This document shows, in pieces, positions 1 to 38,995 of a stretch of DNA of 38,995 nt. The DNA lies in contig NZ_JABKCA010000056.1 of the NCBI RefSeq assembly GCF_013166655.1, positions 1 through 38,995 on the forward strand. The letters are read 5' to 3'. The notes below the pieces were generated by a model, which saw only the letters and a list, made by a program, of their open reading frames with translations, had not been told where the DNA came from and made no database searches. The first letter of the stretch is position 1; each line of letters opens with the position of its first letter. Both the position numbers and the translations under genes were made by a program. Origin of the DNA: Lentimicrobium sp. L6 (GTDB lineage Bacteria; Bacteroidota; Bacteroidia; Bacteroidales; UBA12170).

Positions 1-74
1 GCTGTTGGGGAAATCAGGGAAAATTAAACTATAGTAATTCTTACTGATTAGTAACTAAAAAAGAAAACCTATGT

Positions 75-117
75 ACTAATTCCACTAACCGAAGCGAAGC
101 AAACTCACTGAATTAGT
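75..117. repeat. 8-bp inverted repeat, possible terminator of an upstream gene
   Basis: ACTAATTC (75-82) and GAATTAGT (110-117) are perfect inverted arms around a 27-base loop. A T-rich run follows (TTTTCACAGTTTTATTTTT region). It could end transcription of a gene lying left of the window. The long loop makes this weak. Confidence 0.25.
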
Positions 118-133
118 TTTCACAGTTTTATTT

Positions 134-292
134 TTAGACAAGGGTCAGCTTTTCTAGCCATTGTCTGAAATTCGCCTTAATTTGTGATAATCCGCGGACT
201 AAATAAAAGTATGTATTTGTCCTATCAGCTTCGTTGATAAAATTGAGCTTTTCAAGGTCAAAACCATACTTTTCGTAGATTTCTTTCTGTGA
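134..292 (-). pseudogene. Possible decayed gene remnant (52 codons, no start)
   Basis: An open frame of 52 sense codons ends in TAA at 136-134 and is closed upstream by an in-frame TAA at 295-293. It contains no ATG. Its translation is rich in aromatic and charged residues (for example KYGFDLEKLNF, then RGLSQIKANF and QWLEKLTLV at the end), which looks more like a real helical protein tail than random AT-rich sequence. The adjacent frame continues upstream as VYIRQIITE, so a frameshift in an older gene is possible. I do not recognise the family. A chance open frame of this length is not rare in AT-rich DNA, so confidence is low. Confidence 0.3.
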
Positions 293-308
293 TTATCTGC
301 CTAATATA

Positions 309-316
309 TACTTTTG
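309..316 (+). promoter_or_regulatory. Candidate -7 box of the 345-3076 operon
   Basis: TACTTTTG matches the Bacteroidota -7 consensus TAnnTTTG exactly and lies 28 bases before the ATG at 345. The -33 element is weak (TTTC at 284-287, spacing about 21). Confidence 0.4.
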
Positions 317-344
317 AAAACTATTTTTTACTAAAAAAAACTTA

Positions 345-821
345 ATGAAAACCAAAACCATTTTTATAAGCCTATTTTTGAGCTTATTCTTTTTACATTC
401 TTTTGGGCAACAAATCATTATTGAAACCAATAGTGAACAAACTATAACAGAGCATATAGCTTCAATAGATCATATAAGTTTTCCTAAGAATAACTTTGTT
501 ATCAGTAGGCTAGATCAATCGTCCAGATCTTTAAACCTAATATCTATTAAGAAATTATATTTCGACACAACAACTGCTGTGAACAGCATCAATGAACTCA
601 CTAATACATTGGAAATTTATCCAAATCCGGCAAGTGATTTTATCCAAATATTAAATGCTCCATTGGATAAAACTATATTTAGTATTTATTCATTACATGG
701 AATAGAGGTTTTACAATCAAGCTTAAATTCCTCTTCAGATATCATTGATATTTCAAGTTTAGTTACTGGGGTTTACTTTCTTCGTATTTCCAATCAAACC
801 TATAAATTCATTAAATTATGA
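345..821 (+). CDS. Small T9SS-sorted secreted protein, function unknown
   Basis: 158 residues. There is a clear signal peptide (residues 1-21, ending HSFGQ before QIII). The mature part starts with two short strand-like repeats ending in I-x-x-I-x-x-[IL]-x-F (SIDHISF, then SIKKLYF). From about residue 88 it has a type A T9SS C-terminal domain: LEIYPNPASDF, then SIYSLHGIEVL, and a final GVYFLRISNQTYKFIKL. The protein is therefore expected to cross the outer membrane through T9SS and be anchored or released at the surface. Its stop overlaps the next start in ATGA (818-821), which points to translational coupling. The same N-terminal repeat module begins the next protein. No enzymatic motif is visible. 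Secretion is well supported; the function is unknown. Confidence 0.85.
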   Translation: MKTKTIFISLFLSLFFLHSFGQQIIIETNSEQTITEHIASIDHISFPKNNFVISRLDQSSRSLNLISIKKLYFDTTTAVNSINELTNTLEIYPNPASDFIQILNAPLDKTIFSIYSLHGIEVLQSSLNSSSDIIDISSLVTGVYFLRISNQTYKFIKL

Positions 822-3076
822 GAAGACTATTTATAATCAGCTTATTAGCCCTACTCAATTTTAATTTATGGGCTCAAAATACCATGACCGTTCATACTGA
901 GAATTATAATGATGAATACTTGATATCAGATACCGATAGCATGTATTTTAATGAAGATTCTGATGTTATTTATTTTCAACTCATTAATGATTTAGTTTCT
1001 TACTATACCGATGACATTGACAGTGTGAGTTTCGACATCAGTACCGACAACACCATATTTATTAGCTACGATCAACAATCGGTGAATATTATAAACCCAA
1101 TGGAGGATTTAGGAGTAAATATTGAAGTAAATGGAGCAGATGTTACGGTAACTACCGAAGCCGATACCAAAGATATCAACTATGTTCTTTCTGGAAATAC
1201 GGAGGAGGGCATGTTTAAAATATATTCCGATAAACGATTCAATTTACTGTTAAATGGAGTAGATATTTATAATTCTGATTGGCCAGCCATCAATATTCAA
1301 AGTGAAAAAAAATGTAGACTCAATTTGGTTTATGGAAGCACAAATATTTTGACCGATGGAACAGATTATGCTGCAGCCGCTGTAAATGCCAATAATGAAG
1401 AGGAGGATCAAAAAGCAACTTTATTTAGTGAAGGGGATTTAGAGTTTATTGGCGGAGGAAGTTTAACAGTCAATAGTTTGGGTTCCGATCAACATGCCAT
1501 TCGAAGCGATGATGAACTCATCATCAGTGAAGGAAATATACTTATTAATTCAGCAGCCAAAGATGGATTGCATGGAAAAAATGGTTTCTTTATGTCTGGA
1601 GGAGATGTAAGTATTGAAGCTGTAGGGGGCGATGGTATAGATGCCGGAAATGATATTCTCAAAATGCTAGCTGGTGTTTTAGATATTACCAGCACTCAAA
1701 ACGATGTGAAAGCCATGAAATCGGATACGAGCATGTATCTCTTAGGTGGTAGCATTCATCTCAATATACAAGGAGATCAATCTAAAGGCATATCTTCCGA
1801 TTATGAATTAATCATTGATAATATGGAAATCAATATTGAAACTTCTGGAGATGCTGTCTTAGAACCTTCAGGTTCAGGATATGATGCTTCGTATTGCACA
1901 GCTATTGATGGTGGAACAGAAATCAGTATTTCTAATGCACTCATCGAAATAGAGTCGAATGGTGAGGCTGGTAGAGGATTCTCATGTGATGGAAATATGC
2001 TTATTGAAAACGCTGATATCCTCATCACTAATACTGGTGATGGTGACCTTTATACCAATGAAGATGGTGACGATGATGCCTATCATGGAACTTGTTTTAA
2101 TGTAGATGGGGATATGGAAATTCTTAGTGGGAACATAGAGCTTTCTAATTCTGGCGATGGAGGAAAAGGCATTTCTATAGATGGTAACCTAAACATCGGA
2201 GATGATACTAATATTCCTAATGTAAATGTGACCACTACTGGCAGTAGTATCGTCATTCAACAAGGTGGCGGAGGAGGAGGCCCTGGTGGAGGAAGCGGAG
2301 ATTATGATGAAGCTAAGGCCATCACTTGCGATAGCGAAGTAACCATCAATAACGGTGAAATCATTATTGAATCTGCCGATGACGGTATAAAAGCCGATGA
2401 AGCCATCACCATTGAAAATGGAAACCTGCAAGTATTAGGATCTGTAGAAGCATTAGAAGCTCCATATATTACAGTAAATAATGGCAATTTGGAATTGCAT
2501 AGTGAAGACGATGGTTTTAATGCCACCTTTGGTGATGGTGGTGAAGGAAATGATGGTAGTTTACTACAAATCAATGGAGGTTATACCATGATAAATGCTA
2601 TTGGCGGAGACGCTGTGGATAGCAATGGTGATTTTGAAATCAATGGAGGAGAATTAATAGTACATGGCCCTCAATCTGCTCCAGAAGTAGGCATGGATGT
2701 GAATGGTGATAAACTAATTGATGGTGGTTTTTTAATCATCTCAGGAACCAGTTCGAATATGACAGAAGGAGCCAGTAGCAGCTCAAATCAAAATTCTCTA
2801 CTATTGAGAACCACTCAAGCCCTTAGTGCAAATACCCTAATCCACATAGAAGACAACGAAGGAAATCAAATAGTCACATTTGCTCCACTAAGAAGCTATT
2901 ACTCTATTATTTTTTCATCTTCAAATTTGCAAAATGGGATAAGTTATAATGTATATACCGGTGGTACTTGCACTGGTGACGAAGAAAATGGTTTGTATCA
3001 AGGAGGAACTTTTTCTGGCGGTAGTTTAGAAACAAGTTTTACCATAAGTCAGACTGTTACCACGGTTTGGTTTTAA
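818..3076 (+). CDS. Secreted beta-helix carbohydrate-binding-type protein (Cthe_2159/DUF4353-like)
   Basis: 752 residues with a signal peptide (1-19, ending LWAQ). Residues 20-75 carry the paired I-x-x-[IV]-x-F module also found in the preceding small protein. From about residue 95 to 690 the chain is a series of Asp/Asn/Gly-rich repeats of the type AITCDSEVTINNGEI and SADDGIKADEAITIENG. These are typical of the Cthe_2159 family of right-handed parallel beta-helix proteins, whose founding member binds calcium and acidic polysaccharide. A Gly-rich loop (QQGGGGGGPGGG) sits near residue 480. No T9SS C-terminal domain is visible; the end is ...TVTTVWF. The only sorting domain in this pair is on the upstream partner, which overlaps it by ATGA. 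A role in adhesion or polysaccharide binding is an inference from the family. Confidence 0.8.
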   Translation: MRRLFIISLLALLNFNLWAQNTMTVHTENYNDEYLISDTDSMYFNEDSDVIYFQLINDLVSYYTDDIDSVSFDISTDNTIFISYDQQSVNIINPMEDLGVNIEVNGADVTVTTEADTKDINYVLSGNTEEGMFKIYSDKRFNLLLNGVDIYNSDWPAINIQSEKKCRLNLVYGSTNILTDGTDYAAAAVNANNEEEDQKATLFSEGDLEFIGGGSLTVNSLGSDQHAIRSDDELIISEGNILINSAAKDGLHGKNGFFMSGGDVSIEAVGGDGIDAGNDILKMLAGVLDITSTQNDVKAMKSDTSMYLLGGSIHLNIQGDQSKGISSDYELIIDNMEINIETSGDAVLEPSGSGYDASYCTAIDGGTEISISNALIEIESNGEAGRGFSCDGNMLIENADILITNTGDGDLYTNEDGDDDAYHGTCFNVDGDMEILSGNIELSNSGDGGKGISIDGNLNIGDDTNIPNVNVTTTGSSIVIQQGGGGGGPGGGSGDYDEAKAITCDSEVTINNGEIIIESADDGIKADEAITIENGNLQVLGSVEALEAPYITVNNGNLELHSEDDGFNATFGDGGEGNDGSLLQINGGYTMINAIGGDAVDSNGDFEINGGELIVHGPQSAPEVGMDVNGDKLIDGGFLIISGTSSNMTEGASSSSNQNSLLLRTTQALSANTLIHIEDNEGNQIVTFAPLRSYYSIIFSSSNLQNGISYNVYTGGTCTGDEENGLYQGGTFSGGSLETSFTISQTVTTVWF

Positions 3077-3097
3077 ATCCCCAAAGCTATTTGATTT

Positions 3098-3135
3098 AAA
3101 CAGGAGCTGTCTAAAAGTTTAGACAGACCCTGTTT
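3098..3135. terminator. Long hairpin after the beta-helix gene
   Basis: Arms AAACAGG-AGC-TGTCTAAA (3098-3115) and TTTAGACA-GAC-CCTGTTT (3118-3135) pair over 18 positions with a two-base internal mismatch and a two-base loop. It lies 21 bases after the stop of the beta-helix gene and before the MFS promoter. No clean T-tract follows, so it may act as a strong hairpin terminator or be a copy of a palindromic repeat. Confidence 0.5.
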
Positions 3136-3153
3136 CAAATAAAACAAAATCAA

Positions 3154-3161
3154 TATATTTG
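3154..3161 (+). promoter_or_regulatory. Candidate -7 box of the MFS gene
   Basis: TATATTTG is an exact match to TAnnTTTG, 26 bases before the ATG at 3188. No good -33 TTTG is seen at the expected distance. Confidence 0.4.
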
Positions 3162-3187
3162 AAAGCATAAAAACCTAAACGATAGCA

Positions 3188-4444
3188 ATGAAGCAAAAAA
3201 GACCGCCATGGTATTATCTCGTTTTACTCATTTTAGCTGGTGAATCTGTTTTTGTAGTTCCTTTTATCATCGTTAGAGTATTCCGACCTGCAGTGCTAGA
3301 AGTCTTTGATTTAAGCAACCTAGAACTCGGCTATTGCTTTTCTATCCTAGGTATAATTTCATTCTTTTCCTACTTCTTTGGTGGGCCTCTTGCCGATAAA
3401 TACCCTCCTAGAAAATTAATTGCCATTGCACTTTGGTTAACGGCATTTGGAGGAGTCTATTATTATCAAATCCCGGGATATACTGGATTAACAGTGCTGT
3501 ATGCATATTGGGGATTTACCACTATTTTCTTGTTTTGGGCTCCCATGATTAAAGCAGCACGAGTATGGGGAGGTTCCACCTCACAAGGAAAAGCATTTGG
3601 CTTTTTAGATGGTGGTAGAGGACTAGTAGGTGCTTTATTTGGTGCGCTGGGCTTACTTATTTTTTCTTTGCTTCTGGGTGATAATATTCAAATGTCAGAT
3701 GCTGAAGAAACAAGAAAAGCGCTAAAACAAGTCATCCTATACTCTTCTATTATTGTAGCTGTGGTGGGTGTTTTTGTATGGTTTTTCATGAAACTCGATC
3801 GTCAAATAGAAAAGGAAATAAGTATAGAGAAAATCCAAATCTCCCAAATCAAAGAAGTTTTACGTTTGCCTTCAGTTTGGTTATTGATGATGATTATTCT
3901 ATGTGCTTATGTGGGTTATAAAGTGACCGATATTATTTCTCTCTATGCACAAGATGTCATGCTTTACGACCATGTGAAATCAGCACAAATAGGAACTTTC
4001 TTGCTTTTTATGCGCATGATCATTGGAGTTTTAGTTGGTCTTTTGTCAGATAGAATGGAAAGCACTTTTCTTGTTATCATCAGCTTTGGACTTACTCTTC
4101 TTGCCTCTTTAGCAATTGCCATGGGATTCATTACAGCATCGGTAAGCTTACTCTTTATTCTCTCCATATTGGTATTATCAACAGGGGTATATGCAGCTCG
4201 ATCCTTATATTTTGCCCTTATGGAAAAGGGAAATATCCCCGTCATTCTCACAGGAACTGCTGTAGGCCTTATTTCTTTAGTTGGATATGCTCCAGATATA
4301 TTTATTGGTCCTATTATGGGGCATTTGCTCGATAGTTCACCCGGTTTAAGAGGCCATCAACATGTATTTTGGATGTTAGTAGTATTTTCTTTGTTGGGTG
4401 GATTTGCTGCTTTTTTTTATTATCGGAAGTATGGTAGAAAATGA
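3188..4444 (+). CDS. MFS family transporter
   Basis: 418 residues, very hydrophobic, with the length and spacing expected of a 12-helix major facilitator. The loop between helices 2 and 3 carries the family signature GGPLADKYPPRK (residues 65-76), and a degenerate second copy GLLSDRMES lies in the C-terminal half. The central loop (about 205-220) is charged, as expected for the cytoplasmic linker. WGGSTSQGKAFGFLDGGRG (about 128-146) resembles the organophosphate/sugar-phosphate antiporter branch (UhpC/GlpT-like), but the substrate cannot be read from the sequence. It has its own promoter candidate and is not tightly coupled to any neighbour. It sits in the inner membrane. The family call is secure; the substrate is unknown. 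Confidence 0.85.
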   Translation: MKQKRPPWYYLVLLILAGESVFVVPFIIVRVFRPAVLEVFDLSNLELGYCFSILGIISFFSYFFGGPLADKYPPRKLIAIALWLTAFGGVYYYQIPGYTGLTVLYAYWGFTTIFLFWAPMIKAARVWGGSTSQGKAFGFLDGGRGLVGALFGALGLLIFSLLLGDNIQMSDAEETRKALKQVILYSSIIVAVVGVFVWFFMKLDRQIEKEISIEKIQISQIKEVLRLPSVWLLMMIILCAYVGYKVTDIISLYAQDVMLYDHVKSAQIGTFLLFMRMIIGVLVGLLSDRMESTFLVIISFGLTLLASLAIAMGFITASVSLLFILSILVLSTGVYAARSLYFALMEKGNIPVILTGTAVGLISLVGYAPDIFIGPIMGHLLDSSPGLRGHQHVFWMLVVFSLLGGFAAFFYYRKYGRK

Positions 4445-4804
4445 ATGATAAAAGTAGGGAATGATTGAATGAAGGAAAGAGCAAAAATTCTATCATTAAA
4501 GCATTGTATCAACTGTAGAAGAAAATGAGAGAAGGATTGAATGTGAGAAGGCGAAAACTATCCTATCATTGAAACATAATCACATTTGTTGAAGAAAATG
4601 TAAGGGAATGAATGATAAAAGGAGGGGATGATTGAAGAAATAGAAAGAGTCAGTTAAACTGAACATATTTCTTTGGGCACTTTGTGAAACCCATTGGCTC
4701 CTTTGTGGTATAGCTATTTCACAAAGAAGAGAAAAATTCAATGAACAAAAGGAGTCAATCATTAATTCATTGTATCATTAAAGCATTCTATCATTAAAGT
4801 ATTA
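4440..4804. repeat. Degenerate repeat patch in a 433-base non-coding gap
   Basis: No gene is seen from 4445 to 4877. A 30-base direct repeat is present at 4440-4469 and 4607-4636 (28 of 30 identical), and its first copy spans the MFS stop codon. A second unit recurs with a 73-base period: CTATCATT at 4490 and 4563, GAAGAAAATG at 4518 and 4591. TATCATTAAAGCATT occurs at 4491-4505 and 4773-4787, with a 14/15 copy at 4790-4804. An inverted form of the ATGATTGAA word lies at about 4756-4764. This looks like a fossil minisatellite. Confidence 0.7.
4680..4726. repeat. Intergenic hairpin repeat, copy 1
   Basis: Perfect 10-base arms CTTTGTGAAA (4680-4689) and TTTCACAAAG (4717-4726) flank a loop containing CCTTTGTGGTATAGCT (4700-4715). 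The same 16-mer occurs at 29632-29647 inside a second structure of the same design. I read this as a dispersed intergenic repeat family. Confidence 0.6.
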
Positions 4805-4826
4805 AGCCATTTGAACTCATGGAGTA

Positions 4827-4855
4827 TTGAACTGAACAAAATATCTTTATTTTTG
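4827..4855 (+). promoter_or_regulatory. Candidate promoter of the Crp/Fnr gene
   Basis: TTG at 4827-4829 (-33), an 18-base spacer, then TATTTTTG at 4848-4855, an exact TAnnTTTG -7 box. The ATG follows 22 bases later. Confidence 0.45.
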
Positions 4856-4877
4856 TATCAACCCAAAGTCATAAAAC

Positions 4878-5450
4878 ATGCACAGATTAAGAACATACAT
4901 AGAACAGATAGCCAAAGTTTCCGATGAAGATTGGAACTTATTCTCTTCCTGTTTGTTTCAGCAGGATTATGCAAAACGACAATTGATTTTAGAGGCTGGA
5001 AAAGTAGAAAACCATATCTCCTTTATTGAGGAGGGCATAGTAAGAGTATTTATCCCGAAAGAAGATCCAGAGAAGGAAATCACCTTTGGTTTTAGTTTTA
5101 AATATGAGTTTATTAGTGCCTACGATTCCTTTCTGAGTAGAGAACCGTCACAATATCAGTTAGAAGCACTCAGTAAGTGTAGGGTGTGGAGTATCTCCTA
5201 TGAAGATTTGCAGAGAGTCTACAAGAAGACAAAGATTGGTAATCTCATCGGTAGGCTCACTGCCGAAAGGTTATTTCTGATTAAATCGAATAGAGAACAA
5301 TCTCTACTGAATGAATCCACTGAGGAGAGGTATCTGAATCTATTTCATCAGCGGCCAGAGCTTTTTGAAAGTATTCCCTTGAAATATATTGCTTCCTATA
5401 TTGGAATTACTCCCCAGGCTTTGAGTCGTATTCGTAAGAAATCACTTTAG
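4878..5450 (+). CDS. Crp/Fnr family transcriptional regulator
   Basis: 190 residues, a normal length for the Bacteroidota Crp-like group. Residues about 15-115 form a cyclic-nucleotide-binding-type beta barrel: AKRQLILEAGKVENHISFIEEGIVRVF is the typical start, followed by FGFSFKYEFISAYDSFLS. A long dimerisation helix follows (about 117-150). The C-terminal helix-turn-helix is SIPLKYIASYIGITPQALSRIRKKSL, with recognition helix PQALSRIRKK. No cysteine set for an iron-sulfur cluster of the FNR type is visible, so the effector is unknown. The next gene, a desaturase 86 bases downstream, has an 18-base palindrome over its putative -33 region, which may be an operator for this protein. Confidence 0.85.
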   Translation: MHRLRTYIEQIAKVSDEDWNLFSSCLFQQDYAKRQLILEAGKVENHISFIEEGIVRVFIPKEDPEKEITFGFSFKYEFISAYDSFLSREPSQYQLEALSKCRVWSISYEDLQRVYKKTKIGNLIGRLTAERLFLIKSNREQSLLNESTEERYLNLFHQRPELFESIPLKYIASYIGITPQALSRIRKKSL

Positions 5451-5482
5451 TTTTTTTCCTTTGTATTCCTGAACCTAGGTTC

Positions 5483-5500
5483 ATTGTTATTCATAACAAT
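5483..5500. promoter_or_regulatory. Palindromic operator candidate upstream of the desaturase
   Basis: ATTGTTAT-TC-ATAACAAT is a perfect inverted repeat with 8-base arms. A second perfect palindrome, GAACCTAGGTTC, lies just upstream (5471-5482). Its TTG (5484-5486) falls 20 bases before a near-consensus -7 box CATCTTTG (5507-5514). The site therefore sits on the likely promoter of the desaturase and directly after a Crp/Fnr gene, whose family binds dyads of this size. The regulator-site assignment is an inference. Confidence 0.5.
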
Positions 5501-5536
5501 TCATCACATCTTTGCAAGAACAATTAATCTATAAAA

Positions 5537-6292
5537 ATGGCTATTTTATTGTTCTTCATTGTATTATGGTATGGAGGATTGTTTTTCCAAACCTTTTTTC
5601 TGCATCGCTATGCGGCCCATCAAACCTTTATAATGTCGAGGAGGGCAGAGAAGGTGAGCTTTGTGCTGACTTGGATATTCCAAGGTTCCAGTTACTTGAG
5701 TGCTTATGGCTATGGAATTATGCACCGAATGCACCATGCCTATGCCGATACAGAGAAAGATCCACACTCTCCTAAATACGATAAAAGCCTTATGAAGATG
5801 ATGTTGCGAACTAAGGATAATTACCAAGACATCAACAGGAAAGATGTTTATGTGGAAGATCAATTTCTAAAGAATGTACCACAGTGGAAATCCTTTGACC
5901 ATTTTGCCAGTTCTATGTTGTCTAGAGTTTTGTGGGGAACTTTATATTTCCTGTTCTTCTTGTTTTTCGCTACGGCTTGGTGGCAATGGTTACTCCTCCC
6001 ACTCGCCTTCCTCATGGCACCTATTCACGGTGCTATTATCAATTGGTTTGCTCATATTTATGGCTATGTAAATTTTAAGGTGAATGATACTTCAAAAAAC
6101 CTCCTCCCTTTAGATTTTTTAATGATGGGAGAATCTTATCATAATAACCACCACAGATATAGCGGAAGATCCAATTTTGGTGGAGTAAGATGGCATGAAA
6201 TAGATCCCACCTATATGATTATGAAAATGCTTCATTCCTTTAAACTCATTAAACTGAAGGAATTTAAGGGTGAAGTTGTAAGAGATATTTAG
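5537..6292 (+). CDS. Membrane fatty-acid (acyl-CoA/acyl-lipid) desaturase
   Basis: 251 residues. It shows the three histidine boxes of integral-membrane desaturases: H23-x4-H28 (HRYAAH), H63-x2-HH67 (HRMHH) and H202-x2-HH206 (HNNHH), plus H173 in NWFAH. These bind the di-iron centre that inserts a double bond into an acyl chain. Hydrophobic segments lie at about 1-22, 38-60, 131-150 and 152-170, placing it in the inner membrane. It is somewhat shorter than many delta-9 desaturases but complete. The ATG at 5537 puts the first histidine box just after the first membrane segment. The palindrome upstream and the Crp/Fnr gene before it suggest regulated control of membrane fluidity; that link is an inference. 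Confidence 0.85.
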   Translation: MAILLFFIVLWYGGLFFQTFFLHRYAAHQTFIMSRRAEKVSFVLTWIFQGSSYLSAYGYGIMHRMHHAYADTEKDPHSPKYDKSLMKMMLRTKDNYQDINRKDVYVEDQFLKNVPQWKSFDHFASSMLSRVLWGTLYFLFFLFFATAWWQWLLLPLAFLMAPIHGAIINWFAHIYGYVNFKVNDTSKNLLPLDFLMMGESYHNNHHRYSGRSNFGGVRWHEIDPTYMIMKMLHSFKLIKLKEFKGEVVRDI

Positions 6293-6333
6293 TATTTCCT
6301 TTTTCCATTCGAAGCCATTATTCAGATAAAAAA

Positions 6334-6351
6334 AGCCCTCTGAAGAGGACT
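6334..6351 (-). terminator. Rho-independent terminator, minus strand
   Basis: On the minus strand AGTCCTC-TTCA-GAGGGCT (one G-U pair) is followed directly by seven T residues (complement of 6327-6333). It is the first terminator downstream of the 10623-6624 gene pair. Confidence 0.7.
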
Positions 6352-6623
6352 TATATAAAAACTAAAATTGAGTTTAAAACCTGAATTCTATCATTATTAA
6401 TACTTATGATAAGCCTGCTCCAAGGAGATATTAATTAAAATCAACCTTTATAGGGGGCTATATCAGATGATTTTAATAGCTATCTCAATGAATGAGTAAG
6501 GTTTTGATCACTTGAGCTTATATTTCCTTACCATGATATCAAATTTCTTGAGATCATATTTCAAAGGAGCTGTGGGTTATATGAGCTCTTAATCTATAAA
6601 TTAGGCTTATATTAATATCAAAA
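6352..6623. other. 272-base untranslated interval before the terminator
   Basis: No ORF with coding character is seen on either strand. Because the only clear terminator on the minus strand is at 6334-6351, this stretch would be a long 3' untranslated region of the small-protein gene, or hold a small RNA. Nothing else is recognised in it. Confidence 0.4.
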
Positions 6624-6827
6624 TCAGGATTTAAGCTGATAAGTTTTTCTAGCACCATATGCTGCTGCTAAAGCCATAAATACTAAGGTTCCACCACCAA
6701 TGGGAGCACCTCCTCCTGGCAAAGGGCCGCCATCACCACTACCCGAACCATTTGGATCTGGTGGGTCGGCCATTAAACCTAAACCTAAGAAAACAAACAG
6801 AACTACTAATTGAAATTTGCGTATCAT
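6624..6827 (-). CDS. Tiny exported protein with PID-CTERM-like C-terminal sorting tail
   Basis: 67 residues. It has a signal peptide (1-20, ending GLMA) and a short Pro/Gly/Asp linker (DPPDPNGSGSGDGGPLP). It ends with GGGAPIGGG (38-46), a hydrophobic stretch (47-57) and a short basic tail (YGARKTYQLKS). This tripartite end resembles the short Bacteroidota proteins annotated with a PID-CTERM sorting domain, which are thought to be handled like exosortase substrates; that comparison is from memory of the family pattern. Almost nothing is left between signal peptide and tail, so the protein may be a membrane-retained peptide. It starts 13 bases after the stop of the 1260-residue T9SS protein and is surely co-transcribed with it. 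Confidence 0.75.
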   Translation of the reverse strand: MIRKFQLVVLFVFLGLGLMADPPDPNGSGSGDGGPLPGGGAPIGGGTLVFMALAAAYGARKTYQLKS

Positions 6828-6840
6828 AATTTTATTTTTT

Positions 6841-9800
6841 CTACTGATGAATAAGGATTTTTCTTCTCACTGATTTTTTGTCGGATATCAATTGAAACAC
6901 ATAGCTTCCATGGCTTAAAGATCCTGATGAAATACTTTGCAGACTTTCTGGACTCATTTTTTGGCTCAACACCACTTGTCCGGCCATATTGTAAATGAGA
7001 ACACTATGGAAATACTCCTCCGAATTATTATTGAAATAGATTTGATTTTGGGAGTGATAAATATTGAGGTCTAATTCTTCCATTTCTTCTACACTGGTAA
7101 TATCTTTAAAATGCAGAACAAATCTATCATTCTCTGATTCAGTTTCATAATAGAAGGAAAAGCTTGTTTCGTTTCCGAGACTGATAAACTCCTTGTTCTT
7201 TTTATCTTCTAAGGTGACATGAACAAACTCACTAAAGCTATTTTGCATATCGAAGAACAATTCATATTCTCCAGCCTCCTCTATTTTTAATCCTAAGGAA
7301 ACCAAATCAGTTTCTTTAATAGAGTTTAAAGTTTGAATGGCTTGATTTCCTCCATTTTGATTTTTAATAAAAACCTGTGGCAGGCTATTTCTTCCAAATA
7401 GTTTTCGAGCATCAAAAGCTTCATCAAAACCATTACTGGCTCCTTCTATAAACCTGATTATGGCTTCGTCGCTTTCATTGCCATTTATCAAATGAATTCG
7501 CATTTGATTTTCTATTTCCTCTTCTGATTTTAGAAATGTGGCTTCATTCACTTTTCTGATGTCATTATTATCAATCTGAAGAGATGGACTCACGCCTGTG
7601 GCCTCCACAAAAAATCCTTGCATGGCGGGAATGTATCGAGTTCCACCGTTCACCCCTGCCCCATTTACATAACTGGTATAGCTTCCTGTTTGAGGATTCC
7701 ATATATAAATAGCATTGGCCAAATTGGTTTTAGTCCAGTTGGCATCGTCCCAATCAATGGTAGATGGAAATGGATTTCCAACTAAATTATAAGCATCACC
7801 ATCATCGCTTAAAGAAATACTAAGCGGAGCAGATTGAGCCGTATTCAACTCCCCAGTGAACTCTATCTTCTGTCCACTAAAGCCTGAGGGAAGTTTAGCA
7901 GAATAGCCTTGCATGGTATTTAAGTCCTGGCTAAGACTGGTAAAAGGAACCCATAATTCTTGAGCGGTATTATAGGCATTCAAGTAAACTCCAGCAAAGA
8001 ATTCTGCTGTAGCATTTTTAATGGGGCTTGCTATATAATGCCAATCTTCTTTTGAAGGAATATAAGTTTCAACAATGATATTGGCATCTGCTTTGGAGTT
8101 ATACTCCACTGGACCATTGTCAATAAAACATGCCGAACCTGTGGCATCTGATCGTAATATTAGGTTAGCTCCAATGCTGGTGCTACCATTTACCGTAATA
8201 CATCGGCCTGCACTAATAGCCACTTGTCCGGCTCCAGCACCAATAATAAAGTCGCCATCTACTTCTACATCAAAATCAAATACAGGACTACCAGAAGAGA
8301 TACTAATTTCATGAATGACACCATCTCCTCCTACCATATCTTCATTGATCTGAGCATCTCCACCTATCCACATATCAGCATCTTCCTGTAAAATGACCTC
8401 AAATCCATTCACATCAAAAGAAGCAGTAAATAAAGCATATAAATCTTCTATTTCTAAGTTGGCTTGTAAAATGGTTGGGGCAGTTCTACTCACCCAAAAC
8501 GAGTTTAATAAACTTAAATCTGCAGGAATATATAGTTCATCATCATCTTTACCATTATCCTCGATCACTAAACTACATTCTCCACCATTAGCATGGGGAA
8601 ATAGCCTACCTTCCTCTTCTATAATTGGATTGTAAAGCGTTAACTGGCAACTTCCACTAAAACCTAAATATACATCACCATCTAATAAACTCAATTGTCC
8701 GTTAATGGTGATATAGGAGTCTAAGTAAACCTTTTCATTTCCTGGGATATCGATACTCAAATTATTTAATTGAGAAACATTTGTAGGCATAAAAAAGCTA
8801 CTCACTCTTTCACCAAATAAATGCAAACTAGAACTCTGACTAAAGATTATTTTTCTTTGGCTTCCATTGATTCGTTCACCGAGGCTTAGAATATTGCTTC
8901 CAACATTTAGTTTTTTAATGTTGTCATGATAAAACATACCACCAATAGTAACATCACCTTGCATATCAGAGTTTTCTCCACAATCGTAATGAAAAGTTCC
9001 TAAATAGGTTCCGGCAGCAATATCTTGTTGCCCACTTCCATCGAATAGTGAATTCCCTCCAATAGTTAAATGCAAAATATCATCATTTATCAATTGTCCA
9101 TGATTATTTAAATCTCCTAGAGCACTCAAATAACCCGTTCCGATGGTTAAGCTGGCACCTGCTTCTATGCTTAAATTTCTGGCTAAAGCAGTGGCTATAT
9201 TTATCTCAGGATAATTGGGAACTGCTTGAGGAATGTGCACATCTGTCAAGCTATTTGGAATATTATTGTCGAACCAGTTAAGAGGATCGAACCAATCGGA
9301 AGATACTACTCCTATCCAATTTCCATCGAAAACATCATTGGCCATAGAATAAAAATATGCTGTTCCATCATTAGGAGTATTTCGATCTGTTTTCCAAGCT
9401 CCAATAACCACATTATCTAAACTTAAACCTACTGCAAATCCAAATTCATCGCCAATGGCCATATCACTGGCCTGAACCTCTGCTTCATCCATAGCATTAT
9501 TATAATCATAGAAATATACTTTCCCTTTTGAAGCATCGAAACCTTTTGCACCAACAGCAATCATTTCATCATTCATGTCGATATCAAACCCAAAATAATC
9601 GCCTTCACTAGCATCTAATGCAAAGGTATAAACAGCATCATTCCAAATTCCTGCATCATTTTCAAAAATGGCTATCTTGCCCGAATGGTTACCATTTACA
9701 TTGGAGAAGGGTGCGCCAGCTGCAATTTTTCCATCATAAATGGCAACAGAATGTCCCATATCTGAATAATTCTCAGTAGCTGCTTCTATTAACATTTCAC

Positions 9801-10623
9801 CTTCCCAATCTAGGCCATTAAACTCATAAGCATAAACGGCACCATATTCTGTTCCTCCTTCTACTCCTCTATTTGGTGCCCCAATTGCTATAGTTGTTCC
9901 ATCAATATCCACATCATATCCAAAATTGTCGCCAGAACCAATGCTATTTGCTTGTTCAGAACCCCATCCATTATCGGCTATCAGCTTGGAATGTAATTCC
10001 CAAGCTCCTCCATTGTTTTTATAAGTATAGGCAGCACCAATATTGTTTCTATCATCCACTTCACCATTAATGGGATGTTCTTCGGTTGGGTCTCCAACAA
10101 CAGCCCAATTATCGGATATAGAAACCGACCAACCAAAGCTGTTTAAAACTGCAATTTCTGGAGCTAAAGCAGCTACTTTTATCCATAGCTCATCATTTGA
10201 ATCATACTCGTAGATAAAAGCCATTCCATCTGGGCCAATATTACCTTGCATATCAGAATCATAGGCATAAGCTCCAACTATAATATGATCTTCGTAAATA
10301 TCCACATCACAACCATAAAACAAGCCGATTGGAGAGGCCGGGTTGTTATCATAGGCGAAATAGCTGGGCTCATCGATATCTTGAAAGTGAGACCAGTTTC
10401 CATTATTGGCTTTTCTATAAATGGAAACCCTCCCCGCATTGGTATAGTCATGTCCTTGGAATTCACCCGTTTGATGCATATTACCCACCACTGCCCAATT
10501 ACCATGGCTTGCTACTGCATTGGCATATTGGTGCGTACCATCAAAGCTAAACTCATCAATTTGGGAGAAAGAAGAGATGGCTGCCAATAGGATTAAGATT
10601 AGAAATAGTAATTTTAGTTTCAT
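6841..10623 (-). CDS. Large T9SS-secreted protein with FG-GAP beta-propeller
   Basis: 1260 residues. The start is placed at 10623 because the signal peptide begins there (MKLKLLFLILILLAAISSFSQ). The frame stays open to 10764, but that extension is basic and unlike a leader. Residues about 22-430 hold FG-GAP/integrin-alpha-type propeller repeats (ANAVASHGNWAVVGN, YGCDVDIYEDHIIVGAYAYDSD, FGWSVSISDNWAVVGDP, FGYDVDIDGTTIAIGAP). From about 433 comes a module starting NWIGVVSSDWFDPLNW, then strand-rich repeats. A region with IASPIKNAT and GNPFPSTIDW follows near 900-950, then a T9SS C-terminal domain (about 1183-1260: VLIYNMAGQVVLSQ ... GSYVFQLISDKK). It is a surface-exposed protein without a visible catalytic motif. 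A -7 box (TACTTTTG, 10658-10651) and repeated words lie just upstream. Confidence 0.85.
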   Translation of the reverse strand: MKLKLLFLILILLAAISSFSQIDEFSFDGTHQYANAVASHGNWAVVGNMHQTGEFQGHDYTNAGRVSIYRKANNGNWSHFQDIDEPSYFAYDNNPASPIGLFYGCDVDIYEDHIIVGAYAYDSDMQGNIGPDGMAFIYEYDSNDELWIKVAALAPEIAVLNSFGWSVSISDNWAVVGDPTEEHPINGEVDDRNNIGAAYTYKNNGGAWELHSKLIADNGWGSEQANSIGSGDNFGYDVDIDGTTIAIGAPNRGVEGGTEYGAVYAYEFNGLDWEGEMLIEAATENYSDMGHSVAIYDGKIAAGAPFSNVNGNHSGKIAIFENDAGIWNDAVYTFALDASEGDYFGFDIDMNDEMIAVGAKGFDASKGKVYFYDYNNAMDEAEVQASDMAIGDEFGFAVGLSLDNVVIGAWKTDRNTPNDGTAYFYSMANDVFDGNWIGVVSSDWFDPLNWFDNNIPNSLTDVHIPQAVPNYPEINIATALARNLSIEAGASLTIGTGYLSALGDLNNHGQLINDDILHLTIGGNSLFDGSGQQDIAAGTYLGTFHYDCGENSDMQGDVTIGGMFYHDNIKKLNVGSNILSLGERINGSQRKIIFSQSSSLHLFGERVSSFFMPTNVSQLNNLSIDIPGNEKVYLDSYITINGQLSLLDGDVYLGFSGSCQLTLYNPIIEEEGRLFPHANGGECSLVIEDNGKDDDELYIPADLSLLNSFWVSRTAPTILQANLEIEDLYALFTASFDVNGFEVILQEDADMWIGGDAQINEDMVGGDGVIHEISISSGSPVFDFDVEVDGDFIIGAGAGQVAISAGRCITVNGSTSIGANLILRSDATGSACFIDNGPVEYNSKADANIIVETYIPSKEDWHYIASPIKNATAEFFAGVYLNAYNTAQELWVPFTSLSQDLNTMQGYSAKLPSGFSGQKIEFTGELNTAQSAPLSISLSDDGDAYNLVGNPFPSTIDWDDANWTKTNLANAIYIWNPQTGSYTSYVNGAGVNGGTRYIPAMQGFFVEATGVSPSLQIDNNDIRKVNEATFLKSEEEIENQMRIHLINGNESDEAIIRFIEGASNGFDEAFDARKLFGRNSLPQVFIKNQNGGNQAIQTLNSIKETDLVSLGLKIEEAGEYELFFDMQNSFSEFVHVTLEDKKNKEFISLGNETSFSFYYETESENDRFVLHFKDITSVEEMEELDLNIYHSQNQIYFNNNSEEYFHSVLIYNMAGQVVLSQKMSPESLQSISSGSLSHGSYVFQLISDKKSVRRKILIHQ

Positions 10624-10941
10624 TATTTTGGTTTTTAAGATTATTGGTGCCAAAAGTAAGTGGACTAGAATGCGATTAAAAGTCATAAAAAGTATTCGGT
10701 GGACTAGAATGATTATTCGGTAAACAACTGAATATGAGTATGGATAAATAAATAGAGTACTCATTTTAGAAATCTGTATTATTTCAAAATTCTTTAGAAA
10801 GTAGCAAACGGTCTGTATTGACCAGTAAGTGGTCAGATCTCATTAATATTCGGTCATTTTCTGACTTAAACATAGGTGTTTTAGGTAAAATGAATCATTT
10901 AAAAGTATATTAATGACTAGAAAAATAATTAGATTTGCCCT
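10624..10941. promoter_or_regulatory. Divergent, repeat-rich regulatory region
   Basis: This 318-base gap separates the minus-strand T9SS gene from the plus-strand kinase gene and holds no ORF. It contains GTGGACTAGAATG at 10660-10672 and 10699-10711 (39 bases apart), a third GACTAGAA at 10915-10922, AGTAAGTGG at 10655-10663 and 10824-10832, TATTCGGT at 10693, 10714 and 10847, and the dyad GACCA-GTAAG-TGGTC at 10820-10834. -7 boxes: TACTTTTG on the minus strand (10658-10651) and TAGATTTG on the plus strand (10930-10937). The second lies only four bases from the ATG, which would give a nearly leaderless message. Confidence 0.55.
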
Positions 10942-13257
10942 ATGAGATCTCCTATTTCCTTGTTTTTCATATTCTTGTTTTTCTTGTTTTTTCAACAGGA
11001 ATCATATTCCTATGAATCGAAAAAAGATAGTCTTATTGATTTGATAAACATTTCTCATCAAAAAGAGATAGCAAGTCTCTATCATCTCTTATCAAAGGAA
11101 GAACAAGTTCCTGATAGCATTAGAAAATATGCCATACTGGCCTTAAAATTTGCCAAATTAGAGCACCAAACTTATACCATGGCTGATGCCTACAAAAGCA
11201 TAGGCGCTTCATTTCATTTATCCTCCTCTTACCAAGAAGCATTAAGCTATTATGATTCGGCTTTGATGTTTTTCTCCAAAGAAAAACAAAGTAATGCCAT
11301 TGCAAGAACCTATAGTAACAAAGCTGGAATTTTCATCAAATTTTACTCCCTTGATTCGGCCATTTTCAATAATGAAAAATGTAAAGAATATGCAGAACGC
11401 TTAGAGGATGTTGATTTAGAAAGAATATACTTCAGTAGAAAAGCAAATATACTATCATTACAAGGAAATCATTTGCAGTCGATAGAGGTATTAAAGGAGA
11501 TGATAGAGAAGTACGAGATGAATCCCAACTCAAAATTCATCGCCCTAAAAGATATTGGAATTAACTATTTCAATTTGGGAAATATTGATTCTTCACTCTA
11601 TTATTATCAGTTGGCTAAGCAATCGGGAATTTCAGAATATCCAAAGAATAAAATCATTTTGCTCAATAATAAAGCCAATGCTTATATTTTTATTGGTGAC
11701 CATCAAAACTCTATAAAATGTTATCTTGAAGCCATTCGCATTGCCGATTCCATTGATTTTAAATATGGTTTAACCTTGATTAAAAGCAATCTGGCAAATT
11801 TATATTTTGAATGGGATAAATTTGATGAAGCCATATCCATTTACAAGGAAAGCCTAGACTTTTTAAAATCGAAAGGAATTTTAAGAAACTTGGCCACCAA
11901 TTATGTAAATATTGGCATCAGTTATAACTCTATTCATCAGCTAGATTCCTCCATAAAATATTTGAAAATGGCAAAAGAGGCTTGTATACAGACTGATGAC
12001 CAAGGATTATTGAGTACCGTTTATCATAATTTAGGTCGGATAAGCTTCTCCAAAGATCAATATCAGGAATCTATTTCCTTTTACGATCAAGCTCTTATTT
12101 CTAATCAACGTGATAATAATATCAATACCAAAGCCAATATTTATCACGATAAATCATTGTCATTGGCTAAGCTCAAACAATTTGCTAAAGCGCTGGTCTT
12201 AATAGATTCGGCTTCTATTATTTACAATAAAATTGAAAACTCACAGCAAGTAGTAGATGTGGAGCTTAGCAAAGCCATCATCCTTCAACAAAAGGGGAGC
12301 TTTAAACAGGCCAATGAACAATTATTGGTTTTTATGGATTTAAAAGATTCTGTTTTTAGCACCGAAAAATTTAAGCAAATCAGTGAGTTAGAAACCAAAT
12401 ATAATACCGCAGAAAAAGAAGCTCAAATACAAAAGCAAAATGCTCAACTGGTGGAGAATGAATTGGAAATTAATCAACAAAAAAACCGGGCTTTAACATA
12501 CGGAATCCTATTTACTGGAGCGGTTATCGTTTTATTAATTATCTCTATTTTCCTACTCAGAATCAGACAGAAACATCAACTGATTAAATCGAAATTAGAA
12601 CAAAATAGTAAAGAATTAGAAGGACGTTTACTGCGTTCTCAAATGAATCCTCATTTTATTTTTAATTCCCTCAATTCCATTCAAAGCTATATTACTTCTA
12701 ATGACCAATATCATGCTGAAATGTATCTTTCAAAGTTTGCTAAACTCATGCGTAGCATACTCGAAAATTCTCGTCATGCCTTTGTAAGTATGGATCAGGA
12801 TTTAGCTAATTTGATGATCTATCTAGAGCTAGAAGAATTAAGGTTCGAAGGCATCTTCACCTCAAATATTGACATTGAAGAAAACATCGATATAGAAAAC
12901 ACCTATATTCCACCCATGCTTATTCAGCCTTATATTGAAAATGCAATTATTCATGGATTGGTAAAAAATACTGGAAAGAAAGGTAAACTCTTGGTGAAAT
13001 TTGAAGTCATAAATGCTCAATCCATTAAATGCACCATTGAAGACAATGGTATTGGTAGAGAAAAAGCTATGGAGCTGAAATCTAGAGAGATGAAACCCTA
13101 TAAATCCTTAGGAATGCAAGTAACAAAGGAGAGGATGGAAGTGATATCAGAAATCAATCATGTGAATTTTGATGAGAAAATAATAGATTTAAAAGGAGAA
13201 GATGGAGTTGGACAAGGAACAAGAGTTGAGCTCATTATACCTTTTGAAAAAGATTAA
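10942..13257 (+). CDS. TPR-containing LytS-type sensor histidine kinase
   Basis: 771 residues. There is an N-terminal signal peptide (1-23), then a periplasmic array of tetratricopeptide repeats (about 40-470, e.g. AYKSIGASFHLSSSYQEALSYYDSAL). A coiled segment (480-515) leads to one membrane span (518-540). The cytoplasmic His_kinase domain has the phospho-accepting H571 in SQMNPHFIFNSLNSIQ. The ATPase domain has N667 in QPYIENAIIHG and the G1 motif DNGIG (701-705). This is the standard Bacteroidota LytS-like layout, where TPRs sense or scaffold a periplasmic signal. The response-regulator gene starts four bases after its stop. The pair is divergent from the T9SS/PID-CTERM-like operon, making that operon a likely target. 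The signal is unknown. Confidence 0.9.
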   Translation: MRSPISLFFIFLFFLFFQQESYSYESKKDSLIDLINISHQKEIASLYHLLSKEEQVPDSIRKYAILALKFAKLEHQTYTMADAYKSIGASFHLSSSYQEALSYYDSALMFFSKEKQSNAIARTYSNKAGIFIKFYSLDSAIFNNEKCKEYAERLEDVDLERIYFSRKANILSLQGNHLQSIEVLKEMIEKYEMNPNSKFIALKDIGINYFNLGNIDSSLYYYQLAKQSGISEYPKNKIILLNNKANAYIFIGDHQNSIKCYLEAIRIADSIDFKYGLTLIKSNLANLYFEWDKFDEAISIYKESLDFLKSKGILRNLATNYVNIGISYNSIHQLDSSIKYLKMAKEACIQTDDQGLLSTVYHNLGRISFSKDQYQESISFYDQALISNQRDNNINTKANIYHDKSLSLAKLKQFAKALVLIDSASIIYNKIENSQQVVDVELSKAIILQQKGSFKQANEQLLVFMDLKDSVFSTEKFKQISELETKYNTAEKEAQIQKQNAQLVENELEINQQKNRALTYGILFTGAVIVLLIISIFLLRIRQKHQLIKSKLEQNSKELEGRLLRSQMNPHFIFNSLNSIQSYITSNDQYHAEMYLSKFAKLMRSILENSRHAFVSMDQDLANLMIYLELEELRFEGIFTSNIDIEENIDIENTYIPPMLIQPYIENAIIHGLVKNTGKKGKLLVKFEVINAQSIKCTIEDNGIGREKAMELKSREMKPYKSLGMQVTKERMEVISEINHVNFDEKIIDLKGEDGVGQGTRVELIIPFEKD

Positions 13258-13261
13258 AACT

Positions 13262-13990
13262 ATGAAAGCACTAATTGTTGACGACGAAAATAAAAGCAGA
13301 AATACGCTCATGAAGTCTATTGAAAAATATGCTTCAGATATAGAAATTGTTGGAGATGCAGCCAGTGTTGTAGAGGCACTCAAAAAAATAAAAGAATTGC
13401 AACCCGATTTACTCTTCCTAGACGTTCATTTACCCGATGGCAGTGGTTTTGATATTTTAGAACTCCTCCCCAACTTACATTTCAAGATTATCTTTGTGTC
13501 TGCCTACGATAAATATGCCATTGATGCTTTTAAGTTTTCCGCCATAGATTATCTTCTAAAACCTGTGGAACCAGACCTTTTGGTACGTGCCATAGAGAAA
13601 TCAAAAAAGGAAGACAAACTACAAAGTATGGAAGGCAAATTAAACGTATTACTAAGCAATCGTCAGCATATTGAAAAGATAGCCTTACCAAGCTCCAATG
13701 GCTTAGAATTGGTGAAAGTAGACGATATCATCTACTGCCAGGCCGATAGTAATTATACCCTCTTTCATTTGTCTGATGGACAAAAAATACTAGTAAGTCG
13801 CAGTTTAAAAGAATACGATGAAATACTTAGTCCGCAAGGCTTTTATAGAATACACCAATCCTATCTCATCAAACTCAGTTATGTGAAAAAGTATATCAAA
13901 GGCGAAGGCGGAATAGTAATCTTAGAAAATGGCAAAGAATTGGATGTAAGCCGAAGGAGAAAAGAGGGTTTTCTTAAAGCTGTTAATTAG
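13262..13990 (+). CDS. LytTR-family response regulator
   Basis: 242 residues from the ATG at 13262. The frame is open 60 bases further upstream, but that would overlap the kinase gene and place residues before the receiver's first strand. The receiver domain (1-118) has the acidic pair D7/D8, phospho-acceptor D54 (LLFLDVHLP), S80 and K100 (YLLKP). The C-terminal LytTR DNA-binding domain (about 140-240) shows IIYCQADSNYTLFHLSDG and FYRIHQSYLIKLSYVKKY. LytTR proteins bind pairs of short direct repeats, and the upstream divergent region is full of such words. Four bases separate it from the kinase stop, so the two are co-translated partners. Confidence 0.9.
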   Translation: MKALIVDDENKSRNTLMKSIEKYASDIEIVGDAASVVEALKKIKELQPDLLFLDVHLPDGSGFDILELLPNLHFKIIFVSAYDKYAIDAFKFSAIDYLLKPVEPDLLVRAIEKSKKEDKLQSMEGKLNVLLSNRQHIEKIALPSSNGLELVKVDDIIYCQADSNYTLFHLSDGQKILVSRSLKEYDEILSPQGFYRIHQSYLIKLSYVKKYIKGEGGIVILENGKELDVSRRRKEGFLKAVN

Positions 13991-14000
13991 AGTGTTTCAT

Positions 14001-15734
14001 TCATTCATTGGGCCAAGAACCAAAGGCCTGTTTTTCAAATTTCATATCACCATCTTGGCCTTTATAAATATTAATCCAAGCTTGCCAGTTTTCATTATCT
14101 AAGTCGGGATAATCCAGACGGTAATGACTACAGCGACTTTCGGTTCTCATCAGAGAGGCTTTTAATTTCATTTCGGCACTAATAATCATATTAGCAGTTT
14201 CATGAGCTAGACGCAACTCATGTAAATCTGCTGCTCTTAGCATGGTCATGTGGTGATCACGCAATTCCTCTATATAGGCCAAAGCTGCTTTCATTAGGTT
14301 TTCTTTCTTAATATAAAGAATGAAGTTAGGCATCATTATACCCTGCAAAGTTTGGGTGACCCAAGCTGGACTATAACCCGATTCTCTTTTTAGAGGAGCC
14401 GTTATTTCATCATGTATCATTTGAATTTTGCTAAGCGATATGTTTTTATAATCTGCTTTTTCAGCATATAAAGCTGCCGCCTCTCCTGCAATGGCACCTT
14501 GTACCGCCGAACCAGCCAAAGAGGAGCCAATCTGTGTGTAAATAGCTCCTGCCATATAAGAACCAAGCGCATCACCTGCAGCATATAGTCCAGGAATATT
14601 CGATTCGCATTTGTCATTTATAGGTACTATACCTTCCGATTTATGTATGGCCAAACCTGCCGATGATCCTCCGACCATACTTCCTCCCATTCCAGGGGGA
14701 CCTCCTTTGCCTTTTTTACCATCACGAGGTGGTGGTCCATCCTTGGGTCTTTCTCTTTGCTTTTCATTTTGGTTAAAACCTACGGGACGATAAGGACCTC
14801 CAGAAATATCCATTTTATTCATATCACCAGGGTGACTCATTTTCAAAGGATTTCCATTTACATAGGCCAGATAGTTCATATCCATTCCTAAATCGTGGTG
14901 AATACTAACCGAAGTAGTTTCCGGTTTTTTATCAAACATACCTCTCCAGCCATCATAGCATGCTGCTGCATTTTTAGATTGTCCAGCATGACCATCGTTC
15001 CACTCTTTACCAGTAACCTTGGCGCCAATATGATAAGCCATGATGGTTCCATCATGGGTTAGGTCGTTTATAGGAAAACCATTGGGTTTAAAACCACCCG
15101 CACCGGTACAAAGAATAACACTTTTTGCATTGAAGAAGTATATTTTATTCTCGTCGATACTAAATCCTGCTGCACCAGCAATTTTGCCATTTTCTTTGAT
15201 AAGATGGCTTATTGTTACTCGCTCAATCACAGAGATTTCCCGATCTTGAAGAGGTTTGCTAAATGATTCATAATATAATGGCGAATTGAAGAAACCCCAT
15301 TCTCTGAGCTCCTTTACTCGTGCTTGTGAATGTTCAGCAACTTGACGGGTATAAACCGAATTATTAGTGCCTAAGGCTGATTTGCCCACCGACACAACAA
15401 ACTGGTCAATAGTATATTTTGATGTTTTGGCATCATATTCAAATATTCCTTTGGCAAATGGGGTTTGTCCTGAGGATCCTAAACGTCCTTTTGAAACCAT
15501 CATGGTTTTTGCACCTGCATCGTGTGATTTAACAGCTGCAAATAAGCCAGCCATTCCGCTACCAATAACTAGTACATCAACATGGTAGTTTTCGCTTTCC
15601 ATATCATTAGGTTGAATTTCTGCTTCATTTGCGGCCCAACCTGAGTTTATGCCCAATGAAGTGGACGCAGTGATACCCGCAGCAGCAGCTCCTAATACAG
15701 TAATAAATTCTTTACGTGATATTTTTTTAGACAT
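14001..15734 (-). CDS. FrdA/SdhA-like FAD flavoprotein with leader peptide
   Basis: 577 residues. The N-terminus SRKEFITVLGAAAAGITAS resembles a Tat leader with Arg-Lys in place of Arg-Arg, so export to the periplasm is plausible but not certain. The FAD-binding fold starts at 52 (VDVLVIGSGMAGLFAA, GSGMAG 58-63). A CTGAGG segment follows (209-214), then the second FAD motif PGLYAAGDALGSYMAG (381-396). The C-terminal ESRCSHYRLDYP (532-543) matches the conserved arginine region of the fumarate reductase/succinate dehydrogenase/AprA family. Residues about 323-355 are a low-complexity Pro/Gly/Lys/Arg insert not expected in the family. The start overlaps the membrane-subunit stop by eight bases (ATGTCTAA). 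The substrate is unknown; reduction of a fumarate-like acceptor is an inference. Confidence 0.85.
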   Translation of the reverse strand: MSKKISRKEFITVLGAAAAGITASTSLGINSGWAANEAEIQPNDMESENYHVDVLVIGSGMAGLFAAVKSHDAGAKTMMVSKGRLGSSGQTPFAKGIFEYDAKTSKYTIDQFVVSVGKSALGTNNSVYTRQVAEHSQARVKELREWGFFNSPLYYESFSKPLQDREISVIERVTISHLIKENGKIAGAAGFSIDENKIYFFNAKSVILCTGAGGFKPNGFPINDLTHDGTIMAYHIGAKVTGKEWNDGHAGQSKNAAACYDGWRGMFDKKPETTSVSIHHDLGMDMNYLAYVNGNPLKMSHPGDMNKMDISGGPYRPVGFNQNEKQRERPKDGPPPRDGKKGKGGPPGMGGSMVGGSSAGLAIHKSEGIVPINDKCESNIPGLYAAGDALGSYMAGAIYTQIGSSLAGSAVQGAIAGEAAALYAEKADYKNISLSKIQMIHDEITAPLKRESGYSPAWVTQTLQGIMMPNFILYIKKENLMKAALAYIEELRDHHMTMLRAADLHELRLAHETANMIISAEMKLKASLMRTESRCSHYRLDYPDLDNENWQAWINIYKGQDGDMKFEKQAFGSWPNE

Positions 15735-16377
15735 GGTTATTGTTTTTTTGTGATGTTGATTTGAAAAAGTATGTTTTCATTAATAGAATCATTGCAGATA
15801 GACTTAATAGGATAAAAAGCCAAGACATGGGTTTGTTCATATGTCTGCCCATGCTTAACACATGCAAGGATGCTGCTATTATAAATGCTATTGATAAATA
15901 GCCATGAATCATTCGCCATGTTAAATAAGTTAATCGAAGTTTATATCTGAATAGGGAAGTTAAACCAATGATAAGCATAAGGATCCAGGCTGTTAAGCCT
16001 AATAATAAACCTTGTTGGTTGATATTAGACAATAGCTCTAGGAAAGCACGATTCGGACTGATTCCTGCTTCAAAATAGCGAGGCAATACGATTAGAAATG
16101 GATGTAGGAGCAACACACTTACAAAAACATATCCTAATGCCTTATGCCACTTTATTACTTTCGCCATATGATGCTCCTTTAAAATAGGCTTATTAGCCCT
16201 AGATAAAAAGAATTGCATAAGCATCATAGAAAAAGCTAAAATGGTGACTAGGGATATGGCCTCTTTAAGAAGAGAACGCCTTGGAAAATCACCTAAGCTA
16301 TAAATAAGTATTGGTAAGACAATAAACACTGCAACTGCAGCTATCTGGTTGTATATTTTTATTCTGTTTTCCATCAT
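15727..16377 (-). CDS. Ferric-reductase-like bis-heme b membrane protein
   Basis: 216 residues from the ATG at 16377, one base after the ferredoxin stop; the next codon, 16374, is also ATG. A longer open frame reaches 16437 but would lie inside the ferredoxin gene. Six membrane spans are visible. Two spans carry histidine pairs 14 residues apart: H78 and H92 in WHKALGYVFVSVLLLHP, and H158 and H172 in IHGYLSIAFIIAASLHV. This arrangement is the signature of two stacked b hemes in the ferric reductase/NADPH oxidase superfamily. There is no flavin or NAD domain, so it should take electrons from a partner. The flanking genes, a ferredoxin and a flavoprotein, are the obvious partners. Confidence 0.85.
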   Translation of the reverse strand: MMENRIKIYNQIAAVAVFIVLPILIYSLGDFPRRSLLKEAISLVTILAFSMMLMQFFLSRANKPILKEHHMAKVIKWHKALGYVFVSVLLLHPFLIVLPRYFEAGISPNRAFLELLSNINQQGLLLGLTAWILMLIIGLTSLFRYKLRLTYLTWRMIHGYLSIAFIIAASLHVLSMGRHMNKPMSWLFILLSLSAMILLMKTYFFKSTSQKNNNHV

Positions 16378-16378
16378 T

Positions 16379-16591
16379 TTATCCCCACGAAACAATAACA
16401 GGTATGGATTTTTCTGGAGTGATGGTAATGGCATCAACAGGGCAATACATACGACATAAATGACATATTTGACAATCTTCAGGATATTTAATTTCAGCCT
16501 TTCCTTTGCTGTTTAAACGAATGACATCGGTGGGGCAAGTTTTCACGCAAGTCCCACAACCTATGCATCCGCTGATGTTATTAATAGCCAT
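16379..16591 (-). CDS. Two-cluster 4Fe-4S ferredoxin
   Basis: 70 residues. Two full cluster motifs: C9-x2-C12-x2-C15-x3-C19-P and C40-x2-C43-x2-C46-x3-C50-P, as in bacterial 2[4Fe-4S] ferredoxins. There is no signal peptide, so it acts in the cytoplasm or on the inner face of the membrane. It is the first gene of a tight three-gene operon on the minus strand, with a one-base gap to the heme b membrane protein, which in turn overlaps the flavoprotein. A -7-like box (complement of CAAAGATA, 16735-16742) lies about 145 bases upstream. Its likely job is to feed electrons to, or receive them from, the membrane hemes. Confidence 0.9.
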   Translation of the reverse strand: MAINNISGCIGCGTCVKTCPTDVIRLNSKGKAEIKYPEDCQICHLCRMYCPVDAITITPEKSIPVIVSWG

Positions 16592-17337
16592 TTTGTTTAT
16601 TTTTTAAAGAATTATTATTTCGACTTCTATATTTTCAGTTTGATCAGATAAACCTACTATTTTAATTTTTTTGCTTTAGTCCGCTTTTATCTCTTTCCAT
16701 AAGGTAAAAACTAGGTCATTATATCAAACTAACACAAAGATAATAAGAGCTTTCTCTTTTATAAAATACAATCGACGGTTCTAGCTATTTCATCGACAGA
16801 TTAATGTGTTATATATACAAGTCTTTAAAAAAAGAGTACAAAATGCTAGAAACTAAACTGCAGATAAAAGTTTTATCATTAGTCTCTGATTTTCTGTTTT
16901 AAATGGTTTTTGATCAATGGCCTTTTCGAAAATCCAAGGGGCTTTAAATTTATTTTATATTCCTTTGGAGTATTGACTCCGTGAAGATATATTACAAAAA
17001 AATTCTAGAGTTTAAGGGATAAGTTTTATAGGAAAAAGACTTGAAATTTCTTGTTTCTTAATGCTGAATACATAGCATGGATATTAATTAAAGCAAAGGC
17101 GATTGGTGTAAATGGAGTCTCCATATTTAGCACTCCTCTACGGAAATTCTTAGGGGAAGGGGTGGTTTGTCTACAGCTATAGGTTCCTTCTATTATTATT
17201 TATCCATCTAATAGCAAATATAGAAAGGTTTTTATACCTCATTTTAGCATGTTTTGTAGTAAAACCAAATCGTTTATAGAGTTTTCTTTAACCATTTTTT
17301 GACCATCAAAAATGGGATCTTGGTTTTATTTATTCTT
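16592..17337. other. 746-base gap without a gene
   Basis: No convincing ORF is seen. It holds the promoter region of the ferredoxin operon (minus strand). Several small dyads are present: GGAGT-ATTG-ACTCC (16967-16980), ATGGAG-T-CTCCAT (17112-17124) and CCATTTTTTGA-CCA-TCAAAAATGG (17292-17315). The last is the best candidate for the end of the LytTR transcript, although no T-tract follows on the minus strand. Decayed sequence or an unrecognised RNA is possible. Confidence 0.4.
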
Positions 17338-18051
17338 TTACAAAAAATATTGCTCTACATAAGCTTTAAAAGCTTCACGATACTGCTCACTAACTGGAAT
17401 GTAAGTTTTTTCGTCATAAACAATTCTATTTCGTTCTATGGTAGTAATATTTTTAAGATTAACTATAAAGGAACGATGCACTCTCATGAAGGTATCTGAG
17501 GGAATAGATTCCTCCAGTTTTTTCATACTGATTAATGTCATCAGTGGATTCCTGTTGACCAGATGAATGCGAACATACTCTCGCATACTTTCCATATAGG
17601 TGATATCGCAAAGGTTTATTTTAATGATTTTATGCTCCGATTTGATAAACAGGAATTCCTCTTTGAAACTCAATTCTTCAGAAGATGGACTCGGTTTACT
17701 CAATAACTGATTGGCTTTACTTGCTGCTTTTAGGAAGGCAGTATAGTCTATGGGTTTCAATAGATAATCAATAGCGTCTACTTTATATCCTTCAATGGCA
17801 TATTCGCTATAAGCAGTAGTGAAGATAATTCCGGGGGCTTTAGTTAATGATTTGGCAAAGTCCATTCCACTAAAATCGGGCATATTGATATCAAGCAACA
17901 GAAGGTCTATTTCTTGTTTCTGGATAATATTGAGCGCTTCTAAAGCACTTTCGCAAGTATCTACTAACTCCAAGAAAGGAGTTTTCTCGATATAGGCCGC
18001 CATTTTTTTGCGGGCCAAAGGTTCGTCATCTATAGCAAGGCATTTTAACAT
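17338..18051 (-). CDS. LytTR-family response regulator
   Basis: 237 residues from the ATG at 18051, which overlaps the kinase stop by one base (TGATG). A GTG one codon earlier is less likely. The receiver domain has D8/D9, phospho-acceptor D54 (LLLLDINMP), T79 and K99 (YLLKP). The LytTR DNA-binding domain is in the C-terminal half (about 130-237), with ITYMESMREYVRIHL and FMRVHRSFIVNLKNITTIERN. It is translationally coupled to the kinase gene directly upstream. Its target may include the CotH gene in the same transcription unit, though no specific binding site was found. Confidence 0.9.
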   Translation of the reverse strand: MLKCLAIDDEPLARKKMAAYIEKTPFLELVDTCESALEALNIIQKQEIDLLLLDINMPDFSGMDFAKSLTKAPGIIFTTAYSEYAIEGYKVDAIDYLLKPIDYTAFLKAASKANQLLSKPSPSSEELSFKEEFLFIKSEHKIIKINLCDITYMESMREYVRIHLVNRNPLMTLISMKKLEESIPSDTFMRVHRSFIVNLKNITTIERNRIVYDEKTYIPVSEQYREAFKAYVEQYFL

Positions 18052-19169
18052 CACGATAAAGGTATGGATAAATGAATAGCATATTGCTCTGGAGTATCAG
18101 AAATATTTAAAATAAAATTCTTTTGATACAATAGTTTTAATCTTTTTTTCACATTTTCGAGTCCAATACCAGAGCCCTCCTCGTCTTTAGAAACTGCTCC
18201 TTGGCTATTTTTTACTTCAAGAATAAGTTTATTTTCATCTACTTTTAGATCGATATAAATAAAACTAGCTTTTTGATAACTCACGCCATGTTTAAAGGCA
18301 TTTTCGATAAAAGAAGTAAAGAGTAAAGGCGGCAGATTTTTATTAGGAATATGGCTAGGCATATTCACTTGAATATCTACTTTCTCAGACACCCTTAATT
18401 TCATCAGTTCCACATAGCTTTCAATAAATTCCGTTTCCTTTTGTACCGTGGTAGTATCATTGGAAGTTTCATAGAGCAGGTAGCGCATCATTTTTGATAG
18501 TTTCATTACCGCATCTTTTGCTGATTCACCACTAATATCTATAAGGGTATGTATATTGTTCAAAGTATTCATAAAGAAGTGGGGACTTACTTGATGACGG
18601 AGCATTTCTAATAGGTTTTCCACATTCTCTTTTTCCAATTCCTCTTTTTCCTTTTCCGATTTTGCCCATTCAAAAGAAGCTCTAAGTCCTGTATCGAAAC
18701 CAATAGTTAGAAAAGAAAAAATGAGGAGGTTTATAAATGGAGGTAAAGGTTGTCCCGGCAGATTTTGCATAGGAGGTAGATTCTGATTTCTGTTTGGACT
18801 AAATTGTCTATCTGGAGGAGGAGGCATTCTTCTGCTATTCTGCATTTCGTGTCTAGACCTTAAAGTATCCTTAGGTAGAAAGAATTGGAAGCCTATAGTA
18901 ACAAGAGCAATTAAAGCTATAACGGAAGCAAAATATTTGATTGTCTTCTTTTTGAATAATAACTTAGGGACTAGGAAGAATCTGTTGATTAAGAATAATA
19001 AAAAAACTAAACCCAAGGTATCAAGTGGTTTCAAGGCCACTTCCCAAGTTAAAGAATCCGTAGTGTTTCGGAATAAGATGGGCGCAAAAATCATAATCAA
19101 CCACATTACTGTGATGAGTATGATTTCTGTTCTTCGAAATATTGGGTTTTGTTTTATTGCCTTCTTCAT
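18051..19169 (-). CDS. LytS-type sensor histidine kinase, multi-pass
   Basis: 372 residues. Membrane spans lie at about 14-33, 50-70, 78-97 and 145-162, with an unusual Pro/Asn/Gln-rich loop between the third and fourth (about 113-144, e.g. MPPPPDRQFSPNRNQNLPPM). A coiled coil (168-188) leads to the His_kinase domain with H197 in RHQVSPHFFMNTLNNIHTL. The ATPase domain has N290 in FIENAFKHG and GSGIGLENVKKRL (332-344). No separate sensor domain exists, so the membrane part or its loop must sense. It lies 34 bases after the CotH gene and overlaps the regulator gene by one base, so the three may share one message. Confidence 0.9.
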   Translation of the reverse strand: MKKAIKQNPIFRRTEIILITVMWLIMIFAPILFRNTTDSLTWEVALKPLDTLGLVFLLFLINRFFLVPKLLFKKKTIKYFASVIALIALVTIGFQFFLPKDTLRSRHEMQNSRRMPPPPDRQFSPNRNQNLPPMQNLPGQPLPPFINLLIFSFLTIGFDTGLRASFEWAKSEKEKEELEKENVENLLEMLRHQVSPHFFMNTLNNIHTLIDISGESAKDAVMKLSKMMRYLLYETSNDTTTVQKETEFIESYVELMKLRVSEKVDIQVNMPSHIPNKNLPPLLFTSFIENAFKHGVSYQKASFIYIDLKVDENKLILEVKNSQGAVSKDEEGSGIGLENVKKRLKLLYQKNFILNISDTPEQYAIHLSIPLS

Positions 19170-19203
19170 TAGTGCTAATTTAAACCTTTATTAGAGATAC
19201 TTA

Positions 19204-21474
19204 TTATTGCACCAACATTTTTTTCACTAAGGATTGGCCTTCAAACTGAAGTTGATATAGGTAAACTCCTGTTTTATTATTGTCGGCATTCCATTGGTAA
19301 GAATACTTCCCAGCTTGTTTTTCACCTGCTTCTAAGGTTTCTATCAGTTGTCCATACATATTATAAACACCCAAACTTACATAGCCAGTTTTTTCTATCT
19401 CAATATTTATTTGTGTTTGGTGCGTGAAAGGGTTTGGAATATTTTGATCTAATTGAATACCAGAATTCAAGCTTTCAAGATTTGAGACATCCATAATTAA
19501 AGGTTCATTTTCTTCACTAAAAGTAGCCATCATTTCTGCAAAATCACCAGTTCCATTGGGGTATCTTCCATAGGAGGTATCTGCCTTTTGTTCAGTGAAG
19601 GTAACTTGGTCAATCACATTTAAATCAGTATCATATAGGAATAATGATTCTCCAGAAGAAGAAAGCTTTAAATCGGCATGTAAGCCAGATTGCTCTTCAT
19701 CTTTATCGGCCCAAATAATGAGATAATCTCCTGCTAAAATATTGGTATCAGGGAAGGCCCACATATCAGGTTCTGTGGCATCATCACTTAAGTAAATACC
19801 TTCTAGTTCAATAGTGGTATTGCTATTATTATATAATTCTATCCAATCGTCATATTCTCCATTTTGATCCACAACGGTACTTTCATTATCAGCCATTAAT
19901 TCATTAATAACCAAATCGTTATTTACGCTGATGTCGAAAAACTCATATTCTGCTCTCACTGGAAGAAAAGCTACAGCATCGGTATTTGCTGCATAGATAT
20001 AGTATTGAATATCGCTGTGACTTACCAAAATCGATATCCCATAAACACCATCCCCGGCAGCGCCATCCTGATGATTTCCATCATCAAACATTTCTACTTT
20101 TTCAAATATTCCTAGTTGACTTTGTCTATAGGCCAGAAAAACTTGTTCGGCTTGTTCTACTTCTGTACTCAACCAGACTTCTGAATTTGCAGAAACCTCC
20201 TCAGGACTATAAGAGGCACTTGCTATTTGTGGCTGAGCAGCTTGAAAATCTGATAAACCCAAAATATAATCAACACGAGCATCCATTAATTGTGATATTC
20301 CAATGACGCTATTAGGACCTCCTCCAACAGAATTATATAGATTTGAAGTAAATTCAGAATAGGAGTAAAATTTATTTTGATCTGCTTGAACATCTTCTTC
20401 AATTATACTTTGTATTTCCAGTGCGCGATCAAGATATTGGTCATCACTGAAATTCTCTTCTATGATGGTTTTCATGTGAGCCACATACATTTTACGGTAT
20501 GTTTCATTGCTTAGAATTTTACTGATAATTGGAAAATCATCTTCATTAATATTGGCAAATGGGCTAAACTGTTGTAATTGGTTAGTACTCAAATTACCCA
20601 ATGTTTGGTGGGAGCGAAATCCCCCAAAGCTTTCGTTTAAATCCCAAGGAATAGGGTTGAATCTTCCATTATCATCTTTATAGAGGTAATGATTTTGTGG
20701 ATTATTGATAGGGCCATCTAAATTAACCAATAGATTGGAAAAGGCTAAAAACCACAGGTGACGATCAATATCTAAAACTTGATGGACGTATTCTTCGTGA
20801 TTGTTCAGAGTATCTAAAAACTGGATAAGCTCCTCCCAACCATAATCGGATTTCATATCGTAATATCCATAATAGTTGCTAGAATCTGCTCCATAATATT
20901 CCCAAACGCCACCCGATGGAGGTCCGTTTGAGGTAATTTCACCCTTTGCACGGGTGTTATCTCTGCTACCAAAATTACTTTGCATAAAGAATTTATCTAC
21001 GCTTTGGTCATTGGTATACAAGCCTAAATGGGTTCCGTTGATGTATACATTGGCATAATTTGATTGGCTCGCAGGGAAATATTTTCGGGCAGTTTCATAG
21101 CTAAGTACTTCTCGAACAAGACTTGGATCTTTAAATCCATTAGCCAGTTTTAAGGTCCCATATCCTTCCAATGATTGATCATTAATAATATAATCTAATT
21201 TGATATTGAGCGGGTTTTTAACTTGATTAGAACTATAGGTACTATTTCCTTTATATCTAATTCCTGCACTGTCAAAAACTTGTCCATTAATGGATACGCT
21301 ACCCATCAACCTTTCTTCGTCGCCTGCTTGAGCCATTTGATCGAGTAAATAATCCCAATTAGACTCTTCAAAAGTGATTTCTATGGTGTTAATAGTATTG
21401 ATATCATAAAAAGACTGACCAAATGCAAAACTCGAAAAGAACAATGCAAAGCTTAATTGTAATATTTGTTTCAT
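19204..21474 (-). CDS. Secreted CotH-family protein with lamin-tail domain and T9SS tail
   Basis: 756 residues with a signal peptide (1-19, ending AFGQ). The CotH domain covers about 25-400 and shows RYKGNST (73-79), NLDGPINNPQNHYLY (251-265) and PIPWDLNESFGGF (274-286). CotH proteins are atypical kinase-like proteins first known from spore coats; in Bacteroidota they are secreted and their substrate is mostly unknown. A lamin-tail domain follows (about 525-640: LVINELMADNES ... DDWIELYNNSNTTIEL). A T9SS type A C-terminal domain ends it (about 670-756: DQNIPNPFTHQTQINIEI, LGVYNMYGQLIETL, GVYLYQLQFEGQSLVKKMLVQ). It is thus exported to the surface. It is followed at 34 bases by a LytS kinase and LytTR regulator. 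Confidence 0.9.
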   Translation of the reverse strand: MKQILQLSFALFFSSFAFGQSFYDINTINTIEITFEESNWDYLLDQMAQAGDEERLMGSVSINGQVFDSAGIRYKGNSTYSSNQVKNPLNIKLDYIINDQSLEGYGTLKLANGFKDPSLVREVLSYETARKYFPASQSNYANVYINGTHLGLYTNDQSVDKFFMQSNFGSRDNTRAKGEITSNGPPSGGVWEYYGADSSNYYGYYDMKSDYGWEELIQFLDTLNNHEEYVHQVLDIDRHLWFLAFSNLLVNLDGPINNPQNHYLYKDDNGRFNPIPWDLNESFGGFRSHQTLGNLSTNQLQQFSPFANINEDDFPIISKILSNETYRKMYVAHMKTIIEENFSDDQYLDRALEIQSIIEEDVQADQNKFYSYSEFTSNLYNSVGGGPNSVIGISQLMDARVDYILGLSDFQAAQPQIASASYSPEEVSANSEVWLSTEVEQAEQVFLAYRQSQLGIFEKVEMFDDGNHQDGAAGDGVYGISILVSHSDIQYYIYAANTDAVAFLPVRAEYEFFDISVNNDLVINELMADNESTVVDQNGEYDDWIELYNNSNTTIELEGIYLSDDATEPDMWAFPDTNILAGDYLIIWADKDEEQSGLHADLKLSSSGESLFLYDTDLNVIDQVTFTEQKADTSYGRYPNGTGDFAEMMATFSEENEPLIMDVSNLESLNSGIQLDQNIPNPFTHQTQINIEIEKTGYVSLGVYNMYGQLIETLEAGEKQAGKYSYQWNADNNKTGVYLYQLQFEGQSLVKKMLVQ

Positions 21475-21515
21475 CGTAAAATTTTTGGTTTAAGAATACT
21501 TAAAAAATTAAAAAA

Positions 21516-21539
21516 AGGCTCCATATAAAAAAGGAGCCT
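21516..21539 (-). terminator. Rho-independent terminator after the DUF1566 gene
   Basis: On the minus strand AGGCTCC (21539-21533), a ten-base loop and GGAGCCT (21522-21516) are followed by a T-rich tract. It lies between the DUF1566 lipoprotein stop and the CotH start, so the CotH-kinase-regulator unit needs its own promoter. Confidence 0.8.
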
Positions 21540-21550
21540 CATCCTCATCA

Positions 21551-22855
21551 CTATATACTCCTCACTAATCTAACGTAATTATATATTCTAATCGCATCTC
21601 CTTGTGGTCCATTTCCAGTTGGATAATCATCAGGATTTCCTGTTTTTGGGTCGCTACGTTGAGCTCCTGCACCATGCACATCTGTCCAGCTTCCATCCAT
21701 ATATCCCATGGCCCTTCCAAAGCTTACATAAGCTCCTGCTGAACCACCAACATCTGACCAGTTGGAATGTGTTGTTCCTGACCAATAGCACGCGTAATCG
21801 CTTTGCCCTGCTTCGTTGGTTATTTCGCTAGCATTGAATAATGGGTCGATAGCAGCTGATTGTGTAGTACCAGGAGAGCGACTATAATCTAAAATACTTT
21901 GTAATTCTTTTACATCGGGTAATCTCCAATCACTATGTCCAGCAAATTCAAAATTCTCAGCGTATGTTAATGCTTCTTCCCAGTTCTTACCTGCTCCATT
22001 ATCATCTTGCATCCACATTAATTCTGTTGCCTCATCGCTTATGGTTCCATCTTCATTATCAACAAATTGATTGATTCCATATTCTGTGTTTCCTCTTACG
22101 TAGGTTACAAAAAAGGTTTTATCACCAGGGCCAAAAGGCATAGATAATCCATAACCTTTAATTCTACCATCGGCAAAGTTTACTCCAAATAGTAATTCTC
22201 CATCTACATACAAATTGGAGGAAGCGTATTGAGAATCGATGATTCTTTCACCAGCATCCGTATCTCCATAAGCAAAGTCGAAGTAATCTGTATCGATGAA
22301 AGGAATTAATCCATCGGTATCATCACCTTCATAACCACTTGGATCTACTCCAGTAAAAACGATTAAGGAATATTGTTCTTTAATACTAGGTAATCTCCAA
22401 TCATCATATCCTCCCAAATCAAAAGAAGATGCCCCAGCCAAAGCTTCGGCATAAGTTAGTTTATCATCGGCATCTATATCACCATCACCATCGGTATCTG
22501 GGCTCTGCTGCCACATTAGGCCAGTTACCATATCTGTAACAGTGCCATCACCATTATCAACATAAGAGGTTTGGTTTCCTGTATAGCTTGCATCTTGACC
22601 ATAAAATGATGCACCTTGTGCTGGTTTAGAAATATCGTTTTGGTTATCATAGAATGTTACTTGCATGGTTTCTACTATTGGATATCCGGAAACTTCTGGT
22701 AAAATTACCTCTCCACCTGTGGTGTCATCCACTATGATTTCTTCATCATTTTTTGTACAACTTAATAATACCATGATTACTAAAAGTAAACCTAAACTAT
22801 ATAACATTCTCTGTACTGTTAACCTTGTTAAATCCTTCATCATCTTTCCTTTCAC
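21551..22855 (-). CDS. Lipoprotein with two DUF1566 (Lcl C-terminal-type) domains
   Basis: 434 residues. It has a long hydrophobic leader and lipobox LLSC with C33 as the lipidated residue. The start could also be Met5, Met6 or Met17; the outermost is given. Two copies of the DUF1566 fold follow: the first with YVDNGDGTVTDMVTGLMWQ and DWRLPSIKEQ (about 98-162), the second with FVDNEDGTISDEATELMWMQ and DWRLPDVKEL in the C-terminal half. The first contains a calcium-loop-like insert DTDGDGDIDADD (120-131). DUF1566 occurs in adhesins and surface lectin-like proteins; ligand binding at the cell surface is an inference. It is followed by a strong terminator and is a single-gene unit. Confidence 0.85.
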   Translation of the reverse strand: MKGKMMKDLTRLTVQRMLYSLGLLLVIMVLLSCTKNDEEIIVDDTTGGEVILPEVSGYPIVETMQVTFYDNQNDISKPAQGASFYGQDASYTGNQTSYVDNGDGTVTDMVTGLMWQQSPDTDGDGDIDADDKLTYAEALAGASSFDLGGYDDWRLPSIKEQYSLIVFTGVDPSGYEGDDTDGLIPFIDTDYFDFAYGDTDAGERIIDSQYASSNLYVDGELLFGVNFADGRIKGYGLSMPFGPGDKTFFVTYVRGNTEYGINQFVDNEDGTISDEATELMWMQDDNGAGKNWEEALTYAENFEFAGHSDWRLPDVKELQSILDYSRSPGTTQSAAIDPLFNASEITNEAGQSDYACYWSGTTHSNWSDVGGSAGAYVSFGRAMGYMDGSWTDVHGAGAQRSDPKTGNPDDYPTGNGPQGDAIRIYNYVRLVRSI

Positions 22856-23054
22856 TTATTGATTATCTATGGTGCAATAATAATATGGGATGTGGCGAAT
22901 TGAAAATATTTTCAATGGATAGCTATAGTTTATCTATGGAAATGAGAATTGAATCTATGAATTTTAACTTCAAAAAAACGCTTTTACCTTGTATGACTCG
23001 TTTTTGGCATTTCTTACTATCTTAGCTCACGCATATTTTTTATAAAACACAATC

Positions 23055-24254
23055 ATGATGAAACGTATTTATTTACTATCGATTTTCCTAATATTTGGAC
23101 TGTTTTCATTTGCTCAAACCTATAATGCTCAGGTTGAAAATGTCATCAATACTGTAAATTTAGATTCACTAATTTATCAAATGAGAAACCTCAGTGGTGA
23201 AGATGAAGTGGTGATTAATGATGAAACTACTACCATTGAGCATAGAGTGAGTAATTGGGGGAATAATTTAGCTGCTCAATATATTTATGAAACACTAGAA
23301 AATATTGGATTAGAACCCACTTGGGATTTATACAGCATGAATGGCGTAAATGTATATGCAGTGCAAGAAGGCAGTGTATACCCTGACGAATATTATATGA
23401 TATGTGCCCATTACGATGCGGTAGATTATTATTGTGCCGATGATAATGCCAGTGGTTCGGCTGCAGTGATTGAAGCGGCTCGTATTTTAAGCAGTATGGA
23501 GTTTGAATACTCCATTATCTATGCTCTTTGGGACGAAGAAGAAATTGGATTGATTGGTAGTGCGGATTATGCCGCTATAGCGGCCAGTAATGGTGATGTA
23601 ATACATTCAGTTATAAATATGGATATGATTGCTTGGGATGGTGATGAAGATATGGTTGCGGAGATACATTCTAGCTATACAGCCAATTCCAATGAATTAT
23701 CAGATTATATAGTTGAGATTGACGAGATCTATAGCTTGGCAATAGAACCAAGTGTGATCATTCCGGGTGCAGGTGGCACCGATCATTCTAGCTTTTGGAA
23801 TAATGACTATGCTGCTGTGGTGGTATCAGAAGAATATTATGGTGGAGATTTTAATCCCTATTATCATACAGCACAAGATAGAATTGCTGTATTAAACATG
23901 GATTATTTCCATGAAATGTCTAAATTATGTATTGCTAGCTTGACTTCTTTCTGCCATCCTATTTTAAATACCTCGGTAAGTGAAAACAGAAAGTCAGATG
24001 CCAAACATATACAGGTTTATCCTAATCCTGCAACTACTATAGCTCATATTACTTGTCGAACTCCTTCATCTGATTTTACTCAAGTCACTTTATTGAATAA
24101 TATGGGACAAAGTTTATTAACTCTATACCAAGGTGAGGTAATAGGAGAGAGTTTGAATCTGGAGCTTCCTCTAAATTCTTTAGCCAAGGGTATTTATTTT
24201 GTAAAAATGGAATCAACTAATGGCTCTAAAACACAGAAATTAATGGTAGAATAG
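23055..24254 (+). CDS. Secreted M28-family metallopeptidase with T9SS tail
   Basis: 399 residues; ATG at 23055, with a second ATG at 23058 equally possible. The signal peptide ends FSFAQ (residue 21). The M28 zinc aminopeptidase core shows all expected residues: H119 and D121 (CAHYDAV), the ADDNASGSA motif (D129/D130), E162/E163 (WDEEEIGLIGS), D190 (VINMDMI) and H271 (YYHTAQD). E162 is the probable general base. A T9SS C-terminal domain begins near 320 (IQVYPNPATTIAHI) and ends GIYFVKMESTNGSKTQKLMVE. The enzyme should act at or outside the cell surface as an aminopeptidase on peptides. It is a single-gene unit between two oppositely organised regions. Confidence 0.9.
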   Translation: MMKRIYLLSIFLIFGLFSFAQTYNAQVENVINTVNLDSLIYQMRNLSGEDEVVINDETTTIEHRVSNWGNNLAAQYIYETLENIGLEPTWDLYSMNGVNVYAVQEGSVYPDEYYMICAHYDAVDYYCADDNASGSAAVIEAARILSSMEFEYSIIYALWDEEEIGLIGSADYAAIAASNGDVIHSVINMDMIAWDGDEDMVAEIHSSYTANSNELSDYIVEIDEIYSLAIEPSVIIPGAGGTDHSSFWNNDYAAVVVSEEYYGGDFNPYYHTAQDRIAVLNMDYFHEMSKLCIASLTSFCHPILNTSVSENRKSDAKHIQVYPNPATTIAHITCRTPSSDFTQVTLLNNMGQSLLTLYQGEVIGESLNLELPLNSLAKGIYFVKMESTNGSKTQKLMVE

Positions 24255-24473
24255 TCAGGTTCATAGTAAAAACCTTTTATAAAAAAACATTAACATAGAG
24301 GAAGTCATTCTTTATGTTTTTATCTAAATCTTTTTTTAAGAGTAAGCGTTAGGTTATATAAAAGCTTATATATCAATGGTAAATATTGATGTGTAAGGAT
24401 TGAAAGTGATTTTAATTTCAGGCTCACACCTTTCATTAATTACATATCAGACCTTCAATATCAAAAATATTAA

Positions 24474-24530
24474 TGTTACGACTTGATAATTATAATACTT
24501 AATTCGTAATATTGTAAAATATTCGTAACA
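24474..24530 (+). promoter_or_regulatory. Promoter and operator candidate of the TetR cassette
   Basis: TTG (24483-24485), a 21-base spacer and TAATATTG (24507-24514, seven of eight to TAnnTTTG) form a promoter. ATTCGTAA is repeated at 24502-24509 and 24521-24528, either side of the -7 box. An inverted word TGTTACGA lies at 24474-24481, pairing with TCGTAACA (24523-24530). TetR proteins usually repress their own promoter through such sites. Confidence 0.5.
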
Positions 24531-24532
24531 AC

Positions 24533-25129
24533 ATGAGAAACGAAAAACATAATAAAAGTTATAAAACCCTTTTGGAAACCGCCAAACCTCTTTTCTGGAA
24601 ATACGGTGTAAAAAGAGTGAGTGTTGAAGAAATATGCAAAGAAGCCAAAGTGAGTAAGATGACCTTCTATCGCCATTTTAAAAATAAGAACGAATTGGCT
24701 TTGGAAATCATGCTGAAGATTTTTGATAAAGGATTATTAGACTATAGACAGGTGATGGCACAAGATATTCCCTTTGTACAAAAAATAGAAGAAATTATTT
24801 CCTTGAAATTTCAAAACACCCAAGATGTAAGTGAAGAATTTATCAAAGATATTTATGTGAATGGGGATATCACGACACAAAAAATGATTGAGGAATATTC
24901 TGAAACCATGCTTCTAGAATTTAAACAAGACTTGGCCAATGCTCAAAAAAAAGGATGGATCAGAAAAGACATTAAGATAGAATTCATCATGAAAATGAGA
25001 GACCAAATCACTCAATTACTCAATGATGATTCATTTTTAGCTATATATAAAACACCCCAAGAAGCCATTATGGAAGTCACTAGGTTTTTCTTTTATGGTT
25101 TGATGAATTCGGAGGAGGCCAAATCATGA
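24533..25129 (+). CDS. TetR/AcrR family regulator
   Basis: 198 residues. The N-terminal helix-turn-helix (about 15-60) is typical: KTLLETAKPLFWKYGVKRVSVEEICKEAKVSKMTFYRHFKNKNELALEIM, with recognition helix SKMTFYRHF. The rest is helical and variable, forming the dimer and ligand domain. It overlaps the outer-membrane protein gene by four bases (ATGA, 25126-25129), so it is the first gene of the transport cassette and very likely its regulator. Repeated words around its own -7 box support autoregulation. The inducing ligand is unknown; a lipid or toxic compound carried by the transporter would fit. Confidence 0.9.
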   Translation: MRNEKHNKSYKTLLETAKPLFWKYGVKRVSVEEICKEAKVSKMTFYRHFKNKNELALEIMLKIFDKGLLDYRQVMAQDIPFVQKIEEIISLKFQNTQDVSEEFIKDIYVNGDITTQKMIEEYSETMLLEFKQDLANAQKKGWIRKDIKIEFIMKMRDQITQLLNDDSFLAIYKTPQEAIMEVTRFFFYGLMNSEEAKS

Positions 25130-26265
25130 AAAAGAAGTTCCATATTATTTTAGTATTGGCCATGATAAGCATGGCTCAGCTGAGCAGTGGACAAGCCAAG
25201 TTGGAGTTCGACGGGCAGTTGTCTCTTTATGGAAACTATAATCCCGATTCGGATTTGGATGTGCTTTTAGGCGGTAGATATTTACCTGAGCTTAATCTCA
25301 AGCTACCTTTGAAAAACAGCAAAGCTTTCGACTTTCAAGCAGCAGCAAATATTTATGGAGCCTATATTACTCATCCTTTTGACTCCTCATGGAGCGATGG
25401 AAATATTAAAGCTTATCGGGCTTGGGGGCGATATACCACTGAGCAATTTGAGCTCAGAGTAGGATTGCAAAAAATAGATTTCGGAACGGCCATGTTGCTT
25501 CGTCCTTTGCAGTGGTTCGATGAAATAGATCCTCGAGATCCGCTCAAATTTACCAATGGAGTTTATGGGGTTTTGGCCCGATATTATTTCCTCAATAATG
25601 CCAATATCTGGATTTGGGGATTGTATGGTAATGAGAACCCAAGAGGATTTGAACTCATGCCTAGTCAAGAAAAGATTCCCGAGTTTGGAGGAAGGTTTCA
25701 GTATCCAATTCCTCGAGGTGAAATAGCATTGAGTTATCATCACAGAGTAGCAGAATTCACTAGTCAAGCTTCTGTAATCACTGATGAAGAGATTCCTGAA
25801 AATCGCTTAGGATTGGATGGAAAATGGGATGTAGTAGTGGGTCTTTGGTTTGAAGCTGCATATATACAAAAGACCAAGGATGTAGGCTTGTTGACTCATC
25901 AAACTTATACCACACTTGGCACCGACTATACCTTTGATTTAGGTAATGGCCTCAATGTGGTGGTGGAGCATCTGGTAGGAGCATTAGATGAAGAAGCATT
26001 TGAATTTTCTTATGTTACTAATTCTACGGCAGCCATCCTCAGTTATCCATTGACTATGTACGATAATATCAGCATCATTAATTCTTATAGCTGGGATATG
26101 AAAGCCTATTCTTTCTTTTTGAATTATGAGCATCAATTTAAAAATTTTACGGGCTATATTATGGCTTATTATAATCCGGATGTACAACAAATAACAATAG
26201 AAAATAATTTTGAAAATACTTTCACTGGGCCTGGTATCAGACTGATGGTAGTATATAATCACTAA
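25126..26265 (+). CDS. Outer-membrane beta-barrel protein of the transport cassette
   Basis: 379 residues with a signal peptide (1-23, ending SSGQ). The rest has alternating hydrophobic/polar strands with aromatic girdles, and ends in a strand with an aromatic close to the terminus (IRLMVVYNH), as expected of a beta-barrel. The segment ELRVGLQKIDFGTAMLLRPLQWFD followed by EIDPRDPLKF resembles porins of the alginate-export/DUF1302-like groups (R-x-G-x-Q-x-I-x-F-G then a DP-rich turn). It overlaps the TetR gene by ATGA and precedes the ABC genes by 190 bases, so it is likely the outer-membrane partner of the exporter. I cannot assign it to a named family with certainty. Confidence 0.75.
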   Translation: MKKKFHIILVLAMISMAQLSSGQAKLEFDGQLSLYGNYNPDSDLDVLLGGRYLPELNLKLPLKNSKAFDFQAAANIYGAYITHPFDSSWSDGNIKAYRAWGRYTTEQFELRVGLQKIDFGTAMLLRPLQWFDEIDPRDPLKFTNGVYGVLARYYFLNNANIWIWGLYGNENPRGFELMPSQEKIPEFGGRFQYPIPRGEIALSYHHRVAEFTSQASVITDEEIPENRLGLDGKWDVVVGLWFEAAYIQKTKDVGLLTHQTYTTLGTDYTFDLGNGLNVVVEHLVGALDEEAFEFSYVTNSTAAILSYPLTMYDNISIINSYSWDMKAYSFFLNYEHQFKNFTGYIMAYYNPDVQQITIENNFENTFTGPGIRLMVVYNH

Positions 26266-26301
26266 TTTGGATTTAAAAAAAGCGAGTTTCTGCGTTGCTT
26301 C

Positions 26302-26350
26302 AAAAATTCAAAATCCTCATTTACGAAGGTAAACTTCGGGATTGAATTTT
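26302..26350. repeat. Nested imperfect inverted repeat between barrel and ABC genes
   Basis: The outer arms AATTCAAAATCC (26305-26316) and GGATTGAATT (26339-26348) pair with a small bulge. Inside, CGAAG-GTAAA-CTTCG (26324-26338) is a perfect hairpin. An alternative inner pairing TTTAC/GTAAA is also possible. It is either a transcript-processing or attenuating structure that sets barrel versus ABC expression, or a mobile palindromic repeat. Confidence 0.5.
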
Positions 26351-26455
26351 ATTGCGCCTTGAACTTCATCTCTTTTAAAAATCCTTAACAGAATAGCAAT
26401 TCATTGAGTTGGATATTTATAAATAAAGTAGAAGAATCACTAAATAAAGAGCAAT

Positions 26456-27166
26456 ATGAGCAATCACATCATTTCAATCGAAAAAGTGACCAAGCGTTTC
26501 CCTGTTGGGGAAGGTGAATTTACAGCATTAAATCAAGTTGACCTACAGTTTGAAAAAGGAGAGTTTGCCGGAATTGTGGGACCCAGTGGTTCAGGAAAAA
26601 CCACTTTACTCAATATCATAGGATCTTTAGATTCACCAACGGAGGGCAAAGCCATTGTGATGGGTAAAAACATTAAAGAATTATCGCATAAAGAGTCGGC
26701 TGGTTTGAGGAATAAGCACTTGGGTTTTATCTTTCAAGTGTATAATCTATTGCCAGTTTATACTGTTTTCGAAAATGTTGAGTTTGCGTTAATTCTTCAG
26801 AATAAATCGGCTAGCGAGAGAAAAAAAGCGGTGATGGAAGCTCTAGAATGGGTGGGTTTAGAAAATATGGCCAAGAAAAAACCTGCTAAATTATCGGGTG
26901 GAGAAGGCCAGAGGGTTGCTATTGCACGTGCTATGGTCAAGAGGCCCGAAATAGTTTTGGCCGATGAACCTACTGCCAACTTGGATGCAAAAAATGCTCA
27001 TGCCATTATCCAAACCATGAAAAAGCTAAATGAGGAGCTCAATACTACCTTCTTGTTTTCTACCCACGATGAAAAAGTAATGGCCTATCTCAACAGAATG
27101 GTGCATTTAGAGGATGGCAAAGTGGTGAAAGATGAGCTCATAGAAACTAAAAATATCATATCATGA
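26456..27166 (+). CDS. ABC transporter ATPase, LolD/MacB type
   Basis: 236 residues. Walker A GPSGSGKT (42-49), Q-loop Q94 (FIFQVYNLLP), signature LSGGE (146-150, glutamate where glutamine is more common), Walker B IVLADE (166-171) and the switch histidine H204 (STHD). Length and motifs fit the LolD/MacB/FtsE group, which powers FtsX-type permeases in moving substrates out of the inner membrane or driving periplasmic work, not classical import. The gene overlaps the first permease by four bases (ATGA, 27163-27166). A soluble protein bound to the inner face of the inner membrane. Confidence 0.95.
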   Translation: MSNHIISIEKVTKRFPVGEGEFTALNQVDLQFEKGEFAGIVGPSGSGKTTLLNIIGSLDSPTEGKAIVMGKNIKELSHKESAGLRNKHLGFIFQVYNLLPVYTVFENVEFALILQNKSASERKKAVMEALEWVGLENMAKKKPAKLSGGEGQRVAIARAMVKRPEIVLADEPTANLDAKNAHAIIQTMKKLNEELNTTFLFSTHDEKVMAYLNRMVHLEDGKVVKDELIETKNIIS

Positions 27167-28320
27167 AATTAGCCTTTCAATTAGCCTATAAAAACCTTAT
27201 TGGTTCGGGTCTGAGGACTTGGCTCAATGTAGGTGTTCTTTCTTTTGCCTTCGTGATCATGATATTTTATAATGGATTGATTGACGGTTGGGATCAGCAA
27301 GCCAAACTAGATAGCATAGCTTGGGAATATGGCCATGGCCAACTTCTCGAAGAAAGCTATGACCCTTTCGATCCATTTACACTTCAAGATGGACATGCTG
27401 AGTTTGAAGCAGAAAAAGCGAGAAACCTAAGCCCTATTCTGATTCGTCAAGCTTCTATTTATCCTGATGGGAGAATGCTTTCGGTTTCATTAAAAGGAAT
27501 AGAAGCCCAGCAAGAAATACTCAAACTTCCAACAGCTGCTTTGGAAAAAAGTGATGCTTTCATTCCTGCAGTCATCGGGAAAAGGATGGCAGAATCCGCT
27601 AATTTGGAGGAGGGCGATGAGGTATTATTACGCTGGAGAGATAAAAATGGAACCTTCGATGCTGCTAATATTACTATAGTGGATATTTTTGATTGTAATG
27701 TTCCCAATGTGGATAATGGTCAGATTTGGGTTTCGATAGATAAATTATGGGAAATTACCGGAATGAGCAATCATGCTACTATGTTTATTGCTTCAGAAGA
27801 TTATGTTCATGTAGAAATGAAAGGCTGGAAATACAGTAGCCAAGAAGACCTGCTCAAAGAAATCAGCGACATCATTGCCATGAAAAAAACCAGTGGTTCC
27901 ATCATGTATGGATTGCTTTTGGCCATTGCCCTATTAGCGATTTTCGATACTCAGGTACTTTCAATTTTCCGCCGTCAGAAAGAAATTGGCACCTATATTG
28001 CTCTTGGAATGACTCGCTGGCAAGTGGTAGGCTTATTCACCGTAGAAGGAAGTATGTATAGCTTTTTAGCTACTTTGGTAGGCAGTGCTTATGGTATTCC
28101 ATTTTTCTATTATATGGCTACCAATGGCATTACCATGGCAGCCAATGCCGATGATATAGGAATTTCCATTGCCGATGTCATTTATCCAGTATTTGGCATA
28201 GGACTTATAATTGGTTCTATTATTCTAGTGGTGATATCAGCAACTATTGTCAGCTTTTTACCAGCCAGAAAAATTGCAAAAATGAACCCTGTTGATGCTT
28301 TGAAAGGAAAATTATCATGA
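27163..28320 (+). CDS. FtsX-type ABC permease 1 (LolC/E-like)
   Basis: 385 residues. One N-terminal membrane span (about 17-42, after LAYKNLIGSGLRTWLNV), then a large periplasmic domain (43-245). Three C-terminal spans follow (about 250-272, 295-325, 340-365) with the typical RRQKEIGTYIALGMTRWQVV segment between the first two, and an ending of the FLPARKIAKMNPVDALKG type. This is the four-span layout of FtsX/LolC/MacB permeases. It overlaps both the ATPase and the second permease by four bases, so the three subunits are made in step. The periplasmic domain is expected to hand substrate to a LolA-like carrier. Confidence 0.9.
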   Translation: MKLAFQLAYKNLIGSGLRTWLNVGVLSFAFVIMIFYNGLIDGWDQQAKLDSIAWEYGHGQLLEESYDPFDPFTLQDGHAEFEAEKARNLSPILIRQASIYPDGRMLSVSLKGIEAQQEILKLPTAALEKSDAFIPAVIGKRMAESANLEEGDEVLLRWRDKNGTFDAANITIVDIFDCNVPNVDNGQIWVSIDKLWEITGMSNHATMFIASEDYVHVEMKGWKYSSQEDLLKEISDIIAMKKTSGSIMYGLLLAIALLAIFDTQVLSIFRRQKEIGTYIALGMTRWQVVGLFTVEGSMYSFLATLVGSAYGIPFFYYMATNGITMAANADDIGISIADVIYPVFGIGLIIGSIILVVISATIVSFLPARKIAKMNPVDALKGKLS

Positions 28321-29591
28321 TCAAGTTTTTGTTAAAAGGAATATTAGGAGATAAGAACAGAAGTCTACTCCCCATTATCATTATCAGTATTGGTGTGATG
28401 CTCACCATATTCTTAAGTGGATATATGCGCGGCGCTATGGGCGATATGATAGAACAAAATGCTCGCTTTCAAACTGGCCATGTGAAAGTGATGAGCCGTG
28501 CTTATGCCGAAAATGAATCCCAAATGCCCAACGATTTGGCTTTACTTGGTGTAAGTGAAATCCAATCTCAATTAGAAAAAGACTTTCCGGATGTGGAATG
28601 GGTTGATCGCATTCGTTTTGGTGGATTATTGGATGTTCCTGATGCCAATGGAGAAACTAAAGGCCAAGGTCCCTCAGCAGGAATGGCCTTGGAGTTATTC
28701 TCTAAAAACACAGGAGAAGTTCAACGTTTGAATATGGAGCAATCTATAGTTAGAGGTGAGATTCCTAGCAAAAAAGGGGAGGCCTTAATAGGCGAAGATT
28801 TTGCTACAAAGCTGGATATTTCCATAGGAGATAGAATCACATTTATGGGCACCACCATGAATGGCAGCATGACTTTCGCCGACTTTATAGTGAGTGGAAC
28901 CATTCGTTTTGGTTCTGCTGCTTTAGACAGAGGAATCCTCATTATTGATATTAGTGATGCCAGATATATGCTCGATATGGAGGATGCCGCTGGAGAAATA
29001 ATAGGTTTTTTAGGTGAAGGACTTTATGTGGATGAAAAAGCAACGGAAATAGCCCAAGAGTTCAACGAGAAATATGCTGGAATTAATGATGAGTTTGCTC
29101 CACTGATGCTCCGTTTACGCGACCAAAATAACTTGGATAGCTATTTGGAATATGTGGATGGTTTTGCTTCTATGTTTGTCACTATTTTTGTGCTGGTGAT
29201 GTCTATAGTGCTTTGGAATACTGGATTACTTGGTGGACTTCGTAGGTATCAGGAATTTGGCATCCGATTGGCTTTAGGCGAAGAAAAAGGTCATATTTAC
29301 CGCAGTTTAATTTACGAAGCCATCCTCATAGGAATTATTGGTTCTATTGTTGGAACTACACTTGGTTTGCTCGGAACTTGGTATATGCAAGTGGTGGGAA
29401 TAGATATCACAGGCATGATGCAAAACTCTACCATGTTGATGCCTAATGTGCTTCGTTCAAAGTTCACTCCAGAGCTATTATATATTGGTTTTATACCTGG
29501 TTTAGTAGCCATGGTATTGGGGAATATGCTTTCAGGAATTGGGATTTATAAGCGGGAGACGGCTACTTTGTTTAAGGAGTTGGAGGTGTAA
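28317..29591 (+). CDS. FtsX-type ABC permease 2 (LolC/E-like)
   Basis: 424 residues. The N-terminal span (about 17-37) is followed by a periplasmic domain that starts FQTGHVKVMSRAYAENE, a pattern shared with LolC/LolE-like permeases. Three C-terminal spans come after about residue 285, with RRYQEFGIRLALGEEKGHIYRSLIYEAILIG between them, and the end is GIGIYKRETATLFKELEV. It is distinct in sequence from permease 1, so the transporter is a heterodimer like LolCE. It overlaps permease 1 by ATGA (28317-28320). The next gene, a LolA-like protein, follows after 118 bases holding a hairpin repeat. Confidence 0.9.
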   Translation: MIKFLLKGILGDKNRSLLPIIIISIGVMLTIFLSGYMRGAMGDMIEQNARFQTGHVKVMSRAYAENESQMPNDLALLGVSEIQSQLEKDFPDVEWVDRIRFGGLLDVPDANGETKGQGPSAGMALELFSKNTGEVQRLNMEQSIVRGEIPSKKGEALIGEDFATKLDISIGDRITFMGTTMNGSMTFADFIVSGTIRFGSAALDRGILIIDISDARYMLDMEDAAGEIIGFLGEGLYVDEKATEIAQEFNEKYAGINDEFAPLMLRLRDQNNLDSYLEYVDGFASMFVTIFVLVMSIVLWNTGLLGGLRRYQEFGIRLALGEEKGHIYRSLIYEAILIGIIGSIVGTTLGLLGTWYMQVVGIDITGMMQNSTMLMPNVLRSKFTPELLYIGFIPGLVAMVLGNMLSGIGIYKRETATLFKELEV

Positions 29592-29600
29592 AAAAACAAG

Positions 29601-29680
29601 CTTTGTGTCACCTTTGTGCGAACTTTGAGGCCCTTTGTGGTATAGCTTTTTAATAATTATTTTGAACAAAGAAGACACAA
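29601..29680. repeat. Intergenic hairpin repeat, copy 2
   Basis: TTGTGTC (29603-29609) and GACACAA (29674-29680) are inverted arms. The interior holds CCTTTGTGGTATAGCT (29632-29647), identical to 4700-4715, and ACAAAGAAGA (29666-29675), identical to 4721-4730. The interior also has three CTTTGTG/CTTTGAG-type words. It sits between the second permease and the LolA-like gene. Confidence 0.6.
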
Positions 29681-29709
29681 TGTAATAAAGTGAATAAAAA
29701 GAAAACAAC

Positions 29710-30450
29710 ATGAAAAATATAATAACAATCACCCTAATACTCATCGGAATAGGGGCTTTTGCCCAAGAAACTCCAGATGCAAAAACCATTATTGACAAAG
29801 TAGATTTCAATATGTCGTCTGACACCAAAATTACCAAATCGCAAATGGTGGTTTATGGCAGAAGAAACAGTAGAACTTTGGAGTCCATCAGTTATACCAA
29901 AGGTCATGAGGAATCCTATACCGAGTACTTAGCTCCTGAAAGAGAAAAAGGAACCAAGATGCTCAAGCTGGAAGATCGCTTGTGGATTTATACGCCCTCT
30001 ACCGATAGAACCATTCAGCTCTCGGGTCACATGTTACGCCAATCGGTGATGGGTTCGGATATGAGTTATGAAGACATGATGGAAGACCGAAAACTATTGG
30101 ATATTTATGAAGCTGAAGTAATAGGAGAGGAGGACATTAATGGAAAATCCTGTTGGGTTTTAGAACTCCATGCCAAGGTGGATGATGCTTCTTACCAAAG
30201 TCGTAAGATATGGATAGAAAAAGAACACTTTGTACCCTTGAAAGAGGAATTATTTGCTAAAAGTGGACAGTTGCTTAAGAAGACAGAGATGAGCGATGTG
30301 AGACCAGTAGATGGCCGTTGGTATCCTCATAAAATCAATTATAAAGATATGCTTAAAGATGGAAAAGGTACGGATTTCATTATTTTAGAAGTGCAGATAG
30401 ATGCGGAGATTCCTGCTCATATTTTGAGTAAAGCTGCTTTGAGGAAGTAA
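29710..30450 (+). CDS. Periplasmic LolA-like outer-membrane lipoprotein-sorting protein
   Basis: 246 residues with a signal peptide (1-19, ending AFAQ) and no lipobox, so it should be a soluble periplasmic protein. The fold signature of the LolA-like group (PF17131 type) is visible: SYTKGHEESYTEYLAPEREKGTKMLKLEDRLWIYTPSTDRTIQLSGHMLRQSVMGSDMSYEDMM (about 53-116), then RKIWIEKEHFVPLKEELF and DGRWYPHKINYKD. Such proteins form a half-barrel with a hydrophobic cavity for acyl chains. It lies 118 bases after the second LolCE-like permease. With the ABC genes and barrel it suggests a path from inner membrane to outer membrane for a lipid or lipidated cargo. Confidence 0.9.
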   Translation: MKNIITITLILIGIGAFAQETPDAKTIIDKVDFNMSSDTKITKSQMVVYGRRNSRTLESISYTKGHEESYTEYLAPEREKGTKMLKLEDRLWIYTPSTDRTIQLSGHMLRQSVMGSDMSYEDMMEDRKLLDIYEAEVIGEEDINGKSCWVLELHAKVDDASYQSRKIWIEKEHFVPLKEELFAKSGQLLKKTEMSDVRPVDGRWYPHKINYKDMLKDGKGTDFIILEVQIDAEIPAHILSKAALRK

Positions 30451-30451
30451 G

Positions 30452-30487
30452 TTAAGAGTACTTAAAGTACATTAAAGTACTTAAAGT
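30452..30487. repeat. Tandem TTAAAGTAC minisatellite
   Basis: Four adjoining units of about nine to ten bases (TTAAGAGTAC, TTAAAGTAC, ATTAAAGTAC, TTAAAGT) start one base after the stop of the LolA-like gene. Slippage-type repeat with no terminator shape. Confidence 0.6.
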
Positions 30488-30609
30488 TTACAAAACACCA
30501 ACACCTATAGGGTTCTCAAAATCAAATTTCATAGCAGACAATATTGCTTTCCATTTGTCGTTTTGTTTTTAATTGTTAACCGTTACAACCGCATATTGAA
30601 AACGACCCT

Positions 30610-33600
30610 ATGAAACGCATATTTCTACTTTTTTTCTTATTGATGACTATTTATTGTTTTCCCCAATCCGAAATTTGGGGAATTAAACAACAGGCAGGAA
30701 AGCATAATGGAGGATTTTTATATAGTATTGATAGCGCGACTAATAAAATTATTGAGCATCAGTATTTTGCCAACCCCAAAGCAGATTCTAGAAAATCTGG
30801 AATATTATATGATTCCACAACAAAATGCATGTTCGGTGCTTGTAATCAAATATTGTATAAATACGATTTAGTAAACAGAACTATTGAATCAAAAATATTA
30901 GAAGAAGAAGTATATGGTAGCTTTGTGAAAGCATCAAATGGCAACTTGTATATTCTATCAAAGAATGGATTGATAAAGGTAAATCCAAGAGATTTAAGCA
31001 TGGAGCTGGTAGGGCAATTCTATGGTCAATTTATTTTGCCTGATTCAACCATGTTTTTTGAGACAGAAGTTGGAACTTCATATGGATTATGTGAGGTTTC
31101 GGAGGACCATTATATTGTGGCTAATTATACAGAAGATAATTCCTATCATTGGAAGCATACTTTTTTACATTCAATAAATACAGCAACCGATTCCATTGAG
31201 TTGATATATCGTACTTCTTTTTATCCCGAAAATGAATCTCTTATCCCTTTAGGAAATTTCTACCCACATAATGGCTTACTATATGCCTTATTTTCTATGA
31301 ATGGTGAAATTGGGCTTTATTCTTTAAATCCTCTAAACCTGGAGTTTTCAAATGTTCATGTTTTTGATGAATTAAGAGCATATCAAAACACTCTGCCCTA
31401 TATTATCTCTTCTCAAGGGAAAATATATGTAAAAACGCGAAACACTTCAGGTAATCAAACCCTTCTATGTGAGTGTGTTATTGACACAGAAGAGTTTAAA
31501 ATCTTGTCAGAAATACCTCTGAACTTTAACCATAACCGAATGATAACAGATGAAAATAATGATCTTTATCTCCTATTAGATATTTCTGAAGATTGGTTAA
31601 TAAAAACAGCATTTTATCAATATAATTTTGAAACCAGTCAGCTTGATTCCTTGTTTTTTATTAGTGAAAGATATTTCAATACTTCCATATATGATGAGTT
31701 TGGTTCGCTAGTTTTATTTAATAATGGGATTATTTCTTTTCTAGATAATAACCAAGATTTAGATTATCAAATTGTATCCTATAATACTGACCAATTGAAA
31801 ATTGACACTATTGCATACCTCCAGAATTCCTTCAATTTTACAGATTCACTAATCTTGCCTGCAAGTTTTTGCGAAGCTGAAAACGGCAATTTAATGCTAC
31901 TAAATAATAGAAAGATCAGAATGCTTTCATGGTATTATAAGTACTTTTTCAGTTTCACTGAATATAATCCACAAACAAAAGAACTCATAAGATCCGATGA
32001 GTTGGAATTATCTAGTTATTGTGAAAACCCTCAAATCTATAAAATGAGTGATGAGGAATATTGTATTACCTGCAATCAGGACAGTGTCATCCTCAAATAT
32101 CATTGGTCCGAAAATGAAATCACCAATATTGAAACACCTTTTTCTGCTGAATGGATCAAAGAAAAAGACAATAGTTTTATTGGGACTTCTGAAGACACTA
32201 CAATATATAGGTTTAATTATCATTCAGAGCAATTTGAAAAACTTTACAAGCCCGATTCTGATACAAGTTTTGACTTGGCATGCATAGACAAGGAAAACAG
32301 ATTGTTCATTTATTCTGAGTCAATTGAGCAATTCTTATGCCTTGATTTAAACACAAACGAAATAAGTTCTGTGAATCAATTAAACGCGCTTATTGAACAA
32401 GTAAATTATTATCGAATTGAAAAGGTTTTCTCTGAAGGAGCGTATTTGTTTTTTGTTGTTTACATATCATCACCCTATGCTTACAAGCTTTTTAGATACC
32501 ATCTTCCAAGTCATGAATTTAAGCTTATCAATATTGAAGAAAATGAAGATTTATCCTTCTTTCAGTTTATTGAAAACTATACTAATGATGGTATTTTTAT
32601 TGCAAGTCTAGATATAGATAATAATACTTCTGGCTATTTACAATCTTTAGCCAATAATAGTGATTCCTCAATAATGCTTGATGCCTTCGAGAACAAAACA
32701 TCAGCATATGAAAATGTATATGAGTCCTATTTGAGATTAATAAAAACCAAGAAAAAACCTATTCACCGATGGATTGGTGGCTTAAGCGAGGATTGGTATG
32801 AATCAGGAAACTGGTCTAATGCAAGTTTACCAACTGAAGGCAGCTCAGTGAATATTATGAATAATGCAATGTTTTACCCAGTTATTGATTCAACAATCAA
32901 AATTCGAAACTTATATATTTATAATGATGCTAAAATCCTATTAGAGAAAAAAGCTGAAATGATGGTTTCTGATGTTCTTAAAAACCATGGAACAATAAAT
33001 ATGACAGCCAACAATCACCAAAGAAGCTCACTAATAGTAGAAGGAGAATTCATACAAAAAGGAGTACAAAAGTATATCTTTACAGCTGATTCAATAAATA
33101 GTAAAATCCTGGCCAGTCCGATGAGGGCAGTAGAAAAATATGTCCAGCCATCTTACTCTGAGGCAGCTTTTAATGAAACCAATTTTGCATTTAGTGGAAT
33201 CCAGTTTTATCCTCATTTTAGCGAAACATGTCAAGCGCTACAATATACTTGCCAGGATACTTTGCTGGAGTTTAAAGGAAGTTTTAATCATGGTAAACAG
33301 AACTTACGAATCCCCATACTTTCTGAACCGGAATTATATCCATTATCCAACCCTTATCCCAGTTCCTTCAACTGGAATAAAACTCAAACTACTACCTTAA
33401 CTCATCAGGCTTGCTATTTCTTTAATGAAGAGGAAAACACCATTTCAGCGACTGTTGATGGCATTGGAAACCATCCTCCATTTATTCGTCCTTTGGAAGT
33501 ATTTTGGGTTTATGGAAATGGAGAGGAGTCTATTCAAATTGACCAATCTGCTTTGATGCATGAACAGGATTTCGAAGAAGAAATCCCCAATAGAAAGGTA

Positions 33601-34230
33601 TTGAGTTTACAAGTATGTGGAGCAAAGAAGACAAGCGAAACCCTCATTGCTTTTAATGATTTGGCCAGCCCTGATTACGACCCACAATTGGATGCTTTTA
33701 AGTTCATCAAAAACGAAAGTTATCCTCATATTTTCACAAAATCAGATGATGAGCTATTGATGATTAACCAGCATCCCGATACCACCATGATGAACCTGTT
33801 TGTTCAAATGGGAACAGATGGAAATATGAACATAAAACTATCAGAAAATCATGGCTTCGATTTTTTGGTTTTAGAAGATTTAATCTGGCATACCAGAACC
33901 GATTTATTAGAAGATGATTACCAATTTGACTATTTCACTTCCGATGGATATTATCCCTTTAAATTATACTTTAAGTCTTGGGTTTTGGAGCCCTTAGAGG
34001 AGGCTGACATTCAAATGTATTACTATCCAGAGTATTTAGTAGTAAAGAGCAGAAAACAAGTAAAGCAAGCCGACATCATCTTTTATGATTTGGCAGGTCG
34101 AGTGGTTCTTGAGTTTAGCGAGCAAAACTTCTTCTATATCGAAAAACCCATTCAAATTCCTGCTGGCCATTATATTGTACAATTGCGCAGTGGCGATTTG
34201 GTGATAAATGAGAAAGTTTTGGTGAGGTAG
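30610..34230 (+). CDS. Large T9SS-secreted protein of unknown function
   Basis: 1206 residues with a signal peptide (1-19, ending CFPQ). Residues 20-700 are strand-rich with recurrent phrases such as NGNLYILSKNGLIKVNP and GILYDSTTKCMFGACNQILYKYDL. That suggests a beta-propeller, but no named repeat family is clear. From about 718 the module HRWIGGLSEDWYESGNWSNASLP begins, then strand repeats, an ASPMRAVEKY segment and PLSNPYPSSFNW (about 910-921). A T9SS C-terminal domain closes it (about 1130-1206: ADIIFYDLAGRVVLEFS ... GHYIVQLRSGDLVINEKVLVR). The second half matches the second half of the FG-GAP protein at 6841-10623 in order and motif. It is a single gene between the transport cassette and a kinase gene. 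Confidence 0.8.
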   Translation: MKRIFLLFFLLMTIYCFPQSEIWGIKQQAGKHNGGFLYSIDSATNKIIEHQYFANPKADSRKSGILYDSTTKCMFGACNQILYKYDLVNRTIESKILEEEVYGSFVKASNGNLYILSKNGLIKVNPRDLSMELVGQFYGQFILPDSTMFFETEVGTSYGLCEVSEDHYIVANYTEDNSYHWKHTFLHSINTATDSIELIYRTSFYPENESLIPLGNFYPHNGLLYALFSMNGEIGLYSLNPLNLEFSNVHVFDELRAYQNTLPYIISSQGKIYVKTRNTSGNQTLLCECVIDTEEFKILSEIPLNFNHNRMITDENNDLYLLLDISEDWLIKTAFYQYNFETSQLDSLFFISERYFNTSIYDEFGSLVLFNNGIISFLDNNQDLDYQIVSYNTDQLKIDTIAYLQNSFNFTDSLILPASFCEAENGNLMLLNNRKIRMLSWYYKYFFSFTEYNPQTKELIRSDELELSSYCENPQIYKMSDEEYCITCNQDSVILKYHWSENEITNIETPFSAEWIKEKDNSFIGTSEDTTIYRFNYHSEQFEKLYKPDSDTSFDLACIDKENRLFIYSESIEQFLCLDLNTNEISSVNQLNALIEQVNYYRIEKVFSEGAYLFFVVYISSPYAYKLFRYHLPSHEFKLINIEENEDLSFFQFIENYTNDGIFIASLDIDNNTSGYLQSLANNSDSSIMLDAFENKTSAYENVYESYLRLIKTKKKPIHRWIGGLSEDWYESGNWSNASLPTEGSSVNIMNNAMFYPVIDSTIKIRNLYIYNDAKILLEKKAEMMVSDVLKNHGTINMTANNHQRSSLIVEGEFIQKGVQKYIFTADSINSKILASPMRAVEKYVQPSYSEAAFNETNFAFSGIQFYPHFSETCQALQYTCQDTLLEFKGSFNHGKQNLRIPILSEPELYPLSNPYPSSFNWNKTQTTTLTHQACYFFNEEENTISATVDGIGNHPPFIRPLEVFWVYGNGEESIQIDQSALMHEQDFEEEIPNRKVLSLQVCGAKKTSETLIAFNDLASPDYDPQLDAFKFIKNESYPHIFTKSDDELLMINQHPDTTMMNLFVQMGTDGNMNIKLSENHGFDFLVLEDLIWHTRTDLLEDDYQFDYFTSDGYYPFKLYFKSWVLEPLEEADIQMYYYPEYLVVKSRKQVKQADIIFYDLAGRVVLEFSEQNFFYIEKPIQIPAGHYIVQLRSGDLVINEKVLVR

Positions 34231-34441
34231 ATTGATACTTCAATGGTTTTAAGCTAAGTAATGTCAATTCATTTTGCTTTTGGTCACTTAATGACGAAAT
34301 TAAAATGATGGGTTAAGTTCTATAAATTTCACATATCACATTTCTGTGAATAGTTTAATATGAAGCAAATTAATCATTTGTTTTTCTTGAAATTAATATG
34401 TATATTGCATATGCAGTGCATGTTACATAAATGATTTCCTT

Positions 34442-36328
34442 ATGAAAAAAAACATTAAGAGTATAATCACTTTTTCATTCTTCTTGGTATTTTGTTTTTC
34501 AATTTTAATGGTGCTAGCCCAAAATGGCAAAAAAGATGAAGAGAAAAATATACTTATTGTTCACAGCTATCACCAAGGCTTAGAATGGACCGACAATATT
34601 TCTGAAGGGATTCTTTCTGTATTTGAAGACAGAAGTGATGTGAATCTCATTTTTGAATACCTAGATACCAAAAGAAACTATTCTCCAGATTATTTTGATG
34701 CCTTAAAAGAAATGTATAAAGCTAAGGCACTGCAAAATCCTTATAAAGTGATTATTGCTTGTGATAATGCTGCTTTTGACTTTATGCGACAATATAGCGA
34801 AAAATTCTACCCAGGAGTCCCAGTGGTGTATTGTGGAGTCAATAACCTCGATATTGAAGTTTTGAAAAAGGTACCGCACTTTTATGGTTACGATGAAAAA
34901 GTGAATTTTAAACAAACTATTGCTTCGATAAGGAAAGTGTTTCCTCGTCGTAAAAATATCCTCATTATTAACGACAATACTACAACAGGAGCAGCCATTA
35001 GAAAAGAATTGGAAAAAGTGTTGCCTGATTTTGAGGATGTAAATTTTGAAATTTATTCAAAATTTACAATCGGTGATCTTAAAGATAAAGTAAAGACTTT
35101 GGACGATACTTATGCCATCTATCTTTTGGTGATTAATAGAGATATAGACGGGAACTTTATTTCTTATGCCAAAGGCATTTCAGCTATTCATGAAGTGAGT
35201 GAAGTTCCCATTTTTGGATCATGGGATTTTTATGAGAACAAAGGGCTTTTTGGAGGAAAGATTACCCGAGGCTTCGATCAAGGAAAACATGCAGCTCATA
35301 TGGCCGAAACCATTTTAGATAAGGGAGTTTTAGATCATATCTCTCAAATAAATATGGTGATTAATAATTATGTATTTGATTATACTGAAATGGAAAGGTT
35401 TGGTGTTGGAGCTGAACGCTTACCTGAGAATAGTTTGATCATCAACCGACCTGAAAAGAACGAAAACCTTTTACAAAGCATATTGGTTTTTGCTTTGGTT
35501 TTGTTGGTCCTAACTATCATATTGGCAGTTCGATTGACCTATAAAAGGCGCAGAGCTACAGAACTACAGCACTTGGTAGATGAAAAAACGGAACGCCTTT
35601 TAAGTATGAACATAGCACTAAAGGAAATAAATACTAAAAAAGATCGGTTTTTCTCTATCATGTCCCACGATTTAAGAGGCCCTTTTAGTGCTATCTTGGG
35701 CTTTTCTTCCATGCTTAACGATGATTTTGATAACTTAGAAACAGCTGAGCAAAAGAAATTCATCTCTAAAATAAACACTGGATTAGGAAACACTTATAAT
35801 CTATTAGAAGATCTCTTATCATGGTCCTATGCCCAAAGTGGTTCGATAGAGTTCAACCCCAAAAGAGAGAATATTTCATTGATAACGAAAGAAATTATTG
35901 AGGTATTAAGTTTTTCTGCTGAGCAAAAGTCTATTACCATTATCAACCGTGTTCCAGATTTAGTATTTGTAACTACTGATAAAAACATGATTTCCACCAT
36001 AATTAGAAACCTGATTAATAATGCTATTAAATTTACACCAAGAAAAGGAATTATTGAGGTTGATCTGGAAGAACACAGCAATGAAAATAACAAGCAGTGT
36101 CTGGCTTTCTCAGTAAAAGACAATGGCGTTGGTATTCCTTTTGAAACACAGTCTAAACTTTTCGAAATTGGAGAAGTGATTTCAACAAATGGTACTGATA
36201 ATGAATCTGGAACTGGTTTGGGACTTATTTTATGTAAAGAATTTGTGGATAAGCATAAAGGTGAAATTTGGGTAGAAAGTGAAATAAATAGAGGTAGTAA
36301 GTTTGTTTTTACTTTACCATTAATATAG
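34442..36328 (+). CDS. Sensor histidine kinase with periplasmic ABC-type substrate-binding domain
   Basis: 628 residues. An N-terminal leader (1-26) precedes a periplasmic domain (about 34-300) that looks like an ABC substrate-binding protein of the PF04392 type: NILIVHSYHQGLEWTDNISEGI, then YKVIIACDNAAFDFM and GVPVVYCGVNNLD. One membrane span (344-364) and a short coil follow. The HisKA domain has H409 (SIMSHDLRGPFSAILGF). The ATPase domain has N527 (NLINNAIKFTP), DNGVG (560-564) and ESGTGLGL (588-595). The sensor binds a small molecule, identity unknown. No response regulator is adjacent, so it is an orphan kinase that signals to a regulator elsewhere. A TGCATATGCA palindrome (34406-34415) lies upstream. 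Confidence 0.9.
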   Translation: MKKNIKSIITFSFFLVFCFSILMVLAQNGKKDEEKNILIVHSYHQGLEWTDNISEGILSVFEDRSDVNLIFEYLDTKRNYSPDYFDALKEMYKAKALQNPYKVIIACDNAAFDFMRQYSEKFYPGVPVVYCGVNNLDIEVLKKVPHFYGYDEKVNFKQTIASIRKVFPRRKNILIINDNTTTGAAIRKELEKVLPDFEDVNFEIYSKFTIGDLKDKVKTLDDTYAIYLLVINRDIDGNFISYAKGISAIHEVSEVPIFGSWDFYENKGLFGGKITRGFDQGKHAAHMAETILDKGVLDHISQINMVINNYVFDYTEMERFGVGAERLPENSLIINRPEKNENLLQSILVFALVLLVLTIILAVRLTYKRRRATELQHLVDEKTERLLSMNIALKEINTKKDRFFSIMSHDLRGPFSAILGFSSMLNDDFDNLETAEQKKFISKINTGLGNTYNLLEDLLSWSYAQSGSIEFNPKRENISLITKEIIEVLSFSAEQKSITIINRVPDLVFVTTDKNMISTIIRNLINNAIKFTPRKGIIEVDLEEHSNENNKQCLAFSVKDNGVGIPFETQSKLFEIGEVISTNGTDNESGTGLGLILCKEFVDKHKGEIWVESEINRGSKFVFTLPLI

Positions 36329-36682
36329 AGAAATGCTTTTAATTGAAGTAGCGTCCTAATAATTATTATAGATTTCTCGCTAAGCATTGTAGTAACTGGT
36401 GTTTTGGCGACGAAAGAGGAAGAAGGGGTTTGCTTTTGGTATTAAAAATGCAAACTCCTTCTTCTTTTCTATCGTAATCTAATAGCTTGTCTTTCTGAAC
36501 CTAATGAAATCAAGAATCTTTTTTTAAATAGAAACATGTGTTGGACAGTATTGGTTTAATTGATTTACTTAAATCGGAGTTTTATTCAATCATACAATCT
36601 TAGCCAAGATACAGCGGATATTTGCAAAAAAAGAAATGATGGAGAAGATTTCCTACATTTGTAAATACAAAAAATCAAACAC
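36329..36682. other. 354-base gap with terminator, a possible degenerate repeat and a promoter
   Basis: No ORF is supported. It contains the hairpin at 36419-36464 and a stretch at 36486-36523 (TTGTCTTTCTGAAC then AAGAATCTTTTTTT) that looks like a worn copy of a T/C-rich Bacteroidota intergenic repeat, recognised from memory only. An exact -7 box TACATTTG (36654-36661) lies 21 bases before the next ATG. Confidence 0.45.
36419..36464 (+). terminator. Terminator after the orphan kinase
   Basis: GAAGAAGGGGTTTGC (36419-36433) and GCAAACTCCTTCTTC (36450-36464) form a 15-base stem with one G-U pair, followed by TTTTCT. It is about 90 bases after the kinase stop. Confidence 0.75.
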
Positions 36683-38533
36683 ATGAAACACCTTATTTAT
36701 TCTGTTATATTATTGACTTTTTTAGGTTGCACCAATTGCGGAGATGCTCCTCAATCTATTACTCCCATGAATTCACAAATGATTCCCTTTATGGCCGATA
36801 GTATTTCTGTGGATGGTGAATTAAAAGATTTTGAATTAAAGATAACAAGTGAGAACCTTGAGAAAGGATTAGATATAGTGAAGGTGAGTTTGACAGGTAA
36901 AAAAGCAATGACTCCACCAAAAATCACCTTAAAATGGCAAATCCCATCTATCGATATTGCCAAATTCTGGAATCCCAACTTAGGAGTGGATAAGGTGACC
37001 TATTATTCCAATAATGTAAAAACCAGCGCCACTCGTTATGCCCCTGTTTTGAGCTATATGAATATGAACGACGAAAACCGTATGACTGTTGCTGTTGGCG
37101 ATGCTTTAAATAAATTAGAATTAGGTTCTTACCTTAAAGAAGAAGATGCTAATTTTCATTATTACCTGGTACTTTTCGATGAAGAGTATCCTGCTATCAA
37201 AAACTATGAGACTGAAATACTCGTGGACCGAAGAAAGCAAAACTTTGCTCAAACACTTACTGGAGTGACAGACTGGTGGGCCAAACAAGAGAATTATAAA
37301 CCTGCAGAGACTCCTCAAGAAGCTTTACGCCCTATGTATTCCACTTGGTATAGCTATCATCAAAGCTTAGATGTGGACGAGTTGCTAGAAGAGTGTAGAG
37401 AGAGTAAAAAGATGGGCATGGAAGCCATTATTGTAGACGATGGTTGGCAAACCATGGACGATAAAAGAGGTTATGCTTTTACTGGTGATTGGAAACCAGA
37501 TAGAATCCCCAATATGAAAGGTTTTGTAGACCAAGTTCACGATTTAGATATGAAGTTTCTGCTTTGGTATTCTGTTCCTTTTATTGGTAAGAATGCCGAG
37601 AACTATCCTCGCTTTAAAGGCAAATACTTGTATTACTGGGACAGCCAAGGTGCTTGGGTTTTGGATCCACGTTATCCCAAGGTTAGAGAGTTTATCATTG
37701 GAATATATGAAGACGCCATGGCCGATTGGGGATTAGATGGATTTAAGCTGGATTTTATGGCTTTCTTTAAGCCCGGAAAAGACACTGAACTAACTGCAGA
37801 GGATGGTAGAGATTATGCATCGGTTTATCATGCAGTAGACCGGTTGATGACTGATATTATGGCTCGTTTGAAAGAGAAAAACCCAGAGATATTGATAGAA
37901 TTCCGTCAGCCCTATATTGGTCCTTTGATGCGTAAATATGGAAATATGCTTCGCGCCGCAGATTGTCCCAATATGGCTACCATCAATCGTGTTCGAACTA
38001 CCGATACTCGTTTACTAGGTGGCTCGTCGGCTATTCATGCTGATATGCTTATGTGGCACCCAGATGATGAGGTGGAACATGCGGCTCTCCAGATTTTAAA
38101 TATTATGTTTTCTGTTCCTCAAATCTCGGTACGACTCAATGAGATTCCTCAAGAACATAAAGATATGATAGCCTTTTGGGTGGATTATTGGAATGAGAAC
38201 CAAGAAGTATTAATGAAAGGTGATTTTACGCCTCACAAACCCGATGAATTATATCCCGTCCTTATTGCTCAAAATACAGAAAAGGCAGTTATAGGATTAT
38301 ATGGAAACGATATAATTGTGAGCGATGGATTTGAGAACTTACAAGCTTTCGATATTATCAATGCTAGAAATAAAACTCAAATAGTGATTTTGAATAATCA
38401 GGACTTGGGAACTTATCAGTTGCAAGTTTTGGATTGTATGGGAGAACTAGTATATGAAAAAAGTATTCAGCTGAAGAAAGGTGCTGTGGCTATTGATGTA
38501 CCTGCTTCTGGTTTGGTGAAGTTGACAAAATAA
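36683..38533 (+). CDS. GH36-like alpha-galactosidase lipoprotein
   Basis: 616 residues. Lipobox LGC gives lipidated C16, so the protein is membrane-anchored, probably at the outer membrane. An N-terminal beta-domain (about 25-200) leads into a TIM barrel (about 215-520). The barrel shows PMYSTWYSYHQSLD, GMEAIIVDDGWQ (245-256), WKPDRIPNMKG and the catalytic segment WGLDGFKLDFM with probable nucleophile D357. EFRQPYIGP (R408) and RAADCPN with D427 as a candidate acid/base follow. A C-terminal beta-domain ends it. Layout and motifs fit the GH36 melibiase clan, acting on terminal alpha-galactose or a related sugar. The acid/base assignment is tentative. It is followed 12 bases later by a small lipoprotein gene, probably in one operon. 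Confidence 0.85.
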   Translation: MKHLIYSVILLTFLGCTNCGDAPQSITPMNSQMIPFMADSISVDGELKDFELKITSENLEKGLDIVKVSLTGKKAMTPPKITLKWQIPSIDIAKFWNPNLGVDKVTYYSNNVKTSATRYAPVLSYMNMNDENRMTVAVGDALNKLELGSYLKEEDANFHYYLVLFDEEYPAIKNYETEILVDRRKQNFAQTLTGVTDWWAKQENYKPAETPQEALRPMYSTWYSYHQSLDVDELLEECRESKKMGMEAIIVDDGWQTMDDKRGYAFTGDWKPDRIPNMKGFVDQVHDLDMKFLLWYSVPFIGKNAENYPRFKGKYLYYWDSQGAWVLDPRYPKVREFIIGIYEDAMADWGLDGFKLDFMAFFKPGKDTELTAEDGRDYASVYHAVDRLMTDIMARLKEKNPEILIEFRQPYIGPLMRKYGNMLRAADCPNMATINRVRTTDTRLLGGSSAIHADMLMWHPDDEVEHAALQILNIMFSVPQISVRLNEIPQEHKDMIAFWVDYWNENQEVLMKGDFTPHKPDELYPVLIAQNTEKAVIGLYGNDIIVSDGFENLQAFDIINARNKTQIVILNNQDLGTYQLQVLDCMGELVYEKSIQLKKGAVAIDVPASGLVKLTK

Positions 38534-38545
38534 ATACAGGTTTAG

Positions 38546-38947
38546 ATGAAAAAGAATAAATATATTTTCATATGGTTAGCATTGATTTTGAGTGCATGTT
38601 GTGAATTAAAAGGACCATATCCTGTTGCAGCAGTTTTGGTTACATATGAAAATATAGATTCTCCTCAATCATTACAAGCATATCTGACTGAGAGAAATAG
38701 CTTAAGTAATATTAACGATACTATTCTTTTGGGTGAGTTAAATGAGTTAAACAACTTTTCTATAGTTATTGAATTCGATGAAGATGCCCCAAACTATATT
38801 CTATTTATTGAAGAGACTGATTATATGGATACTATTTCTGAGATTTATTATTATAGAAGTGAAAAAAAATGTAAAGAAACAATTGAAGGTTTCCGATATC
38901 AATTTAATGGTCAATTAAAAACCAGTAATAGACAAATCATCTATTAA
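38546..38947 (+). CDS. Small lipoprotein, function unknown
   Basis: 133 residues. Lipobox LSAC with C18 as lipidated residue, followed by a second cysteine. The mature part is acidic and contains IVIEFDEDAPNYILFIEETDYMD and KCKETIEGFRYQFNGQLKT, with no domain I recognise. It starts 12 bases after the stop of the glycosidase gene, with no terminator between, so it is likely co-transcribed and may be an accessory surface protein. The remaining 48 bases of the window are non-coding. Confidence 0.75.
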   Translation: MKKNKYIFIWLALILSACCELKGPYPVAAVLVTYENIDSPQSLQAYLTERNSLSNINDTILLGELNELNNFSIVIEFDEDAPNYILFIEETDYMDTISEIYYYRSEKKCKETIEGFRYQFNGQLKTSNRQIIY

Positions 38948-38995
38948 CCCGAGTTCGATTATAAAAACAGAGCTAATTGATCGTCTTTCTCCAAA

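Follow-up and report, generated by a model that had tools for sequence, protein, structure and literature searches.

A candidate TetR-regulated shuttle exporter with a LolA3-type carrier and its own outer-membrane barrel in Lentimicrobium sp. L6

A stretch of 38,995 nucleotides from Lentimicrobium sp. L6 (hereafter the window) carries a LolCDE-like machine next to a LolA-like carrier and an outer-membrane barrel, which raises the question of what such a gene set transports and in which direction. In this study, six genes, all on the + strand, were found to encode a TetR regulator, a beta-barrel, a LolD-like ATPase, two FtsX-type permeases and a LolA-like protein of family PF17131 (Table 1). 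The gene list of an earlier sequence-only reading, in which these genes formed one directional set, was therefore correct. The same reading had described five of them as joined by ATGA overlaps or short gaps, and this held, with 4-base overlaps at three junctions (TetR/barrel, ATPase/permease 1 and permease 1/permease 2), though two gaps were longer than 100 bases, namely 190 bases between barrel and ATPase and 118 bases between permease 2 and the LolA-like gene. In a repeat test, the 190-base stretch had an 86-base copy (80% identical) and two 29-base matches elsewhere, and the 118-base stretch had no copies elsewhere.

Table 1. Coordinates of the six genes and the upstream candidate element in the window
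Feature	Position	Strand	Length	Basis
Candidate TetR operator and promoter	24470..24536	+		conserved sequence immediately before the TetR gene and running into its start
TetR-family regulator	24533..25129	+	198 aa	TetR_N E 1.9e-14
Outer-membrane beta-barrel	25126..26265	+	379 aa	AlphaFold2 model, VIA fold matches, profile match to barrels of other operon types
LolD/MacB-type ATPase	26456..27166	+	236 aa	ABC_tran E 7e-36
FtsX-type permease 1	27163..28320	+	385 aa	FtsX E 1.4e-17; hydropathy: four hydrophobic segments
FtsX/MacB_PCD permease 2	28317..29591	+	424 aa	FtsX E 8e-17, MacB_PCD E 2e-11
LolA-like periplasmic carrier (PF17131)	29710..30450	+	246 aa	199 bits, cut-off 30

Conservation and regulation of the gene set

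The six-gene set is real and widely conserved. In 32 of 34 relatives found through the barrel (type-1 loci), the ATPase gene lay directly downstream of the barrel gene and in the same orientation; 30 carried a LolA-like gene, with three of the four misses at contig ends. Tiled ORFs of at least 110 aa were clustered across these 34 loci, and no cluster outside the six-gene set, and hence no recurrent cargo gene, was present in more than four of them; four outside clusters occurred in three or four loci, and two of these were identified as an MscS channel and a glutamine amidotransferase. Because the ATPase and LolA-like genes recurred so often and outside clusters in at most four loci, the grouping goes beyond chance, and the conservation of the barrel and LolA-like genes beside the ABC genes, which had been proposed as a test, was borne out. 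Moreover, the distances of barrel, carrier, ATPase and permeases correlated at 0.62-0.86 across 25 sequences, against a permuted maximum of 0.40. One locus (L016) has kept TetR, barrel and ATPase and has lost permease 2 and the carrier. The hosts, most of them MAGs, are labelled in their records as Bacteroidota, Acidobacteria, Aminicenantes, Neomarinimicrobiota and, once, Pseudomonadota. Culturable hosts include Flexithrix dorotheae DSM 6795 (locus L013) and Winogradskyella bathintestinalis (locus L007). The spread is patchy: of 395 Bacteroidota genomes, 12 had a strong barrel match, one of them the window's own, and each of the 11 others carried a PF17131 gene no more than 8 kb away on the same contig and strand.

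TetR had been put forward as the regulator of the set, and its gene indeed heads the operon, immediately preceded by a conserved stretch that bears repeats. Three copies of a half-site were found there: TGTTACGA at 24474-24481, TTCGTAA at 24503-24509 and TTCGTAAC at 24522-24529. The candidate operator stretch was identical to that of relative L005 in 58 of 67 columns, compared with 89 of 246 farther upstream, and a search of the window's genome that allowed up to three mismatches placed its 27-base core at a single site. Across the family, however, TetR was less constant. Only 21 of the 34 relatives had a TetR-like gene ahead of the barrel; in the other 13 loci it was missing or unrecognised, and eight of these 13 extend more than 1.5 kb upstream.

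Inner-membrane machine, carrier and barrel

The best NCBIfam match of the ATPase was LolD (250 bits, below the equivalog cut-off of 307.75), and the permeases scored 51.6 and 33.1 bits against a LolCE cut-off of 362.45. Such thresholds may have been set for other phyla, because the genome's own top two lolCE-like permeases, encoded elsewhere, likewise fall short (222 and 184 bits against 362). Four hydrophobic regions were seen by hydropathy in permease 2 after overlapping segments had been merged by eye. In a permease tree with five rows for each permease, from which only the unity of each was used, permease 1 and four relatives formed one clade (100/100), as did permease 2 with its own; the place of the same-genome lolCE-like rows is unsure because they joined as long branches. 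LolA1 was found over its cut-off at a separate place in the same genome. A housekeeping Lol function of the operon was therefore rejected, given that LolA1 and better lolCE-like permeases are encoded elsewhere. The window set resembles LolCDE-LolA-LolB in its separate ATPase, two different permeases and LolA-fold carrier, but it has a barrel and no LolB and falls below the LolD, LolCE and LolA1 cut-offs, the carrier reaching 25.3 bits against 100 for the Bacteroidota LolA1 model.

The carrier model (pLDDT 89.7) begins with an N-terminal hydrophobic helix and gave VIA Z scores of 25-27 to 4z48, 3buu, 3bk5 and 9tp6, the last being P. gingivalis LolA3 (Z 25.5, 27% identity), of 14.6 to P. gingivalis LolB and of at most 14 to true LolA proteins. 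The LolA fold claimed earlier was thus recovered in the predicted model, and by that model the carrier is a LolA3/DUF1329-type protein, closer to P. gingivalis LolA3 than to any housekeeping LolA. P. gingivalis LolA3, which has the same carrier fold, is presumably the carrier of that species' RND operon, judging from annotations.

The AlphaFold2 model of the barrel (pLDDT 84.7) has 18 predicted strands, with a conserved loop between strands 5 and 6. Its best folds among the VIA matches listed were Occ/OprD (Z 22-24) and AlgE (Z about 22), and no Omp85 chain stood among the best 50 listed. No Pfam or NCBIfam match was obtained up to E 0.05. Putative kinship to DUF1302 barrels was seen by profile comparison only: none of 23 members of the window's barrel family matched DUF1302 in Pfam up to E 0.1, three of five RND-locus barrels scanned matched it over its cut-off, and the window's family matched the RND-locus barrels at E 2e-9 in hhalign, whose E-values for the barrel profiles are those of single comparisons. 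As a single sequence, the C88 barrel matched A1 over only 37 columns, and longer matches needed profiles on both sides. A profile of C88-type (type-2) barrels, with 30 seeds of which none was type-1 and one came from RND locus L100, was compared with 2,080 ORFs from 103 loci and matched the barrel in 30 of the 34 type-1 loci (E 4e-15 to 1e-4), missing L021, L024 and partial genes of L027 and L062. Outside its seeds, this profile further matched five RND-locus barrels at E 1e-21 to 5e-13, an incomplete ORF on the margin of RND locus L086 at 1e-15, the truncated second-operon barrel of L054 at 1e-10 and, at E 4e-4, one L064 ORF away from the set. In a small control of Porin_O_P ORFs, nothing matched up to E 10, and chance similarity between the barrels is disfavoured by this result together with the type-1 matches.

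Candidate cargo and direction of transport

We consider, with a probability of roughly 0.6, that the operon encodes a TetR-regulated shuttle-type exporter, which moves a hydrophobic or amphipathic molecule by a soluble carrier and its own barrel. By family, the two FtsX permeases and the LolD-like ATPase would together be a type VII ABC machine, lifting such a molecule out of the inner membrane. The molecule would then be handed to the LolA-like carrier, a role suggested by the modelled fold, to cross the periplasm, and the carrier would pass it to the 18-stranded barrel and so into or through the outer membrane. The conserved upstream repeats suggest that TetR probably keeps the operon repressed until the cargo or some signal is present. 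A type VII ABC machine has been reported, in the accessible part of that paper, to extract hydrophobic molecules (PMC12646458).

The sequence-only reading had called Bacteroidota routes of this kind poorly described, which fits the literature searched, although close relatives are in print. From the available text of its report, AmeABCD of Castellaniella defragrans combines an RND pump, a DUF1302 barrel and a DUF1329/LolA-superfamily protein; its deletion lowered monoterpene tolerance and raised Nile Red accumulation, although mutant and wild type hardly differed when Nile Red efflux was followed in real time (PMC6394551). The window set likewise joins a barrel, a soluble LolA-superfamily protein and an energised inner-membrane transporter in one gene set, and its barrel family is related by profile to Bacteroidota RND-locus barrels, some of which match DUF1302. 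As far as that text goes, AmeABCD differs in being energised by an RND (HAE3/MMPL) pump, where the window has a LolCDE-type ABC trio and a TetR gene, and in its extra periplasmic protein AmeC, the six window genes having other identities. By analogy, the shuttle exporter is a putative ABC-driven counterpart of RND-driven AmeABCD-like exporters, separate from housekeeping Lol. The Borrelia cluster BBJ23-BBJ29, in the portion of its description at hand, also encodes an ATPase, an FtsX-type permease, a LolA-like protein and an outer-membrane barrel (PMC13078400). Its single permease is modelled there as a homodimer, whereas the window has two permeases; its barrel is modelled as an Omp85-type domain, and the window's barrel is nearest to Occ/OprD and AlgE among the matches listed; and it includes two TPR proteins, whereas no TPR match was found up to E 0.05 in the six window genes and two neighbours. 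Two further candidates were dropped on the strength of their partly available descriptions: the bile-salt pump BT2793-2795, a tripartite RND pump, and the case of PMC10197871, which concerns a TolC operon.

Strict efflux of toxic compounds, with TetR as the sensor of a foreign hydrophobic compound that the machine then expels in the manner of MacAB-TolC or AmeABCD, is a narrower form of the shuttle-exporter explanation and is less likely than that broader reading. The TetR-like gene heading the operon in 21 of 34 relatives, the patchy spread (12 of 395 genomes) and the AmeABCD precedent, so far as its partial text reaches (PMC6394551), speak for it. The likeness to MacAB-TolC extends to an FtsX/MacB-type permease and ATPase; the window ATPase, however, is a separate protein, and neither an adaptor nor a TolC-like tunnel was found among the six genes and two neighbours, which argues against strict efflux. 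Furthermore, the available portions of two reports (PMC10434189, PMC10470040) describe RND relatives whose expression in Porphyromonas and Prevotella rises when iron or hemin is scarce, and this indicates a physiological role.

The stronger version of the sequence-only reading, a Lol-like route devoted to one or a few lipoproteins with LolCDE-like extraction, LolA-like carriage and the barrel as surface exporter or as an insertase replacing LolB, appears unlikely. The LolD match of the ATPase and the LolA fold of the carrier are in its favour, and the Borrelia authors, in the part of their text consulted, raise a similar reading for BBJ23-29 (PMC13078400). However, the carrier is apparently of the LolA3/DUF1329 kind and under the LolA1 cut-off (25 bits vs 100), no gene recurs beside the set in more than four of 34 loci, and P. 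gingivalis LolA3 is described, in the available text, as lacking the LolA arginine and the LolB leucine and binding LolB weakly (PMC13103446). The earlier proposals of a specifically lipid or lipidated cargo and of a LolB-like insertion factor found no support, and the modelled barrel is similar to pores and exporters (Occ/OprD, AlgE). Occ/OprD pores are uptake channels. Their being nearest in fold would suit uptake or lipid recycling, in which a hydrophobic nutrient would enter through the barrel and travel inward on the carrier; we regard this as very improbable. To our knowledge, FtsX/MacB-type ABC machines are known for outward extraction and not for import, and the exporter AlgE scores almost as high as Occ. 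A P. putida DUF1302/DUF1329 pair is reported, in the text at hand, to be needed for growth on Tween 20 (PMC10866462), which favours uptake, but outward extraction is the known direction of these machines in the accessible part of PMC12646458.

ABC- and RND-associated loci

A second set of the same parts, differently ordered, is present in the same genome. In 9 of 28 loci of this second operon type, a five-gene block lies upstream; it was considered as a cargo clue and turned out to be histidine biosynthesis, and therefore reflects clade synteny. Of 40 hand-picked Bacteroidota PF17131 loci, 28 lay beside two FtsX permeases and an ATPase (27 with a related barrel) and nine beside an RND pump (six with a related barrel), so that carrier and barrel look like an outer module for either engine. 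In a quick carrier tree with SH-aLRT support alone, sorting by operon type took three changes for four labels, the minimum, and none of 200 shuffles was as low. We give an even chance to the view that a LolA3-type carrier together with a DUF1302-like barrel makes up the portable outer part of a general class of shuttle exporters, able to work with at least two unrelated engines, and that such operons are the main home of PF17131 in Bacteroidota; the engines would be LolCDE-type ABC machines, of two or three separate lineages, or RND pumps.

If this view is true, LolA3 proteins serve to export hydrophobic molecules across the envelope where no continuous tunnel exists, and a carrier-barrel pair with two unrelated engines is a clean example of how envelope transport reuses its modules. 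If the shuttle exporter is real, LolA3 proteins, for which a solved structure and a mutant exist, gain a testable job, and Gram-negative bacteria may export hydrophobic cargo via a soluble carrier and a dedicated barrel besides tunnels. The question touches much of Bacteroidota, as PF17131 was found over its cut-off in 156 of the 395 sampled genomes.

Gene content and conservation of the six-gene set

The window corresponds to contig C56 of genome G000, an assembly of 5.14 Mb in 195 contigs. Six consecutive genes on one strand encode the set, which runs from a TetR regulator to a LolA-like protein; three of the junctions are 4-base overlaps, and two are gaps of 190 and 118 bases.

Genes of the six-gene set in the window
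Gene	Position	Strand	Family support
TetR regulator	24533-25129	+	Pfam/NCBIfam
Barrel	25126-26265	+	no Pfam or NCBIfam match up to E 0.05
LolD-like ATPase	26456-27166	+	Pfam/NCBIfam
Permease 1	27163-28320	+	Pfam/NCBIfam
Permease 2	28317-29591	+	Pfam/NCBIfam
LolA-like protein	29710-30450	+	Pfam/NCBIfam

The gap between barrel and ATPase contains an intergenic element (26278-26363) with one 80% identical genomic copy (C2:64105-64190). The flanking genes encode an M28 peptidase with a Por_Secre_tail sorting domain (23055-24254) and a 1206-residue protein (30610-34230) with no Pfam family above cut-off.

Relatives of this set (type-1 loci) were collected by two routes. Short barrel peptides were scanned against one genome per species in 84,980 species and yielded 23 loci, a procedure that favours close relatives. 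These loci, mostly from metagenome-assembled genomes, are labeled Bacteroidota, Acidobacteria, Aminicenantes and Neomarinimicrobiota, with L023 labeled Pseudomonadota. In addition, a barrel profile was run against 395 Bacteroidota genomes, with 14 matches: 12 strong ones, among them the window itself, and two weak ones (G011, E 3e-4; G255, E 9e-4), the first of which is a member of the second barrel family (locus L049, see below). The peptide scan and 11 profile matches thus provided 34 type-1 relatives, excluding the window.

The sequence-only reading had supposed that the barrel and LolA-like genes belong with the ABC genes, and the relatives bear this out. An ATPase gene follows the barrel within 2 kb on the same strand in 32 of the 34; of the two exceptions, L025 ends 146 bases past the barrel, and L026 has the order permease 2, LolA-like, barrel. 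The LolA-like gene is present in 30 of the 34, downstream of the barrel in 28 and upstream in two (L026, L052). Of the four loci without it, L005, L009 and L025 run out of sequence, whereas in L016 (10004-12155) the set breaks off after residue 45 of permease 1, with permease 2 and the carrier lost, although 10 kb of sequence lie downstream. Of the 34, 21 have a TetR-like gene upstream, and the 13 relatives lacking one have less than 600 bases (five loci) or more than 1.5 kb (eight loci) of upstream sequence. When neighboring ORFs were clustered, no cluster outside the set occurred in more than four of the 34. Moreover, pairwise distances for five conserved proteins in 25 sequences correlated at 0.62 to 0.86, compared with a permuted maximum of 0.40, as would be expected if the set is inherited as a unit. 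A tree of 28 permeases grouped the five rows of permease 1 in one clade and the five of permease 2 in another (100/100 each), and each clade united Bacteroidota, Acidobacteriota and Aminicenantes. The permease 1 gene is doubled in L007, L010 and L055; downstream of the L007 carrier is a mechanosensitive channel gene, with relatives in the other two.

A second operon type and loci with other engines

The window's genome holds a second set on contig C88 (L028, 1962-8021), composed of a TetR gene, a PF17131 (LolA_like) carrier, two FtsX permeases, an ATPase and a barrel in a different order from the window's. PF17131 exceeded its cut-off in 156 of the 395 Bacteroidota genomes. Forty of these loci were hand-picked by descending score among the matches listed, a sample biased to strong matches in which the second type was the commonest; one of them, L080, is a type-1 locus also counted in the 34. 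At least two FtsX permeases and an ATPase lay less than 6 kb away on the same strand in 28 of the 40, and two barrel profiles found a barrel in 27 of these 28, the exception (L076) ending inside the ATPase gene. An MMPL/RND pump was present in nine loci, six of them with a profile-found barrel (not L066, L086 or L096), and neither engine in three. In L101, L102 and L103, no ABC, RND or barrel gene was found near the carrier; a universal stress protein gene adjoins the L101 carrier. On one contig, L054 (G200:C255, 1-9714), type-1 and second-type operons lie back to back, both on the - strand.

Folds and kinship of barrel and carrier

The barrel model, built from a 23-sequence alignment, had a mean pLDDT of 84.7 and 18 strands. 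VIA-align matched it to Occ/OprD pores (Z 22-24, rmsd 2.9-3.9, 287-306 residues) and AlgE (Z about 22), while the ranking of Foldseek itself placed OmpC/OmpF-type porins at the top (TM about 0.5, rmsd about 8). Residues 109-145, which reach from strand 5 into the loop that joins it to strand 6, had a mean top-residue fraction of 0.79, against 0.49 before and 0.56 after; the best-conserved 31 residues were 138-168. The carrier model (pLDDT 89.7) matched 4z48, 3buu, 3bk5 and 9tp6 (P. gingivalis LolA3) at Z 25-27, followed by P. gingivalis LolB (Z 14.6) and true LolA proteins (Z 14 or less). Its best-conserved stretch, residues 96-126, contains MGSDMSYEDM.

Profile comparison related the window's barrel family to C88-type barrels (97.4%, E 1e-11) and to seven RND-locus barrels (96.2%, E 2e-9), and the latter two to each other (E 7e-31). 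The C88-type profile also matched the barrel in 30 of the 34 type-1 loci. DUF1302 exceeded its cut-off in three of five RND-locus barrels scanned (L064, L073 and L082, not L066 or L100), and up to E 0.1 it matched none of 23 type-1 and none of 21 type-2 barrels. L100 (3066-8523) brings together on one strand an MMPL pump with a C88-family barrel, as well as a carrier and a TetR gene. Since an RND pump here accompanies a barrel of the second ABC type's family, this locus, whose barrel seeded the C88-type profile, gives the most direct indication that the inner-membrane engine is exchangeable. Among 71 carriers placed in a tree, all 30 of type 1, which include the window's, formed one clade (98). 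Three changes, the minimum, suffice to place the four labels (two ABC types, RND and neither) on it, compared with a mean of 31 after shuffling; the second ABC type on its own takes two, and so does RND. L081 (6288-11538) and L085 (543-5720) hold a third ABC version, with a barrel of the second type's family and carriers that are sister to the window's type in the carrier tree.

Proposed function and regulation

A housekeeping LolA1 and more LolCE-like permeases lie elsewhere in the genome. Its one LolA1 above the NCBIfam cut-off (183.6 bits; cut-off 100) is on C16, and two permeases on C11 and C12 are nearer LolCE (222 and 184 bits) than the window's (about 50 and 33). Judged by LolA1 and LolCE, the window's set is separate from housekeeping Lol.

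A close comparison is AmeABCD, an RND pump with a DUF1302 barrel and a LolA-superfamily protein, deletion of which was reported to lower monoterpene tolerance and raise Nile Red accumulation, with nearly identical real-time efflux (PMC6394551). A DUF1302/DUF1329 pair of P. putida, predicted to interact, is described as required on Tween 20 (PMC10866462), and hydrophobic-molecule extraction has been suggested for a type VII ABC machine (PMC12646458); Borrelia BBJ23-29 is another comparison cluster (PMC13078400). Weak LolB binding is reported for P. gingivalis LolA3, which also binds A22 at 66 uM but not polymyxin (PMC13103446), and F. johnsoniae without LolA3 is described as unaffected in gliding and amylase secretion (PMC11885536). 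In P. gingivalis short of iron or hemin, and in Prevotella intermedia short of iron, strong induction has been reported for operons that join a TetR gene to an MMPL transporter and an 'outer membrane lipoprotein-sorting protein' (PMC10434189, PMC10470040). No description of the six-gene ABC set in Bacteroidota was found in searches of the open PMC literature, outside which most subscription journals fall.

By analogy with its ABC family, the set would transport outward. The modeled carrier fold and AmeABCD suggest a hydrophobic or amphipathic cargo, which the carrier may hand to the barrel. The outline of the sequence-only reading, regulated export through an ABC engine, carrier and barrel, holds, and its lipoprotein cargo and its use of the barrel in place of LolB are unsupported; the set is better placed as an ABC-driven form of a shuttle-exporter class.

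The TetR protein probably controls the operon. Over positions 24470-24536 of the window, a stretch that includes the TetR start codon, 58 of 67 columns agree with L005, a close relative (barrels 86% identical); farther upstream, 89 of 246 do. A half-site occurs three times in this stretch, once in inverted orientation and twice as direct copies 19 bases apart, which fits a candidate TetR operator at the start of the operon. The genome contains the 27-base core of the stretch at a single site when up to three mismatches are allowed, and an exact copy is present in two of 107 loci, L005 and L037, the window's own copy.
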